A stretch of DNA of 64,000 nucleotides from Thiobacillus sp. Its GTDB lineage: Bacteria; Pseudomonadota; Gammaproteobacteria; Burkholderiales; Thiobacillaceae. Shown in pieces: positions 1 to 64,000 of this stretch. Position numbers and translations under genes: made by a program. Position 1 is the first letter of the stretch, and each line of letters starts with the position of its first letter. Where the stretch lies: positions 1 through 64,000 of the forward strand of contig WGNC01000018.1 in assembly GCA_016124745.1 (NCBI GenBank), given 5' to 3'. Below the pieces are notes generated by a model. The model searched no databases. It saw nothing but the letters and a program-made list of their open reading frames with translations, and had not been told where the DNA came from.

Positions 1-2144
1 CCGACCTCGACAAGGAAACAGTCGACTTCGGCCCCAACTACGACGGCTCCGAGCATGAGCCGCTGGTGCTGCCGACCAAGATCCCCAACCTGTTGATCAA
101 CGGTTCGTCCGGCATCGCGGTGGGTATGGCGACCAATATTCCGCCGCACAACCTGACCGACATCTGCAGCGCGCTGTTTGCGCTGCTGGACGACGCCGAA
201 ATCGACATCGAGTCGCTGATCAACATCGTCAAGGCACCGGACTTCCCGACTGCCGGCATCATCTACGGCCTGTCCGGCGTGCGCGACGGCTACCGCACCG
301 GGCGCGGCCGCGTGGTGATGCGCGCCACCTGCCACATCGAGGACCTCGACAAGAGCGGCGGCAAGCAGGCCATCATCATCGACGAGCTGCCCTACCAGGT
401 GAACAAGGCCAATCTGCTGATAAAGATCGGCGAACTGGTGCGCGAGAAGCAGATCGACGGCATTGCGGACCTGCGCGACGAGTCCGACAAGTCGGGCATG
501 CGCGTTTATATCGAGTTGAAGCGTGGCGAGAACGCCGATGTGATTCTGAACAATCTGTACAAGCAGACGCAGATGCAGGACACCTTCGGCATGAACATGG
601 TGGCGCTCATCGACGGCCAGCCGCGCCTGCTCAACCTCAAGGAAATGCTCGACGCCTTCTTGCGCCACCGCCGCGAAGTCGTCACCCGCCGTACCGTGTT
701 CGATCTCAGGAAGGCGCGTGAGCGCGGCCACATCCTGGAAGGCCTGGCGGTGGCACTGGCCAACGTCGACGAGATCGTCGAATTGATCAAGTCCTCGGAA
801 ACGCCTGTCATCGCGAAAGAGCGCCTGCTCGGCCGCGCCTGGAAGTCGGCGATGGTCGAGGAGATGCTGGCGCGCATCGATCCGGAATTCTCGCGCCCGG
901 TGAACATCGGCCCCGAGTTCGGCCTGCATGGCGACGGCTACCACCTGTCCGAGATCCAGGCGCAGCGCATTCTGGAAATGCAGCTGCAGCGCCTGACCAA
1001 CCTGGAGTCCGACAAGATCATCGGCGAGTACAAGGAGATCATGGCGAAGATTGCCGACCTGCTCGACATCCTCGCCAATCCGTCGCGCATCACGCAGATC
1101 ATCCGCGAGGAGCTGACCCAGATCCAGGAGCAGTTCGGCGACGCGCGCCGCTCGACCATTGTCGAGAATGCGCAGGACATGTCGATGGAGGACCTGATCA
1201 AGCCGGAAGAGATGGTCGTCACGCTGTCGCACGGCGGCTACATGAAGTCGCAGCCGATGGACGACTACCGTGCGCAGAAGCGCGGCGGGCGCGGCAAGCA
1301 GGCGGCCGGCACCAAGGACGAGGACTTCATCGAGAAGATGTTCGTCGCCAACACCCACGATTTCATCCTCTGCTTCTCCAGTCGCGGCCGCATGTACTGG
1401 CTCAAGGTCTACAACGTGCCGCAGGGCGGGCGTGGCGCGCGCGGCAAGCCCATTGTCAACCTGCTGCCTCTGGAAGAAGGCGAGAAGATCAGCGCCTTGT
1501 TGCCGGTCAAATCCTTCGACGACGACCAGTATGTGTTCATGGCCACCAGCAACGGCATCGTCAAGAAGACGCCTCTGAGTGATTTCTCGCGTCCGCGCAC
1601 GGCCGGCATCATCGCGGTGGCGCTGGACGACGGTGATTTCCTGATCGGGGCGTCGATCACCGACGGCCGCCACGACGTGATGCTGTTCTCTGACGGCGGC
1701 AAGGCGGTGCGCTTCGACGAAAACGACGTGCGCCCGATGGGCCGCACCGCACGCGGCGTGATCGGCATGAAGCTCGCCAAGGGCAAGAAGCTCATTTCGC
1801 TGCTGGTGGCAGAAGACGAAAACGACTTCGTGCTGACCGCGACCGAGAATGGCTACGGCAAACGCACGCCGATTGCCGAATACACCCGCCACGCCCGCGC
1901 CACGCAGGGCATGATCGCGATCCAAACGAGCGAGCGCAATGGCCGCGTGGTCGCCGCCACGCTGGTGAAGCCGGACGACGAAATCATGCTGATCACCACC
2001 GGCGGCGTACTGATCCGCACCCGTGTCAAGGAAATCCGCGCGATGAGCCGCTCGACCCAGGGCGTCACGCTGATCAACCTGGACAAGGGCGAGAAACTGA
2101 TCAGCCTGGAAAAAGTGGCTGAAACCGACAACGAAGAGGAATGA
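1..2144 (+). CDS. gyrA: DNA gyrase subunit A, 5'-truncated by window edge
   Basis: GyrA cleaves and religates DNA in the gyrase A2B2 complex that introduces negative supercoils. The frame is open from base 3, so about 713 C-terminal residues are present. The N-terminal part with the active-site tyrosine and the quinolone-resistance region lies outside. Visible are the [20 protein letters not shown] stretch just after the edge, the breakage-reunion coiled coil, and the GyrA box QKRGGRG near base 1275, which separates gyrase from topoisomerase IV ParC. The beta-pinwheel C-terminal domain follows. The acidic tail ends 14 bases before serC. Identity is secure. Confidence 0.98.
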
Positions 2145-2158
2145 GGGAGACAACAAGC

Positions 2159-3238
2159 ATGACGATTTACAACTTCAGCGCCGGCCCCGCCGTGCTGCCC
2201 AGGGATGTGCTGCTGCAGGTGCAGGCCGAGATGGTCGACTGGCACGGCAGCGGCATGTCGGTGATGGAAATGAGTCATCGCGGCAAGGAGTTCATGGGCA
2301 TCGCCGCGGAGGCCGAGGCCGACCTGCGCGAGGTAATGGGCATCCCGGCCAACTACAAGGTGCTGTTCCTGCAGGGCGGGGCATCGTCGCAGTTCGCCAT
2401 GGTGCCGATGAACCTCTTGCGCGGCAAGGCAAGCGCGGATTACCTCAACACCGGCGAGTGGTCGAAGAAGGCGATCAAGGAAGCGAAGAAATTCGGCGCG
2501 GTCAACGTGGTGGCGACGAGCGAAGACAGGAACTTCAGCTATGCACCCGCGCAGGATGCGTGGAAGCTCGATGCCAATGCCGCCTACGTGCATTACACGC
2601 CGAACGAAACCATCGGCGGCGTGGAGATCTTCTGGACCCCCGGTACCGGCAGCGTGCCGCTCGTGGCCGACATGTCATCGACCATCCTGTCGCGCCCGAT
2701 CGATGTATCGAAATTCGGCGTGATCTACGCCGGCGCACAGAAGAACATCGGCCCGGCCGGACTGACCATCGTCATCGTGCGCGACGACCTGATCGGCGAG
2801 ACGATCAAAGGCACGCCGACCATGTTCGAGTACAAGACGCATGCCGACAACGAGTCGATGTACAACACGCCGCCCACCTTCGGCATGTATACGGCAGGGC
2901 TGGTGTTCAAGTGGCTGAAGGCGCGCGGTGGCCTCAGCGCGATGGAAAAGACCAACCGCGAAAAAGCCGGTCTGCTGTACGACGCTCTCGACGCGACCGA
3001 TTTCTACAACTCGCCGGTTGCGCTGGACAACCGCTCGCTGATGAATGTGCCGTTCACGCTGAAGGATGCCGCGCTCGACGAGGCCTTCCTCAAGGGCGCC
3101 AAGGAACGTGGTTTGATTCAACTGAAGGGCCACCGTTCGGTCGGCGGCATGCGCGCCTCGATCTACAACGCGATGCCGATCGAGGGCGTGCGTGCGCTGG
3201 TCGACTACATGCGCGAATTCGAGAAGAGCCATGGCTAA
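2159..3238 (+). CDS. serC: Phosphoserine aminotransferase
   Basis: PLP enzyme that converts 3-phosphohydroxypyruvate to phosphoserine in serine synthesis and also acts in pyridoxal phosphate synthesis. The 359-residue product has the usual family length, the N-terminal NFSAGPA motif, and the PLP-lysine segment [10 protein letters not shown] around residue 195. I start at 2159 rather than the in-frame ATG at 2141, because a GAGGGAGA ribosome-binding site lies just before it and the family begins close to NFSAGP. It opens the amino-acid run after gyrA, and its stop codon lies 8 bp inside serA. Confidence 0.97.
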
Positions 3239-4409
3239 GCCGCGCAAGATTCTGACCCTCAACGCGATTTCGGCACGTGGCCTGGCGCGTTTGCCTGAGC
3301 ACTACACCGTCGGCGGCGATGTGACAGACCCGGACGGCATTCTCGTACGTTCGGCCAACATGCACGAGATGGATATTCCCGCCAGCGTGCGCGCAATCGC
3401 GCGCGCGGGTGCCGGGACCAACAACATTCCGGTGAAGAAGCTGTCCGAACGCGGCGTGCCGGTATTCAACGCCCCGGGCGCCAACGCCAATGCAGTGAAG
3501 GAACTGGTCATCGCCGGCATGCTCATGGGGGCGCGCAACATCGTTCCCGCGATCAAGTTCGTGGAAAGCCTCTCGGGCACGGATGAAGAAATGCACAAGG
3601 CGACCGAAGCCGGCAAAAAGGCGTTCGCCGGAAGCGAGTTGCCGGGCCGCACGTTGGCGGTGATCGGCCTGGGCGCCATCGGTTCCTACATTGCCGAAGC
3701 GGCCATCAAGCTCGGCATGAACGTGGTCGGCTTCGACCCGGCCATCACGGTCGACGCTGCATGGCGGTTGCCGTCCCAGGTCAAACGCGCCGAGAACGTA
3801 GAGGATGCGCTGCGCGTGGCCGACTTCGTCACGCTGCACGTGCCGCTCGTCGGTGCCACCCGCAACATCATCAACGCCCAGCGCATCGGCGTGATGCGCC
3901 CCGGTGCGGTGCTGCTGAATTTCGCACGCGAAGGCGTGGTCGACAATGCCGCGGTGATCGAGGCGCTCGACGCCAACAAGCTGCACGCCTACGTCTGCGA
4001 TTTTCCGGCGAACGCGCTGAAAGGCCACCCCCGGGTCGTGGCGCTGCCACATCTGGGCGCCTCCACCGAGGAAGCCGAAGAGAACTGCGCAGTGATGGTG
4101 GCCGAACAGCTCACCGACTATCTGGAAAACGGCAACATCCTGAATTCGGTCAACTTCCCCAATGTCGGCATGCCGCGCGAATCGGGCTTCCGGCTGGCGA
4201 TCTCCAATGCCAACGTGCCCAACATGGTGGGGCAGATCTCCTCGCTGCTGGCCGCTGCCGGGCTCAACATCCACAACATGGTCAACAAGTCCAAGGGTGA
4301 CATGGCCTATACGCTGGTCGACGTCGACAGCGACGTGACCGATGCGATGATCAAGCAACTCTCCACCATCGCCGGCGTGCTCGCCGTGCGGTATCTGCCG
4401 GCGGCCTGA
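3231..4409 (+). CDS. serA: D-3-phosphoglycerate dehydrogenase with ACT domain
   Basis: Oxidises 3-phosphoglycerate to 3-phosphohydroxypyruvate with NAD, the step before SerC. The 392-residue product has a catalytic and Rossmann core with [14 protein letters not shown] near residue 143, the catalytic arginine in FAREGVVD, and the catalytic histidine in LPHLGAST. A short C-terminal ACT domain (about residues 320-392) is the likely serine-feedback site. The segment reads VCDFPANAL where many SerA proteins have DVFEEEP, as in the shorter SerA subgroup. The start at 3231 overlaps the serC end by 8 bp. Adjacent serC and serA imply coordinated serine synthesis. Confidence 0.93.
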
Positions 4410-4410
4410 G

Positions 4411-5478
4411 ATGGACGAGGCGCTGAAGGCGCTGCGCGTGCGCATCGACAGCATCGACGACACCATCCTGCAACTGGTGTCGGAACGCGCGCGCATCGCC
4501 CAGCAGGTCGGGCATGCCAAGAAGGGCGAAAAAATCTACCGGCCCGAGCGCGAGGCGCAGATCGTGCGTCGCCTGCGTGAAGTCAACCCCGGCCCGTTGT
4601 CGGGAGACGTGATCGAACGGCTGATTCGCGAGGTCATATCGGCCTGCCGTGCACTCGAGCAGTCGCTTCGCATCGCCTACCTGGGCCCGGCCGGCACCTT
4701 CAGCCAGCAGGCGGTGCACAAGCATTTTGGCCATGAGGCAGAAGCGCTTGCCGAGGCTGACATCGACGCTTGCTTTCATGCGGTCGAAACCGGCCGCGCC
4801 GATTTTGCCGTGGTGCCGGTGGAAAACTCGACCGAGGGCGCCATTGCACGCACGCTCGATCTTATCGTTGCCAGTCCGCTGAAAATCTGCAGCGAGGTGA
4901 TGCTGCCGATTCATCAGGCGCTAATGCGCAAGCACGCCGGCATGGAAGGCATACAGCGGGTGTATGGCCATGCGCAGTCGCTCGCGCAGTGCCAGAAATG
5001 GCTTGGACGTCACCTTCCCAACGCCGAGCGCGTCAGTGTCGTCAGCAACAGTGATGGCGCGCGCCGCGCCGCAGCCGAGCCCGATGCGGCCACGCTTGGG
5101 AGTGCCAGCGCAGCCGAGTTGTATGGACTTTCAGTGATCGAAGCACGGGTCGAGGACGAGGTCGGCAATACCACGCGTTTTCTGGTCCTTGGAAAATCCG
5201 ATGCCGCGCCGTCCGGCCGTGACAAGACCTCGCTCGTGATGGGTGCGCACAACCAGCCCGGCGCCGTGGTCAAGCTGCTGCAACCGCTCGCCGAGGCGGG
5301 AATTTCCATGAGCAAGCTCGAATCGCGCCCGGCGCGGGGAAGCAACTGGGAGTACCTGTTCTTCGTCGTCTGCAACGGCCATCGCGAAGATCCCGAACTG
5401 GCAGCCGCACTGCGCGAAATCGAGGCGCGCGCCGCCTTCCTCAAGGTCCTCGGCTCCTATCCTGCCGCAACGTCATGA
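4411..5478 (+). CDS. pheA: Bifunctional chorismate mutase/prephenate dehydratase (P-protein)
   Basis: Converts chorismate to prephenate and then to phenylpyruvate for phenylalanine synthesis. The 355 residues hold an AroQ chorismate mutase domain (1-85), a dehydratase domain beginning RIAYLGPAGTFS with the STEGAI and NTTRF motifs, and a C-terminal ACT domain with the KLESRP phenylalanine-binding motif near residue 299. It starts one base after the serA stop and overlaps hisC in an ATGA. Translational coupling along the run is likely. Confidence 0.97.
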   Translation: MDEALKALRVRIDSIDDTILQLVSERARIAQQVGHAKKGEKIYRPEREAQIVRRLREVNPGPLSGDVIERLIREVISACRALEQSLRIAYLGPAGTFSQQAVHKHFGHEAEALAEADIDACFHAVETGRADFAVVPVENSTEGAIARTLDLIVASPLKICSEVMLPIHQALMRKHAGMEGIQRVYGHAQSLAQCQKWLGRHLPNAERVSVVSNSDGARRAAAEPDAATLGSASAAELYGLSVIEARVEDEVGNTTRFLVLGKSDAAPSGRDKTSLVMGAHNQPGAVVKLLQPLAEAGISMSKLESRPARGSNWEYLFFVVCNGHREDPELAAALREIEARAAFLKVLGSYPAATS

Positions 5479-6584
5479 GGGGGTGTGAGTCGACTTGTGT
5501 CGGGTTGGCGCCGGCGCATGTGCGCGCCATCGCACCCTATCTGCCAGGCAAACCCATATCCGAACTGGCGCGCGAACTGGGATTGAACGAAGCCGACATC
5601 GTCAAGCTGGCATCGAACGAGAACCCGCTTGGCCCCAGTCCGCGCGCGCTGGAGGCGGCGCAGGACGCGTTGCATGACATGGCGCTGTATCCGGACGGTG
5701 CCGGCTTCGCGCTGAAGGCAAAGCTATCGGCAAAACTCGGCGTGTCGGCAGACCAGATCGTTCTGGGCAACGGCTCCAACGACGTGCTCGACATGGTGGC
5801 ACGCGCATTCCTGATGGCGGGTACATCCTCGGTCTATTCGCAGCATGCCTTCGCGGTGTATCCGATTGCCACGCAGACCGCTGGCGCACAGGGGATCGCG
5901 GTGCAGGCGAAGCATTACGGCCATGACCTGGCCGCGATGCGCATGGCAATCCGTGACGACACCCGCGTGCTGTGGATCGCCAACCCCAATAACCCGACCG
6001 GTACCTTCCTGCCGTGGCACGAGATCGAGGCCTTCCTAAAAGAAGTGCCGCGGCGGGTGCTGGTGGTGCTGGATGAGGCGTATGGCGAATACCTGCCGCA
6101 TGCCGAGCGCTGCGATACCGCGGCCTGGCTGGCACGCTTTCCCAACCTGCTGATCAGCCGCACCTTTTCCAAGGCCTACGGCCTGGCCGGGCTGCGTGTC
6201 GGCTACGGGCTCGGCAACTCCGCCGTGATTGATTTGCTGAACCGGGTGCGTCATCCGTTCAACGTCAACGCGCCCGCGCTCGCCGCCGCCGAAGCGGCGC
6301 TCGACGACGACGCATTCCTCGCCCGCAGCTATGCGCTGAATACCTCAGGGATGGGGCAACTGCTGGGGGGGCTGGCCAGACTCGGCATCGAAACCGTGCC
6401 GTCGAAAGGCAACTTCCTGCTGGCCAGGGTGGGCGATGCGACGCGGATCAATGCCGAATTGCTGAAGCGCGGCGTGATCGTGCGTCCGGTGGCCAATTAC
6501 GGCCTGCCGGAATTCCTGCGCGTGTCGGTGGGGCTGGCCGGGCAGAATGCCCGTTTCCTCGATGCCTTGAAGGACTGTCTGTGA
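5475..6584 (+). CDS. hisC: Histidinol-phosphate aminotransferase
   Basis: PLP-dependent class I/II aminotransferase; its histidine-pathway reaction is transamination of imidazole acetol phosphate. The 369-residue product shows NENPLGPSP near the N-terminus, NPNNPTGTF, and the PLP lysine in SRTFSKAYGLAGLRVGY (about residues 222-238). The ATG at 5475 overlaps the pheA stop. The first dozen residues (MRGCESTCVGLAP) are atypical, so the true start could be slightly downstream. Its place between pheA and tyrA suggests it may also transaminate aromatic keto acids; that is inference. Confidence 0.92.
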   Translation: MRGCESTCVGLAPAHVRAIAPYLPGKPISELARELGLNEADIVKLASNENPLGPSPRALEAAQDALHDMALYPDGAGFALKAKLSAKLGVSADQIVLGNGSNDVLDMVARAFLMAGTSSVYSQHAFAVYPIATQTAGAQGIAVQAKHYGHDLAAMRMAIRDDTRVLWIANPNNPTGTFLPWHEIEAFLKEVPRRVLVVLDEAYGEYLPHAERCDTAAWLARFPNLLISRTFSKAYGLAGLRVGYGLGNSAVIDLLNRVRHPFNVNAPALAAAEAALDDDAFLARSYALNTSGMGQLLGGLARLGIETVPSKGNFLLARVGDATRINAELLKRGVIVRPVANYGLPEFLRVSVGLAGQNARFLDALKDCL

Positions 6585-7447
6585 TCGTCGACAAACTTGC
6601 CATCGTCGGCACGGGTCTGATCGGCGGGTCGTTCGCGCTGGCACTGAAACAGGCGGACGCGGTGGGTGAGGTGCTGGGCGTCGGCCGCAATACTGCGAAA
6701 CTCACCCTTGCCCGCGAGCTCGGGTTGGTCGATCGCGCAGTGGACTGGAGCGAGGCCGGGCAGGCCGACTGCATCCTGCTGGCGGTTCCGGTTGGCGAGA
6801 CCGAATCGGTGCTGAGAAGACTCGCTCCGCATTTGAAGGCAGGTGCGATCGTCACCGATGCCGGCAGCACCAAGCTAAACGTCGTCGCTGCAGCACGGAC
6901 GACGCTGGGCGGGCGCTTCGCGGATTTCGTGCCGGGCCATCCTATCGCGGGCTCGGAGCAGAGCGGCCCCGGCGCCGCACGCGCCGATCTCTACCATGGC
7001 AAGCGCGTCGTCCTGACGCCACAAACCGACACCCACACCGACGCCGTCACCATCGTCAAGGCGTTGTGGCAAGCGACCGGTGCCGAGGTCGAAACGCTGG
7101 ATGCCGCGCTGCACGACCGCGTGTTCGCGGCGGTGAGCCATCTGCCGCATCTGGCGGCGTACGCGCTGGTGGATGACCTCGCGCGTCGCGCCGATGGCGA
7201 CACATTCTTCCGTTTCGCCGCCAGCGGCTTCCGCGATTTCACTCGTATCGCCGGCAGCAGTCCCGAGATGTGGCGCGACATCGCACTGTCGAACCGCGAG
7301 GCGTTGCTGGCCGAGCTGGATGCCTATCTCGATGCATTGCGGACGCTGCGCCAGGCCGTGTCCGACGAAGACGCAGCGGGCTTGCTGGAAATTTTCTCGC
7401 GCGCCCGCAACGCCCGCGAGAACTGGATGAAACAACAGGATTCTTGA
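6581..7447 (+). CDS. tyrA: Prephenate dehydrogenase
   Basis: NAD-dependent oxidative decarboxylation of prephenate to 4-hydroxyphenylpyruvate in tyrosine synthesis. The 288-residue protein has the Rossmann motif GTGLIGGS at residues 8-15, the catalytic-region motif [12 protein letters not shown] near residue 117, and the helical C-terminal dimerisation domain. There is no fused chorismate mutase or ACT domain. It starts with GTG inside a GTGA overlap with hisC, and its TGA shares a base with the aroA ATG. Confidence 0.95.
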
Positions 7448-8736
7448 TGGAACATCTCGATTTGCCCGCTAGCCATGCGGCGCGCGGTACGGTTCGCCTG
7501 CCTGGTTCGAAAAGCATTTCCAATCGCGTGCTGCTGCTGGCGGCGCTGGCGAAGGGCACCACAGTCGTGCGTGCGCTGCTCGATTCCGACGACACCCGGG
7601 TGATGCTCGATGCCCTGCGCGGGCTGGGCGTGGGCGTCGCGCGGGTGAGCGACTCCGACGACTACGAGATCACCGGTGTCGGCGGCGCATTTCCGGTCAA
7701 GCAGGCCGAACTGTTTCTCGGCAATGCGGGCACGGCGTTTCGCTCGCTGACTGCCGCATGTGCCTTGTCCGGGGGCGACTATGTGCTGAAGGGCGTGGCG
7801 CGGATGCACGAACGGCCAATCGGCGATCTGGTCGACGCGCTGCGCCGGCTGGGGGCCCGCATCGACTATCTCGGAGAGGAAGGATTCCCGCCGCTGCACA
7901 TTCATCCCGCGGAACTGGCAGGCGACACCACCGAGGTGCGCGGCAATGTGTCGAGCCAGTTTCTCACCGGCTTGATGATGGCGCTGCCGCTGCGGCGGCG
8001 CAGTACCACGATCGAAGTCGTCGGCGACCTCATTTCCAAACCGTATATCGGGATCACGCTGGCGATGTTGCGCCGATTCGGCGTCGATATCGCACGCGAT
8101 GGCTGGCAGCGCTTTGGCGTTCCGGCGCAGGCGCGCTACCAGAGCCCCGGCGAAATCTGGGTCGAGGGTGATGCGTCGTCGGCATCGTACTTTCTCGCGG
8201 CGGGCGCCATCGGCGGCGGTCCGGTACGGGTGGAAGGCGTAGGTCGCGACAGCGTGCAGGGCGACGTGCGCTTTGCCGACGCATTGGCCCTGATGGGGGC
8301 GAAGATCCAGATGGGCCCCAACTGGATCGAGGCGCGGGCGCCGGTCGATGGCCGGCTGAAAGCCCTCGATCTCGACTGCAACCATATCCCGGACGCTGCG
8401 ATGACGCTGGCAGTGGCGGCGCTGTTTGCCGACGGCGAGACCACGCTCAGGAACATCGCCAGCTGGCGGGTGAAGGAAACCGACCGCATCTCAGCGATGG
8501 CGACGGAGTTGCGCAAGGTCGGCGCGATGGTGGAAGAGGGCGCGGACTTCATACGCATCACGCCGCCGGAAAAACTGGTCTCCAACGCCGTCATCGATAC
8601 CTACGACGATCACCGCATGGCGATGTGCCTGTCGCTGGCGACGCTGGGCGGCGTGCCACTGCGCATCAACGACCCGGCGTGCGTCAACAAGACGTTTCCG
8701 GAGTATTTCAAGGTGTTCGCGGGAATTGCCCAATGA
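7447..8736 (+). CDS. aroA: 3-phosphoshikimate 1-carboxyvinyltransferase (EPSP synthase)
   Basis: Transfers the enolpyruvyl group from PEP to shikimate-3-phosphate in the shikimate pathway. The 429-residue protein shows [10 protein letters not shown] at residue 18, the [12 protein letters not shown] loop near residue 92, RVKETDRI, and the C-terminal YDDHRMAM and NKTFPEYF motifs. The reading frame is open upstream to 7270, but the ATG at 7447 overlaps the tyrA stop and fits the family N-terminus, so I use it. It overlaps cmk by ATGA. The pairing tyrA-aroA-cmk-rpsA is common in betaproteobacteria. Confidence 0.97.
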
Positions 8737-9425
8737 CGTTTCCCGTTGCCAATATTCCAGTCATTACCGTCGATGGCCCCTCGGCGTCGGGAAAGGGTAC
8801 CGTGGCCGAGCGCGTGGCCGCCGCGCTCGGCTTCCATTTTCTCGACAGCGGCGCACTCTACCGGCTGACTGCGCTCTCGGCGCTGAAGCGTGGGGTGGCG
8901 CTGGACGACGAGGCGGCGGTGGCTGCACTGGCGGTGGAATTGCCGGCGCGCTTCCGCGACGGCCTGGTGTGGCTCTCGGAAGAGAACGTGACCGACGCCA
9001 TCCGAGCCGAGGCCGTGGGCGAGGGCGCGTCGAAAGTGGCGGCGCTGCCGGCGGTGCGCGCGGCCTTGCTGGAGCGCCAGCGTGGCTATAGGCAGCCGCC
9101 CGGACTGGTGGCCGACGGGCGCGACATGGGAACGGTGATCTTCCCGGATGCCGTGGCCAAGGTTTTCCTGACTGCCAGCGCAGAAGCGCGTGCCGAACGG
9201 CGTTATAAGCAGTTGATCGAAAAGGGGAACTCTGCTAATCTGCCGGCCCTTGTTGCTGATATGCAGGCGCGTGACGCGCGCGATACGGCTCGCACCGTAG
9301 CGCCGCTGAAACCCGCAGGCGATGCGCTGTTGCTCGACACCACTTGGATGGATGTCGAATCAGCAGTGCAGGCGGTGCTGGCCCACTACGCTTCACGCCA
9401 GGCACGCAGCAAACAGGGTAATTAA
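8733..9425 (+). CDS. cmk: Cytidylate kinase
   Basis: Phosphorylates CMP and dCMP with ATP in pyrimidine nucleotide recycling. The 230 residues contain the P-loop [10 protein letters not shown] near residue 10, FLDSGALYR, and [13 protein letters not shown] near residue 128, all standard for Cmk. I take the ATG at 8733, which overlaps the aroA stop, rather than the longer frame from 8625 that lies within aroA. It is followed by a 96-base gap before rpsA. Confidence 0.96.
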
Positions 9426-9521
9426 TTGAATCAAGTGGATTGTTTTCTCGTGTCGGTGCTGCGCCCGCAGGCCGACGATGCGCAACTAACCCCGTCCTCA
9501 CCGACGGACTGAAGGTCTTAA
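9426..9521 (+). promoter_or_regulatory. cmk-rpsA leader region with two small hairpins
   Basis: This 96-base spacer carries GTCGGTG...CAGGCCGAC and CCGTCCTCACCGACGG, which can each form small stem-loops before the rpsA ribosome-binding region. In E. coli the rpsA leader is a structured RNA target of S1 autoregulation. A similar role here is inference from position only; no clear promoter was identified. Confidence 0.3.
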
Positions 9522-11243
9522 ATGTCTACTGCTACCGCTTCTTCTGCCCCCGAATCGATGGAAAGCTTTGCCGCGCTGTTCGAGGAATCCCTCGAGCATC
9601 AGGAAATGCGCCAGGGCGAAGTCATCACCGCTGAAATCGTCGGCATCGACGGCAACTTCGTGACGGTGAATGCCGGCCTCAAATCCGAGAGCCTGATCCC
9701 CATTGAGGAATTCAAGAACGACCAGGGCGAAATCGAAGCCAAGATCGGCGATTTCGTCGCCGTCGCCATCGAGTCGATCGAAGACGGCTTCGGCGCCACC
9801 AAGCTGTCGCGCGAGCGTGCCAAGAAGCTGGCCGCATGGCTGGATCTGGAAGCTGCGATGAACGAAGGCCGCATCGTCACCGGCATGGTGCAGGGCAAGG
9901 TCAAGGGCGGCCTGACGGTGCTGGTGGGCGGGCTGCGCGCCTTCCTGCCGGGCTCGCTGGTGGACATGCGTCCGGTCAAGGACACCACGCCTTTCGAATT
10001 CAAGGAAATGGAATTCAAGGTCATCAAGCTCGACCGCAAGCGCAACAACGTGGTGGTGTCGCGCCGCGCCGTGCTGGAAGAGACCATGGGCGCCGACCGC
10101 GAAGCCATGATGGAAAACCTCAAGGAAGGCTCCATCGTCAAGGGCGTGGTCAAGAACATCACCGACTACGGCGCATTCGTGGACCTGGGCGGCATCGACG
10201 GCTTGCTGCACATCACCGACATGGCCTGGCGTCGCGTCAAGCATCCGTCCGAAGTGGTGCATGTCGGCCAGGAGCTCGAAGCCAAGATTCTGCGCTACGA
10301 CACCGAGAAGAACCGCGTGTCGCTCGGCATCAAGCAGCTGGGAGATGATCCGTGGGTCGGCATCGCACGCCGCTATCCGCAGGGCACCCGCATGTTCGGC
10401 AAGGTCGCCAACCTGACCGACTACGGCGCGTTCGTCGAAATCGAGGAAGGCATCGAAGGCCTGGTGCACGTCTCCGAAATGGACTGGACCAACAAGAACG
10501 TCAGCCCCTCCAAGATCGTGCAGCTGGGCGACGAAGTCGAAGTCATGGTTCTGGATATCGACGAAGACAAGCGCCGCATCTCGCTGGGCATGAAGCAGTG
10601 CAAGTCCAACCCGTGGGAAGACTTCTCGATGAACCACAAGAAGGGCGACAAGGTCAGCGGCGCGATCAAGTCAATCACCGACTTCGGCGTGTTCATCGGC
10701 CTGCCAGGCGGCATCGACGGTCTGGTTCACCTGTCCGACCTGTCGTGGAATGTCCCTGGCGAAGAAGCTGTTCGCAACTTCCGCAAGGGTCAGGAACTGG
10801 AAGCCGTGGTGCTCGGGATCGACCTCGAGCGCGAGCGCATTTCGCTCGGCATCAAGCAACTCGAAGGCGATCCGCTGACCAGCTATGCGTCGGGCCACGA
10901 GAAGGGCAGCATCGTCAAGGGCATACTCAAGACCGTGGAGGCCAAGGGCGCCACCGTTAAGCTGGACAGCGACATGGAAGGCTACCTGCGCGCCTCCGAA
11001 ATCTCGCGTGACCGTGTCGAAGACATGCGCACGCAGTTCAAGGAAGGCGACGAAATCGAAGCCATGATCATCAACGTCGACCGCAAGAACCGCGTGATCA
11101 ATCTGTCGATCAAGGCCAAGGACATGACCGAGCAGGATTCGGCAATGAAGAAATTCGCTGCCGAATCTGCAGCGGCAGCCAGTGGTTCGACCAACCTGGG
11201 TGCTCTGTTGAAGGCCAAGCTCGACAACAAGAACGCCGAGTAA
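9522..11243 (+). CDS. rpsA: 30S ribosomal protein S1
   Basis: The large RNA-binding protein of the small subunit, which brings mRNAs with weak ribosome-binding sites into the initiation complex. The 573-residue product has six S1/OB-fold repeats. The last four carry the typical [18 protein letters not shown] and HISDM-type motifs, and the first two are the diverged ribosome-binding repeats. Length and repeat number match proteobacterial S1. It lies between cmk and ihfB, the conserved order in beta- and gammaproteobacteria. Confidence 0.98.
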
Positions 11244-11246
11244 TCC

Positions 11247-11531
11247 ATGACCAAGTCCGAGCTGATTGCTCAACTGGCGGCCCGGCATTCGCAATTTTCG
11301 GTTGCGGATATCGAGATGGCGGTGAAGACGATTCTCGACGCGCTGGCGAAAAACCTGTCGCGCGGCGAGCGGATCGAAATCCGCGGCTTTGGCAGCTTCA
11401 GCCTGAGCTTCCGCCCCGCCCGTCTCGGGCGCAATCCGAAATCGGGCGAACGCGTGCAGGTGCCGGCAAAATACGTGCCGCACTTCAAGGCGGGCAAGGA
11501 ATTGCGAGACCGTGTGGATTTCCCGCTTTGA
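11247..11531 (+). CDS. ihfB: Integration host factor subunit beta
   Basis: DNA-bending subunit that pairs with IHF-alpha in recombination, replication and transcription, including sigma-54 promoters. The 94-residue HU-fold protein begins MTKSELI, has the GFGSF core motif, and carries [13 protein letters not shown], including the NPK with the intercalating proline. The start lies 3 bases after the rpsA stop. The intrinsic terminator 40 bases downstream ends the transcription unit. Confidence 0.97.
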
Positions 11532-11571
11532 GTTTTTGCGGGCAGCCAGCCAAACGCAGGCAAGCAAGTGG

Positions 11572-11603
11572 AAACGGCGCAATTTGCGCCGTTTTCTTTT
11601 TCT
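11572..11603 (+). terminator. Intrinsic terminator of the rpsA-ihfB unit
   Basis: A near-perfect palindrome (arms AAACGGCGCAA and TTGCGCCGTTT) is followed directly by a TTTTCTTTTTCT tract. It closes the long transcription unit that precedes lapA. Confidence 0.9.
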
Positions 11604-11649
11604 ATTGTCCCCGCAAAGGTAGAATGGGCGCCAAATCAAGCGACTCGCC

Positions 11650-11937
11650 ATGAAAAATATCACTCGTTATCTGGGGCTGGCGCTCAAACTGCTGGTCTTC
11701 CTGCTGGTGCTGGGCTTCGCCCTGAAGAACAGCCATACCGTCACCTTCTATTCGTTTCTGGACTACATGTGGCAGGCGCCGCTGATCGTCATGCTTGGAC
11801 TGGCCTTCGTGCTGGGCGCGCTGACAGGCGTTCTGGCGCTGTTGCCCACGCTGTTCCGCCTGCGGCGCGAATCCGCGCGCACGGCCAGCGCGGCCACGGC
11901 AGACATGGTGACGCATACTGATATCCCCGCTGTCTGA
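11650..11937 (+). CDS. lapA: LapA family inner-membrane protein (DUF1049)
   Basis: A small membrane protein that works with LapB in controlling LPS synthesis in enterobacteria. The 95-residue product has two predicted membrane helices (about residues 8-25 and 40-65), the NSHTVTFYSF segment typical of the family between them, and a short charged cytoplasmic tail. It lies 8 bases upstream of lapB. Order ihfB-lapA-lapB is conserved widely. Function here is by family and position. Confidence 0.9.
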   Translation: MKNITRYLGLALKLLVFLLVLGFALKNSHTVTFYSFLDYMWQAPLIVMLGLAFVLGALTGVLALLPTLFRLRRESARTASAATADMVTHTDIPAV

Positions 11938-11944
11938 ACCCGCC

Positions 11945-13111
11945 ATGGAATTCGAACTCTGGTGGTTGCTCGTTTTCCCGCTCTTCTTCGCATTGGGCTG
12001 GCTGGCGGCGCGGGTCGATATTCGCCAGGTGGTAACCGAGTCGCGTGCGCTGCCCAATTCCTATTTCCGCGGACTGAATTTCCTGCTCAACGAGCAGCCC
12101 GACAAGGCCATCGAGGCCTTCCTCGAAGTCGTCAAGCTCGAACCTGAGACCATCGATCTGCATTTTGCGCTGGGGGCCTTGTTCCGCCGCCGGGGCGAAC
12201 TCGACCGCGCCATCCGCATGCACGAAAACCTGCTGGAACGCGAAGGCCTGGCCGAGGAGCAGCGCCTGCGTGCAATGAGCGAGTTGGGTCAGGATTACCT
12301 CAAGGCGGGCCTGCTCGACCGCGCCGAGCAGGTATTCGCCAAATTGCTGGAAACGCCACAGCATGGGCAGGCCCGTACTTACCTGCTTGAAATCTATGTG
12401 CAGGAAAAAGACTGGCAGAAAGCCATCGATGCGGCGCGTGCGCTGGAGAAGGACACCAGCAAGCCGCTGAATTCGGACATCGCCCATTTTTATTGCGAGC
12501 TGGCACTGCTGGATGCGGCCAGGGGCAATCCCGACGCCGCGGCCGCTCATCTGCAGGATGCGTTGTCGACCAACCGCCTGTCGGTGCGGGCCAATCTGAT
12601 GGCAGGTGATCTTGAAGTGGCTGCAGGACGCCATGAAGCCGCGATAGCCGACTGGCGACTGGTCGAAACGCAAAGCGTGGCGCATATGGCGCTGGTGGTG
12701 GACCGCGTACTGGGCAGCCATCGTCAGCTGGGGCGACTCGATGAAGGCGTGCAATGGCTGCGCGCCCTGTATGCGCGGCAGCCCTCGCAGGATGTCTTCA
12801 GTGCCTTGTATCTGGCGGTGTCGGAAAGCGAAGGTGCGGTCGCAGCCCGTCAGCTTGCGCGCGAGGAACTGCGCCGCACCCCCAGCCTGCGTACGCTGGA
12901 CCGCTTGCTCGAGGCCGAACTCGTGAACGCGGAACCCGAGATGCGCGAACTGTTGCAGGTGGAAAAGAGCCTGGTGGCATCGCACAGCCAGCGCATGATG
13001 CGTTATCAGTGCAGCAGTTGCGGCTTCAAGGCCAAGCAGTTCTTCTGGCGCTGTCCGGCGTGTGGACGCTGGGACAGCTTCGATCCCGAGCGGCGCGAGG
13101 GCGACGCTTGA
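11945..13111 (+). CDS. lapB: Lipopolysaccharide assembly protein LapB
   Basis: Membrane-anchored TPR protein that, in E. coli, delivers LpxC to FtsH and so limits LPS synthesis. The 388-residue protein has an N-terminal membrane helix (about 5-20), a tandem TPR array (about 35-350), and a C-terminal rubredoxin-like zinc ribbon with CSSCGF and CPACGRW (CxxC pairs). All the family parts are present and the length is normal. It forms a pair with lapA. Confidence 0.95.
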
Positions 13112-13142
13112 TGCGTACAGCACGTCCGTGGAGGATCGACGC

Positions 13143-13871
13143 GTGGTGAAATCGCAAAAGATCATTGTTGCGCTGGATTTTGCCGACGCTGCTTCCGCGC
13201 TGGCGCTGGTGGATCGACTGGACCCCGCGCTGTGCCGCCTGAAGGTGGGCAAGGAACTGTTCACGCTGGCGGGCCCGGATCTCGTGCGTTTGCTGGTCGC
13301 GCGCGGCTTCGAGGTTTTCCTCGACTTGAAATTCCACGACATTCCCAACACTGTGGCTGCCGCCTGTCGTGCCGCGGCGGGGCTGGGCGTATGGATGATG
13401 AACGTGCACGCAGCGGGGGGGCGTCGCATGATGATGGCCGCGCAGGAGGCGCTGGCAGAAATGCCCCCGCGCGAGCATCCGGGGGAGAAACCGCAGCGCC
13501 CGTACCTCATTGCCGTGACCGTGCTGACCAGCATGAGCGCCGAGGATCTGGGCGAAGTCGGCGTCGCTGATGCGCCCGCCGATCAGGTTCGGCGCCTCGC
13601 CCGCCTGACGCAGGCATGCAAGCTCGATGGCGTCGTCTGCTCGGCACAGGAGGCCTCCATGCTGCGGGGCGATCTGGGCGATGACTTCCGTCTCGTTACG
13701 CCGGGAATTCGTCCGGCAGGATCCGATGCAGGTGACCAGCGACGGGTCATGACGCCGGCTGAAGCCATGCACGCAGGTGCGACTGATCTGGTGATCGGCC
13801 GGCCCATCACCGCCGCCGCAGATCCGCTGGAAGCGCTCAGGAAAATCAATTTCGAAATTCAAAACCTTTAG
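13143..13871 (+). CDS. pyrF: Orotidine 5'-phosphate decarboxylase
   Basis: Converts OMP to UMP, the last step of pyrimidine synthesis. The TIM-barrel protein of about 242 residues has IIVALDFAD at the N-terminus, the catalytic [10 protein letters not shown] motif, VTVLTSM, and the phosphate-binding VTPGIRP segment. The frame is open to 13062, but a GGAG box at 13130 points to GTG at 13143 (or the adjacent GTG at 13146). The gene sits between lapB and ugd, as in many relatives. Confidence 0.95.
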
Positions 13872-13881
13872 GGAGACTGTT

Positions 13882-15204
13882 GTGAAAATCACCGTGATCG
13901 GAACGGGCTACGTGGGATTGGTAACCGGAACCTGCCTGGCGGAAGTCGGCAACGAGGTGCTGTGCCTCGACGTCGATCCGAAAAAAATCGACACGCTCAG
14001 AGCAGGCGGCATCCCGATCTACGAGCCGGGTCTGGAAGACATGGTGAAACGCAACGTCGAGGCCGGGCGGCTGTCTTTCACCACGGATATCGAGGCGTCG
14101 GTCGCGTATGGGCAGATCCAGTTCATTGCCGTCGGCACTCCGCCGGACGAGGACGGCTCGGCCGACCTGCAATACGTGGTCGCAGCGGCGCGCAGTATCG
14201 GTCGTCACATGACCGACTACAAACTCGTCGTCGACAAGTCGACCGTGCCGGTTGGCACTGCGGACAAGGTGCGGGCAGCCTTGCAGGAGGAACTGGCAAA
14301 GCGTGGTGCAGCGATCGAATTCAACGTCGCGTCCAACCCAGAGTTCCTCAAGGAGGGGGCGGCAGTCGACGATTTCATGAAGCCGGACCGCATCGTCATC
14401 GGCACCGACAGCGAACGTGCCACCACCCTGCTGCGTCAGCTGTATGCGCCCTTCCAGCGCAACCATGATCGCCTGAGGGTGATGGACGTGCGTAGCGCCG
14501 AGCTGACCAAATATGCCGCCAACGCCATGCTGGCGACGCGCATTTCCTTCATGAACGAACTGGCCGTCCTGGCCGAGAAGCTCGGTGCCGACATCGAGCA
14601 GGTTCGCCACGGCATCGGTTCCGACCCGCGCATCGGCTACCACTTCCTGTACGCTGGATGCGGCTACGGCGGTTCGTGCTTCCCCAAGGATGTGCAGGCG
14701 TTGCGCCGCACCGCCCAGGAGAACGGCATCCCACTGCGCGTGCTCGATGCGGTGGAAGCCGCCAACGAGGTGCAGAAGCAGATTCTGGTCGACAAGTTGA
14801 CCGCGCGCATGGGCAAGGATCTCAAGGGCATGCGCCTCGCCATGTGGGGGCTGGCGTTCAAGCCCAACACCGACGACATGCGCGAAGCGCCCAGCCGCAG
14901 CATGCTCGAAGCCCTGTGGGCGATGGGGGCGAGCGTGTCGGCCTATGATCCGGCAGCGATGGAAGAGACGCGCCGCATCTATGGCGAACGCGCCGACCTG
15001 CAACTGGTGGACGGCCCGATGGATGCACTGAAAGGCGCCGACGCGCTGCTGATCGTGACCGAATGGAAAGTCTTCCGCAGCCCCAATTTCGACACCATGA
15101 AAGCGCTGCTGAAGGCGCCGCTGGTTTTCGATGGGCGCAATCTCTACGAGCCCCAGGCGATGCGTGACATGGGATTCGACTACTTGCCGATCGGACGCCA
15201 GTAA
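13882..15204 (+). CDS. ugd: UDP-glucose 6-dehydrogenase
   Basis: Oxidises UDP-glucose to UDP-glucuronate with two NAD, feeding polysaccharide or LPS sugar synthesis. The 440 residues show the N-terminal Rossmann motif [17 protein letters not shown], the central dehydrogenase domain, and the catalytic cysteine in [10 protein letters not shown] near residue 260. The C-terminal UDP-binding domain is complete. It starts with GTG after an AGGGAGA box, 10 bases after pyrF. The stop shares a base with the next gene, so it is likely cotranscribed with the heptose genes. Confidence 0.95.
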
Positions 15205-16154
15205 TGTCCCTGCGTGACGCCATCCGCCGCGCACGCGTCCTGGTCGTCGGCGATGTGATGCTCGACCGCTACTGGTTCGGCGACGTCTCGCGCATATCGC
15301 CCGAGGCGCCGGTGCCGGTGGTGCATGTCACCCGCAACGAAGACCGCATCGGCGGCGCCGGCAACGTGGCGCGCAACGCCGCGGCACTCGGTGCCCAGGT
15401 CACGCTATTGTCGGTGGCAGGAGGCGACGAGGCGGGGCAGGCCCTGCGCAGCCTGCTCGACGCGGAATCCTTCACGGTGTATCTGCACGAGGATCCGGCG
15501 TTTTCCACCATCACCAAGCTGCGCGTCATCGGCCGTCAGCAGCAATTGCTGCGTGTCGATTTCGAGACCCAGCCCAGCCACGAGGTGCTGGCCGCCAAGC
15601 TCGAGGCCTATGGCCAGTTGCTGGTCGATTGCGACGTCGTGATCCTGTCGGATTACGGCAAGGGCGGTCTGACGCATGTCACGCGAATGATCGAACTGGC
15701 GCGCGCAGCGAACAAGCCCATCCTGATCGATCCCAAGGGCGACGACTGGTCGCGCTATGCCGGCGCCAGCGTGATCACCCCCAACCGAAGCGAATTCCGT
15801 GATGTCGCCGGCAGCTGGAAGTCCGAGGCCGAACTCGCCGACAAGGCGGCGGCTGTGCGCACGAATTATCAGCTGGATGCCCTGCTGGTGACCCGTAGCG
15901 AAGAGGGCATGACCCTGTTCGATGCGACAGGCGCGCATCACGAGGCCACCCGTGCGCAGGAAGTATTCGACGTGTCCGGTGCCGGCGACACCGTGATCGC
16001 GGCGTTCGCAGTGGCCCTGGCCGCCGGCGCAGGGGGCGTCGAGGCCGTTCGCCTTGCCAACCGCGCGGCGGGCATCGTGGTCGGCAAATTCGGCACGGCA
16101 GTGGCCACGGCCGACGAGGTTTTTGGAAGCGGATTTATGGGGGAAGAAACATGA
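15204..16154 (+). CDS. rfaE1: D-glycero-beta-D-manno-heptose-7-phosphate kinase (RfaE1/HldE N-domain)
   Basis: Ribokinase-fold enzyme that phosphorylates heptose 7-phosphate at C1 during ADP-heptose synthesis for LPS inner core. The 316 residues contain [24 protein letters not shown] near the N-terminus and the GAGDT anion-hole motif ([13 protein letters not shown]) near residue 255. Only the kinase domain is present; the nucleotidyltransferase domain (RfaE2) fused in E. coli HldE must be encoded elsewhere. The ATG overlaps the ugd TAA by one base, and the end overlaps rfaD by ATGA. Confidence 0.95.
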
Positions 16155-17149
16155 GCAAATACACCGTCGTCACCGGCGCCGCCGGATTCATCGGCGCTAA
16201 CATCGTCAAGGCGCTCAACGAACGCGGCGAGACCAACATCATCGCGGTCGACAATCTGACCCAGGCCGACAAGTTTCTGAACCTGACCGACTGCGAGATT
16301 GCCGACTATTTCGACAAGGCCGAATTTCTCGACCTGGTCGAACAGGGCGTGCTCGACGGCAGCGTGGCGGCGATTTTCCATGAAGGCGCGTGCTCGGACA
16401 CCATGGAAACCGACGGCCGCTACATGATGGAGAACAACTACCGCTATTCGAGCGCGCTGCTCAAATTCTGCCAGGATGAAGGCGCCCAGTATCTGTATGC
16501 CTCCTCCGCCAGCGTGTATGGTGCAGGGCGGGTCTTTTCGGAATCGCGGGAATTCGAGTCGCCGCTCAATGTGTACGGCTATTCGAAGTTCCTGTTCGAC
16601 CAGAGCGTGCGTCGCATGTGGCGCGAGCGCACTGCCCAGATCGCCGGCTTTCGCTATTTCAACGTCTACGGCCCGCGCGAGCAGCACAAGGGCCGCATGG
16701 CCTCGGTGGCCTTCCATTTCTTCAACCAGTACCGGGCCGAGGGCCGGGTGAAGCTGTTCGAGGGCTGCGATGGCTATCCGAATGGCGAGCAGCGGCGCGA
16801 TTTCATTTCGGTCGAGGACGTGGTGCGGGTCAACATGTGGTTTCTCGACCACCCCGATGTTTCGGGCATTTTCAATGTCGGTACCGGACGCTGCCAGAGC
16901 TTCAACGATGTCGCCGTGGCGGCAGTCAACGCCTGCCGTGCCGTCGAAGGTCAGGCAGCCCTCACGCTGGCGGCGATGCAGGCGCAGGGCATCGTCAGCT
17001 ATATCGCGTTCCCGGAGGCGCTCAAGGGCAAGTACCAGAGCTACACCGAGGCGGATATTTCGGCCCTGCGCCGCGCAGGGTATGATGATCCGTTCTACAG
17101 CGTCGAAGCCGGGACCTCCCGCTACATCGAGCATCTGCTTAAACCATGA
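16151..17149 (+). CDS. rfaD: ADP-L-glycero-D-manno-heptose 6-epimerase
   Basis: Short-chain dehydrogenase-type enzyme that epimerises ADP-D,D-heptose to ADP-L,D-heptose for the LPS core. The 332-residue protein has [11 protein letters not shown] at residue 8, the substrate-site SSASVYG, and the catalytic YGYSK around residue 140, followed by the [11 protein letters not shown] motif of this epimerase. It overlaps rfaE1 and cysM by four bases each. Together with rfaE1 it supplies two steps of ADP-heptose synthesis. Confidence 0.96.
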
Positions 17150-18039
17150 GCATCTATAGATCGATCGAAGATTGCGTCGGAAACACTCCCTTGGTGAGAC
17201 TCAAGCGCATGCCGGGCGACACCAGCAACACGATTCTGGTCAAGCTCGAAGGCAACAATCCGGCAGGCTCCGTGAAGGATCGTCCGGCCCTGGCGATGAT
17301 CGACGCCGCCCAGGCGCGCGGTGATATCAAGCCGGGTGACACCCTGATCGAAGCCACCAGCGGCAACACCGGCATCGCGCTGGCGATGGCGGCGGCGATG
17401 CGCGGCTACAAGCTGATCCTCATCATGCCCGAGCATCTGTCGATCGAACGGCGCCAGACCATGCGTGCCTTCGGTGCCGAATTGCAGCTGGTCAGCAAGG
17501 AAGCGGGCATGGAAGGTGCGCGCGATCTGGCGATCGCGATGGAGAAGCAGGGCATCGGCAGGATCCTCGACCAGTTCTCCAATCCGGACAATCCGGATGC
17601 GCACTATCGCACTACCGGCCCGGAAATCTGGCGCGACACCGAGGGCAAGATCACCCACTTCGTCTCCAGCATGGGCACTACCGGTACCATCATGGGCTGC
17701 TCGCGCTACCTCAAGGAACAGAATCCTGCGATCCGGATCATCGGCGTGCAGCCTACCGAGGGGTCGCAGATTCCCGGCATCCGCAAGTGGCCGGAAGAAT
17801 ACGTGCCGGCAATCTGCGACTACGATCGCGTCGACCGCATGATCTACGTCAGCCAGCAGGATGCCGAGGAGACGACCCGGCGGTTGGCGCGCGAGGAGGG
17901 CATCTTTGCCGGCATCTCGTCCGGCGGCGCGCTGTGGGCGGCCTTGCAGCTGTCGAAGGAAGTCGAGAACGCCGTCATCGTCTCCATCGTCTGCGACCGC
18001 GGCGACCGCTATCTGTCGACTGGCGTTTTTCCCGCCTGA
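17146..18039 (+). CDS. cysM: Cysteine synthase B
   Basis: PLP enzyme that makes cysteine from O-acetylserine and sulfide, or S-sulfocysteine from thiosulfate. The 297 residues have the PLP lysine in [11 protein letters not shown] near residue 42, the substrate loop [10 protein letters not shown], and the phosphate-binding [11 protein letters not shown]. The length and the [12 protein letters not shown] start fit CysM rather than the longer CysK. Its overlap with rfaD shows operon membership. Use of thiosulfate would suit a sulfur oxidiser, but this is inference. Confidence 0.92.
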
Positions 18040-18060
18040 GACGCCAGACCTGACTCCGTA

Positions 18061-19413
18061 GTGGCCAAGACCAGGACGATCTACACCTGTACCGAGTGCG
18101 GCGGGCAGTCGCCCAAGTGGCAGGGCCAGTGCCCGGCCTGCAACGCCTGGAACACGCTGGTTGAAACCATTGCCGAGTCGGCCAGGCCGCGTTTCGCATC
18201 ACTGGCGGCGACGAGCCAGGTTCAGTTGCTGCAGGATGTCGAAGCCTCGGAAGAGAGCCGCATCGCCACCGACATCGGCGAGCTCGACCGCGTGCTGGGC
18301 GGCGGTCTGGTGCCGGGCGGCGTGGTTCTGATCGGCGGCGATCCGGGCATCGGGAAGTCGACGCTGCTGCTGCAGGCACTGGCGGGCCTGTCCGGGCGGA
18401 TGACCACCCTCTATGTCAGCGGCGAGGAATCGGCACGCCAGGTGGCACTGCGTGCGCGGCGCCTGTCCCTGCCCGAGACGAATCTGCCGGTATTGCCGGA
18501 AATCCGGTTGGAAGCCATCCTGGCGCAACTGTCTGATCTCAAGCCCGAGGTTGCGGTGATCGACTCGATCCAGACCGTGTATTCCGAGGCGCTGACCTCC
18601 GCCCCTGGCTCGGTGGCGCAGGTGCGCGAATGCGCGGCGCAACTGACGCGCCACGCCAAGCAGGCCGGCACCGCGATCATCCTCGTCGGCCACGTCACCA
18701 AGGAAGGCGCCATCGCCGGCCCGCGCGTGCTCGAACACATCGTCGACACCGTGCTGTATTTCGAGGGCGACGCCGGTTCTTCATTCAGACTGGTGCGCGC
18801 GTTCAAGAACCGCTTCGGCGCGGTCAACGAGATCGGCGTGTTCGCGATGACGGAAAAGGGGCTCAAGGGTGTGTCCAATCCCTCGGCGATCTTCCTCTCG
18901 CGTCACGGCGAGCCGGTGCCCGGATCCTGTGTGCTGGTGACGCAGGAAGGCACGCGCCCGCTGCTGGTGGAAATCCAGGCGCTGGTCGATTCCAGCCATG
19001 CACCCAGTCCGCGCCGCTTGTCGGTCGGCCTGGAGCAGAACCGGCTCGCCATGCTGCTGGCCGTGCTGCACCGCCACGCCGGCATCGCCTGCTTCGATCA
19101 GGATGTGTTCGTCAACGCGGTGGGGGGCGTGAAGATCAGCGAGCCCGCGGCCGATCTCGCGGTGCTCGCCGCCATCGTCTCCTCGCTCAGGAGCCAGGCG
19201 CTGCCCGACAAGCTCGTGATGTTCGGCGAAGTCGGCCTGGCCGGTGAAATCCGCCCGGTGCAGCGCGGCCAGGAGCGCCTGAAAGAGGCCGCCAAGCTCG
19301 GCTTTACCCAGGCCATCGTGCCCGTCGCCAACCAGCCCAAGCAGAAAATCGCCGGGATGGAAATCCATGCGGTGCACAGGCTGGATGAGGCGATTCAGCG
19401 ATTTAGACAGTAG
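18061..19413 (+). CDS. radA: DNA repair protein RadA
   Basis: RecA-like branch-migration helicase used in recombinational repair. The 450 residues show an N-terminal C4 zinc finger (CTECG and CPACNAW), Walker A GGDPGIGKST near residue 92, the RadA-specific KNRFG motif near residue 254, and a C-terminal Lon-type domain (FGEVGLAGEIRPV). The start is GTG, 21 bases after cysM. It appears to end the unit that begins at ugd or earlier. Confidence 0.96.
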   Translation: MAKTRTIYTCTECGGQSPKWQGQCPACNAWNTLVETIAESARPRFASLAATSQVQLLQDVEASEESRIATDIGELDRVLGGGLVPGGVVLIGGDPGIGKSTLLLQALAGLSGRMTTLYVSGEESARQVALRARRLSLPETNLPVLPEIRLEAILAQLSDLKPEVAVIDSIQTVYSEALTSAPGSVAQVRECAAQLTRHAKQAGTAIILVGHVTKEGAIAGPRVLEHIVDTVLYFEGDAGSSFRLVRAFKNRFGAVNEIGVFAMTEKGLKGVSNPSAIFLSRHGEPVPGSCVLVTQEGTRPLLVEIQALVDSSHAPSPRRLSVGLEQNRLAMLLAVLHRHAGIACFDQDVFVNAVGGVKISEPAADLAVLAAIVSSLRSQALPDKLVMFGEVGLAGEIRPVQRGQERLKEAAKLGFTQAIVPVANQPKQKIAGMEIHAVHRLDEAIQRFRQ

Positions 19414-19645
19414 TTCCAACTGCAAATGGCGGTGGTTTGCGCGCTTTTCCACATTCGATGGTCACGCAAGTGGGATTACCGTGGTTGTTTGGTGAGGATC
19501 GGATTTCCCGGCCGGTAAGATGCCGTGTAATGGTGCGGATAGCGGCTCCGTTGATGCGAAAAATGCGAAAATTCAGTCTATTTTTGGCGTGGGGACTGCC
19601 GGCTTGAATGAATACTGGATTGGCGGCAGCGAAGGCATTCTCAAA

Positions 19646-20617
19646 GTGAACGGGTTCGCTGTCCTGTATGCTTTTGTGGCATGCTGGCTAGGGTTGGCAG
19701 GCCTGCTGAAAAGCGGCAAACGTCTGCCTGTGGACCGGCCGAACGCACGTTCGCTGCATGTGGCCCCTACGCCGCGTATTGGCGGGTTGGGCATCATGGC
19801 CGGCATACTGGTGGCGGCGGTAGCTCTGGTCGCTCAGGGGCTACTGAAGGCCGAGTTGCCGGTGCTGATGGCAGCCTGTGTGCTGGCTGTGATTTCTGTT
19901 CTGGACGATGTGCGTGGCCTTCCGGTGGTGCTGCGCTTTCTGACGCATTTGATTGTGGCGGCCACCTGTCTTCTGGTGCTGGGGCTGACCGGTTGGAGCT
20001 TGCTGCTGGGCACGCTGGCCGTGGTATGGATGACCAATCTTTTCAACTTCATGGACGGCGCGGACGGTCTGGCAGGCGGCATGGGCGCACTGGGGTTTGG
20101 CGCATTGGCGCTTGCGGCGTGGCACGGCGATGCGCCGGGATTGTCGGTGTTTTGCGCGTCCATTGCTGCAGCTGCACTGGCTTTCCTGCGCTTCAATTTT
20201 CCGCCGGCACGGGTATTCATGGGCGATGCCGGATCGATTCCGCTGGGCTTTCTGGCGGCGTCACTGGGTATTCTGGGTGCGATGCAGCATGTGTGGCCGT
20301 GGATGTTTCCGCTGCTGGTGTTCTCGCCCTTCATCGTCGATGCCAGCGTGACGCTGGTTCGACGTGGCCTGCGTGGCGAGAAAATCTGGCAGGCCCACCG
20401 TTCGCATTATTATCAGCGCGTGGTGTTGATGGGCGCGTCGCATCGCCAGCTTGCGCTGAACGCTTATGTGCTGATGCTGGTCAATGCCGCACTGGCATTC
20501 TTGCTGTTGGGCACGCCACAGCATGCTGCATGGATTCTGGTTGGCTGGGCAGCCATGCATTCACTGATATTTTTGGCCATCGATCGACGTTGGCAACGTA
20601 CCTGCAATGAACATTAA
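19646..20617 (+). CDS. WecA/WbpL-like undecaprenyl-phosphate glycosyl-1-phosphate transferase
   Basis: Integral membrane enzyme that starts polymer synthesis by moving a sugar-1-phosphate from a UDP-sugar onto undecaprenyl phosphate. Multiple membrane helices surround the MraY/WecA motifs RSLHVAPTPRIGG, the Asp-Asp pair in VLDDVRG, NLFNFMDGADGLAGG, FMGDAGS, and AHRSHYYQR. The frame is open from an ATG at 19520, but the first 42 residues lack family character. I favour GTG at 19646 (323 residues); TTG at 19604 is also possible. It overlaps the next gene by 11 bases. The sugar donor cannot be read. Confidence 0.85.
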   Translation: MNGFAVLYAFVACWLGLAGLLKSGKRLPVDRPNARSLHVAPTPRIGGLGIMAGILVAAVALVAQGLLKAELPVLMAACVLAVISVLDDVRGLPVVLRFLTHLIVAATCLLVLGLTGWSLLLGTLAVVWMTNLFNFMDGADGLAGGMGALGFGALALAAWHGDAPGLSVFCASIAAAALAFLRFNFPPARVFMGDAGSIPLGFLAASLGILGAMQHVWPWMFPLLVFSPFIVDASVTLVRRGLRGEKIWQAHRSHYYQRVVLMGASHRQLALNAYVLMLVNAALAFLLLGTPQHAAWILVGWAAMHSLIFLAIDRRWQRTCNEH

Positions 20618-22460
20618 TTCCCGCATCGTCACCGTCATCCTGCACGACATTCTGGCGGCAGCGCTTGCCTGGATCGGCGCCTACTGGCTGCGTTTCAATC
20701 TGGCGATCCCCCCGGAGTATCTGGCGGCGGCCCTTTCCACCATGGCCTGGGTCGTCCCGCTGCAGACCGTTGTCTTCTGGCGCTTTGGCCTCTATCGTGG
20801 GATCTGGCGTTTTGCCAGCCTGCCCGATCTCAAGCGCATCATGCTGGCCGTTGGCATCGCGGCGCTGCTGAGCCCGCTGGTGTTGATCCTGTTCCGGATC
20901 AGTGCCGTGGTGCCGCGTTCGGTGCTGATTCTCGACCCCTTGCTGCTGCTCATCATCATGGGCGGCAGCCGCCTGGCCTACCGTGCCTGGAAGGAACACC
21001 GGCTGGTCAGCGTGCTGCATCCGAACAGCAGGCCGGTGCTGGTGGCCGGGGCCGGATCTGCGGCCGATTTTCTGCTGCGCGAGCTGGCGCGCAACCCGGC
21101 TGGATTTCATGTGGTGGGCTTGCTCGACGACAACCGGGAAAAGCACGGGCGGCTGGTGCAGGGCATTCCGGTACTGGGCGCGTTGAAAGACGTGGCGGAA
21201 TATTCGCGCAACATGCGGGTGGACGACGTTGTGCTGGCATTGCCGTCGGCCGCGCACGAATTGCGCCTGCGCATTACCCAGACCTGTTCCGACGCCGGGT
21301 TGAACGTGCTGACCGTCCCCTCGCTCGAGGATCTGGTGGCGGGACGCGTGTCGGTATCCAGCCTGCGCCGGATAGAGATCGACGACCTGCTGGGACGCGA
21401 TCCGGTGCAACTCGATGAAAGCGGCCTGCACAGCCTGCTGACCGGTCGGGTGGTGCTGGTGACAGGCGCCGGCGGCTCGATCGGGTCCGAGCTCTGCCGC
21501 CAGATTGCGCGTTTTGCACCCGCGAGGCTGGTGCTGTTCGAGCAGTCCGAGCTGGCGCTGTATGCGATGGAACAGGAGTTGCCCCAGCGATTCCCCGGCT
21601 TGCAGATTGCTCCGGTGATCGGTGATGTAAAAAACACCGACTGGGTCAACCTGGTGATGGAAGAGCATCGTCCCGCCGTGGTTTTCCATGCGGCCGCCTA
21701 CAAGCATGTACCGCTGATGGAGAACCGGAACGCCTGGGAGGCGGTGCGTAACAACGTGCTGGGCACGCAGATCGTCGCTGCCGCCGCACAGGCTTATGGC
21801 GTCGACAAGTTCGTGATGATTTCCACCGACAAGGCGGTCAATCCCACCAATGTCATGGGCGCAACCAAGCGACTCGCCGAGATGACCTGCCAGGCCATGC
21901 AGCAGCGTTTGCCAGACCTGAAACCTGACGGCACGCGCTTTGTCTCGGTGCGTTTCGGCAATGTGCTCGGTTCGTCCGGCAGTGTGATCCCCAAGTTCCA
22001 GAAGCAGATCGAGTCCGGCGGCCCCGTGACCGTGACGCATCCGGAGATCACGCGATACTTCATGTCGATTCCCGAAGCCGCGCAACTGGTTCTGCAGGCA
22101 GGCCTGATGGGAGAGGGGGGTGAAATTTTCGTGCTCGACATGGGAGAACCGGTCAGGATTGCGGATCTGGCCAGGCTCATGATTCGCCTGTCGGGCGCGG
22201 ACGAGGACAGGATTCGCATCGAATACACAGGCCTGCGCCCGGGCGACAAGTTATATGAAGAGCCGCTGGCGGACGACGAATCCACATTGCAGACACCGCA
22301 TCCCAAGCTTCGTGTTGCGAAAGCGCGCGCGGCCGATGCCAACTGGTACGCAGAATGTCTGGCCTGGCTGGTCCGACCCGGTGCATATGACGAAGCAGCG
22401 ATCAAGCGCCAGTTGAAGACATGGGTGCCGGAATATCAACCGGATTCGAAGCAGACGTGA
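20607..22460 (+). CDS. WbpM/CapD-like membrane nucleotide-sugar 4,6-dehydratase
   Basis: Inner-membrane enzyme that dehydrates a UDP-HexNAc as the first step to a 6-deoxy or bacillosamine-type sugar. The 617 residues have four membrane helices (about 10-125), a CoA-binding-like Rossmann segment (about 145-270), and a C-terminal SDR domain with GAGGSIGSELCRQI near residue 290 and MISTDKAVNPTNVMGATKR near residue 408. Length fits WbpM/PglF. Partnered with the overlapping initiating transferase upstream, it probably builds and loads the first sugar of a surface glycan. Confidence 0.9.
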   Translation: MNINSRIVTVILHDILAAALAWIGAYWLRFNLAIPPEYLAAALSTMAWVVPLQTVVFWRFGLYRGIWRFASLPDLKRIMLAVGIAALLSPLVLILFRISAVVPRSVLILDPLLLLIIMGGSRLAYRAWKEHRLVSVLHPNSRPVLVAGAGSAADFLLRELARNPAGFHVVGLLDDNREKHGRLVQGIPVLGALKDVAEYSRNMRVDDVVLALPSAAHELRLRITQTCSDAGLNVLTVPSLEDLVAGRVSVSSLRRIEIDDLLGRDPVQLDESGLHSLLTGRVVLVTGAGGSIGSELCRQIARFAPARLVLFEQSELALYAMEQELPQRFPGLQIAPVIGDVKNTDWVNLVMEEHRPAVVFHAAAYKHVPLMENRNAWEAVRNNVLGTQIVAAAAQAYGVDKFVMISTDKAVNPTNVMGATKRLAEMTCQAMQQRLPDLKPDGTRFVSVRFGNVLGSSGSVIPKFQKQIESGGPVTVTHPEITRYFMSIPEAAQLVLQAGLMGEGGEIFVLDMGEPVRIADLARLMIRLSGADEDRIRIEYTGLRPGDKLYEEPLADDESTLQTPHPKLRVAKARAADANWYAECLAWLVRPGAYDEAAIKRQLKTWVPEYQPDSKQT

Positions 22461-22587
22461 GCAGCGTGCAACGGAATGAAGCTGATCATGCCGGCGGGGT
22501 TGGCGGCAAAGCTGCCCCATCTGGCTGCCGGCGAAATCTGGCCCGGACAGAGATCGCCAAGTGGCCCGCGCAGGTTTCTGAAGTCCC

Positions 22588-23497
22588 ATGCAAGATCCGC
22601 GACTGCGTGTAGAAGTCCTCAGCGGCGTGCCGGCAGCGGTCTTCCTGCATCAGTTTCCGCACAACGAACCCGCGAGGGGAAACTGCGAGCTTGTTTTCGA
22701 ACGCGATGCGCGCGAATACGACTGGCTGCTGGTATACGATGACTTGCCGGCTCGGCCGGGCGAGGCGAAGAGAACCACGCGCGAGGATCTGGCATGCCCG
22801 CGTGCGCATACCCTGCTGGTCACCAGTGAGCCGCCGTCGGCGAAAATCTATGGCAATGACTTCAGCCGACAGTTCGGCATGGTACTGACCAGACGCTCGA
22901 GTGGGCGTTGCCGCATCCGCAGCGGATATTCTCGCAGCCTGCGCGGCATTGATACGATGGCATAGGGAGTCGCGGGATCATCCCTTTCGACAGCTTCGGC
23001 CCCGCTACCCGCGCAAGCTGGACGACAAGGCAGACTGTCTGCTTGATTGCCATTATCACATCGCGATCGAAAATCATGTCGGCGAACACCACTGGGCCGC
23101 GAAACTCGCCTACCCGTTTCCGGGCCTGACGCTGCCATTCTATTTTGGCTGTCCCAAAGCAGAAGCGTACTTCCCGCCTGACAACTTCATTCGCGTCGAC
23201 ATTCATGACCCGGTAGGCGCGCTCGAAATCATGCGCACGGCGATTGCCAGCAAGGAGCATGAAAAGGGCCTGCCGGCATTGATCGAGGCCAGGCGACGTG
23301 TCATATATGAGCACAATCTGTTTGCCGTGGCCGCGCGAGAGAGCGAATGCTTTCATCGGATCGACGCAGGCTTGGAGGCAGGGGCCGTGATCCTGTCGCG
23401 ACGTGCCTTGACGCTGTCCAGTCCGGCGGCGCTGCGGGATTTTGTCGGCAAGCTGCGCCGGCGGCTCCAGCATCTGCCCGGCGCGCTCAAGGCCTGA
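22588..23497 (+). pseudogene. Decayed GT10 (fucosyltransferase-like) glycosyltransferase
   Basis: The N-terminal part reads well from 22588 (VEVLSGVPAAVFLHQFPHN to about 22880). After ACC at about 22890 the sense continues in another frame (TLEWALPHPQRIFSQPARH), meets an in-frame TGA where Trp is expected, and goes on as YDGIGSR. From about 23005 to 23497 a third frame gives the conserved C-terminal part (HIAIENHVGEHHWAAKLAYP and GCPKAEAYFPP), which resembles the fucosyltransferase signature. About 50 residues that should link the halves are missing. So at least one frameshift, one nonsense change and one internal deletion are present. Family assignment is from motif memory. Confidence 0.75.
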
Positions 23498-23527
23498 GGC
23501 CGGCTCGCAGGAGAGCCGGATCGGGAA

Positions 23528-24658
23528 TCAGCGACGTGGCGTGCGTGCCAGTTGCTCGTAGAGCGCCAGCGTCTGGTCAAGCATGCTCTGTCGCGGGAAG
23601 AATTCGCCCGCCGGAACTGGCTCGGGGCTTTGCAGCAGTTGCGCGATACGCTGGCAGACCTCGTCGATGCTGCCGAGAGGGAGCAGCCCAACGGGATAGA
23701 TGGTTCGCAGGATTTCGCCAACGCCGCCATGATCGTAGCCTGCTGTCGGCACACCCAATCGCAGCGCTTCCAGGGTGGTGCGTCCAAACGATTCGGGCTG
23801 CGTCGAGAGCGACAGCACCAGATCGGAAATGGCGAGGATGTTCTTCAGGTCGTCACGCTGGCCGGTAAAACCGATATCGGATTCCAGACCCATGCTGCGC
23901 ACGCGGTAGCGCAGTTTCTGCAGATAGCGCTGCTTGGAAGAGGATGCGCCACCGACGATCAGCCCGTGTACGGCGAGCCCGCGCCGCTTCAACCGGGAAA
24001 TCAGCTCGATGAAATCCTCGTGCCCTTTGAGCCGGGTAATGCGGCCGGGCAGCGTGATCAGCTGCTTGCCCGCGGCCCGGGGAAACTGCTCGAAGAACGC
24101 CTGCTGCCAGGCCGCCTCGGGTTTCCAGCCGTGGGGATAATCCTGCCCTTCGACCCCGCGATGAATGACCTGAATGCGCCACGGCAGGGTATCGGGATAT
24201 TCACGCAGGATGTAGTCACGCACGGTATTGGACACTGCGATCACCTGCTCGCCTCGCGCCATGATGCGGCTATAGCGATTGACGCCGTAGAGGCCATGCA
24301 CGGTGGTGACAAATCGTGGACGTGTCATCGGATTCATGCCGCGCCAGGCAAGGTAGGCGATCCAGGCCGGCACGCGGGAGCGTGCGTGGACAATGTCGAC
24401 TTTCTGCTCCAGCAGGAATTTGCGCAGCTTGCCGACGAGCAGCAGGGTCTTGAATGTCTTTTCTCCGATGGGCCAGGCGAAATGTTCGGCACCGGATTCG
24501 AGCAGGGCGGGGACCTGGCGCCCACCGGCCGACATCACCAGCGCGCGATGACCGTGATTAACCAGTTCGCGGGCCACTTCCAGGGTGCCGCGCTCGACAC
24601 CACCGGATTCCAGCGCGGGCAACATTTGCAAAACAGTCAGTTTGATTCCTTCAGCCAT
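23528..24658 (-). CDS. GT4-family glycosyltransferase
   Basis: A retaining GT-B fold glycosyltransferase, probably adding a sugar to LPS or exopolysaccharide in the cytoplasm. The 376 residues open with VLQMLPALESGGVERGTLEVA, the donor/acceptor-side motif common in WaaG-like enzymes. The C-terminal domain has PGRITRLKGHEDFI and the nucleotide-sugar E-x7-E element in PESFGRTTLEALRLGVPTAG near residue 300. It overlaps the upstream ELM1-like gene by 8 bases on the minus strand, so the two are cotranscribed. Substrates are not evident. Confidence 0.88.
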   Translation of the reverse strand: MAEGIKLTVLQMLPALESGGVERGTLEVARELVNHGHRALVMSAGGRQVPALLESGAEHFAWPIGEKTFKTLLLVGKLRKFLLEQKVDIVHARSRVPAWIAYLAWRGMNPMTRPRFVTTVHGLYGVNRYSRIMARGEQVIAVSNTVRDYILREYPDTLPWRIQVIHRGVEGQDYPHGWKPEAAWQQAFFEQFPRAAGKQLITLPGRITRLKGHEDFIELISRLKRRGLAVHGLIVGGASSSKQRYLQKLRYRVRSMGLESDIGFTGQRDDLKNILAISDLVLSLSTQPESFGRTTLEALRLGVPTAGYDHGGVGEILRTIYPVGLLPLGSIDEVCQRIAQLLQSPEPVPAGEFFPRQSMLDQTLALYEQLARTPRR

Positions 24659-25595
24659 TCGTTTTCTTCTTCAGCCACGCGAGTATCCAGCCGGCACAGC
24701 GGTCCGCCTCGGCCAGCGGGTGCAGGTTGGGGTGCAGTTTGCCGTGTGCGCACCAGTTGGAGAAGCGGGTGACGCGCTGCGCGTCGGCGAGATGGGCAAT
24801 CGCACCGCCGACACGGCTTCTCGAATTCACCGGCAGGTCGAACACGCCGACATCGGCACCCGCGGTCAATGCTTCGAACACCATCGAGGCACTGTCGGGC
24901 GTGACCCAGACGGTGCCGCATCGTGCGAACTGCTCGGGCAACCAGCCGGGCGTGGTGGCGGTGTGGGGGACGACAGTGAGCCTGGGATGCGGCGTCAGCT
25001 GCGCCAGAAACTCTTCGGGCGTGCGGCGCGACGTGGTGAGCGTCCAGTGGGTATCGGGTGAGTGCGCCAGGATGCTGCGGATCTGAACCTGGATGGCATC
25101 GCTGTTCCACTCAAAATGCGGCGAGGTGCCACCGATCAGCAGCAGACCCCGGGTCGCATCGCGGGCAGTCGCTGGGCGGATGCGGTTGAGCGCCCCCCGG
25201 GAGATCAGCGTATTCGCGTCAGCCACGACCCCATCGTGTTCGGGCAGGATGCACAGATCGAACCAGCGACGTGGCAGGCTCGGTTTCATCAGCACCACGG
25301 TGCGCCCGCCTCGCGCGCGTCGTGCGGCCAGCACGCTCGCATGCGTGGCATGTCCTGCGCCGACGATCAGGTCCGGTTTCGGCAATTCCCTGCCCGGTGC
25401 CCGGTTCAGCATCCCTGCCAGCCAGGCGCGCCAGGCAGGCAGCGAATCGAAGACGTGAATCGAAGTGGGAGTGGCCCGAGCCAGTGCCTCGGCCAGGCCA
25501 ATCGACTGGTTCAGGTGTCCTGGCTTGCCGTCGCTGACGACCCAGACCACCAGCGGAGGATGCGTTGCACTTGACTCAGACAACGGACGGCCCAT
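24651..25595 (-). CDS. ELM1/GtrOC1-family putative glycosyltransferase
   Basis: A 314-residue protein of the DUF1022 (mitochondrial fission ELM1-like) family, which bacterial annotation treats as putative glycosyltransferases. The family opening WVVSDGKPGHLNQSIGLAEAL is at residues 18-38. LIGGTSPHFEW and the later TPDSASMVFEALTAG segment resemble the nucleotide-sugar region of GT-B enzymes. No signal peptide is visible. It is the first gene of a two-gene minus-strand unit with the GT4 enzyme. The role is inferred from family and neighbours. Confidence 0.82.
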   Translation of the reverse strand: MGRPLSESSATHPPLVVWVVSDGKPGHLNQSIGLAEALARATPTSIHVFDSLPAWRAWLAGMLNRAPGRELPKPDLIVGAGHATHASVLAARRARGGRTVVLMKPSLPRRWFDLCILPEHDGVVADANTLISRGALNRIRPATARDATRGLLLIGGTSPHFEWNSDAIQVQIRSILAHSPDTHWTLTTSRRTPEEFLAQLTPHPRLTVVPHTATTPGWLPEQFARCGTVWVTPDSASMVFEALTAGADVGVFDLPVNSRSRVGGAIAHLADAQRVTRFSNWCAHGKLHPNLHPLAEADRCAGWILAWLKKKTNG

Positions 25596-25783
25596 TGACC
25601 CCGTTTGAAAAGCCGCCCGACGGAATCGGCGATGCCCCGAGATAACGCGTCGGCCCGCAGCGGGTAAGTTCTTGATCCTTGGGCATTCGGCTGAGCATGG
25701 GCGACATGGTGAAGAGCGGCGCGTGAATGGCGCGAAGTGTAAACCATCCGTTCACGAATCGTCGGACGATGGCGTGCCTTGCC

Positions 25784-26851
25784 TCACAGCGGTTCGGCCC
25801 AGGTCCGTTCGAGAGCAGCCTGCCAGCGATAGGGTGCAGGATCGAGCACGGGCGTGACGCCTTCCATCAGATCGACCAGCAGTTCTGCGGACGCCGGCGC
25901 CAGCGTGACGCCGTAGCGGTAGTGTCCTGCATTGACGAACACGTTGTCGAAATCGGGATGGCGGTCGATGATAGGCAAGTTTTCGGGCGAGCCGGGACGC
26001 AGCCCGGCCCAGTGCCGAATGGGCTGTACCGCGGCCAGTTCGGGCAGCAAATCAGCGGCTTCGGCGTGCAGTCTTTGGCGCGTGGCCGCATCGGTCGATT
26101 TATCGAATCCCGCATCCTCCAGCGTGCTGCCGACCAGCAGGTGGCCGTCGCGGCGGGGAATCAGGTACAGCCCCTTGCGGTACAGAATCCTGTCGAGCGC
26201 GCCGGGATCGAGCTTGAACAGCAGCATCTGGCCGCGAATCGGGCGCACGTTCGGGACGCCTTCCATGCCCGGCAGGGCGGTCCCGGACCACGCGCCGGTG
26301 GCGATGACGAAGCGGTCGGCCTCGAGCAGCCCTTGTGAAGTGGAGACGGCGGTCAGCTTTCCCGAACTGGACACAAGCTTCTCCGCTGCACACGGGGTGA
26401 GGATCGTAGCGCCCAACTTCAGGGTGGCCTCGCGCAGCGCCGCGACCAGGCGGGGATTGCGGACCTGGGCGATGTCGGGCAACCAGAGCGCGTGGTCGCC
26501 GGAGTGCGCTGTCAAACCGTGCGCACTGCACCAAGCGAGTGCTGCATCAGGACTGTCGGCTTCCAGCACCGCCATCCCGCACTGCCAGTATTCGGCACTG
26601 CAATCCGACTGCGCCTCGACATCCCTGATCCAGTCCGCATAACAAGCCATCGAGCGCAGCGCCAGTCTGGAGAGCGGCTCCGCGTAATCCCACGGCAGCA
26701 GGGGAGACACGATCCCGCCTCCTGCCCACGACGATTCGCCGCCCACTTCGCCGCGATCCAGCAACGTCACGGCATGGCCGTGCCTGAGCAAGGCCAGTGC
26801 CGTACTCAGGCCGGAAACACCGCTGCCGACAATGAGCACAGAGTCTTTCAA
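25784..26851 (-). CDS. thiO: Glycine oxidase ThiO
   Basis: FAD enzyme that oxidises glycine to the imine used for the thiazole part of thiamine. The 355-residue DAO-fold protein has the dinucleotide motif VGSGVSGLSTALAL at residue 7, the ESSWAGGGIVSPLLPW segment typical of ThiO, and the C-terminal HYRYGVTLAP flavin/substrate region. No thiS, thiG or thiE gene lies next to it. It is transcribed away from a pseudopilin gene with 114 bases between them. Confidence 0.88.
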   Translation of the reverse strand: MKDSVLIVGSGVSGLSTALALLRHGHAVTLLDRGEVGGESSWAGGGIVSPLLPWDYAEPLSRLALRSMACYADWIRDVEAQSDCSAEYWQCGMAVLEADSPDAALAWCSAHGLTAHSGDHALWLPDIAQVRNPRLVAALREATLKLGATILTPCAAEKLVSSSGKLTAVSTSQGLLEADRFVIATGAWSGTALPGMEGVPNVRPIRGQMLLFKLDPGALDRILYRKGLYLIPRRDGHLLVGSTLEDAGFDKSTDAATRQRLHAEAADLLPELAAVQPIRHWAGLRPGSPENLPIIDRHPDFDNVFVNAGHYRYGVTLAPASAELLVDLMEGVTPVLDPAPYRWQAALERTWAEPL

Positions 26852-26965
26852 AATGAAGCAATCCGGGCAATAACGGGCGGCTTCCTACGACTAAAGTTGT
26901 ATATCCAGGCCGGGTGTGCAATGGCAACCTCCCCGGGCAGAACAACAGCCTGTCGGGAGGGAGTC

Positions 26966-27484
26966 ATGCAGCAACAAGGGTTGACCGTGGTGGAGTTGAT
27001 CGTAACGTTGGCCATAAGCTCGATTTTATTGGCGATTGCGATTCCGGGCTATGCCAATTTCATGAATTTCAATCGACTGGTCGCGGTGACCAATGATCTT
27101 GCGTCCTCAATGCAATTGGCCCGCTCGGAGGCAATCCGGCGTGGAATCCGGACGACGGTCTGCAAGAGCAGCAATCCGATGGACACCGTTCCTGCCTGCG
27201 ATTCGAGTGCCAGCTGGCAACAGGGATGGCTGGTTTTTGTGGATGGCGGAACCAAAGGGGTGGTCGATGCCGGAGACCCGATCCTGAGAGTCCATGGCGG
27301 CGTCGCAGACGTTGGCATCACCGCCAGCAATTTCGGCGCCTATGCCAGTTTCCTCCCCAGTGGCAGCAGCCAGGGGCCCAGCGGTCTGGGCAATGGCACC
27401 TTGTACGTCTGCGTTGCCGGAAGCAGGCGAAGCCTCATCATCAATACGACCGGACGGATGCGGGTCGCCAAGGGTAGCTGCTAG
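26966..27484 (+). CDS. FimT/GspH-type pseudopilin
   Basis: A minor pilin/pseudopilin of the type IV pilus or type II secretion class. The 172 residues start MQQQG followed by LTVVELIVTLAISSILLAIAIP, the prepilin peptidase site G|LxxxE and hydrophobic N-helix. A GspH/FimT-like C-terminal domain with two cysteine-containing loops follows (CKSSNPMDTVPAC). A strong GGGAGGGA site 4 bases upstream fixes the ATG at 26966, although the frame is open far upstream. No other pilin gene is beside it. Confidence 0.85.
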   Translation: MQQQGLTVVELIVTLAISSILLAIAIPGYANFMNFNRLVAVTNDLASSMQLARSEAIRRGIRTTVCKSSNPMDTVPACDSSASWQQGWLVFVDGGTKGVVDAGDPILRVHGGVADVGITASNFGAYASFLPSGSSQGPSGLGNGTLYVCVAGSRRSLIINTTGRMRVAKGSC

Positions 27485-27539
27485 GCTCGGATACCGTGAG
27501 GCCGGAGGTCGACGCTCGCATCATGCGGATCCAGTGCCT

Positions 27540-28430
27540 TCAGCGTTCCCGTGCCCTGGCGAGCCTGGCCTTCAATTCTGGCATGACGGCCGCGGCGGCC
27601 TTCTCGCCCTCAAGGATGGCCAGGTGGCGGTCCTCGAAATCGGTGCTGCTGACGGCTGCCATCCGTGGCCGGATGACGACGTCCGCGTCCTCCAGTTCGT
27701 GGCGGCTGATGGCGTGCCCCATGATGGCGAAAGTCTGCAGCAGCACGTCCAGCGTGCCAGTGATCTTGTCCCGGCGACTCACGTTGGAGATGTCCACGGC
27801 GATGACGAAATCGGCACCCATGGTGCGCGCGGACTGTGCCGGTACCGGCGAGGTGAGGCCGCCGTCCACGTATTCGCGGCCGCTTATCTCGACGGGCTGA
27901 AACACGCCCGGCACTGCGCTGGAGGCGCGCACCGCCATGCCTGTGTTGCCCTGGCGGAAGAGCACCATCTCGCCGCTTTGCAGATCGGTGGCCACCACGC
28001 CCAGGGGCCTCGGCAGCTTCTGGATGGACAGGTTGTTCAGCTTCTTGTTGATAAAGTCCTGCAGGGCCTCGCCCTTCAGCACGCCGCGGTCGGGCAGGGT
28101 CCAGTCCGACACCATGTCTTCCTCCATCTGCAGCGCCAGCTTCTGCAGATCGAAGCCGTTCATGCCCGCAGCGTAAAGCGCCCCCACCACCGAGCCCGCG
28201 CTGGTGCCCACCACGATGTCGGGCACGATGCCCTGGGCCTCCAGTGCCTTGATCACGCCGATGTGGGCAAAGCCCCTCGCTGCACCACCACCCAGCGCCA
28301 GGGCAATCTTGAGCGGGGGTTTGGGCGTTGGAAGCGGTGTTGGTGTCGGGACGGATGGCGTTGGCTCCGGTTGCGGGGCCGCGCACGCGGAAAGCAGGGC
28401 GGCGATCAGGAGCATGGGCAGAAGGCGCAT
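27540..28430 (-). CDS. Patatin-like phospholipase, lipoprotein (RssA-like)
   Basis: A serine lipid acyl hydrolase of the patatin family, probably anchored in the envelope. From ATG 28430 the product is 296 residues with a lipoprotein signal (LLIAALLSAC), then a proline/threonine-rich linker. The patatin domain has the oxyanion loop GGGAARGFAHIGV, nucleophile motif GTSAG and the DGG of the Ser-Asp dyad (VDGGLTSPVPA). The frame is open to 28502, but the signal peptide supports the shorter start. The substrate is unknown. Confidence 0.88.
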   Translation of the reverse strand: MRLLPMLLIAALLSACAAPQPEPTPSVPTPTPLPTPKPPLKIALALGGGAARGFAHIGVIKALEAQGIVPDIVVGTSAGSVVGALYAAGMNGFDLQKLALQMEEDMVSDWTLPDRGVLKGEALQDFINKKLNNLSIQKLPRPLGVVATDLQSGEMVLFRQGNTGMAVRASSAVPGVFQPVEISGREYVDGGLTSPVPAQSARTMGADFVIAVDISNVSRRDKITGTLDVLLQTFAIMGHAISRHELEDADVVIRPRMAAVSSTDFEDRHLAILEGEKAAAAVMPELKARLARARER

Positions 28431-28589
28431 GAAAGAATCGATCTCGGGTCGGATGGCGGATGAGGTGGCGATGACGATCGAACCGGGCAGGTTTATTCCC
28501 AACCCCGACAGGATAAGGGATGGTGGACCGGTTGGCGTGAAATAAGACGGTTGCCAGCGGTAGTCGAAGGCAAGGTCGGGCAGGGGTTC

Positions 28590-29609
28590 TCAGCCCCCGG
28601 TCATTGACATGAAGCGCAGGATCTTGTGCGGTGCTTCACGAAATTCGTGACGTTCGGGCTTGAGGTTGACCGCTTCGATGATCGCCGATTCCAGTTCGAC
28701 ATCGCTGCAGCCATCTCGCAGCAGGGGGCGGAATTCGAATTTCTCGTCCTGCCCCAGGCACAGGTAGGCGGTGCCGTCGACGGCGATGCGCACGCGGTTG
28801 CAAGTTTGGCAGAAGTGCTGCGACACCGGGGTGATGAAGCCGACGTTGAACCGGCCATCGGCCGTGCCGAGGTAGCGCGCGGGGCCGCCGCCGGGGAAGG
28901 TGGTTTCGATGAGGTCGAACTGGCTGCGCAGGCGTTCCTTCACCGGCTGCAGATCCATGTATTCGGCATTGCTGCCGGTGGTGCCCATCGGCATCGCCTC
29001 GATCAATCGCAACACGAAGCCGCGCCGGATGCAGAAGGCGACCATTTCATCGATCTCGTCGTCGTTGGTGCCGGCGAGCGCCACCATGTTGAGCTTGATC
29101 GGAGAAAAGCCCGCGTCCTGCGCCACGCTCAGTCCTTTCATCACCTTGGCCAACACGTCGCGGCCGTTGATTTTTTCCACCCGTGCCTGCTGCAGCGAAT
29201 CAAGGCTGACATTGAGTCGGGTGACGCCGGCGTCCTTCAACGCCTGTGCGTGCTTGTCGAGCTGGGTGGCATTGGTCGAAAGCGACAGATCCTCGATGCC
29301 GGGCAGGGCGGCGATCCGGCCGGACAGGCCGGCGATATCGCGCCGCAATAGCGGCTCGCCGCCGGTCAAGCGGACGCGACTGACCCCAAGGCGCGCGAAG
29401 GCGCCGATCAGGCGTTCGATTTCGTCGAAGCTGAGCCAGTGTGCCGGCTCTTCGAAGCCATTGAAGCCTTCGGGGATGCAGTAGCTGCAGCGCAGGTCGC
29501 ATCGATCCGTGACAGATAGCCGCACGTAGTCGATGCGACGACCGAACCGATCGGTGAGACCGGTCCGACCGGCAAGGCCAGGTGGATCGGTAAAGTCGGC
29601 GGCGTTCAT
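28590..29609 (-). CDS. moaA: GTP 3',8-cyclase MoaA
   Basis: Radical SAM enzyme that turns GTP into 3',8-cyclo-GTP, the first step of molybdenum cofactor synthesis. The 339 residues hold the N-terminal cluster motif CDLRCSYC near residue 32, the second cluster region CQTCNRVR with a further cysteine (YLCLGQ), and the essential C-terminal Gly-Gly tail. I start at 29609 because residues before it are not family-like. It diverges from the mobB-moeA-moaD-moaE operon over an 80-base region with a ModE-like dyad. Confidence 0.95.
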   Translation of the reverse strand: MNAADFTDPPGLAGRTGLTDRFGRRIDYVRLSVTDRCDLRCSYCIPEGFNGFEEPAHWLSFDEIERLIGAFARLGVSRVRLTGGEPLLRRDIAGLSGRIAALPGIEDLSLSTNATQLDKHAQALKDAGVTRLNVSLDSLQQARVEKINGRDVLAKVMKGLSVAQDAGFSPIKLNMVALAGTNDDEIDEMVAFCIRRGFVLRLIEAMPMGTTGSNAEYMDLQPVKERLRSQFDLIETTFPGGGPARYLGTADGRFNVGFITPVSQHFCQTCNRVRIAVDGTAYLCLGQDEKFEFRPLLRDGCSDVELESAIIEAVNLKPERHEFREAPHKILRFMSMTGG

Positions 29610-29637
29610 GTCGGAGTCGGCGAAGGCTGGCAGGAAT

Positions 29638-29663
29638 GGGTTATATATGAAAAAATATAGCCC
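29638..29663. promoter_or_regulatory. ModE-like operator between moaA and mobB
   Basis: GGGTTATAT and ATATAGCCC form an inverted repeat with one mismatch, separated by 8 bases. This resembles the ModE-type layout of TATATA arms around a short AT-rich core. The site is nearly centred in the 80-base divergent spacer, about 28 bases from each start codon, so binding could affect both promoters. A stand-alone ModE-type DNA-binding protein is encoded at 37093-37449. Binding is inference. Confidence 0.6.
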
Positions 29664-29689
29664 TATTCGGTCGGGCTGACAATACGGAC

Positions 29690-30190
29690 ATGAAAGTATT
29701 CGGAATCGCAGGCTACAGCGGCAGCGGCAAGACCACGCTGATCGAGCGCGTTTTGCCGCAGTTGGCTGCACGGGGCTTGCGTGTGGCCGTCATCAAGCAT
29801 ACCCATCACGACTTCGACATCGACCGCCCTGGCAAGGACAGCTGGCGTGCGCGCGCGGCCGGCGCAACCGCGGTACTGCTGGCGTCGGATCACCGCACCG
29901 CGTTGCTGACCGAGCATCGTGACGCGCCGCCAATGCTCGGCGATCTGCTGGCGAAACTGCCGCCGTGCGACCTGGTGCTGGTCGAAGGCTACAAGCGTGA
30001 ACCCATCCCGAAGCTCGAAGTGCACCGTAGAGCAAATGCCAAACCCTGGCTGTTTCCTGACGATCCGGATATCTTGGCGGTGGCGTCCGACATCGATCCG
30101 CCCAAGGCAATTTCCCGCATCGATATCGATGCGATTCCGCAACTCACCAATTTCATTGTTGACCATGCTCTCAGCCGACCAACTGCTTGA
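29690..30190 (+). CDS. mobB: Molybdopterin-guanine dinucleotide biosynthesis protein MobB
   Basis: Small P-loop GTPase that assists MobA in attaching GMP to molybdopterin. The 166 residues begin KVFGIAGYSGSGKTTL (Walker A) and contain VAVIKHTHHDF and LVLVEGYKREPIPKLEV, all typical of MobB. mobA is not in the cluster. It begins the plus-strand moco operon, and its 3' end overlaps moeA by 26 bases. Confidence 0.93.
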   Translation: MKVFGIAGYSGSGKTTLIERVLPQLAARGLRVAVIKHTHHDFDIDRPGKDSWRARAAGATAVLLASDHRTALLTEHRDAPPMLGDLLAKLPPCDLVLVEGYKREPIPKLEVHRRANAKPWLFPDDPDILAVASDIDPPKAISRIDIDAIPQLTNFIVDHALSRPTA

Positions 30191-31358
30191 AAACCTGCTC
30201 GAACGTGCCCGCGGAGTGATGGAAACCGAGGCTGTCGCGGTGACGGCCGCGCTCGGACGCGTGCTCGCCACGCCGCAAACCTCCTCTATCGCCGTGCCGC
30301 CGCTCGACAACAGCGCGATGGATGGGTATGCCGTGCGAGCTGCCGACGTGGCCGTGGCGGGCGTCAAACTCGCGGTGACACAGCGCATCCTTGCCGGCGC
30401 CGTCGGCGCGCCACTGATGCCCGGTACGGCGGCGCGCATCTTCACCGGCGCACCGGTACCACCGGGTGCCGATGCCGTGCTGATGCAGGAGTACTGCAGC
30501 GCCGAAGGGGAGGCCGTGGTCATCCATGCGTTGCCGCGGCCGGGCGACAACATCCGCCGCGCCGGCGAGGACATCGAGGCCGGCGCGCAGATCCTGCCTG
30601 CGGGCACTCGAATCGGAGCGGCTGAAATGGGGCTTGCCGCGTCGGTCGGGCTGGCCGATCTGCCCGTGTTCCGTCGATTGAAAGTGGCGTGTTTTTTCAC
30701 CGGCGACGAACTGGTGACCCCCGGCGCACCGCTCTCGTCTGGCCAGATATACAATTCCAACCGCTATACGCTGACCGGGCTGTTGCACGAACTCGGCTGC
30801 GAACTGATCGATCTCGGCATCGTGCCCGATACGCTGGAGGCGACCGAAGCTGCCCTCGCACGCGCCGCACACGAGGCCGATGTCGTCGTCACCAGCGGCG
30901 GGGTGTCGGTGGGCGAGGCGGACTACGTGAAAGCAGCAGTCGAGACCCTCGGTCACGTCGACATGTGGAAGGTCGCGATGAAGCCCGGCAAGCCGATCGT
31001 CTATGGCCGTGTGAATGATGCCGACTTCATCGGCTTGCCCGGCAACCCGGTGTCGGCTTTCGTCACCTTCTGCCTGTTCGTGCGGCCGTTCCTGTTGAAG
31101 CGCATGGGCGTTGTCGATGGGCTGTACCGCGCGTTTGCCGTGCAGGCGGACTTTGCCTGGGCGAAGGCAGGTACACGGCGCGAATTCCTGCGTGCGCAGT
31201 TGCAGTCCAGCGGCAGGCTGGCGCTGTTCCCGAACCAGAGCTCGGGCGTGCTGACCTCGTGCGCCTGGGCCGATGGCCTGGTCGATCTCGGCATCGGTCA
31301 GACCGTGCAGCCCGACGACTGGGTCCGCTTCATTCCCTTCTCGGAGCTTCTGAAATGA
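30165..31358 (+). CDS. moeA: Molybdopterin molybdenumtransferase MoeA
   Basis: Inserts molybdate into adenylylated molybdopterin to form the active cofactor. The 397 residues have the N-terminal VPPLDNSAMDGYAV motif, the IFTGAPVPPGADAV domain II segment, the catalytic domain with SGGVSVGEADYVK near residue 245 and KPGKPI, and FIGLPGNPVSAFV. The ATG at 30165 lies inside mobB and fits the family start. It overlaps moaD by ATGA, so translation is probably coupled. Confidence 0.96.
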   Translation: MLSADQLLENLLERARGVMETEAVAVTAALGRVLATPQTSSIAVPPLDNSAMDGYAVRAADVAVAGVKLAVTQRILAGAVGAPLMPGTAARIFTGAPVPPGADAVLMQEYCSAEGEAVVIHALPRPGDNIRRAGEDIEAGAQILPAGTRIGAAEMGLAASVGLADLPVFRRLKVACFFTGDELVTPGAPLSSGQIYNSNRYTLTGLLHELGCELIDLGIVPDTLEATEAALARAAHEADVVVTSGGVSVGEADYVKAAVETLGHVDMWKVAMKPGKPIVYGRVNDADFIGLPGNPVSAFVTFCLFVRPFLLKRMGVVDGLYRAFAVQADFAWAKAGTRREFLRAQLQSSGRLALFPNQSSGVLTSCAWADGLVDLGIGQTVQPDDWVRFIPFSELLK

Positions 31359-31606
31359 GGGTGCGCGTGCTCTACTTCGCCCGCCTGCGCGAGCGTTTCG
31401 GACTGGCCGAGGAAAGCGTGGAACTGGCCGGCACCCGCGTGGCCGATCTGGTCGCGTACCTGCAGGCACGTGGTGGCGTGTGGGCGGATGAACTGTCGGC
31501 AAACCGGCCGTTCCGGGTGGCGGTCAACCAGGACATCGTCGCGCTTGACGCGGCTCTGCCGGACAGCGCCGAAGTCGCGATTTTCCCGCCGGTGACCGGG
31601 GGCTGA
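31355..31606 (+). CDS. moaD: Molybdopterin synthase sulfur carrier subunit MoaD
   Basis: Ubiquitin-fold subunit whose C-terminal thiocarboxylate supplies the dithiolene sulfurs to cyclic pyranopterin. The 83 residues end PPVTGG with the required Gly-Gly, and begin RVRVLYFARLRERFGL as in the family. It overlaps the moeA stop by four bases and is followed two bases later by its partner moaE. Confidence 0.95.
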   Translation: MRVRVLYFARLRERFGLAEESVELAGTRVADLVAYLQARGGVWADELSANRPFRVAVNQDIVALDAALPDSAEVAIFPPVTGG

Positions 31607-31608
31607 AG

Positions 31609-32064
31609 ATGAAGATCCTTGTTCAGGCCGAGGCCTTTGAACTGGGTGCCGAAGTCGATGCAATGCGACAGGGCCGCACCGACATCGGCGCCATAGCAAG
31701 CTTTGTCGGCCTGGCACGCGACATGAACGAAGGCAGTGGCGTTACGGCAATGACACTGGAGCACTACCCCGGCATGACGGAGAAAGCGCTTGCCACGCTG
31801 GTTGAAGCGGCCAACGCACGCTGGGCCCTGCTCGACGTGACCGTGATCCATCGGGTGGGCCGCCTGCTGCCGGGCGATCCCATCGTGCTGGTGGCAGTGG
31901 CCAGCAGCCATCGCGGGGAGGCGTTCGCCGCCTGCGAGTTCATCATGGACTACCTGAAGACGCAGGCGCCGTTCTGGAAGAAGGAAGAAACGCCGCAAGG
32001 CGAGCGCTGGGTCGATGCGCGTGCGAGTGACGACGCAGCGGTGGCGCGCTGGCACGAGCGCTGA
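31609..32064 (+). CDS. moaE: Molybdopterin synthase catalytic subunit MoaE
   Basis: Catalytic partner of MoaD in converting cyclic pyranopterin monophosphate to molybdopterin. The 151 residues contain FVGLARDMNEG, LEHYPGMTEKAL, VIHRVGRLLPGD, and the C-terminal lysines of FWKKEETPQGERWVDAR that form the active site. It ends the operon mobB-moeA-moaD-moaE. No clear terminator follows in the next 140 bases. Confidence 0.95.
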   Translation: MKILVQAEAFELGAEVDAMRQGRTDIGAIASFVGLARDMNEGSGVTAMTLEHYPGMTEKALATLVEAANARWALLDVTVIHRVGRLLPGDPIVLVAVASSHRGEAFAACEFIMDYLKTQAPFWKKEETPQGERWVDARASDDAAVARWHER

Positions 32065-32207
32065 ATCGGGATGCTGTCAGCGGCCTCGGAGCGGGCAGCT
32101 GCAGCGTCGCGTCGCTGAAACCCGATCACGCCTCGCCCCGAGTGCATGCTGTCTGATGCAGTCTGACCAGGCAGGCACACAACCGAAGCCGGGCTGAACT
32201 GTGGTGC

Positions 32208-32253
32208 TTGACATTGGTTCTAACACGAACTAAAGTGGTTCGTGTTAGAACCA
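32208..32253 (+). promoter_or_regulatory. marR promoter with perfect 16-bp inverted-repeat operator
   Basis: TTGACA at 32208-32213 and TAAAGT at 32231-32236 form a -35/-10 pair with a 17-base spacer. TGGTTCTAACACGAAC (32215-32230) and its exact reverse complement (32238-32253) flank a 7-base centre and so cover the spacer, the -10 box and the likely start site. Each arm is itself a small dyad (GTTC-6-GAAC). This is the expected arrangement for autorepression by the MarR protein directly downstream. Confidence 0.85.
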
Positions 32254-32265
32254 CTCAGGTATCCC

Positions 32266-32706
32266 ATGCGCCAACCGCCCGAATTCCTGCCGACGCTGCA
32301 AGCGCTGGTGCAGTGCTATCAGGCGTTCGAAACGTTCTCGGCCGCACACATTCGCGCGCTGGGGCTGACGCCGCCGCAGTTCGACATCATCGCCACGCTC
32401 GGCAACACCGCCGGGATGACGGCCACCGAACTCGGCGAGAAGACCCTCATTACCAAGGGCACGCTCACGGGCGTGGTCGACCGCCTGGCAGACCGCGGCT
32501 GGGTGGAACGGATCGCACACGAGAGCGATCGCCGCTCGCAGATCATCCGTCTGACCCCCGCAGGCGAGGCGCTGTTCGGCCAGGTGTTCCCGGCGCATCT
32601 GGCGTACATGCGAACCGGCTTCGGCGGCGTCGGCGCGGCGGATCACACGCGCTGGCAGACTGCCTTGCGCGAACTGGAGCAAATTTTCAGAAAGGATCCC
32701 GCATGA
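32266..32706 (+). CDS. MarR-family transcriptional regulator
   Basis: A winged-helix dimeric regulator of about 146 residues. The helix-turn-helix region reads MTATELGEKTLITKGTLTGVVDRLADRGWVERI and is followed by the wing DRRSQIIRLTPAGEAL with the family's DxR motif. A GTG at 32242 is in frame but lies inside the operator, so I use ATG at 32266. The gene overlaps the cytochrome b561 gene by four bases, so the regulator controls its own operon. Its ligand is unknown; no redox cysteine is seen in the core. Confidence 0.9.
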   Translation: MRQPPEFLPTLQALVQCYQAFETFSAAHIRALGLTPPQFDIIATLGNTAGMTATELGEKTLITKGTLTGVVDRLADRGWVERIAHESDRRSQIIRLTPAGEALFGQVFPAHLAYMRTGFGGVGAADHTRWQTALRELEQIFRKDPA

Positions 32707-33251
32707 CTGCCGTGGTGCGCTATTCGCGACCGGCCGTGGTGTTGCACTGGCTGCTGGCGCTGCTTATTTTCGTGGCGTTTCCGCTGGGGCTTTACATGCA
32801 CGAACTGCCGCTCTCGCCCGACAAGCTCAAGCTCTACAGCTATCACAAGTGGATCGGCATCACGATCCTGCTGCTGGCGTCGCTGCGCGCCGCTTGGCGC
32901 CTGACGCACACGCCACCGCCGCTGCCGGATAGCATACCGGGCTGGCAGCGACGCGCGAGCCAGGTCGTGCATGGCCTGCTGTATCTGCTGATATTCGCGA
33001 TCCCGTTGTCGGGCTGGCTGATGAGTTCGGCCAAGGGTTTCCAGACGGTGTGGTTCGGCGTGCTGCCCTTGCCCGATCTGATCGGCAAGGACAAGGGTGT
33101 GGGCGAAGCGCTTGCCGAAGCCCACGAGGCGCTGAACTTCACGATGCTGGGACTGGTCGTGCTGCATGTGGGCGCTGCGCTCAAGCATCATTTCATCGAA
33201 CGCCAGCCTTTCCTGCAACGCATGGGATTGGGCAGAAAGGAGCGCGCATGA
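32703..33251 (+). CDS. Cytochrome b561 family protein
   Basis: A four-helix membrane di-heme b cytochrome of 182 residues that may pass electrons from quinol to a periplasmic partner. Histidine ligand candidates are in the first helix (VVLHWLLALL), YSYHKWIGI, VVHGLLYLL, and VVLHVGAALKHHF. It overlaps both marR and the first yceI gene by ATGA. In E. coli yceJ (b561-type) and yceI are also adjacent, which supports a shared role. Confidence 0.92.
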   Translation: MTAVVRYSRPAVVLHWLLALLIFVAFPLGLYMHELPLSPDKLKLYSYHKWIGITILLLASLRAAWRLTHTPPPLPDSIPGWQRRASQVVHGLLYLLIFAIPLSGWLMSSAKGFQTVWFGVLPLPDLIGKDKGVGEALAEAHEALNFTMLGLVVLHVGAALKHHFIERQPFLQRMGLGRKERA

Positions 33252-33808
33252 ATCGCAGTCTGACCGTGCTGGCCATGTTCGCGGTACTGGCCGCGCCCGT
33301 GGCGAACGCGGTGGAATACCGCACGGTGCTGCCCGCGCAAAGTACAGTCGGCTTCGAGTTCCGCCAGATGGGCGTGCCGGTGAAAGGCAGCTTCAGGCGC
33401 TTCACGCCGCAACTGAGATTTGATCCTGCCAGGCCTGAAGCGGCAAGCGCGCAGATCGAAATCGACATCGCCAGCATCGATGCCGGCTCGCCCGAGGCGA
33501 ATGAGGAATCCGCCGGCCGACTGTGGTTCGACCGCAATGCGTACCCGCATGCGCAGTTCGTCTCCAGCCGGATTCGTCCGCTCGGAAACAGCCGTTACGA
33601 GATGCATGGCACGATCACGATCAAGGGGAGACGCCGCGAAGTGGTCGTGCCGGTGATCTTCGTTCCGGGCAAGAATGCCGCCTCCTTCCAGGGCGCATTC
33701 ACCCTCAAACGACTGGACTTCGGTGTCGGCGAGGGCATGTGGGCCGACGTCGCCACCGTTGCCAATGAGGTCCAGGTCCGATTCAGAATTGCCGCCAGCG
33801 GAAACTGA
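33248..33808 (+). CDS. YceI-family periplasmic protein (first copy)
   Basis: A lipocalin-like beta-barrel protein; family members bind isoprenoid or quinone-like lipids. The 186 residues start with a signal peptide (MNRSLTVLAMFAVLAAPVANA), followed by YRTVLPAQSTVGFEFRQMG and the VKGSFRRFTPQLRF segment typical of YceI. Its ATG overlaps the b561 stop. The second, more canonical copy follows 31 bases downstream. Coexpression with a b561 cytochrome suggests handling of a quinone or similar lipid in the periplasm; inference. Confidence 0.87.
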   Translation: MNRSLTVLAMFAVLAAPVANAVEYRTVLPAQSTVGFEFRQMGVPVKGSFRRFTPQLRFDPARPEAASAQIEIDIASIDAGSPEANEESAGRLWFDRNAYPHAQFVSSRIRPLGNSRYEMHGTITIKGRRREVVVPVIFVPGKNAASFQGAFTLKRLDFGVGEGMWADVATVANEVQVRFRIAASGN

Positions 33809-33839
33809 TTTACCGTTCATCCACTTCAAGGAGATTTTC

Positions 33840-34415
33840 ATGAAACGTCTTGCTCTCGCTGCCACGCTCGCCGCTCTTTCCGTTGCTGCCCAGGCCACGC
33901 CGGTCACCTACGTCATCGACAATAACCACACCTATCCGCATTTCAGTTACAACCACCTGGGTTTTTCCAACCAGACCCACAAATTCGACAAAACTACCGG
34001 CACTGTGGTGCTCGATCGCGCGGCCAAGGCAGGCTGGGTCGACGTGACCATCGACGCCACCTCGGTCAACACGGGCTCCGCGCTGTTCAATGAACATATC
34101 CAGGCCAAGGATTTTTTCGATACTGCCAAGTACCCGACGATCACGTTCAAGTCGGGCAGGATGATATTCAATGAGGATCAGCCGGTGAGTCTGACGGGCG
34201 ACCTCACCATCAAGGGGATCACCAGGCCGGTGACGCTGACCATCACCCATTTCAAGTGTCAGCCGCATCCGATGCTGAAGGTCGACGCCTGCGGTGCCAA
34301 CGCAAGCACCGAGGTCAAGCGCTCCGATTTCAACATGGGCAAGAACGTGCCTTACGTCGGCGATGAAGTGACATTGACGCTGGCCATCGAGGCGGTCAAC
34401 AAGCCGGCTCAATAA
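33840..34415 (+). CDS. YceI-family periplasmic protein (second copy)
   Basis: A 191-residue YceI protein with signal peptide MKRLALAATLAALSVAAQA and the hallmark DNNHTYPHFSYNHLGFS near residue 27. GDLTIKGITRPVTL and a small Cys pair (FKCQPHPMLKVDACGA) are also present. A strong AAGGAG site precedes the ATG. It resembles the canonical E. coli YceI more closely than the first copy. Last gene of the marR operon. Confidence 0.9.
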   Translation: MKRLALAATLAALSVAAQATPVTYVIDNNHTYPHFSYNHLGFSNQTHKFDKTTGTVVLDRAAKAGWVDVTIDATSVNTGSALFNEHIQAKDFFDTAKYPTITFKSGRMIFNEDQPVSLTGDLTIKGITRPVTLTITHFKCQPHPMLKVDACGANASTEVKRSDFNMGKNVPYVGDEVTLTLAIEAVNKPAQ

Positions 34416-34469
34416 GCCGCGCAGGGCGGCCTCCGGTAAAATGGCGCTTTGCTGTCTGGACGCTGCCCC

Positions 34470-36479
34470 GTGGATCCCCATCAACTCGAACTGCTTGCGC
34501 CTGCGCGCGACGCCGACATCGGCATCGAAGCCGTCAACCACGGCGCCGATGCGGTTTACATCGGCGGGCCGTCGTTCGGCGCACGTGCGGCAGCGTCCAA
34601 CGAGGTCTCCGATATCGCGCGGCTGGCGACGCATGCGCATCGCTTCAACGCGCGCGTGTTCGCCACGCTCAATACCATCCTGCGCGACGACGAGCTGGAA
34701 CCCGCGCGCCAGCAGATCTGGCAGCTATACGACGCCGGGGTGGACGCGCTCATCATCCAGGACATGGGGCTCCTGGAACTCGACCTGCCGCCGATCCAGC
34801 TGCACGCCAGCACCCAGACCGACATCCGCACCCCGCAAAAGGCCCGCTTCCTGCAGGACGTCGGTCTCTCGCAGATCGTCCTGGCACGCGAACTCGACCT
34901 GCAGCAAATAGCCGACATTCGCGCCGCTACCGATCCCGCGCGCTGCACCCTGGAATTCTTCGTCCATGGCGCGCTCTGCGTCGCCTACAGCGGCCAGTGC
35001 TACATCAGCCACGCCCACACCGGACGCAGCGCCAACCGCGGCGACTGTTCGCAGGCCTGCCGCCTGCCGTACCAGGTCACCGACATGGAAGGGCGCATCG
35101 TCGCGCACGGCAAGCACGTGCTGTCAATGAAGGACAACAACCAGAGTGGCAACCTCGAAGCGCTGATCGACGCGGGCATCCGCAGCTTCAAGATCGAAGG
35201 CCGCTACAAGGACATGGGCTACGTGAAGAACATCACCGCCCATTACCGCACGCTGCTCGACGAGATCGTCGAGCGCCGACCTGAATTCGCGCGCGCGTCG
35301 TCAGGGCGAACCACCTTCGCCTTCACGCCCGACCCCGACCAGAACTTCAACCGCGAGTTCACCGATTACTTCGTCGGCGGCCGCAAGGCCGATATCGGCG
35401 CGTTCGACACCCCGAAGAACCCCGGCCTGCCCATCGGTCACGTCGGCAGGGTCGGCGACAAATGGGTCGAGCTGCAGACCGACACCCCCGACATCGTGCT
35501 GAACAACGGTGACGGCCTCTGCTACTACACGCTGCAGAAGGAACTGGCCGGCCTCGCGATCAATCGCGCGGAAAAGCAGAGTGGGGGCGTGTGGCGCGTG
35601 TTTCCGAAAGACCCGGTGGCGAGTTTGAAGGACCTGCGTGCCGGCACCCTGGTCAACCGCAACCGCGACATGAACTGGACGCGCGTGCTCGACAAGGCAT
35701 CCAGCGAACGTCGCATCGGCGTGTGGCTGAATCTTGCCGAAACCGCCGACGGCTTTGCTTTGACGTTGACCGACGAGGACGGCAACACTGCGACGGTGAA
35801 TGCCACGCACGCAAAGGAAACAGCCAGGGATGCGGCAAAAGCCGAAGCCACGCTGCGCGAGCATCTCGGCAAGCTCGGCACCACGCCGTTTTCCGCCAGG
35901 GGCATTGCGCTGGAACTGTCGCAACCCTGGTTCGTGCCCGCATCTTTCCTCAACGCACTGCGCCGCGATGCCGTTGCGGCGCTGGAAGCCGCGCGTGCTG
36001 CAGCCTATCTGCGTCCCGGGCGCTCAATGCCGGCCGAGCCAGCGGCCATCTATCCCGAGGACACGCTCAGCTATCTCGCCAACGTCTACAACCACAAGGC
36101 ACGCGACTTCTACGCCAAGCACGGTGTACAGGTCATCGCTGCCGCGTACGAGAGCCACGAGGAGACCGGCGAGGTCTCGCTGATGATCACCAGGCACTGT
36201 GTGCGCTATTCGCTCTCCCTGTGCCCCAAGCAGGCCAGGGGCGTCACCGGCGTGCAGGGCACGGTGCGCGCGGCGCCGCTGGCGCTGATCAACGGCAGCG
36301 AAAAACTGACGTTGCGCTTCGATTGCAAACGGTGCGAGATGCACGTGGTGGGTAAACTGAAACCCGCCATCGCCAAAGCCGGTACGCCGCTGACTTTTTA
36401 CAGGACGCTGCCCGTCCCCCGAGCGCACGCTGGCGACGGCACGTTCCGCACCCGGCTGCCAGAGGACATCGGGAAGTGA
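34470..36479 (+). CDS. rlhA: Peptidase U32 family 23S rRNA C2501 hydroxylase RlhA
   Basis: The E. coli RlhA (YdcP) protein hydroxylates 23S rRNA C2501. The 669-residue product follows that protein almost motif by motif: LLAPARDADI, HGADAVYIGGPSFGARA, NTILRDDELEPA, QLHASTQTDIRT, and the cysteine cluster CYISHAHTGRSANRGDCSQACRLPY. It also has the long C-terminal region (DUF3656) absent from the shorter TrhP/YegQ. A TTG at 34449 extends the frame; GTG at 34470 gives the family-like VDPHQLELLAP start. A TAAAAT lies upstream. Confidence 0.9.
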   Translation: MDPHQLELLAPARDADIGIEAVNHGADAVYIGGPSFGARAAASNEVSDIARLATHAHRFNARVFATLNTILRDDELEPARQQIWQLYDAGVDALIIQDMGLLELDLPPIQLHASTQTDIRTPQKARFLQDVGLSQIVLARELDLQQIADIRAATDPARCTLEFFVHGALCVAYSGQCYISHAHTGRSANRGDCSQACRLPYQVTDMEGRIVAHGKHVLSMKDNNQSGNLEALIDAGIRSFKIEGRYKDMGYVKNITAHYRTLLDEIVERRPEFARASSGRTTFAFTPDPDQNFNREFTDYFVGGRKADIGAFDTPKNPGLPIGHVGRVGDKWVELQTDTPDIVLNNGDGLCYYTLQKELAGLAINRAEKQSGGVWRVFPKDPVASLKDLRAGTLVNRNRDMNWTRVLDKASSERRIGVWLNLAETADGFALTLTDEDGNTATVNATHAKETARDAAKAEATLREHLGKLGTTPFSARGIALELSQPWFVPASFLNALRRDAVAALEAARAAAYLRPGRSMPAEPAAIYPEDTLSYLANVYNHKARDFYAKHGVQVIAAAYESHEETGEVSLMITRHCVRYSLSLCPKQARGVTGVQGTVRAAPLALINGSEKLTLRFDCKRCEMHVVGKLKPAIAKAGTPLTFYRTLPVPRAHAGDGTFRTRLPEDIGK

Positions 36480-36498
36480 GCCCTGGGAAAGACTGCGC

Positions 36499-36939
36499 TC
36501 AGGGCCGGACGTATGCCCAGCCTGCTGCCTGCAGTTTGATGAGTTCTACGATTCCCGCTTCCACATAGCCTATATCGGGGAGCATGGTGTCGCGGGTGAT
36601 GTTCTGGGCCTTCATGGTGTTCTCGCACGCCACGATCTTCACCCCTTCCTCCATGGCTTCTTCCACCTTGTTGGGCACCAGCGAGTCGTCGCGCAGCATG
36701 GTGATGGCATCGCCATACACCACCATCTCGATGGCCACATTCTCGGGACCGAGCGCGCGCTGGATGTTGCGGAAATTGCCGAATACCTCAGCCCAGACGT
36801 GCGGATCGTTTTCGGTCACCGCGAACACGACGCGGTAGGTGGGGGAGGCCGGCAGTTTGGCCGCAATTGCGCCACCGGACTGGCAGGCAAGCAGGACGAC
36901 CCCCATGATGGCAAACAATGCGCGCAGATTTCTGAACAT
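36499..36939 (-). CDS. Periplasmic DsrE-family protein
   Basis: A 146-residue DsrE/F-fold protein with a signal peptide (MFRNLRALFAIMGVVLLACQSGGAIAA). The core has VVFAVTENDPHVWAEVFGNFRN and the conserved cysteine in VACENTMKAQNI. Exported single-domain DsrE proteins are frequent in sulfur-oxidising proteobacteria, where related proteins carry sulfane sulfur on the cysteine. It converges with rlhA, 19 bases away. The exact role is unknown. Confidence 0.85.
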   Translation of the reverse strand: MFRNLRALFAIMGVVLLACQSGGAIAAKLPASPTYRVVFAVTENDPHVWAEVFGNFRNIQRALGPENVAIEMVVYGDAITMLRDDSLVPNKVEEAMEEGVKIVACENTMKAQNITRDTMLPDIGYVEAGIVELIKLQAAGWAYVRP

Positions 36940-37092
36940 GATTTTTCCTTCCAGGCCTGGGTCGAGGAACGGATCGCAAAACCATGGATCAATTCACCGT
37001 GACAGATTGCTGCGGCGCGCGCCCATGGCCCTGATTCGAGTTCGCATCTTAGCTTCAATGACCCGCTCGGCGCGCGGTACGCTTCTACCAGT

Positions 37093-37449
37093 TCACGCAC
37101 CAGGCTTGCGTTTGCGCGCCGGGCTTGCCGACAGTTCGATGCTGAGTTTGAGCATGAATGCGGCGTGCTTCGATTCCGCCTTCTGAAATGCCTCGATCAG
37201 CCGCTCGGCGTCCTCGGTCAGACGGCTGCCGGCAGGTCCGCTTTCCACCAGTGCCGACCGCCACGAAGCGTTCATCGCGTCCACGGCATCCCACGCGGCT
37301 TTGTAGCTCATCTTCATCGCCTTGGCGGCCTTCGAGATGGAACCCGTTTCGCGGATGCGCTGCAGCAGCTCGATGCGGCCGCGTCCGAGGAAATTCCTGC
37401 CGTCCAGGGTGAGCCAGAAACGGCCGTCTGCCTTGAGTTGCGCATTCAT
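37093..37449 (-). CDS. Stand-alone ModE-type winged-helix regulator
   Basis: A 118-residue protein matching only the N-terminal DNA-binding domain of Mod[37 protein letters not shown] is the ModE/LysR-like helix-turn-helix, and [14 protein letters not shown] matches the following dimer helix. The two C-terminal molybdate-binding Mop/TOBE domains are absent and the gene has a normal stop. It may act as a ligand-independent regulator or sense through another protein. The moco dyad at 29638-29663 is a plausible target; that link is inference. Confidence 0.85.
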
Positions 37450-37529
37450 GCGCCGAGTGTAGCAAATGGCCCGTGTGGACGAGCGGTCGGCTAAAATGCA
37501 TAGATGACCTCGATCGCCGTGCGCCTGCC

Positions 37530-37904
37530 ATGACTGCCTTCCTCGCCATCGGCGTGGGTGCAGCCATCGGCGCGTGGCTGCGCTGGGGATTGGGCCTGTG
37601 GCTCAATCCCGTATTCCCCTCGATGCCGCTCGGCACCCTGGCGGCCAATCTGATCGGCGGGTATTGCATCGGCCTGGTCATCGCGTGGTTCGCCGAACAT
37701 CCCGGCCTGCCACCGGAAGCCCGGCTCTTCCTCATCACCGGATTGCTCGGCGGGCTGACCACCTTTTCCACCTTTTCCGCCGAAGTCGTCACGGCGTTGA
37801 TGCGCGGCCTGTGGCTGACGGGCGGCCTGATCGCCTGTTCCCACATGCTGGGTTCCTTTCTGGCAACCGGGCTGGGGTTTTATTCAATGAGGCTTATCAG
37901 ATGA
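37530..37904 (+). CDS. crcB: Fluoride channel CrcB (Fluc)
   Basis: A small dual-topology membrane protein that forms a fluoride-specific channel as a dimer and protects against fluoride. The 124 residues have four helices with [27 protein letters not shown] (conserved Asn), and [15 protein letters not shown], the phenylalanine box lining the pore. A TAAAAT lies about 35 bases upstream, but I see no fluoride riboswitch. It overlaps the DUF190 gene by ATGA. Confidence 0.95.
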
Positions 37905-38212
37905 ACACGATCTGCCTGCAGATTTTTGTGTCCGAGTCGGGCCACCAGCACGGCAAGCTGACTTACGAGTGGCTGCTCGACACGGCGCAGGGACTCGGCA
38001 TTGCCGGCGGCTCGGCGTTTCGCGCACTTGCCGGCTATGGCCGTCACGGTCGTCACGACGAAGGATTCTTTGAACTGGCTGGCGATCTGCCGGTGGTCGT
38101 CGAGTTTTTCGTCGACGCCGCGATGGCCGACCGCTTGCTGCAAGCGATCACCCAGGCGGGCCAGAAACTGGTGTATGCGAAGCTTCCCGCTGAAATCGGC
38201 ATCACCGCCTAG
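37901..38212 (+). CDS. DUF190 PII-like protein
   Basis: A 103-residue protein of the DUF190 family, which has a ferredoxin/PII-like fold and is often encoded next to crcB. Visible family features are [21 protein letters not shown] and the central [15 protein letters not shown]. The first ATG overlaps the crcB stop, so both are made together. It may regulate or assist the fluoride channel, but the family function is not established. Confidence 0.88.
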
Positions 38213-38220
38213 TTCCTGAC

Positions 38221-38970
38221 GTGCTCGACCAGTTGATCCTGTTCGTCGCCTCGCTGGCGGCCAACTTCTTTTCGGCCCTGTCCGGTGGCGGGGCGGGGCT
38301 GATCCAGTTTCCCATCCTGATCTTTCTGGGCCTGCCGTTCGGCATCGCACTTGCCACCCACAAGGTCGCCAGCGTGGCGCTCGGCCTGGGGGCGACGCTG
38401 CGGCACATGAGGGAGTCGCATCTCGAACGCCGCTTTTCGCTCATCATTCTGGCGGCTGGCCTGCCTGGCGTGGTGCTGGGGGCGGTCACGATCCTGCAGA
38501 TCCCAGAGCGCATTGCTACCCTGGCGCTGGGCTTCCTGACGCTGGCGCTGGGACTGTATTCGGTGTTCAAACCCCGGCTCGGCATGGAGCATGCACCCCG
38601 GAATCAGCATGGTTGGGGGCTGGTCGGTGGCATGGCCGGGCTGTTTTTCGTCGGCGTTTTGAACGGCTCGATCACGAGCGGCACCGGCCTGTTTCTCACC
38701 CTCTGGCAGATCCGCTATTTCGGCCTCGATTACACCCGCGCCGTCGCCTACACGCTGATCCTGTGCGGACTGGTCTGGAATGGCACCGGTGCGGTGGTGC
38801 TGGGATTGATCGGCACCGTGGCGTGGGACTGGATGCCGGCGCTGCTGGCAGGTTCGATCCTGGGCGGCTATCTGGGGAGCCACCTGGCAATCATGAAGGG
38901 CAACCTGTGGATCAAGCGGTCGTTCGAGATCGTGACGATCCTGATCGGCCTGAAACTGATCTTCGGCTGA
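38221..38970 (+). CDS. TSUP-family permease (TauE/SafE)
   Basis: A 249-residue membrane protein of the sulfite/organosulfonate exporter family, with about eight helices. The family repeat signature appears as FFSALSGGGAGLIQFPIL near residue 16 and again in the second half as GLFFVGVLNGSITSGTGLF. The start is GTG 8 bases after the DUF190 stop, so it may be cotranscribed with crcB. The transported anion is unknown; sulfite or sulfur anions are typical. Confidence 0.88.
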   Translation: MLDQLILFVASLAANFFSALSGGGAGLIQFPILIFLGLPFGIALATHKVASVALGLGATLRHMRESHLERRFSLIILAAGLPGVVLGAVTILQIPERIATLALGFLTLALGLYSVFKPRLGMEHAPRNQHGWGLVGGMAGLFFVGVLNGSITSGTGLFLTLWQIRYFGLDYTRAVAYTLILCGLVWNGTGAVVLGLIGTVAWDWMPALLAGSILGGYLGSHLAIMKGNLWIKRSFEIVTILIGLKLIFG

Positions 38971-38972
38971 CC

Positions 38973-39938
38973 CTAGTCCGTGAAACCTTCCTGCTCCAGC
39001 CGCAAATACTGGTTGTAGGCGTTGACCCGGTTGGATTCGTTGAATGCCGGCATGGAGCGGTACTTCGACCAGTCGGTGGCGGCGTAGGCTTCCTTGAAGG
39101 GAATGAAGTCGCGCGCGGCCTGGCCCATCGTGGTGCGCAGATACTGCAGGTAGTCGCGGGTGAAGACCAGGTCGGTGCGCGGGGTGCGGGAGGGCGCGCC
39201 GTGGCCGGGAATCAGCACTTTGGGCTTGAGTGCGATGAGTGTGTCCAGCGCCCCGATCCAGGCGCGGCTGTCGGCATCGCCGACATAGGGGACCCGGCCG
39301 CGAAACACGAGGTCGCCGGCATAGAGGACACTGTCTTCCTTCACCATCATCGCCATGTCCTCGGTGGAGTGCGCCGGGCCGACGTAGCGCAGCGCGAAAT
39401 GAAGGCCACCCATTTCGAAGTCGGTGTCGCCTTCCAGGAAGCGGTCCGCTTCCAGCAGTTGCGTGTTGTCGTCGACCCACGGGAAAAGCGCTTCCTTGCG
39501 CTGGGCCAAGCGCAGGGCCGCATCCTCGCTGCGGGTTGCACCTTCGGCGGCACGATGGGCCCAGATTTCGGCGCCCTCGGCCTTGAAGACTTGCAGGCCG
39601 TAGAAATGGTCGGCATGGTAATGGCTGACGATGACCCGTTTGATGGGTTGCTTGGTGATCTTGCGGATCAGGCCGAGCATCTTCTTGGCCAGCGGCGGCG
39701 AGGCGAGGGTGTCGAAGACGATCACGCCGTCGCGCGTGATGACAAAACCGGCATTGGACATGAAGCCCTGGTTCTCGGTGGACGCCGCACCGGGCAGGCC
39801 CTGCACGAAGTAACTGTGGGTGCCCACCCGTACCGCTTTCATCGGCACGGTGACTGCGGTGGCGTCGGCGGAATCGGCCGCCTGGACCGCAGGCATCAGG
39901 CCGAACAGGGTGAGGATGAGTAACAGGCGACTGATCAT
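38973..39938 (-). CDS. Exported MBL-fold metallohydrolase (SoxH-like)
   Basis: A 321-residue protein with a signal peptide (MISRLLLILTLFGLMPAVQAA) and a metallo-beta-lactamase domain. It has the zinc motif HYHADH near residue 106, the third-ligand histidine in GPAHSTED, an aspartate in LYAGDLVFRG, and the distal PGHG histidine. It resembles SoxH and quinoprotein-associated hydrolases found near sulfur-oxidation genes. It converges with the TauE gene, two bases apart. Its substrate is not known. Confidence 0.88.
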   Translation of the reverse strand: MISRLLLILTLFGLMPAVQAADSADATAVTVPMKAVRVGTHSYFVQGLPGAASTENQGFMSNAGFVITRDGVIVFDTLASPPLAKKMLGLIRKITKQPIKRVIVSHYHADHFYGLQVFKAEGAEIWAHRAAEGATRSEDAALRLAQRKEALFPWVDDNTQLLEADRFLEGDTDFEMGGLHFALRYVGPAHSTEDMAMMVKEDSVLYAGDLVFRGRVPYVGDADSRAWIGALDTLIALKPKVLIPGHGAPSRTPRTDLVFTRDYLQYLRTTMGQAARDFIPFKEAYAATDWSKYRSMPAFNESNRVNAYNQYLRLEQEGFTD

Positions 39939-40048
39939 GACTGGCTCCTGATGGGTCGAATCATTATAGACGCCACCTATGGCCCGCCGTACCCTCCGAC
40001 CCGCCCCGCATGTGGTATCTTCGAACTGCAGCAGAGAAAGGGTTCGTC

Positions 40049-40576
40049 GTGCTCAAGAAACAATGGCCGGCATTTGTGCTGGCGTTCGTGGTGCCGCTGC
40101 TGGCGGTGTACTGGTGGTGGGGCGGGTTCAATGCGGTCAGCGTAACCGAGACCGAAGCGGGTCCCTATCGCTACGCCTATCTCGATTACGAAGGGCCCAT
40201 CAGCAACATGCGAAAGTCGCAGCGCAAGGCGCTGGATGAATTCAACGCAGCCGGGGTGGAGGCGGGCGACACGATCAGCGTGATACTTACCGATCCCCGC
40301 GCGACCCACGGCAAGGTGCGTGCGCAACTGGGCTATACCCTGAACGATATAGCTGCGATTCCGTCCGGACTCAAGGAGGGGCGAATCGAACGCCGACCGG
40401 TATACGCTGCTGAGGTGCAGGCCGTGGTGCTGCTGGCGCCGTCCAAGTCTTATCAGGCGCTGTCAGATAACCTGGCGCAACGCGGAAAATCGATCGTCAT
40501 GCCCACCGTCGAGTTGTTCCGCCCGGCTGGCGCGGCTGACCGGATTGGCACCTTCACCTTGGAAATGAATCGCTGA
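40049..40576 (+). CDS. Membrane-anchored GyrI-like domain protein
   Basis: A protein of about 175 residues with one N-terminal membrane helix (FVLAFVVPLLAVYWWW), followed by a GyrI/AraC-effector-like domain (YLDYEGPISNMRKSQRKALDEF, DPRATHGKVRAQLGYTL). This fold usually binds small hydrophobic molecules. I prefer GTG at 40049 because AGAAAGG sits 7 bases before it; ATG at 40010 would add 13 residues. It is followed directly by the CobD-like membrane protein, the stop and start sharing one base. Confidence 0.75.
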   Translation: MLKKQWPAFVLAFVVPLLAVYWWWGGFNAVSVTETEAGPYRYAYLDYEGPISNMRKSQRKALDEFNAAGVEAGDTISVILTDPRATHGKVRAQLGYTLNDIAAIPSGLKEGRIERRPVYAAEVQAVVLLAPSKSYQALSDNLAQRGKSIVMPTVELFRPAGAADRIGTFTLEMNR

Positions 40577-41493
40577 TGGCATTTTTCACCGTCCTTGCGG
40601 CTGTCGCTCTTGAACATCTTCGCCCGCTGCGACAACCGCTGCCGCACTACCAGCAATACGCCCGCTTCACGTACTGGCTGGAGCACCGCTTCAACGGGGG
40701 CGACTACAGCCATGGCGCCATTGCGTGGGCGCTGGCCGTGATACCGGCGCTGGCGGGTGTGGCGCTGATCTACTCCCTGCTCGACGGCATCAGCCCTTTG
40801 CTTGGCTGGCTGTGGAACGTGGCGGTGCTGTATGTCACCCTCGGATTCAAGTATTTCAGCGACGACGCCGAGCGCATTGCGCGCCTGCTGCGGGCGGGCG
40901 ACTTGGAAGGCGCACGTTCGCAGCTAGGCAGCTGGCGTGGCGGGGATGCCAGCACATTCAGCACGGACGAACTGGCGCGCATCACGATCGAGAAGGTGAC
41001 GACGGCAAGCCATCGCCAGATGTTCGGCGTGCTGTTCTGGTTTGTATTGCTGGTGCCGTTCGGGCCGATTGGGGCTGTGCTGTTTCGCGCGTCGTCGATT
41101 CTCGCTCGGCGCTGGTCGGACAGCCGGGGAATGTTCGGCGTGTTCGCACAGCGTGCCTTTCATGCCATCAACTGGCTGCCCGCGCGGATGACTGCGCTGA
41201 CTTACGCCATTGCCGGCAATTTTGATGACGCCACGTATTGCTGGCGCAGCCAGGCAGAGACCTGGCCGGAGGCGGAAGAGGGCGTGGTGCTCGCGGCAGG
41301 CGCCGGTGCCATGGGCGTGCGCCTGGGCCAAAGCATCAATGTGGGTGGCGAGAGCGTATGGCGACCCGAACTCGGCACCGGCCAGGCAGCCGACCCTGAC
41401 GGCATCGACAGCGCCATCAGCATGACCTGGCGCGGTCTGGTGATCTGGCTCGTGGCAGGACTGCTGACGGTCATTGCGGGCTGGATTGCCTGA
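40576..41493 (+). CDS. CobD/CbiB-family integral membrane protein
   Basis: A 305-residue membrane protein related to CbiB/CobD and AmpE, with about four to five helices. Shared features include FTYWLEHRFNGG near the start, DDAERIARLLRAGDLEGAR, and the conserved GLRxA-like region around SHRQMFGVLFW. No cobalamin gene is nearby, so cobinamide-phosphate synthase activity is doubtful; many betaproteobacteria have such an orphan paralogue. Cotranscribed with the GyrI-like protein. Confidence 0.8.
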   Translation: MAFFTVLAAVALEHLRPLRQPLPHYQQYARFTYWLEHRFNGGDYSHGAIAWALAVIPALAGVALIYSLLDGISPLLGWLWNVAVLYVTLGFKYFSDDAERIARLLRAGDLEGARSQLGSWRGGDASTFSTDELARITIEKVTTASHRQMFGVLFWFVLLVPFGPIGAVLFRASSILARRWSDSRGMFGVFAQRAFHAINWLPARMTALTYAIAGNFDDATYCWRSQAETWPEAEEGVVLAAGAGAMGVRLGQSINVGGESVWRPELGTGQAADPDGIDSAISMTWRGLVIWLVAGLLTVIAGWIA

Positions 41494-41496
41494 GAT

Positions 41497-41791
41497 GAAC
41501 CTAAAAACCGCAGTTGACCGCAATTGCCGCAATCGAATTTTGGGCGGATATGTGCTTTTCGGCCTTCGATGTTTGAGTGGCAAGTTGCTAACGCTACGCA
41601 CCCACTGGCACGCCAGATCATGCGCCTGCCTTTGCACCCGCAAGGGGCAGGCCGGATTCGTAAAGCCGCTCACGCGGCAACGACTCCGCTCTCGCTCGTC
41701 GTTGCAGGCATGAGCCTGCTGCCTCCGCGCTTCGCGGCGTCCGCCCGCCCTGACGCGCCATTGGGCACGTCCACCTACGGTTTCTAGGTTC
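41497..41791. mobile_element. 295-bp MITE-like element with terminal inverted repeats
   Basis: GAACCTAAAAACCGCAG (41497-41513) and the reverse complement of 41775-41791 (GAACCTAGAAACCGTAG) match at 15 of 17 positions. Inside are short palindromes (for example CCGCTCACGCGG and CCGCGCTTCGCGG) and no credible coding frame. The element fills the whole gap between the CobD-like stop (41493) and the next start (41793). It is non-autonomous; its parent is unknown. Confidence 0.65.
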
Positions 41792-41792
41792 C

Positions 41793-43031
41793 ATGCTTAA
41801 CGCGCTGTGGGTGGGCTTTCTGCTGGTCGCTTTTCTGATCGCCCTGTTCAAGCTGCTGGTGCTTGGTGATGCCACCATCTTCGCCGCGCTGGTCAAGGCG
41901 CTGTTCGACAGCAGCAAGACGGCGTTTGAAATCGCCCTCGGCCTGACCGGCGTGATGGCGCTGTGGCTCGGAGTGATGAAGATCGGCGAGCGCGCCGGCA
42001 TGCTCGAGGTGCTGACGCGCGGCCTCGCGCCTTTGTTCAAGCGCCTGTTTCCCGAGGTGCCGGCCAATCATCCCGCGCTCGGCGCGATGACCATGAACAT
42101 GGGCGCCAACATGCTGGGGCTGGACAATGCGGCGACGCCGCTCGGAATCAAGGCGATGCAGGAACTGCAAACGCTCAACGCCACGCCGGATACCGCGAGC
42201 GATCCGCAGATCCTGTTTCTGGTCATCAACACCGCGTCGGTGACGCTGCTGCCGATCACCATCTTCACCTACCGCGCGCAGCTTGGCGCGGCCGACCCCA
42301 CCGACGTGTTTGTGCCGCTGCTCATCACGACCTACATCGGCACCCTGGTCGGGCTGCTGGTCACCGGCCTTTTCCAGCGCCTGCAGTTGTGGAACCGCGT
42401 CACCCTGGCCTACCTGGGCGGCGCCACCGCACTGATCGGCGGCCTGGTCGCCTGGTTCGGCAGTCTCGACGCCGCAGAGATGACGCGGCAGTCGTCAATC
42501 CTCAGCAACGTGCTGCTGTTCGGCATCATCGTCACCTTCCTGCTCATGGCGGTGCGGCGCCGGGTCAATGCCTACGAGGCCTTCATCGAGGGCGCCAAGG
42601 AAGGCTTCCACACGGCGGTCACGATCATTCCCTATCTTGTCGCGATGCTGGTGGCCATCGCAGTGTTTCGCGCCAGCGGCGCGCTCGACCTGCTGATGGG
42701 CGGGATCCGCAGCGCCGTCCTGGCGCTCGGATTCGATGCGCGCTGGGTCGACGGCTTGCCGACCGCGCTGATGAAGCCATTTTCCGGCAGCGGCGCGCGC
42801 GCCATGATGATCGACACCATGCAGACGCACGGTGCGGACTCCTTCGCCGGGCGCCTGGCCTCGATCGTTCAGGGCAGCACCGAGACGACGTTCTATGTGC
42901 TCGCAGTGTATTTCGGCGCCGTCGGCGTCAGGCGGGTGCGCCACGCGGTGACCTGCGGGCTGATCGCCGACGTCGCCGGCATCCTGGCCGCCATCGCCAT
43001 GGCCTATCTTTTCTTTGGTGCAGCAGCATGA
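41793..43031 (+). CDS. SpmA/SpmB-fused nucleoside-recognition (Gate-domain) membrane protein
   Basis: A 412-residue membrane protein joining two halves similar to Bacillus spore maturation proteins SpmA and SpmB. The first half has VMALWLGVMKIGERAG and MNMGANMLGLDNAATPLGI; the second has EGFHTAVTIIPYLVAM and LMKPFSGSGARAMM with GSTETTFYVLAVYFG. Gram-negative bacteria without spores often carry this fusion, with unclear transport function. The ATG lies two bases after the MITE-like element. It overlaps ppx by ATGA. Confidence 0.88.
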   Translation: MLNALWVGFLLVAFLIALFKLLVLGDATIFAALVKALFDSSKTAFEIALGLTGVMALWLGVMKIGERAGMLEVLTRGLAPLFKRLFPEVPANHPALGAMTMNMGANMLGLDNAATPLGIKAMQELQTLNATPDTASDPQILFLVINTASVTLLPITIFTYRAQLGAADPTDVFVPLLITTYIGTLVGLLVTGLFQRLQLWNRVTLAYLGGATALIGGLVAWFGSLDAAEMTRQSSILSNVLLFGIIVTFLLMAVRRRVNAYEAFIEGAKEGFHTAVTIIPYLVAMLVAIAVFRASGALDLLMGGIRSAVLALGFDARWVDGLPTALMKPFSGSGARAMMIDTMQTHGADSFAGRLASIVQGSTETTFYVLAVYFGAVGVRRVRHAVTCGLIADVAGILAAIAMAYLFFGAAA

Positions 43032-44506
43032 AAACCTACGATACCCTCGCCGCCGTCGACATGGGCTCCAATTCCTTCCGCCTGGAAGTGGTAAGGGTGG
43101 CAGGCGACCAGTTGTATCCGCTCGACGCGTTGAAGGAAACGGTGCGCCTGGCCGGCGGGCTTGGCGACGACAAGAGGCTCGACGAAGCGACGCAGGAGGG
43201 CGCGCTGGCCTGCCTGCAGCGCTTCGGCGAGCGCCTGCGCGGGCTGTCGCCGGAAGCGGTACGCTGCGTCGGCACGTCGGCGCTGCGGGTCGCCAAGAAT
43301 GCCAACGCGTTCCTGCGCAAGGCCGAAGCCGCGCTGGGCCACCCCATCGAGATCGTCGCCGGGCGCGAGGAGGCGCGACTGATCTATCTGGGTGTTGCAC
43401 ATGCGTTGCCGGCCTCGCCCGACCGCCGCCTGGTGGTCGACATCGGCGGCGGCTCCACCGAATTGATCATCGGCCATGGCCTGAAACCGCACGAACGCGA
43501 AAGCCTGCACATGGGCTGCGTGAACTTCACGCAGCGCTTCTTCTCCAGGGGGGTTCTCGACAAGGCCGCGCTCAAGGCAGCGGAAGTCGCCGCACGCGCC
43601 GAAGTCGAGCATATCGCGAGGGAGTTTTCCAACAGGAACTGGCAGCAGGCCATCGGTTCCAGCGGCACCGCGCGTGCCTTGCGTGAGATCCTCGAACAGA
43701 ATGGCTGGTCCGAGCGCGGCATCACCGCCGACGGACTCGCGAAACTGCGCGCCCAGTTCGTCAAGGTCGGGCAGATCGACGCACTTGAACTCGCCGGACT
43801 GGCGCGCGACCGGCGCCCGGTCATCGCAGGCGGATTTGCAATCATGGCGGGCGTGTTTGCCGAACTCGGGATCGAACAGATGGATGTGGCAGAGACGGCC
43901 ATGCGCGAGGGCATCCTGTATGACCTGCTGGGGCGATTCCATGAACAGGACATGCGCGAGGAGACGGTGGCCGAATTCATGCGCCGCTATCACGTCGACA
44001 ACCAGCAGGTTGCCCGCATCGGGCAGGCGGTTTTGAAACTGCTCGCAGCGGTGGGCGGGGCCAGCGAGAACGATGAGCGCTTTCTCGACTGGGCTGCGCG
44101 ACTGCATGAAATCGGCTTGTCGGTTTCGCACAGCGGCTACCACCGCCATTCCGGCTACATCTTGGAAAATGCCGACATGCCAGGCTTCTCACGCACCGAG
44201 CAGGCCCGCTTGGCCCTGCTGGCGCGCGCGCAGCGCGGGTCGCTTTCCAAACTGCCGGAATTCGCCGAGGATGCCGGGCTGACCGACAATGACCGCCTGC
44301 TGGTCTGGCTGTTGCGCCAGGCGGTCATCATTTGCCGCAGCCGCGCCGAGCCCCATCTGCCCAATCCCAAGGTCGAGGCAGGCGGCAAGCGCTTCCGCCT
44401 CGCGCTACCTGAAGGCTGGCTGGAGAATCACCCGATGACCCAGCGCGCGCTCGAGCAAGAAGCTGCCCATTGGCACGCGGTGGGAATCAAGTACCTGTTC
44501 TCCTGA
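43028..44506 (+). CDS. ppx: Exopolyphosphatase Ppx/GppA family
   Basis: Hydrolyses terminal phosphates from polyphosphate and possibly pppGpp. The 492 residues show the ASKHA phosphate motif AAVDMGSNSFRLEV at residue 7, the middle motif EEARLIYLGV, VVDIGGGSTELI near residue 138, and SSGTARAL. A C-terminal HD-like helical domain follows (ARLHEIGLSVSHSGYHRH). I use the ATG at 43028 that overlaps the previous stop, not the long open frame behind it. Confidence 0.93.
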   Translation: MKTYDTLAAVDMGSNSFRLEVVRVAGDQLYPLDALKETVRLAGGLGDDKRLDEATQEGALACLQRFGERLRGLSPEAVRCVGTSALRVAKNANAFLRKAEAALGHPIEIVAGREEARLIYLGVAHALPASPDRRLVVDIGGGSTELIIGHGLKPHERESLHMGCVNFTQRFFSRGVLDKAALKAAEVAARAEVEHIAREFSNRNWQQAIGSSGTARALREILEQNGWSERGITADGLAKLRAQFVKVGQIDALELAGLARDRRPVIAGGFAIMAGVFAELGIEQMDVAETAMREGILYDLLGRFHEQDMREETVAEFMRRYHVDNQQVARIGQAVLKLLAAVGGASENDERFLDWAARLHEIGLSVSHSGYHRHSGYILENADMPGFSRTEQARLALLARAQRGSLSKLPEFAEDAGLTDNDRLLVWLLRQAVIICRSRAEPHLPNPKVEAGGKRFRLALPEGWLENHPMTQRALEQEAAHWHAVGIKYLFS

Positions 44507-44525
44507 ACCGATGCGGGATGGCATC

Positions 44526-44749
44526 TAGGGAAGCCCTGAATAAGTTGGTTTGCTGTGTGCCCTTCGACTGCGCTAAGGAGATGGTTCGACTGGCTCACCA
44601 CGAACGGATCGACAAGGCTCTCCTGAGCATGGTCGAAGGGCTCACCACGATGGTTCGACAGGCTCACCATGGACGGAACCAATCCGTCGCCGTTCGTCCC
44701 GAGCCTGTCGAGGGAAGCCTGTCGAAGGACTTGTTCAGGTTCTCCCTAG
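44526..44749. mobile_element. 224-bp IS5-like MITE with CTAG target duplication
   Basis: CTAG occurs at 44526-44529 and 44746-44749. Inside it the ends GGAAGCCCTGAATAAGT and GGAGAACCTGAACAAGT (right end, reverse complement) match at 13 of 17 positions. The GGAAG...GAAYAAGT pattern and the YTAR-type target are like IS5-family elements. The interior carries copies of a TTCGACAGGCTCACCA-type repeat in both directions and no transposase. The right CTAG holds the stop codon of the cupin gene. Confidence 0.75.
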
Positions 44750-45021
44750 GCCATGTGATAGCGCTTGCGTATCGGCTCCACGACTTTCCATTTACAGATC
44801 AACTCGGAGGGCATCGTCACCAGATCACCCTTGGTTATTTCAACCGGCTGGCCACCCTCGGGGGTGATGATTGCGCGGCCCTCGAGAATGTAGCTGATCT
44901 CCTGCTCGAAATATTCCCACGGGAATTCCGACGCTTCCTTCTCCCATATCGGCCAGTGGTCCACACCCAAGCTGGCCAAACGTGCTGCATCCGGATTGGT
45001 CTCGACGATGATCTGGGTCAT
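44746..45021 (-). CDS. Small cupin-domain protein
   Basis: A 91-residue single cupin of the DUF861 (ureidoglycine aminohydrolase-like) type. It has WPIWEKEASEFPWEYFEQEISYILEG, then GQPVEITKGDLVTMPSEL, the two cupin half-motifs. A conserved glutamate (EQE) could bind metal, although the histidines of classical cupins are absent. The TAG stop is part of the CTAG at the right end of the MITE, so the element inserted at the stop codon and left it intact. Role unknown. Confidence 0.8.
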   Translation of the reverse strand: MTQIIVETNPDAARLASLGVDHWPIWEKEASEFPWEYFEQEISYILEGRAIITPEGGQPVEITKGDLVTMPSELICKWKVVEPIRKRYHMA

Positions 45022-45301
45022 ACTTTCTCCTCACTTGTCTCACTCACCAGTTTATGTATAGCAGGTCGTATGCCGGATTGAACGTCAAACGGGACCCGCT
45101 ATCCCGGGAGGTTTTGCCCGATTCGCCCTGACTGACCGAATGGGTTGATGCGAGCGGGCTCGCGAGCCGATGCTTGCCGATTGACCATCCGATGTGCGTC
45201 GACCGGCGGGCGTGTGGAGGGACTCCGAGGAGGCCTGCGGTTTCAAGGTCGGAAGAGCCTGGCCTGCCTCGTGCTAGACTCATCCAAAATTCGAGACGAG
45301 C
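45022..45301. other. 280-bp divergent intergenic region, cupin/flhB
   Basis: It holds the upstream regions of the cupin (minus) and flhB (plus). A small hairpin GCGAGC-GG-GCTCGC lies at 45150-45163, and GTGCTAGACT near 45271 could be a -10 area for flhB. I see no gene, tRNA or strong terminator. Confidence 0.4.
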
Positions 45302-46123
45302 ATGGCCGAGGAATCCGATCTTTCCCGTACCGAACCGGCAAGTCCGCGGCGCCTGCAGCAGGCGCGGAATGCGGGCGATGTGCCGCGCTCCGCCGAACTC
45401 ACCTCGTGGGTGATGTTGCTGTCTGCGCTGGGTGTGATGGCTTGGTCTTCGCCGCGTCTTCTCGATGCCCTGCAGAATCTGATTACGGCAGCGTTCGTCG
45501 ACGCCGACACACTTTTTTCCCCGGTTTTTCTTGCTGCGGCAGAAGCGGCACTGTGGTCTTTGCTGCCACTGCTGGCCGCGATATTCGTCGCCGCGCTGGT
45601 GGCGCCGATGCTGTTGTCTGGCTGGGTGTTTGCGCCCGGCGTGACCCGGGCCGACCTGACCCGTGCCAATCCTTTCAAACCTTTTGGCCGACTGTTTTCT
45701 GCCGATTCCCTGTTCGACGGGGCGCTGGCATTGCTGAAATGGGCGCTTGCCGTTGCCGCGCTGAGTTGGGCGCTCGTCACCGGCTGGCCTGGGCTGCAGA
45801 GCCTGGCTGGCAGCACCCCGGAGGCAGCGCTGGATGCGACCGCGGCCTGGGTGTGGCGTGGCGTGCTGGCGCTGGCGGTGGCGCTGGCGCTGGTGGCGGC
45901 ACTCGATGCGGGCTGGCGCTGGTGGCGCTACCTGCGGCGCCAGGCGATGACCTGGCAGGAGGTGATGGCAGAGGCGCGCGAAGCCGAAGGCAGCCCGGAA
46001 ATGCGGGCCCAGCTGCGTGGCCGTCAGCAGCAGGCCGGACAGCGCCCTCTCCCCAACCCTCTCCCGCTTGCGGGGGAGGGGGCGAACGCTGGGCCCAGAA
46101 CGTTTGACGAGGTGATCGGGTGA
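45302..46123 (+). CDS. flhB: Flagellar export protein FlhB, C-terminally truncated
   Basis: FlhB is the substrate-specificity switch of the flagellar type III export gate. The 273-residue product keeps the N-terminal signature SRTEPASPRRLQQARNAGDVPRS, four membrane helices, and the linker start WQEVMAEAREAEGSPEMRAQLRGRQQQAG. It then runs into PLPNPLPLAGEG, the translation of a REP-like repeat, and ends 18 residues later. The cytoplasmic domain with the NPTH autocleavage site is missing (normal length about 350-380). The stop overlaps the flhA GTG, so the gene pair otherwise looks intact. Confidence 0.88.
   Translation: MAEESDLSRTEPASPRRLQQARNAGDVPRSAELTSWVMLLSALGVMAWSSPRLLDALQNLITAAFVDADTLFSPVFLAAAEAALWSLLPLLAAIFVAALVAPMLLSGWVFAPGVTRADLTRANPFKPFGRLFSADSLFDGALALLKWALAVAALSWALVTGWPGLQSLAGSTPEAALDATAAWVWRGVLALAVALALVAALDAGWRWWRYLRRQAMTWQEVMAEAREAEGSPEMRAQLRGRQQQAGQRPLPNPLPLAGEGANAGPRTFDEVIG
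46044..46085. repeat. REP-like palindromic repeat inside the 3' end of flhB
   Basis: CCCTCTCCCGC-TT-GCGGGGGAGGG (46057-46080, one mismatch) is preceded by CCCTCTCCCCAA, the form of a REP element common in gamma- and betaproteobacterial genomes. It lies exactly where FlhB similarity ends and supplies the residues PLPNPLPLAGEG. Confidence 0.8.
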
Positions 46124-48195
46124 GTGCGCAGGGCGTGATGGTGATGGGCTTGCCACTGAGCCGGCTGGCGGTGCCGGTACTGGTGCTGCTGATCCTGGCG
46201 ATGATGGTGCTGCCGCTGCCCACCCTCATGCTCGACGTGCTGTTCACGCTCAACATCGCGCTGGCGATGATCGTGATGCTGGTGAGCCTGAATTCGCGCC
46301 GCCCGCTCGATTTCTCGGTGTTTCCAACGGTGCTGCTGCTGACCACCCTGCTGCGCTTGTCGCTCAACGTGGCCTCCACGCGCATCATCCTGATGCATGG
46401 ACAGACGGGGCCGGACGCAGCGGGCAAGGTGATCGAGTCCTTCGGCAGCTTCCTGGTCGGCGGCAACATCGCAGTCGGCTTCGTGGTGTTCCTGATCCTG
46501 GTCATTATCAATTTCGTCGTCATAACCAAGGGCGCCGGACGCATCGCCGAGGTGGCGGCGCGTTTCACCCTCGACTCGATGCCGGGCAAGCAATTGGCCG
46601 TCGACGCCGACCTCAATGCCGGCTATATCAACGAGAGCGAAGCGCGGGTGCGACGTGGCGAGATCGGCCGCGAAGCGGATTTCTACGGCGCGATGGATGG
46701 CGCTTCCAAGTTCGTGCGCGGGGACGCAATCGCCGGCATGATCATTCTGTTGGTCAATCTGGTGGGCGGCGTGTCAGTGGGACTGCTGCAGCACAGCATG
46801 GGGCTGAGCGAAGCGCTCGGCCGCTACGCGCTGCTGACCGTGGGCGATGGTCTGGTGACGCAGATTCCAGCGCTGATCATTTCGACTGCGGCGGGCATCG
46901 TGGTGAGCCGCACCTCGAGCGAGCAGGACTTGTCGCACGAATTCTCCAGCCAGATATTCGGCCGTCCGCAAACGCTGTACGTGGCGGCGGCGGTACTCGC
47001 TTCCCTGGGTGTGATTCCGGGTACGCCGCATCTGGCCTTCCTGACGATTGCAGCGGTGCTGGCTGGATTGGGCTACTGGCTGATGCGGCGCCAGGCCTCG
47101 GATGGCGATGTAGAGCCGGTCGAACTGATCGAGGAAGCACCTGCACCGGTCGACCTGACCTGGGACGACATCCCACCGGTCGACGTGCTGGCGCTCGAGG
47201 TGGGCTACCGGCTGATCCCGCTGGTCGACCGCAACCAGGGGGGGGCGGCGCTTGCCAGGATCACCGAGGCGCGCCGCCGTTTCGCTAATGACATGGGGCT
47301 GGTCGTGCCGCTCATCCGGGTGCGTGACAACCTCGAACTCAAACCCAACAGCTATCGCATCACGCTCAAGGGCGTCGAGGTCGCGCATGGCGAATTGTCC
47401 GGCAACCAGGTGCTGGCGGTCGACATGGGCGACGTGTTGGGACGGCTCGACGGAGTTTCGGGGGTGGATCCCCTGACCGGGTTGCCGGGTGTCTGGATCG
47501 ATTCCGGGCGCGAGGAAGAGGCCGAGTTGCGCGGCTTTGTGGTGCTGACGGCGGCCGAACTGATCGCACGCCAGGTCGAGTCCGTGTTCCGCCAGCATGC
47601 CCCGGAACTGCTGGGACGCACGGAAGTCCAGCAACTGCTCGATACGCTGGCACGCAGCCATCCCGGACTGCTCGAGGACGTGACGCCGCGCTATTTGCCG
47701 CTGACCAGCGTGCAGGCGGTGCTGCAGAACCTGATCGCGGAAAACGTTTCAATTCGCGACATCCGCACGCTGTTCGAGACATTGGCCGCGCGCGCGCCAA
47801 AAAGCCAGTCGATCGACGACCTGGTGGAAACGGTACGTGCGGCGCTCGGGCGCAGCATCGTCGACCGCCTGTTCGAGGGCAGCAATACCTTGCATGTAAT
47901 TGGTCTGGATGCGTCGACCGAAACCCGCTTGCTGAACGAAATGGGCGACGAAGGCGAGGCGCTGTTGTCCCCCGCCACGCTCGATGCGCTGAACGACGCA
48001 GCCGAGCATGGAGTGGCCCTGCAGGAAAGCGAAAGCCATCCACCGGTGCTGCTGACCTCGCCCGGGTTGCGTGCCGTCCTGTCGCGCCTTCTGCGGCGTA
48101 ATCTGCCGCGGCTGTCAGTGATTGCCTACGCCGAGGTGCCTGCCGATAAAATCGTGCAGGTGAGCACGGAGTTGACGATCGGGGAAGGCACATGA
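46120..48195 (+). CDS. flhA: Flagellar biosynthesis protein FlhA
   Basis: The main export-gate subunit, whose large cytoplasmic domain forms a nonameric ring that receives chaperone-substrate complexes. The 691-residue product has about eight N-terminal helices with the FHIPEP signature region (NSRRPLDFSVFPTVLLLTTLLRLSLN and RIAEVAARFTLDSMPGKQ, with conserved charged residues). The cytoplasmic domain (about 330-691) is complete. GTG start overlaps the truncated flhB; the stop overlaps flhF. Confidence 0.97.
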   Translation: MSAQGVMVMGLPLSRLAVPVLVLLILAMMVLPLPTLMLDVLFTLNIALAMIVMLVSLNSRRPLDFSVFPTVLLLTTLLRLSLNVASTRIILMHGQTGPDAAGKVIESFGSFLVGGNIAVGFVVFLILVIINFVVITKGAGRIAEVAARFTLDSMPGKQLAVDADLNAGYINESEARVRRGEIGREADFYGAMDGASKFVRGDAIAGMIILLVNLVGGVSVGLLQHSMGLSEALGRYALLTVGDGLVTQIPALIISTAAGIVVSRTSSEQDLSHEFSSQIFGRPQTLYVAAAVLASLGVIPGTPHLAFLTIAAVLAGLGYWLMRRQASDGDVEPVELIEEAPAPVDLTWDDIPPVDVLALEVGYRLIPLVDRNQGGAALARITEARRRFANDMGLVVPLIRVRDNLELKPNSYRITLKGVEVAHGELSGNQVLAVDMGDVLGRLDGVSGVDPLTGLPGVWIDSGREEEAELRGFVVLTAAELIARQVESVFRQHAPELLGRTEVQQLLDTLARSHPGLLEDVTPRYLPLTSVQAVLQNLIAENVSIRDIRTLFETLAARAPKSQSIDDLVETVRAALGRSIVDRLFEGSNTLHVIGLDASTETRLLNEMGDEGEALLSPATLDALNDAAEHGVALQESESHPPVLLTSPGLRAVLSRLLRRNLPRLSVIAYAEVPADKIVQVSTELTIGEGT

Positions 48196-49343
48196 GCGTG
48201 CAGGTATTCGTGGCGGCGAATGCGCGCGAAGGTCTCGCGCGCATTCGCCGCGTCCTGGGCGACGACGCCGTGGTGCTGTCCACCCGCCCGCATCCGCAGG
48301 GTGTCGAGTTGCTCGCCAGCGCCTATGGCGATCTGGCGGTGCAGGCAGTCGGCGAGGCGCCGGATGCGGCCGGCAGTTCGCGCATCCTGGCCGAGTTGTC
48401 GCGCCTGCGCGGCATGCTGCAGAACCAACTGGCCGGCTTTGCCTGGGGGGCGGCACGACGGCGCGACCCGGCGCGGGTAGCCGTGATGCAGACGCTGTTC
48501 GCTGCCGGATTCGGCAGCGCACTCGCCCGCACCCTGGCCGCGCGCCTGCCGCGTGGGCTCGATGCCGACGCTGCCCAGCGCTGGCTGCGCCAGGTGCTGA
48601 TCCGCAACCTGCCGTTGCAGCCGCGCGAGGCCGACCTGCTCGCCCTCGGCGGCCGCTACGCGCTGGTCGGTTCGACGGGATCCGGCAAGACCACCGCGCT
48701 CGCCAAGCTGGCGGCGCGCGCGGTGGATGTCCATGGTGCGACGCAGGTCGCGCTGGTGGCGGCCGATGCCTACCGTATCGGTGCAGCGGCGCAGCTGACC
48801 GTGTATGCCGACCTGCTGGGCGTGTCGCTGCATGTGGCCGAAAACCCGGCCCGGCTGGCATCGCTGTTGCCCCAGCTTGCATCCAGAAAACTGGTGCTGA
48901 TCGACACCGCCGGCTTCGCGCCGTCCGACCCGCGCACGCGGGAGAGCCAGGCATTGGATGGCCTTGGCGTGCGCCGCCTTGCGGTGATCGCCGCCAGCCA
49001 GCAGGGCGCCGCAATCGAGCAGGCGATGACACGATTCGGCGAGGGTGCGGCGGCCTGCATTCTCACCAAGCTCGACGAAGCGCCCCAGCCGGGTGCGGCA
49101 CTCGACAGCCTGATCCGTCACCGCCTGCCGCTGGCGTACCTCAGCGGCGGACAGCGCGTACCCGAAGACCTTCATGTCCCCAACGCCGGCTACCTCGTCG
49201 ACCGCGCGCTCAAGGGCGGGCAACTGGCCACGCCGTATGCGCTGGATGCCGAGGACTGGCCGCTGTTTGCAGGCGTCGAGGCCGAACGTGCGGCGCACCG
49301 CAACGAGCATCCCAAAAGCACCCTAAAGGGCATGAAGGCATAA
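48192..49343 (+). CDS. flhF: Flagellar GTPase FlhF
   Basis: SRP-family GTPase that sets the position, and partly the number, of polar flagella. The 383-residue protein has a basic N-domain, G1 GSTGSGKTTALAKLAA near residue 160, G3 DTAGFAPSD, and G4 TKLDE. The presence of FlhF implies polar flagellation. It overlaps flhA by ATGA and is followed immediately by the FlhG-position gene. Confidence 0.93.
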   Translation: MSVQVFVAANAREGLARIRRVLGDDAVVLSTRPHPQGVELLASAYGDLAVQAVGEAPDAAGSSRILAELSRLRGMLQNQLAGFAWGAARRRDPARVAVMQTLFAAGFGSALARTLAARLPRGLDADAAQRWLRQVLIRNLPLQPREADLLALGGRYALVGSTGSGKTTALAKLAARAVDVHGATQVALVAADAYRIGAAAQLTVYADLLGVSLHVAENPARLASLLPQLASRKLVLIDTAGFAPSDPRTRESQALDGLGVRRLAVIAASQQGAAIEQAMTRFGEGAAACILTKLDEAPQPGAALDSLIRHRLPLAYLSGGQRVPEDLHVPNAGYLVDRALKGGQLATPYALDAEDWPLFAGVEAERAAHRNEHPKSTLKGMKA

Positions 49344-50018
49344 ATGGAGGCTGACCAGGCAGCCGGGCTGCGCCGTTGCAGTGATCGGCATTTGCCACGC
49401 TGCATCCATTGCTTGTTCGATTCCGCAGCTTCAGTTACCAGGCTGGCAAATGCACTGCATCGGCACGGCCGGGTGTCTTTGCTGGTCGACATGCGTGGTC
49501 GGCTCGTTGCCGATTCCCCCACGCGCAACCTGTTCGACTGGCGCCAGCAGATTGCCCGTGGCCAGTTGCAATTGCACCCCATGGCCTATGGTGATGCCTG
49601 GCATGCGCCCGGCGTGCGGGCGGACGAACCCGCGCTGCGGCGCGCAGCACAGGGCTACGACCTTGTGCTGTTCGATGTGGCGCCGGGCGCGATCGAGTTC
49701 GTGTTGATGCCTGATGCGGCGCATGCGTTGATCGTGGAGGTTCTGCCCACGCACGCATCGATGCTGCAGGCCTACACGCTCCTTAAAACCCTGTCGCATG
49801 CGGGAGGTGTCCTTGGTGTGGGCTTGCTGGGGGATGCGGCCGCATGCGATCGGGTCATGAACGCCTGCGGCCATTTTCTGGATCCTGGGTTCGGGCAGGC
49901 CATCTGCAACGTGGCCCACGAAGATGACGCATTTGCCGGACTTGCCGTTAGAATGGCGGGCGAGGAGGCGAGCCGCAATGGCTCGTTACAACACAGGGAA
50001 ACCCTGAATGGCTGGTAA
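49344..50018 (+). CDS. FlhG/FleN-position MinD-like protein lacking Walker A
   Basis: A 224-residue protein encoded exactly where flhG (fleN, ylxH) normally stands, between flhF and fliA. Sections resemble a MinD-type fold: HGRVSLLVDMRG where FlhG has its first strand and switch, YDLVLFDVAPG as Walker B, and HALIVEVLPTHASMLQAYTLLKTL as the following helix. The deviant Walker A loop (KGGVGKT) is absent; the region reads CLFDSAASVTRLANAL. It overlaps fliA by 11 bases. ATP binding and so the normal FlhF-control cycle are doubtful. Assignment is inference. Confidence 0.6.
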   Translation: MEADQAAGLRRCSDRHLPRCIHCLFDSAASVTRLANALHRHGRVSLLVDMRGRLVADSPTRNLFDWRQQIARGQLQLHPMAYGDAWHAPGVRADEPALRRAAQGYDLVLFDVAPGAIEFVLMPDAAHALIVEVLPTHASMLQAYTLLKTLSHAGGVLGVGLLGDAAACDRVMNACGHFLDPGFGQAICNVAHEDDAFAGLAVRMAGEEASRNGSLQHRETLNGW

Positions 50019-50718
50019 ACAATCGTCGCAGGACGAACAGATCACCAAGTATGCGCCGCTGGTCAAGCGCATTGCGTATCACATGATGGCGCGCCTGCCC
50101 GCCAGCGTCGAAGTCGATGACCTCATCCAGGTCGGGCTGATCGGTCTGATGGACGCGGTAGGACGCTTCGACGGCACCCAGGGCGCACAGTTCGAGTCGT
50201 ATGCGACGCAAAGGATACGCGGCGCCATGCTCGACGAATTGCGCGAGGCCGACTGGCTGCCGCGTCATGTGCGGCAGAAATCGCGGCAGATCGAGTCCGC
50301 CATCCACCGACTGGAACAGCGCAACGGAAAGTCGCCTACCGATCAGGAAATCTCTGCCGAACTGGGCCTGCCGATCGACCAGTACCAATCCATGCTGGGC
50401 GACGTGAAGTGCTCTCAGCTTCTGTACTACGAAGACTTTTCGGACGAGGACAGCGCCAGCTTCCTGGAGCGCTATCTGGTCGACGGCAGCAGCGACCCGC
50501 TGGCCGTGCTGGAGGACGAAGGCTTCCGTGAAAGCCTGATCGCGGCGATCCACCACTTGCCCGAACGCGAGCGCAGCATGATGGGCATGTACTATGAGCA
50601 GGACATGAACCTCAAGGAAATCGGCGCCGTGCTCGGGGTGTCCGAATCGCGGGTGTGCCAGTTGCATTCACAGGCCGTCGCGCGCCTGCGTGCCCAGCTC
50701 AAGATATGGAAAGACTGA
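50008..50718 (+). CDS. fliA: Flagellar sigma factor FliA (sigma-28)
   Basis: Directs RNA polymerase to late flagellar and chemotaxis promoters. The 236 residues show region 2 (YAPLVKRIAYHMMARLP, DDLIQVGLIGLMDAV, FESYATQRIRGAMLDELR), region 3, and region 4 with LPERERSMMGMYYEQDMNLKEIGAVLGVSESRVCQLHSQA. The ATG lies within the end of the FlhG-position gene. It closes the flagellar block here; flagellin and chemotaxis genes are not in the window. Confidence 0.97.
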   Translation: MAGKQSSQDEQITKYAPLVKRIAYHMMARLPASVEVDDLIQVGLIGLMDAVGRFDGTQGAQFESYATQRIRGAMLDELREADWLPRHVRQKSRQIESAIHRLEQRNGKSPTDQEISAELGLPIDQYQSMLGDVKCSQLLYYEDFSDEDSASFLERYLVDGSSDPLAVLEDEGFRESLIAAIHHLPERERSMMGMYYEQDMNLKEIGAVLGVSESRVCQLHSQAVARLRAQLKIWKD

Positions 50719-50810
50719 TGCAGGCCGGCCGAGCGGTGCAAGGCGCGGCGCAACCCGTATAAATCCGTGATAATGACGGCTTGTCTATTCAGCCAGGTTT
50801 CCTTGCCGTC

Positions 50811-52046
<1,236 letters not shown>

Positions 52047-52070
52047 CCGGCACCACTGGATGCAGCGGCG

Positions 52071-52382
52071 CTATTTCTGCGCCAGGATCCAGGCGATGAT
52101 CTTTTTCAGGTCCTTGTCGCTTACCTTCTTGTTGGCCGGCATCGCGACCGTGCCCCAGACGCCGCTGCCGCCGTTCCGGACCTTCTGGAGCAGGACGCTG
52201 GGTGCATTCTTCTGGCCCTTGTACTTGGCCGCAACATCGACGTAACTCGGACCGACGACTTTTTCATCGATTGCATGACAGCCCAGACATCCGCTTTTTT
52301 CGGCCAGTTCCTCATCATTTGCCTGTGCGGCCGCAACAGACAGGGCCAGCGTGGCGCTGGCAATCAGGACGAGCAACTTCAT
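52071..52382 (-). CDS. Small class I c-type cytochrome (c551/c5-like)
   Basis: A 103-residue periplasmic monoheme cytochrome with signal peptide MKLLVLIASATLALSVAAAQA. The heme motif is CLGCH near residue 32, followed by VVGPSYVDVAAKYKG and a methionine ligand in WGTVAMPANKKVSD near the C-terminus. It probably carries electrons to a terminal oxidase or nitrite/thiosulfate enzymes. It has its own terminator and lies convergent to the malic enzyme. Confidence 0.93.
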   Translation of the reverse strand: MKLLVLIASATLALSVAAAQANDEELAEKSGCLGCHAIDEKVVGPSYVDVAAKYKGQKNAPSVLLQKVRNGGSGVWGTVAMPANKKVSDKDLKKIIAWILAQK

Positions 52383-52502
52383 GGCGATTCTCCTTGTGGG
52401 TTGGGAAACCTGGCCTGGCGATGCGGTGAAAATCCACGCGCCCGGGAGCAGTTGCGGCTAAACTAGCACGGCGTCCTGTTCCCGACAATGAGGTCCGTCA
52501 AG

Positions 52503-52877
52503 ATGGCCAAACGGCCCGTTTACCTCAACCTGTACCGAATTTATCTGCCGCTTGGCGGCTGGGTATCGGTGCTGCATCGGGTCTCGGGCGCGCTGCTGTT
52601 CGTCGCCATTCCGCTCGCCGTGTGGGGCTTGTGGGTATCGCTGTCCGGTGAGGCCGGTTACAGGCGCATGGCAGACTGTTTCGCGCAACCGCTGCCTCGG
52701 CTGATTCTGCTGCTGCTGATCTGGGCGCTGGCGCATCATGGTTTTGCCGGTTTGCGGCATCTGGCGCTGGATGTGCACTGGGGCCTGAGCTTGCGTTGCG
52801 CTCGTCAGACCAGCATTGCGGTATTGCTGGCCACCGGGCTGGTCACGCTGTGTGCGGCCTGGAGGCTGTTCGCATGA
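52503..52877 (+). CDS. sdhC: Succinate dehydrogenase cytochrome b556 subunit
   Basis: Membrane anchor of complex II, helping to bind heme b and ubiquinone. The 124 residues start MAKRPVYLNLYRIYLPLGGWVSVLHRVSGALLF, with the Ser and Arg of the quinone site in HRVSG and the heme histidine region LAHHGFAGLRHLALD. Three helices are evident. ATG 52503 has a GAGG box 9 bases upstream; an earlier in-frame ATG at 52488 has none. It overlaps sdhD. Confidence 0.93.
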   Translation: MAKRPVYLNLYRIYLPLGGWVSVLHRVSGALLFVAIPLAVWGLWVSLSGEAGYRRMADCFAQPLPRLILLLLIWALAHHGFAGLRHLALDVHWGLSLRCARQTSIAVLLATGLVTLCAAWRLFA

Positions 52878-53230
52878 AGCTGGCCACGGGATCGCACACC
52901 GGAACGGGCACCTGGCTGGTTCAGCGTGCCACGGCGGTGGTGCTGGCGATGGTATTGCCCGGACTGACGATCTGTTTTCTGGCCGCTTGGCCGACTGACT
53001 TTGCCGGCTGGCAGGCATTGTTCGCGCCGAGGTGGAGTCAGGTGCTGATCATGCTGACGGGTGTAGCGCTGGCGCTGCATGCCTGGGTGGGCATGCGCGA
53101 CATCTTCATGGACTATATCCACCCGGTCAGGCTGCGGCTGGCGCTGTATCTGGCTGTCATCACCACGCTGGCAGGCAGCATGGTATGGCTGGCGGCGATC
53201 CTGTTCGGCACGCCTGGGAGCACTTCATGA
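52874..53230 (+). CDS. sdhD: Succinate dehydrogenase membrane anchor subunit SdhD
   Basis: The second membrane anchor of complex II. The 118-residue protein has three helices, [14 protein letters not shown], and the conserved [17 protein letters not shown] segment near residue 65, which holds the heme histidine and the quinone-site aspartate/tyrosine. ATGA overlaps join it to sdhC and sdhA. Confidence 0.92.
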
Positions 53231-54981
53231 ACACGCGCCGCTTCGATGCGCTCATCGTCGGCGGCGGGGGCTCGGGGCTGCGCGCCGCATTGCAGCTGGC
53301 GCGCTCGGATTACACGGTCGCCGTGGTCTCCAAGGTATTCCCGACGCGCTCGCATACCGTGTCGGCGCAGGGCGGCATCACCGCGGCGCTCGCCAATGTC
53401 GACGACGACCGCTGGGAATGGCACATGTACGACACGGTCAAGGGCGGCGACTGGCTGGGCGACCAGGACGCGATCGAGTTCATGTGCCGCGAGGCATCCT
53501 CCGCTGTCTACGAACTCGAGCACATGGGCCTGCCGTTCTCGCGGCTCGACAATGGCAAGATCTATCAGCGTCCTTTCGGCGGGCAATCGAAAAATTTTGG
53601 CGGTGATCAGGCCACGCGCACCTGCGCCGCCGCCGATCGCACCGGCCATGCGCTGCTGCACACGCTGTATCAGCAGAACATCAAGCATCGCACGCAGTTC
53701 TTCGACGAATACTTTGCACTCGACCTGCTGCGCGACGCCGATGGCTATTGCCTCGGCGTCAGCGCCATCAGCATCGAAACCGGCGAGCCGCTGCTGATCG
53801 AGGCACGCACCACACTGCTCGCCACCGGCGGCGCAGGGCGGGTGTTCTGGAACAGCAGCAATGCCATGATCAACACCGGCGACGGCCTCGGCATGGTACT
53901 GCGCGCAGGGCTGCCGCTGCAGGACATGGAATTCTGGCAGTTCCACCCCACCGGCATCGCCGGCGTCGGCTGCCTGATCACCGAAGGCGTGCGCGGCGAG
54001 GGTGGCTATCTGCTGAACAAGAACGGTGAGCGCTTCATGCAGCGCTATGCACCGCACGCCAAAGACCTCGCCGGCCGCGACGTGGTGGCGCGCGCGATTG
54101 CCATCGAGATCGCCGAAGGACGCGGCTGCGGCCCGCGTGGCGATTACGTCGACATCAAGCTGGATCATCTGGGCGAGAAGCTCATCGCCGACAAGCTGCC
54201 GGGCATTCGCGACCTGTCGATCCGCTTTGCCGGGGTCGATCCGGCGCAGGCGCCGATCCCGGTCGCGCCGACTGCGCACTACATGATGGGCGGCATTCCC
54301 ACCAACCTGAATGGCCAGGTCGTCGCGCCGGCGCGCTACGGCCCCGAAGAGCCGGTACCCGGCCTGTATGCCGTTGGCGAATGCGCCTGCGTGTCGGTGC
54401 ATGGCGCCAACCGCCTCGGCGGCAATTCGCTGCTCGATCTCATCGTGTTCGGCCGCGCTGCGGGCCGCCACATGCAGGAGTATCTGCGCGATACGCCTTA
54501 TCCGCGTCCCTTGCCCGACCATGCGGCCGACGCAAGCCGTGCCCGCCTGCAGCGCTGGGAACAGCCAGGCAGCGAGCGGGTGGCGGCAATCGGAGACGAC
54601 CTGCGGCGCATGATGCAGGCGCATGCCGGCGTGTTCCGCACCGATGACGTGCTGCGTGAAGGCCTGGCCAAACTGGACGAATTGCAAGCCCGTCTGGCCC
54701 ACGCTGGCCTGCAGGACACCAGTCGCGTGTTCAACACCGCGCGCATCGAGGCGCTGGAACTGGAAAACCTGATGGGTGTCGCACGCGCGACGCTGGTCTC
54801 GGCGATCCACCGTACCGAGAGCCGCGGCGCACATACACGGGAGGATTTCCCCGAGCGTGACGACGAGCACTGGCTCAAGCACACGTTGTATTCGCTGGCG
54901 GGAGATCAGGTGGACACCAAGCCGGTGCGGCTGAAGCCGCTGACGGTGGAGTCGATACGGCCGAAGGAGAGGGTGTATTGA
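53227..54981 (+). CDS. sdhA: Succinate dehydrogenase flavoprotein subunit
   Basis: Oxidises succinate to fumarate and passes electrons to the SdhB iron-sulfur subunit. The 584-residue protein has the FAD motif [15 protein letters not shown], the covalent FAD site [15 protein letters not shown], the HPTGIAG active-site region, and [19 protein letters not shown]. Its length is normal and the C-terminus ends as usual in RPKERVY. The next gene should be sdhB, but a 545-bp repeat and then convergent pilus genes follow. Confidence 0.97.
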
Positions 54982-54996
54982 TGGGTCATCTTGCTT

Positions 54997-55541
54997 TGCA
55001 GCGGCTTCGCTTTTCGCCTATGGGCGAGTTACTTTCTTTTGCTTCGCCAAAAGAAAGTAACCAAAGAAAAGGCGACCCCGCATCGCTGCCCTACGGGTTC
55101 CCGATTTGGCGCGCACGGGCGGGCGCTCCACCAACTCGCCCTGGCACGGGGCACAAAACGCCCCGTGCTGCGGAACTCGGACACGGTTCCGCTCTCTTCC
55201 CGTCCGCACACGCCAAATCGGCAGCGCTGAAGGGGAACACGCCCCTGAACCGCCATCGCGTAAAGCAACCAGCTCGCCGAGCACTGGCGCCCGCATGGAT
55301 GCCCCTTGTGTGTCGCCGAGAAGCGCAGCCGGCCGAGGGGAAGAGGGGCTGGGTGTCCGAGCTCCGCAGTGAGCCGCGTTTTGTGCGGCTCGCCAGGGCG
55401 AATTCCAGCCCCGCCTCGGGTGGCGAGCATCGCAGGGGAGCCGCAGGCCGACACACCAGGGGTGGCCTTTTCTTTGGTTACTTTCTTTTGGCCACGCAAA
55501 AGAAAGTATCTCGCCCGCAGGCGAAACGCGAAGCCACCGCA
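54997..55541. repeat. 545-bp repeat element with long (~75 bp) terminal inverted repeats
   Basis: The left end (54997 to about 55075) and the right end (about 55460 to 55541) are near-perfect reverse complements, including TACTTTCTTTTG and AAGAAAGTAACCAAAGAAAA. The pattern matches a dispersed repeat that yields spurious ORFs with KKVTKEKATP-like translations in many proteobacterial genomes. The centre is GC-rich with further internal symmetry and no credible gene, although all frames are widely open. It fills the whole interval between sdhA and the end of mshE. Confidence 0.8.
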
Positions 55542-55577
55542 CATCCGCCGACGGCAAAAATAACGCGATTCCCATCC

Positions 55578-57275
55578 TCACACCCGCCCCGTCAAATCCA
55601 CCACCCTCGCCACTTCCGCCAGCGAGGTGATGCCGTCCTTCACGCGCTGGATGCCGTCTTCGGCCAACGGGTGATAGCCATGCTCGAAGGCCGCGCGGCG
55701 GATCTCATGCAGCGGCGCGTGATTGGCCACCAGTTCATCCAGCGTCGGATCCATGCGCAGCAGTTCGATCAGTGCCAGCCGTCCTTTGTAGCCCTTGTGG
55801 CTGCAGGCCGGGCAACCCACGGCGCGATAGATTTGCGGCGGCTGCCCGGAGTCGACGCCGAGCAGGGCGGCTTCGTGCTCGTCCGGCGCGTAGGCTTCCT
55901 TGCAGTGGGGACACAGTTTGCGGATCAGGCGCTGTGCGATGACGCCGATGATGTTGCCGGACAGGATGCCCGGCTGGATGCCGATGTCCATCAGGCGCGG
56001 AAACACGCCGAGCGCGGAGTTGGTGTGCAGGGTGGTGAACACCTGGTGGCCGGTCATGGCGGCGCGGAAGGCCATTTCGGCGGTGTCCTTGTCGCGGATT
56101 TCGCCGACCAGAATGATGTCGGGATCCTGCCGCATGATCGAGCGGATGCCGTTGGCGAAATCGAGCTTGAGCGTTTCGTTGACCGAACTCTGGCGCATCA
56201 GGGTGACCGGGTATTCGACCGGGTCTTCCAGCGTCATGATGTTGACGGTCTCGTTGTTGAGATGCGACAGCATCGAATACAGCGTGGTGGTCTTGCCGGA
56301 GCCGGTCGGGCCGGTCACCACGAGAATGCCTTCCGGACGCGCCATCATCAGTTGCAGTTCGCGCAGCGCATCGGGCGTGAAGCCCATGTATTCCAGCGGC
56401 ATGATGGATTTTTCGCGGTCGAGGATGCGCAGCACGAGGTTCTCGCCATGGATGCCGGGCTGCGAGGAGACGCGGAAGTCGATCGGGCGGCCGTTCAGCG
56501 TGAGCGACATGCGGCCGTCCTGCGGTGCCCGCGTCTCGGCGATATTCATGCCGCACATGACCTTGAGCCGCACCAGGATGCCTGGCCAGTAGGTCTTGTG
56601 CAGGCTGCGGACCTGTTCCAGCACGCCGTCGATGCGGTAGCGGATGCGCAGGAAAGCGTGCTCGGGTTCGAAGTGGATGTCGCTCGATTCGCGCTTCACC
56701 GCATCGGTCAGCAGCGCGCCGACCAGCCGCACCACCGGCTGGGTGTATTCCTCGGTCTCGGGGTTGAGGCTGGCGTAATCGACTTCGCCCGTCTCGATTT
56801 CGCGCAGGATGCCGTCGAGCGAGAGGTCGAAGCCGTAGAACTTGTCGATGCATTCGAGCAGTTGCGCTTCGCCCGCAAGCAGGGTATCGATCTCCAACTG
56901 GCCGCCGAGCGCGGCTTTCAACTGGTCGAGTGCGACCACGTTGAACATGTCGGTGGTCGCCAGCGTCAGCACGTTGCGCGCAGCGTCGTGGGCGATCGGC
57001 AACAGATGGTGGCGGCGGGCGAATTCCTCGGGCACCAGCTGCAGCGCTTCGGGATCGGCCACCACCTGGGAAAGGTCGATGCCCTGGCTGCCGAGCGCGT
57101 TGGCGAGCTGATCGCGCAATACCGCCTCGGTCATGAAGCCGAGCGCGACGAGCTGGCGACCGATCGGCAGGCCGGTCGTCTTCTGTTCCTTCAGGCCGAT
57201 GCGCAGCTGGTCGAGCGTGATGAGTCCCTGTGCAGCCAGGGATTCGCCCATGCGGAGTTTTTTGCGGCGCTCCAT
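55578..57275 (-). CDS. mshE: MSHA-type pilus assembly ATPase MshE (GspE/PilB family)
   Basis: Hexameric secretion ATPase that powers pilus extension. The 565 residues hold a MshEN/GspE N-terminal domain (about 1-150, GESLAAQGLITLDQL), ESSDIHFEP, Walker A GPTGSGKTTTLYSML near residue 320, the Asp box region, and GEIRDKDTAEMAFRAAMTGH. A C-terminal zinc motif has two CxxC pairs (CPHC and CPAC). Last in the operon; mshG, which normally follows, is absent. Confidence 0.92.
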   Translation of the reverse strand: MERRKKLRMGESLAAQGLITLDQLRIGLKEQKTTGLPIGRQLVALGFMTEAVLRDQLANALGSQGIDLSQVVADPEALQLVPEEFARRHHLLPIAHDAARNVLTLATTDMFNVVALDQLKAALGGQLEIDTLLAGEAQLLECIDKFYGFDLSLDGILREIETGEVDYASLNPETEEYTQPVVRLVGALLTDAVKRESSDIHFEPEHAFLRIRYRIDGVLEQVRSLHKTYWPGILVRLKVMCGMNIAETRAPQDGRMSLTLNGRPIDFRVSSQPGIHGENLVLRILDREKSIMPLEYMGFTPDALRELQLMMARPEGILVVTGPTGSGKTTTLYSMLSHLNNETVNIMTLEDPVEYPVTLMRQSSVNETLKLDFANGIRSIMRQDPDIILVGEIRDKDTAEMAFRAAMTGHQVFTTLHTNSALGVFPRLMDIGIQPGILSGNIIGVIAQRLIRKLCPHCKEAYAPDEHEAALLGVDSGQPPQIYRAVGCPACSHKGYKGRLALIELLRMDPTLDELVANHAPLHEIRRAAFEHGYHPLAEDGIQRVKDGITSLAEVARVVDLTGRV

Positions 57276-57287
57276 ATTCTTGACCGC

Positions 57288-58403
57288 CTATTGGGCTTGT
57301 TTGAGATGCCTGATGCGTGCTGCGGCCTGGGCGCTGTCAAACCGGTGGATGCCACCGAGTGCAATCGCCTTTTCGTAAAAGCTCAGCGCAGCCGCGCGTT
57401 GGCCCAGCATGTCAAGGCTGACGGCAAGGTTGAAGGCGTAGTCGGCATTGCCGGGCGCACCGCGAAAGGCTTCGAAATAGGCGTCTTGCGCTTCCGGCCA
57501 GCGCTGCTGTTCCGCGTACAGATTGGCCAGCGTCTGATACAGGTGCGGGCTGGGCTCGCGATCGATCAGGGTTTTCAGGCGGCTTTCGTCAGCCAGGCTG
57601 TCAGGACTGCCCGTCAGGTCGAGCAGCGCGCCCTGGGCCGTGGCATTGCGAGGTTCGCGCTCGAGGATTTCGCGATAGTACTGCGTGGCGTCCTGCTCGC
57701 GATTCTGTGCCGTGGCAATCGCAGCGAGGCCCAACAGGGCGTCCGTGCTGCGGGTGACGGCGGCGGCCTGGGTATACAGTCGCTGCGCCTCGTCAAGCTG
57801 GCCGGACTGGTAGGCGGCATGCGCGTTGCCGAGAAGGGCTGCATGGGCATCCGGGCGGAAAACCGGGATGGCGGAAGCGGGCGGGGCCTCAGGGCGCGCA
57901 ACAGGCGTGGCAGGCGGTGCCGGCGGAGGTGCCGGGCGCGCGGCGGTCTCGGCCGCCGCGATCGTGGGTAAGGCGCGCGCCTGCGGGCGAACCGCAGGTG
58001 CGGCTGCCGGCCCCGGCTGGACGGGTGCTGCGACGAGGGCGGGCGAGGGCCTGGCTGGCGCGACGGCACCGGGCGGCGGCGGAAGTGTTGTGGGTTGCAG
58101 GGCAAAGTAGAGATAAGTCCCATAAGCCAGCGCGACGATGACAGCCAGCAGCGCGGCGGCCGGCACCAGGGTCAGGCGAGGCAGATGCAGCCCGCGGGGC
58201 GGTTGCTGCGCCGGCGAGAGCCCGCTGCTGCCGAACAGCAGGCTGGGCGGCTCCACCCAGTCGCGCACTGCGTCGTTGGAGGCAGGCGACACCGGCTCCA
58301 GTTCGAGATCGTCGGGGACGGAATTTCCGGCCCCCGTGGCCGCAGCGGGTCTTCCCGCGGCGGTGGTTTCGGCCTGCTTGAGCGCCTTGAGCAAAAGGCT
58401 CAT
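57288..58403 (-). CDS. TPR-containing MshN-like pilus protein
   Basis: A 371-residue inner-membrane protein with a short cytoplasmic N-terminus (MSLLLKALKQAE), one helix (about 77-97), a proline/alanine-rich linker (about 100-180), and TPR repeats from about 190 to the end. The layout and gene position between the secretin and ATPase genes match MshN of the MSHA system, though sequence motifs are not diagnostic. It overlaps mshL by four bases. It probably bridges the ATPase/inner-membrane and secretin parts. Confidence 0.75.
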   Translation of the reverse strand: MSLLLKALKQAETTAAGRPAAATGAGNSVPDDLELEPVSPASNDAVRDWVEPPSLLFGSSGLSPAQQPPRGLHLPRLTLVPAAALLAVIVALAYGTYLYFALQPTTLPPPPGAVAPARPSPALVAAPVQPGPAAAPAVRPQARALPTIAAAETAARPAPPPAPPATPVARPEAPPASAIPVFRPDAHAALLGNAHAAYQSGQLDEAQRLYTQAAAVTRSTDALLGLAAIATAQNREQDATQYYREILEREPRNATAQGALLDLTGSPDSLADESRLKTLIDREPSPHLYQTLANLYAEQQRWPEAQDAYFEAFRGAPGNADYAFNLAVSLDMLGQRAAALSFYEKAIALGGIHRFDSAQAAARIRHLKQAQ

Positions 58404-60142
58404 GGGTTGGAGGACGCGGCGGGCAGGAGCCGCTCGAAAGGTTTCAGGGCAGGGCTGTTCATCGAGGCATCGGCGACGATGGTCGGCCGCAGGAAGATCA
58501 CCAGTTCGCTTTGAGACGCGATGCGCTCCTGTTGTCCGAATATCCAGCCGGTATTTTCAGGGCGCGACAGAACGGGAAGGCCGTCCCGCGCATTGTTGCT
58601 CTCGTCCTGGATGAGTCCGCCCAGGATGACGGTCTGGCCGCTGCGCACTTCCAGGAACGATTCCATTTCGCGGACCTGGATCACCGGGATGCCGCTCTTG
58701 ATGTTCTGCTCCGCCAGCGCCGGATTAGGGTCGAGCACTTCACCGACCTTGCGCGAGATGGTGGGGCGCACGGTCAGCGTGACGCTGCCGTTGTCGCCAA
58801 CCTGCGGGGTGACCGACATCATGACGCCCACCGGGACGGTATAGGGCGTGCTGGTGAAAGTGGTGACCGATACGCCCTGCGTCTGATTGGTGTCGCTCGA
58901 AAGCGTGAAATACACCAGGTTGTCCACTACCTTGAGCAGGGCGGTCTGGTTGTTCAGCGCCATCAGCTTGGGGCTGGACAGCACCCGGGTGTTGCCGAAG
59001 GATTCCAGCAGCTTGATGGCGGCCCTGAAATCATGATTGGTGTTGTTGTAGGAGATGGTGTAAAAGGGCGTGAGGGCGCCGGCCAGCTGATCCTTGGGCA
59101 GAATGCTGCTGACGATCGACCAGCCGGTACCCTCTGCCAGCTTGGTCCAGTCGATGCCGGCATGAAACTGGTCCTTGAGGCCGACTTCCACGATGGTCGC
59201 CTCGATCAGCACCTGCCGGCGCACCGACTTCCCGGTCTTGTCGAGGTACTGCTGGATAAGCTCATGTTGGCGCGTGGTGCCGGATACGGTGACGGTTCCG
59301 GCCACCGGATTGATGCTTACCTCATACTTGCCTGCAGTGTGGATGTCCTTGAAGGCCGTGGCGAAGAGCTTGTCCGCGCCCGCCCCGGCCTTGCTCACTG
59401 CATCCGTCTGCGCGATCAGCTCGGCGCGCTGCGCTTTTTCCGCCTCCGCCCGCGCCTCCCGCTGCTGAATATTCTCGTTCGCCTGCCGGGTGCTGACCAG
59501 GATGGCGCGGATGTTCTCGGCCAGGACATCCCAAAAATCATTGTTGGTCGTGCTGCTGATCGTGGTGCTCGAGTTGTTGCCCGCGTTGCCCTGTTGCCCG
59601 CTTCCGCCTGTGGCCGACATTCCTGTGGCATTGCCGGTGGAGGAAATCTGCACGGACACCCCGGTCTCGGAGGTGGCATGGCGCGCCACGTTGACGTAAT
59701 TCACCTGGTAGGTCTTCGTATAGGGCGTGTCAGGCTGGATGGAAATGGTATGGCCTTCCATGCTGTAACGCAGATCGGCCTGACGCGCGATGCGGTCGAG
59801 AATGACGGGCAGGGGCTCGTTGACGGCGTTGAGCGACACTCGCCCGGTAATTCCCGGATAGATGTCGATGTTGTATTGGGTGTCGCGAGCGATGGAAAAC
59901 AGCAGATCCCTGACCGGCACATCGTTCACCACCACCGTGTAGGTCGGGACTGGGGGTGCCAGCTTGGGTGGCGGCAGGTAGGGCGCGGCCTTCACCGGCG
60001 CGGGCGGCGCTTCGATGACAGGCCCCGCCTCACGCTGGATATGGGCCGACGAGGCATCGAAAGCCTTCGGCATCATGCAGCCACCCAGCAATACGAAACC
60101 GGTTAGCAAAGCGAGGCGAAACTGCCCAATTTTCATATTCAT
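58400..60142 (-). CDS. mshL: MSHA-type pilus secretin MshL
   Basis: Outer-membrane secretin through which the pilus leaves. The 580 residues start with a lipoprotein signal (LALLTGFVLLGGC), then an STN/N0 domain (VPVRDLLFSIARDTQYNIDIYP), and a Ser/Gly/Asn-rich stretch (about 180-205). The secretin domain follows, with VLIEATIVEVGLKDQFHAGIDW, VLSSPKLMALNNQTALLKV, and VRSGQTVILGGLI near the end. ATG 60142 overlaps the upstream gene stop. Confidence 0.93.
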   Translation of the reverse strand: MNMKIGQFRLALLTGFVLLGGCMMPKAFDASSAHIQREAGPVIEAPPAPVKAAPYLPPPKLAPPVPTYTVVVNDVPVRDLLFSIARDTQYNIDIYPGITGRVSLNAVNEPLPVILDRIARQADLRYSMEGHTISIQPDTPYTKTYQVNYVNVARHATSETGVSVQISSTGNATGMSATGGSGQQGNAGNNSSTTISSTTNNDFWDVLAENIRAILVSTRQANENIQQREARAEAEKAQRAELIAQTDAVSKAGAGADKLFATAFKDIHTAGKYEVSINPVAGTVTVSGTTRQHELIQQYLDKTGKSVRRQVLIEATIVEVGLKDQFHAGIDWTKLAEGTGWSIVSSILPKDQLAGALTPFYTISYNNTNHDFRAAIKLLESFGNTRVLSSPKLMALNNQTALLKVVDNLVYFTLSSDTNQTQGVSVTTFTSTPYTVPVGVMMSVTPQVGDNGSVTLTVRPTISRKVGEVLDPNPALAEQNIKSGIPVIQVREMESFLEVRSGQTVILGGLIQDESNNARDGLPVLSRPENTGWIFGQQERIASQSELVIFLRPTIVADASMNSPALKPFERLLPAASSNP

Positions 60143-61464
60143 CCTGATGGCAACACAAGCGTGCGCATTGTCCTGACCGTGCGCAGAAACGGCGACCCCG
60201 CTGTCTGTCCGGACAAGGCTCGCAGGGCGGCGCCGGCCTCGGCCCGGTCGGTGAACTCACCCGACAGGATCAGCCAGGCGGGGTCTCCCTGATCCCGTCC
60301 ATGCAGAACCCGGAGCGGCTGCGGGTAGGGGGCTGCGCTTAATTCCCCCAGTAATACGGCTGCCTGCGCCGCTTCTTTAACCGAGGTCAGTTGGATCACA
60401 CGGGTGGAGGGGTCGGCGTTGACCAGCCAGAGTCGGGTTTGCCGGGCCAGTTCTGTGACGTCGGCGACGCTGAAGGCCGCGGCGGGGAGGGGGAGAGCGG
60501 TCTGGGCGGGTGCAGCCGGGGGTTTTGCAGCGGGCGCGGAGGGGGATGGCGAGAGCGCCATCCAGGCGACGAATGCCAGCAGGCCAAGCGCTGCGGCGAG
60601 CCCGGCACTCAACCATGCCCAGTGCGGCAGACGGTGTCGCCAGGCATGCCGTTGGCGCTGGGGGTTGGCGTCGTCATCGTTCGCCGCGGCGTCCAGATGG
60701 GCCGGGCTGAGCGTGCGGGTTTGTGCCGCATAAGCCGCCAGCAGGGTTTTGTCGGCCAGCACGTTGATGCGGCGCGACAGCCCCCCCGAGCGTTGTGTCA
60801 TGCGTGTGATGAGTTCGCGCGGAAACAGGTCAGGGCCGCGATACCCGGCCACGGTCAGCCGTGCACGCAGGTAATCGGCGACTTCGGCTTCATTCAATGG
60901 CGACAGGTTCAGGCTCAGGGTGATGCGGTCCTTGAGCTGGCGGATGCGCGGAACGGCCAGTTGCGCATCGAGTTCCGGCTGGCCGAACAGTACGATCTGC
61001 AAGAGCTTGTCGGAAGCGGTTTCGAGGTTGGTCAGCAGCCGCAGGAACTCCAGATTGTCGAGCGAGATCCCCTGCGCTTCCTCGACAAACACCACCACGC
61101 GCCGTCCCGCCTCATGCCGCGCCAGCAGCGTATCATTCAGCTGCGCCAGCCGCGCCTGCCGGCCGCTCGCGGGCGTTTCCTCGAGATCGGCCAGGATCGC
61201 CGCCAGCATGTCGTCCGGATCCAGCGTGGGATTGCCCAGATAGACGCTGTCGACGCTTCCGGGCAACTGCGCGACCAGCTTGCGGCACAGCATGGTTTTG
61301 CCGCTGCCGACTTCGCCCACCACCTTGATGATGCCCTCGCCCTGGCCGATCGCATAGAGCAGGGCAGCGAGTATTTCCCCACGCTGGCCGCCGGCATACC
61401 AGTACTCGGTATTCGGCGTGATGCGGAAGGGGGCTTCGTTCAGACCAAAATAGTCTAGGTACAC
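60139..61464 (-). CDS. mshM: MshM/ExeA-type AAA ATPase with periplasmic C-terminal domain
   Basis: An ExeA-like ATPase thought to help secretin assembly. From GTG 61464 the product is 441 residues: VYLDYFGLNEAPFRITPNTEY at the start, Walker A GEVGSGKTMLCRK near residue 46, Walker B VVFVEEAQ, and sensor motifs. One membrane helix follows (WAWLSAGLAAALGLLAFVAWMAL, about 275-297), then an Ala/Pro linker and a SPOR-like end. The open frame extends to 61617, inside the regulator gene, but lacks family residues there. It is 26 bases after the regulator stop. Confidence 0.88.
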   Translation of the reverse strand: MYLDYFGLNEAPFRITPNTEYWYAGGQRGEILAALLYAIGQGEGIIKVVGEVGSGKTMLCRKLVAQLPGSVDSVYLGNPTLDPDDMLAAILADLEETPASGRQARLAQLNDTLLARHEAGRRVVVFVEEAQGISLDNLEFLRLLTNLETASDKLLQIVLFGQPELDAQLAVPRIRQLKDRITLSLNLSPLNEAEVADYLRARLTVAGYRGPDLFPRELITRMTQRSGGLSRRINVLADKTLLAAYAAQTRTLSPAHLDAAANDDDANPQRQRHAWRHRLPHWAWLSAGLAAALGLLAFVAWMALSPSPSAPAAKPPAAPAQTALPLPAAAFSVADVTELARQTRLWLVNADPSTRVIQLTSVKEAAQAAVLLGELSAAPYPQPLRVLHGRDQGDPAWLILSGEFTDRAEAGAALRALSGQTAGSPFLRTVRTMRTLVLPSG

Positions 61465-61490
61465 AGGGGATGAGGGTGAATTGTCACACC

Positions 61491-62921
61491 CTACTCGGTG
61501 CCGTACGTCTGCATCCGGCTGTAAAGCGTGGTGCGGTTGATCCCGAGCAGCTTGGCGGCCTGCGACAGGTTGCCGTGCGTCATGTTGAGCGCGGCCTCGA
61601 CATAGGCTTTTTCCCACTGCCGCAGCGTGACGTCGAGATTGAAGTTGGCCAGTGTCTGCAACTGCTTGCGTGCCAGTTCAATCAATGCCTTGCCGTCACT
61701 GGCCAGCGGGATTTCCTGCGGATAGGCCTGGTCGGTATCGAGCTCGTCTTCGAGCTGTTCGGTGCTGACGGCCAGGCCCGGGTATTTGGTCGTCAGGCGG
61801 ATGGCGATGTTGCGCAGTTCGCGCACGTTGCCGGGAAAGTGGTATTCCTCCCACATCTGCTGCGCGCGGGGATCGAGCGAAAACGCCTGGCTCTTGGCTT
61901 CATGGGCATAGAAATCACGAAAGTGGTTGAGCAGCGTGAGCTTGTCCTGGCCCATTTCGCGCAGCGGCGGGACCGCGATGGAGAAAACCGACAGGCGGTG
62001 GTAGAGGTCGGCGCGGAAATGGCCGGCCTTGATCTCGGCACGCAGGTCGCGGTTGGTGGCAGTGACCACGCGCGCATTGGAGAACCGAGGTTGGGTCTCG
62101 CCGACGCGCTGGTATTCGCCGTTTTCCAGAACGCGCAGCAGCTTGGCCTGTAACTCCAGCGGCAATTCGCCGATTTCGTCGAGGAACAGGGTCCCGTTCT
62201 CGGCTTCCTCGAAATAGCCGGCGCGCGCAGTGGTGGCGCCCGTGAACGCGCCCTTGGCATAGCCGAATAGCGTGGGCTCGACCAGGGTGGGTGAAATGGC
62301 TGCGCAGTTAAGGGCCAGATAGGGCTTGGCTGCACGTGGCGACAGGTGATGCAGGCTGGAGGCGACCCGTTCCTTGCCGCTGCCGGATTCGCCTTCGATC
62401 AGGACCGGGAACGGCGCGGCTGCGTATTGCTTGATCTGCTCGCGCAGCTTGTCCATCGCCGGGCTGTCGCCGACGATGCCGGAATCCTTGGCGGGTTTGG
62501 TCGACTTGTCGGCACTGCGCTCGGCATCCTGCACCAGCAGCGCGTTGAACAGCAGGGACTTCAGCCGCTCGGGTTCGCAGGGCTTGGCGACAAAATCGAT
62601 GGCGCCGAGCGCGCGCGCATGACGCGCATTGGCTTCGTCGCTCTGGCCGGAGAGTACCAGAATCTTGATGCTCGGCGAGATGCCCAGCAGGTCGGCGATC
62701 AGGGCAAAGCCCTCGTCAGGCTTGTGCGGCTGCGGTGGCAGGCCCAGATCCACCAGCGCGAGTTGGGGCGGTTCGTCGAGCTGCATCAGCAGGCTCTTCA
62801 CCTGGGCGCGCGATTCGGCAGCCGAGATTTCGAAGTCCTTGCTCAGGACATAGGTGAGCGTATCGGATATCAACGGATCGTCGTCGACGATCAGCAAGCT
62901 AGGCTTATTGGATTGGACCAC
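61491..62921 (-). CDS. Sigma-54-dependent response regulator (PrsR-like)
   Basis: An NtrC-class activator of 476 residues. The receiver domain (about 8-125) has IVDDDPL, the phospho-acceptor in LALVDLGLP and the KP of FVAKPCEP. The AAA domain has [17 protein letters not shown] (the sigma-54 contact loop), FLDEIGELP, and [10 protein letters not shown]; the C-terminal Fis-type helix-turn-helix is [19 protein letters not shown]. The receiver resembles PrsR of PEP-CTERM systems. GTG start after GGAGGG. No histidine kinase is adjacent. It heads the msh operon and probably controls it or an exopolysaccharide set. Confidence 0.88.
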
Positions 62922-62937
62922 ATACCCTCCAGGTCGA

Positions 62938-62958
62938 ATGGCCCCCTTGGGGGGGCAT
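62938..62958. other. Small G/C hairpin upstream of the response regulator
   Basis: ATGGCCCCC-TT-GGGGGGGCAT is an almost perfect inverted repeat, 17 bases before the regulator start. It has no T-run on either side, so it is a poor terminator; it may be an operator or leader structure. Confidence 0.35.
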
Positions 62959-63131
62959 CAATGCCGCAAGCGCGCCTGTCTCTGCGGGCAGGGCGAATTG
63001 TTACACGCTTATCGGATTTTCGACGATTGTGCCAGAGACCTGGTGAAAGTTAAACCGGAACCGCCAGGCAGGGCGGAGCTTTGGGCGCAATCAGGGCAAA
63101 GGGATTGGCATGAGCAGGGTGAGTCCCGGCG

Positions 63132-64000
63132 TCACCCTTTCACGGGTTCGGCGACGATGCGAATCCAGCCTTCGGAGCGCTCGATCGGGTTGCCCAGGGC
63201 AATGTGCTTGCGTTCGCCCAGACCTTTGATCTCGAACGTCTTGCCGGGCATGAAGTGAACCGGGTCGATGATCACGCTGTCGGGACCGTTCTTGCCTTGC
63301 AGCCACAGGCTGGGGTGCGGCAGGGTGGCGCCGCTGTTGTCGAGTCCATTCACGGTGTAGCCCGGCGTGGTGGTGTCGTGCAACATGACCCGTTCAGGGA
63401 TTTCGGCCAGGGTTTCGATGCCGACCGAACTGTTGTCGTCGTCGAGACGCGACAAGCGGCGAATGACGCCCAGCTTCCATGCCGTGGAATCGTGCGGTTT
63501 GACGCTGATCAGCGCGCCGACACGCAGCCAGTCCTTGTCACGGGATTCCACGACAGCGCCATAACCGCATTCGCTCTCGTCGTGCATCACCCAGCGCTCG
63601 TGCTCGTGGGGATTGGCGCTGGCCTTAACGTGCATTTGCGAGACGCGTTCCCGGGTGCGATCGGTGATGAAGCCGTACACCTGCACGTCGTCCTCCTCGC
63701 TGTAATTCAGTCCGGTGCCGTACGGCGACCCGGCGACCGGGGTGTTGGTTGCCTTCATCAGGTTCAGGATGGCGGTCAGCCCGTGCGTGACGTCAGCCAG
63801 GCGCTTGATCGATTCGCGGGGCGCACGACGCTGCTCGCGGCCGGCCAGGGACGACCAGTGACGCTGCAGATGGTCCAGCATTTCCAGGCTCTCGGCGGTG
63901 CGTGCATTTTCCGTCAGCCCCAACTGTGCGGGCGTGCTGCCCTCCCGCAGGGCGATATGCAGTTCGTTCAGCTTCTGCAACAGGTCCGCTGTGGCCCAGA
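63132..64000 (-). CDS. Unrecognised protein, C-terminal part (5' end beyond window)
   Basis: The minus-strand frame is open from the window edge to a stop at 63132, giving at least 289 residues. A helical N-part (LNELHIALREGSTPAQLGLTENA, RLADVTHGLTAILNLM) is followed by a beta-rich half with WVMHDESECGYGAVVES, RVGALISVKPHDS, and WKLGVIRRLSRLDDD, which has a loose PilZ-like or DUF-type look. I do not recognise the family and claim no function. A TTG at 63980 is only a possible start; upstream residues continue in frame. Confidence 0.6.
   Translation of the reverse strand, partial: WATADLLQKLNELHIALREGSTPAQLGLTENARTAESLEMLDHLQRHWSSLAGREQRRAPRESIKRLADVTHGLTAILNLMKATNTPVAGSPYGTGLNYSEEDDVQVYGFITDRTRERVSQMHVKASANPHEHERWVMHDESECGYGAVVESRDKDWLRVGALISVKPHDSTAWKLGVIRRLSRLDDDNSSVGIETLAEIPERVMLHDTTTPGYTVNGLDNSGATLPHPSLWLQGKNGPDSVIIDPVHFMPGKTFEIKGLGERKHIALGNPIERSEGWIRIVAEPVKG

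Follow-up and report, generated by a model that had tools for sequence, protein, structure and literature searches.

The window, a 64,000-nucleotide stretch from a Thiobacillus sp., is part of contig C38 in an assembly of 48 contigs and 3.35 Mb (genome G000) and brings sdh genes and msh genes together around a hairpin element (Table 1). The original prediction held that sdhC, sdhD and sdhA run in overlaps with sdhB absent from the next position, and this was confirmed by the ATGA overlaps read from the sequence (52874–52877 for sdhC/sdhD, 53227–53230 for sdhD/sdhA) and by Pfam domains. The encoded SdhA, 584 aa long, matched full-length counterparts in relatives at 85–93% and a Thiobacillus MAG, its nearest named relative, at 92%. 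The run mshM-mshL-mshN-mshE, predicted to stop without mshG, was also borne out: mshE was assigned by Pfam, and the three frames beyond it carried TPR, secretin and AAA_22 domains, consistent with mshN, mshL and mshM. Based on Pfam, the genes flanking the junction were complete on both sides, and between the end of sdhA (54981) and the end of mshE (55578) there was neither sdhB nor mshG. Both operons had been thought to abut a 545-bp inverted repeat. They do stop beside it but do not touch it, as the element begins 15 bp past the sdhA stop and ends 36 bp short of the mshE stop, with short spacers intervening.

Table 1. Features at the sdh/msh junction (window coordinates).
Feature	Position	Strand	Evidence and remarks
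sdhC	52503..52877	+	Pfam Sdh_cyt; stop overlaps sdhD start
sdhD	52874..53230	+	Pfam Sdh_cyt
sdhA	53227..54981	+	Complete; Pfam FAD_binding_2 and Succ_DH_flav_C; sdhB expected next
Spacer, sdhA to element	54982..54996	+	Top match is the sdhA-side spacer of G005
Hairpin element	54997..55541	.	545 bp, two inverted arms; as assembled, the left part probably comes from the sdh copy and the right part from the msh copy
Hairpin H1-left	55028..55061	.	GTTACTTTCTTTTG / CAAAAGAAAGTAAC; pair counts
Hairpin H2-left	55144..55168	.	5 of 9 pairs changed on both sides
Hairpin H2-right	55369..55393	.	4 of 9 pairs changed on both sides
Hairpin H1-right	55479..55508	.	Sequence and pair counts
Spacer, mshE to element	55542..55577	-	Top matches are the mshE-side spacers of G067, G029 and G077
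mshE	55578..57275	-	Complete; Pfam T2SSE and MshEN; mshG expected next

The inverted repeat itself proved real. Its arms (54997–55079 and 55459–55541) are 83 nt long and 89% complementary, with further nested pairs, and the predicted RNA fold of 54982–55577 lay far below shuffled sequences (-334.5 kcal/mol compared with a shuffled mean of -243.1; z -11.65; 0/100 shuffles as good). No gene was recognised in the element, and the eight matches returned by Rfam in E-value mode were all far below gathering scores, with E values of 2.2 or worse. Covariation was counted in an alignment of 21 copies, comprising the window and 20 of 26 copies from relatives (those of G010, G016, G029, G064 and G066 and the msh copy of G020 were left out). 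The four short hairpins were paired in 97.5% of cells, and 15 pairs and 43 cells were changed on both sides, compared with 5.6 and 11.9 after shuffling (0/500 as high); these changes fell mostly in the two inner hairpins, and all such counts are inflated by related sequences. Over the whole long fold, 57 cells were changed on both sides versus 34.7 in shuffles (0/500 as high), much of this stemming from the inner hairpins. The number of long-fold pairs with such a change was not in excess (19 versus 17.7; 179/500 as high), and most of the outer long-range pairs hardly varied.

Partner genes and contig ends in the same genome

The check proposed with the original prediction, a search for the missing partners beside another copy of the repeat, was run on the same genome. 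The sdhB gene was found at G000:C42:19667–19978(-) by a domain match (Fer2_3, a single match in the genome), adjoined by sdhE (Sdh5) and gltA (Citrate_synt), and mshG was found at G000:C27:20352–21332(-). Each lies beside another part of the repeat, and neither was located without a flanking copy. The element matches run to the last base of both contigs (20195 in the 20195-bp C42, 21790 in the 21790-bp C27), that is, the sdhB and mshG contigs both end inside the element. The left part of the element is on C27, 98% identical to the window, and the right part is on C42, 97% identical. In the aligned stretches, C27 showed six differences up to 55158 and was then exact until its end at 55248, and C42 was exact over its first 127 bases and differed at 55478 and 55531. 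Between 55159 and 55477 the two own copies thus have no known difference, and 55249–55350 is present only once in the assembly. The exact runs to the contig ends (90 bases past the last mismatch in C27 versus 127 before the first in C42) give a graph signature that is not symmetrical; graph assemblers often use a word length of 127. No further long copy was found in this genome (8 matches; 27/27 candidates scored).

Gene order in relatives and the origin of the join

Gene order was compared across 56 genomes of the genus (own genome included), with loci analysed from 54 of them (G009 and G028 had none). The partners were kept together: sdhB was adjacent to sdhA in 41 of the 43 relatives in which the sdhA 3' end was seen, 2–738 bp on, and mshG was adjacent to mshE in 42 of the 45 in which the mshE 3' end was seen, 5–650 bp on. 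Eleven relatives had the element in the sdhA–sdhB gap and 15 had it in the mshE–mshG gap. Where both copies were placed (G020, G023, G068 and G077), each was inside its own operon. Among the 99 loci from relatives, none held sdhA together with mshE, and none held sdhA with mshG, mshE with sdhB, or mshG with sdhB. The exceptions, with the partner not next in the loci read, were G002 and G064 at sdhA and G069, G071 and G076 at mshE. In G002 sdhA is near a contig end, in G069 mshG is on a contig ending in the element, and in G076 the element lies alongside mshE near a contig start. G064 is the clear exception: downstream of its sdhA on C5 comes a convergent DoxX gene, no element copy was found beside this sdhA, and its sdhB is located on C31 close to a Phage_capsid frame. 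Contigs ending in the element were also seen in other Thiobacillus assemblies (G005, G022, G069 and G076).

All four spacers of the own genome scored highest against the corresponding site of relatives (for the outer two see Table 1; G031 and G068 were best for the sdhB side, G029 and G077 for the mshG side). This comparison covered 26 filled gaps, with the own stretches extending a few bases into the element and the shuffle control drawn from the 5' side only. The runner-up for the sdhA-side spacer, at half the score, was a tie of one msh gap and one sdh gap.

From the observed positions, contig ends, mismatches and states of the relatives' sites, we infer that the join is artificial: judged on sequence, it is very probably an assembly chimera formed via two near-identical copies of the element, and the operons are most likely intact in the organism. 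Since the sites are filled in kin, the partners are adjacent in relatives and the spacers match their corresponding sites, the genome most likely contains sdhA-element-sdhB plus mshE-element-mshG, with the contig crossing between them. One copy of ~545 bp would lie in the sdhA–sdhB gap and its near-identical counterpart in the mshE–mshG gap. An assembler would enter the element from sdhA and exit toward mshE, because the copies are not known to differ over a stretch of up to 319 bp; the switch from the sdh to the msh copy would fall within 55159..55477, and the remaining two flanks would be left as contigs that break off within the element. Chimeric contigs that repeats induce in short-read assemblies generally show the same signs, namely flanks swapped at a repeat and partner contigs ending inside it. 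The present case differs from the usual one in that contigs from several assemblies in the genus stop at one and the same element, and is otherwise nothing unusual.

The original prediction had offered recombination between dispersed copies, with an assembly join across the repeat as its alternative. Part of this stood, as sdhB and mshG each lie beside a copy in the way a two-copy crossover would leave them, but the assembly alternative is favoured: the partner flanks are on contigs ending in the repeat, and relatives keep sdhA-sdhB and mshE-mshG as neighbours with the repeat at both sites. Nor are the copies dispersed as this is usually understood: among the genus matches listed, the long form occupies only two sites. 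We consider it unlikely that homologous recombination between the two copies really placed sdhCDA next to the msh genes and mshG next to sdhB-sdhE-gltA in this lineage. The copies are 97–98% identical where both are seen and long enough for recombination, and the genes on either side of the junction are complete, but both reciprocal halves are dead contig ends and the sdhA-mshE join is absent from all relatives' loci. A true exchange whose reciprocal junction went unassembled would yield identical contigs, and the separation of sdhA and sdhB onto different contigs in G064 indicates that the pair can come apart; such an exchange would, however, separate the sdhC end of the operon from sdhB, sdhE and gltA. 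Were the copies direct repeats on the chromosome, a large deletion would result, given sdhA-mshE distances of ~0.67 Mb (G011) and ~0.90 Mb (G024) in single-contig genomes. It is very improbable that the element is a recombination switch, with both arrangements coexisting in a mixed sampled population. Its occurrence in either orientation relative to the operon and the intermixing of copies from the two sites in a tree (see below) would suit a switch, but the swapped state was absent from the relatives' loci read, in which not every genome had both gaps covered. With the assembly chimera as the preferred reading, the join would mislead users of the genome, suggesting that the operons for respiratory complex II and for the pilus are broken when both are very probably intact.

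Distribution and class of the element

With the inner 371 bases of the element as query and at most 12 best candidates scored per genome, 33 of the 56 genomes had a match among the matches listed. These included at least 32 long copies in at least 25 relatives (cut-off 160 bits; overlapping pieces in G029 counted as one), with one or two per genome, and all 32 of those listed were at the two intercistronic sites (13 sdh, 19 msh). Six, at or near a contig edge, had a single flanking gene (G005:C3, G022, both of G069 and both of G076). Matches below 160 bits were kept out of the long-copy count; most were inverted self-matches of long copies, 18 loci elsewhere were followed further (see the nrdA–nrdB site below), and the one in G074 was a remnant in the sdh gap. 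The 59-bp end motif was more widespread than the long form (at most nine best candidates scored per genome), and elsewhere it bounds longer units with unrelated genes, coding for a P63C protein, an RraB-like protein or a protein of 359 aa that had no Pfam match. Compared with plasmids, the motif matched one record, from Ilyobacter polytropus, at 6 places (best 92% over 52 bases).

Gaps below 60 bp were scored as empty, and for the own genome both sites were manually entered as filled; on this scoring, 23/42 gaps were empty at the sdhA site and 7/41 at mshE. Presence required 10 changes on the sdhA tree and 14 on the mshE tree and was no more clustered than shuffled labels (207/500 and 470/500 shuffles as low, respectively), these trees being short searches in which some rows cover about a quarter of the gene and rows under ~380 gene bases are excluded (G068 is absent from mshE). 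In a tree of the 26 relatives' copies and that of the window, likewise from a short search, the two sites intermixed, with 8 site changes, at least four of them forced by well-supported branches. Homogenisation of copies within genomes was dropped as a general rule, the within-genome values of 88–94% (four relatives) being similar to between-genome means of 84–89%. Possible end remnants were seen by eye in the gaps of G073, G011 and G027. Some spacers look similar, again by eye, in different species, so inheritance with later loss probably accounts for part of the distribution.

A one-arm relative of the element, ~165 bp long, was found at a third site, between nrdA and nrdB, in 17 of 18 followed loci, including the own genome (C31:41291–41460). 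Both genes were present at 16 of the 17, and L284 reaches a contig end before nrdB; in G072 the relative consists of short pieces only. The eighteenth locus, G010:C43, was a 32-base match away from nrdA–nrdB. The sdhA–sdhB and mshE–mshG gaps also have other occupants in other Thiobacillus genomes. In G006, G015, G026, G071 and G078 the sdhA–sdhB gap holds instead a unit with CATTGCGAGG ends and a GIY-YIG-like frame, and in G001, G002, G014 and G034 the mshE–mshG gap holds a PDDEXK_3-like frame with CACAGAG repeats (PF01541 and PF13366; one example of each tested with Pfam). These units occupy the same gaps as the element but carry a gene, where none was recognised in the element, and their end repeats are unrelated. 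Small units bounded by repeats appear to land in these gaps recurrently.

MITEs are miniature inverted-repeat elements with inverted ends, no need for coding capacity and a scattered presence. The element shares with them terminal inverted repeats (its 83-nt arms) and scattered presence, but its long form is confined to two sites among the matches listed, and no parent transposase was found in a search for Y1_Tnp. Short sdh gaps often retain a TGATG stop/start overlap, and the borders of filled sites were too diverged for a target-site duplication to be discerned by eye. REPINs are REP doublets forming hairpins (PMC3116915). The element shares with them two inverted palindromic ends, a non-coding and extragenic nature, a predicted hairpin in ssDNA or mRNA and the lack of its own transposase, and in its predicted fold the inverted palindrome pair indeed forms a hairpin. 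It differs in its length of ~545 bp and its four short hairpins, and its long form was found at two sites among the matches listed rather than in many dispersed copies; a high copy number over extragenic space was not seen. A RAYT-driven REPIN origin was unsupported: a Y1_Tnp (RAYT-type) domain match was present in 17 of the 25 carrier relatives and absent from the other 8, and from 16 of the 56 genomes overall, and the single match in the own genome was at the cut-off. No description of the element was found in the open-licence PMC literature, judged by title or abstract opening.

Possible function and movement of the element

Overall, the pattern is that of a non-coding hairpin element restricted to a small number of gaps within operons and often gained and lost. 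How it moves, and whether it acts in the transcript, is a matter of inference. In the favoured reading, it would be a non-autonomous hairpin element moved by an enzyme, and would be tolerated in operon gaps because neither flanking gene is broken; its end motif is common to gene-carrying units. It may also have a role in the transcript. It appears doubtful, however, that selection maintains the element for an RNA structure within the operon (serving processing, stability or attenuation) rather than its being mainly a selfish element. The excess of cells changed on both sides, in the short hairpins and over the long fold, would fit such selection, as would the location of the known sites between genes of one operon. 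However, replication of palindromes can preserve complementarity by template switching without selection, and the long-fold pairs with a both-side change are not in excess. The scattered presence, the many gaps below 60 bp and an orientation that is not fixed relative to the operon also speak against it.

Returning to the hairpin element, we tentatively suggest that it may represent an undescribed non-coding hairpin family in gaps of a few Thiobacillus core operons, two-armed at sdhA–sdhB and mshE–mshG and one-armed at nrdA–nrdB, which would copy between gaps and be repeatedly gained and lost at the same places via a targeting step unlike that of known REPINs and MITEs. If true, repeated gain and loss at the same gaps would imply that targeting step, be it DNA structure, a nuclease or the transcript itself. 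The element poses the question of why a half-kb hairpin lies between the genes for the SDH flavoprotein and iron-sulphur proteins, in the same gap in several species, and a second question of what copies it there and, in its long form, into only one other operon. As the sites are few and known, its presence, absence and transcript effects are directly testable in cultured Thiobacillus.

Home of the one-arm relative

The nrdA-nrdB gap was the home of the one-arm relative of the element, the 545-bp two-arm hairpin, in 17 of the 18 loci followed, a count that includes one locus in which nrdB was lost to the contig end and another (L311) in which the relative was present as short pieces only. In the window's own genome (G000), GAGCTTGTCGAAG-type repeats adjoin the one-arm element inside this gap.

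Units bounded by the hairpin end motif

Inverted pairs of the 59-bp hairpin end motif enclose units whose gene content differs from one to another. In three extracted loci (L228, L229 and L230) the genes inside the units encode a P63C protein, an RraB-like protein and a third protein, 359 aa long, that matches no Pfam family.

Coordinates of the features, by extracted locus (L) or by genome (G) and contig (C)
Feature	Location	Context
One-arm relative, own genome	G000:C31:41291-41460 = L017:6292-6461	nrdA-nrdB gap
One-arm relative, other loci	L244, L282-L292, L307-L309, L311	
Adjoining repeats	L017:6555-6680	nrdA-nrdB gap
Units with inverted end-motif pairs	L228:550-2160, L229:540-2190, L230:540-1500	
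Element copy, G077	L178:3236-3812	mshE site
sdhA, G064	C5:107232-108983	
sdhB, G064	C31:13601-14293	

Occupants of the sdh and msh gaps

Among related Thiobacillus genomes, the sdhA-sdhB gap of G006, G015, G026, G071 and G078 holds a GIY-YIG-like reading frame flanked by CATTGCGAGG inverted repeats. In G064, sdhA and sdhB lie apart; no element copy was found beside sdhA, and a Phage_capsid reading frame lies near sdhB.

The mshE-mshG gap of G001, G002, G014 and G034 holds a PDDEXK_3-like reading frame, which looks broken in G014, between flanking CACAGAG repeats. In G006, G015, G026, G031, G035 and others, a unit of 115-147 bp carrying GGTCAGGATTCAGG-type inverted repeats was seen by eye in the same gap. 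The G077 element copy at the mshE site carries about 33 additional bases within its first hairpin.

The two element copies were oppositely oriented relative to their own operons in all four relatives with both placed (G020, G023, G068 and G077), a pattern that the window's genome would also match.
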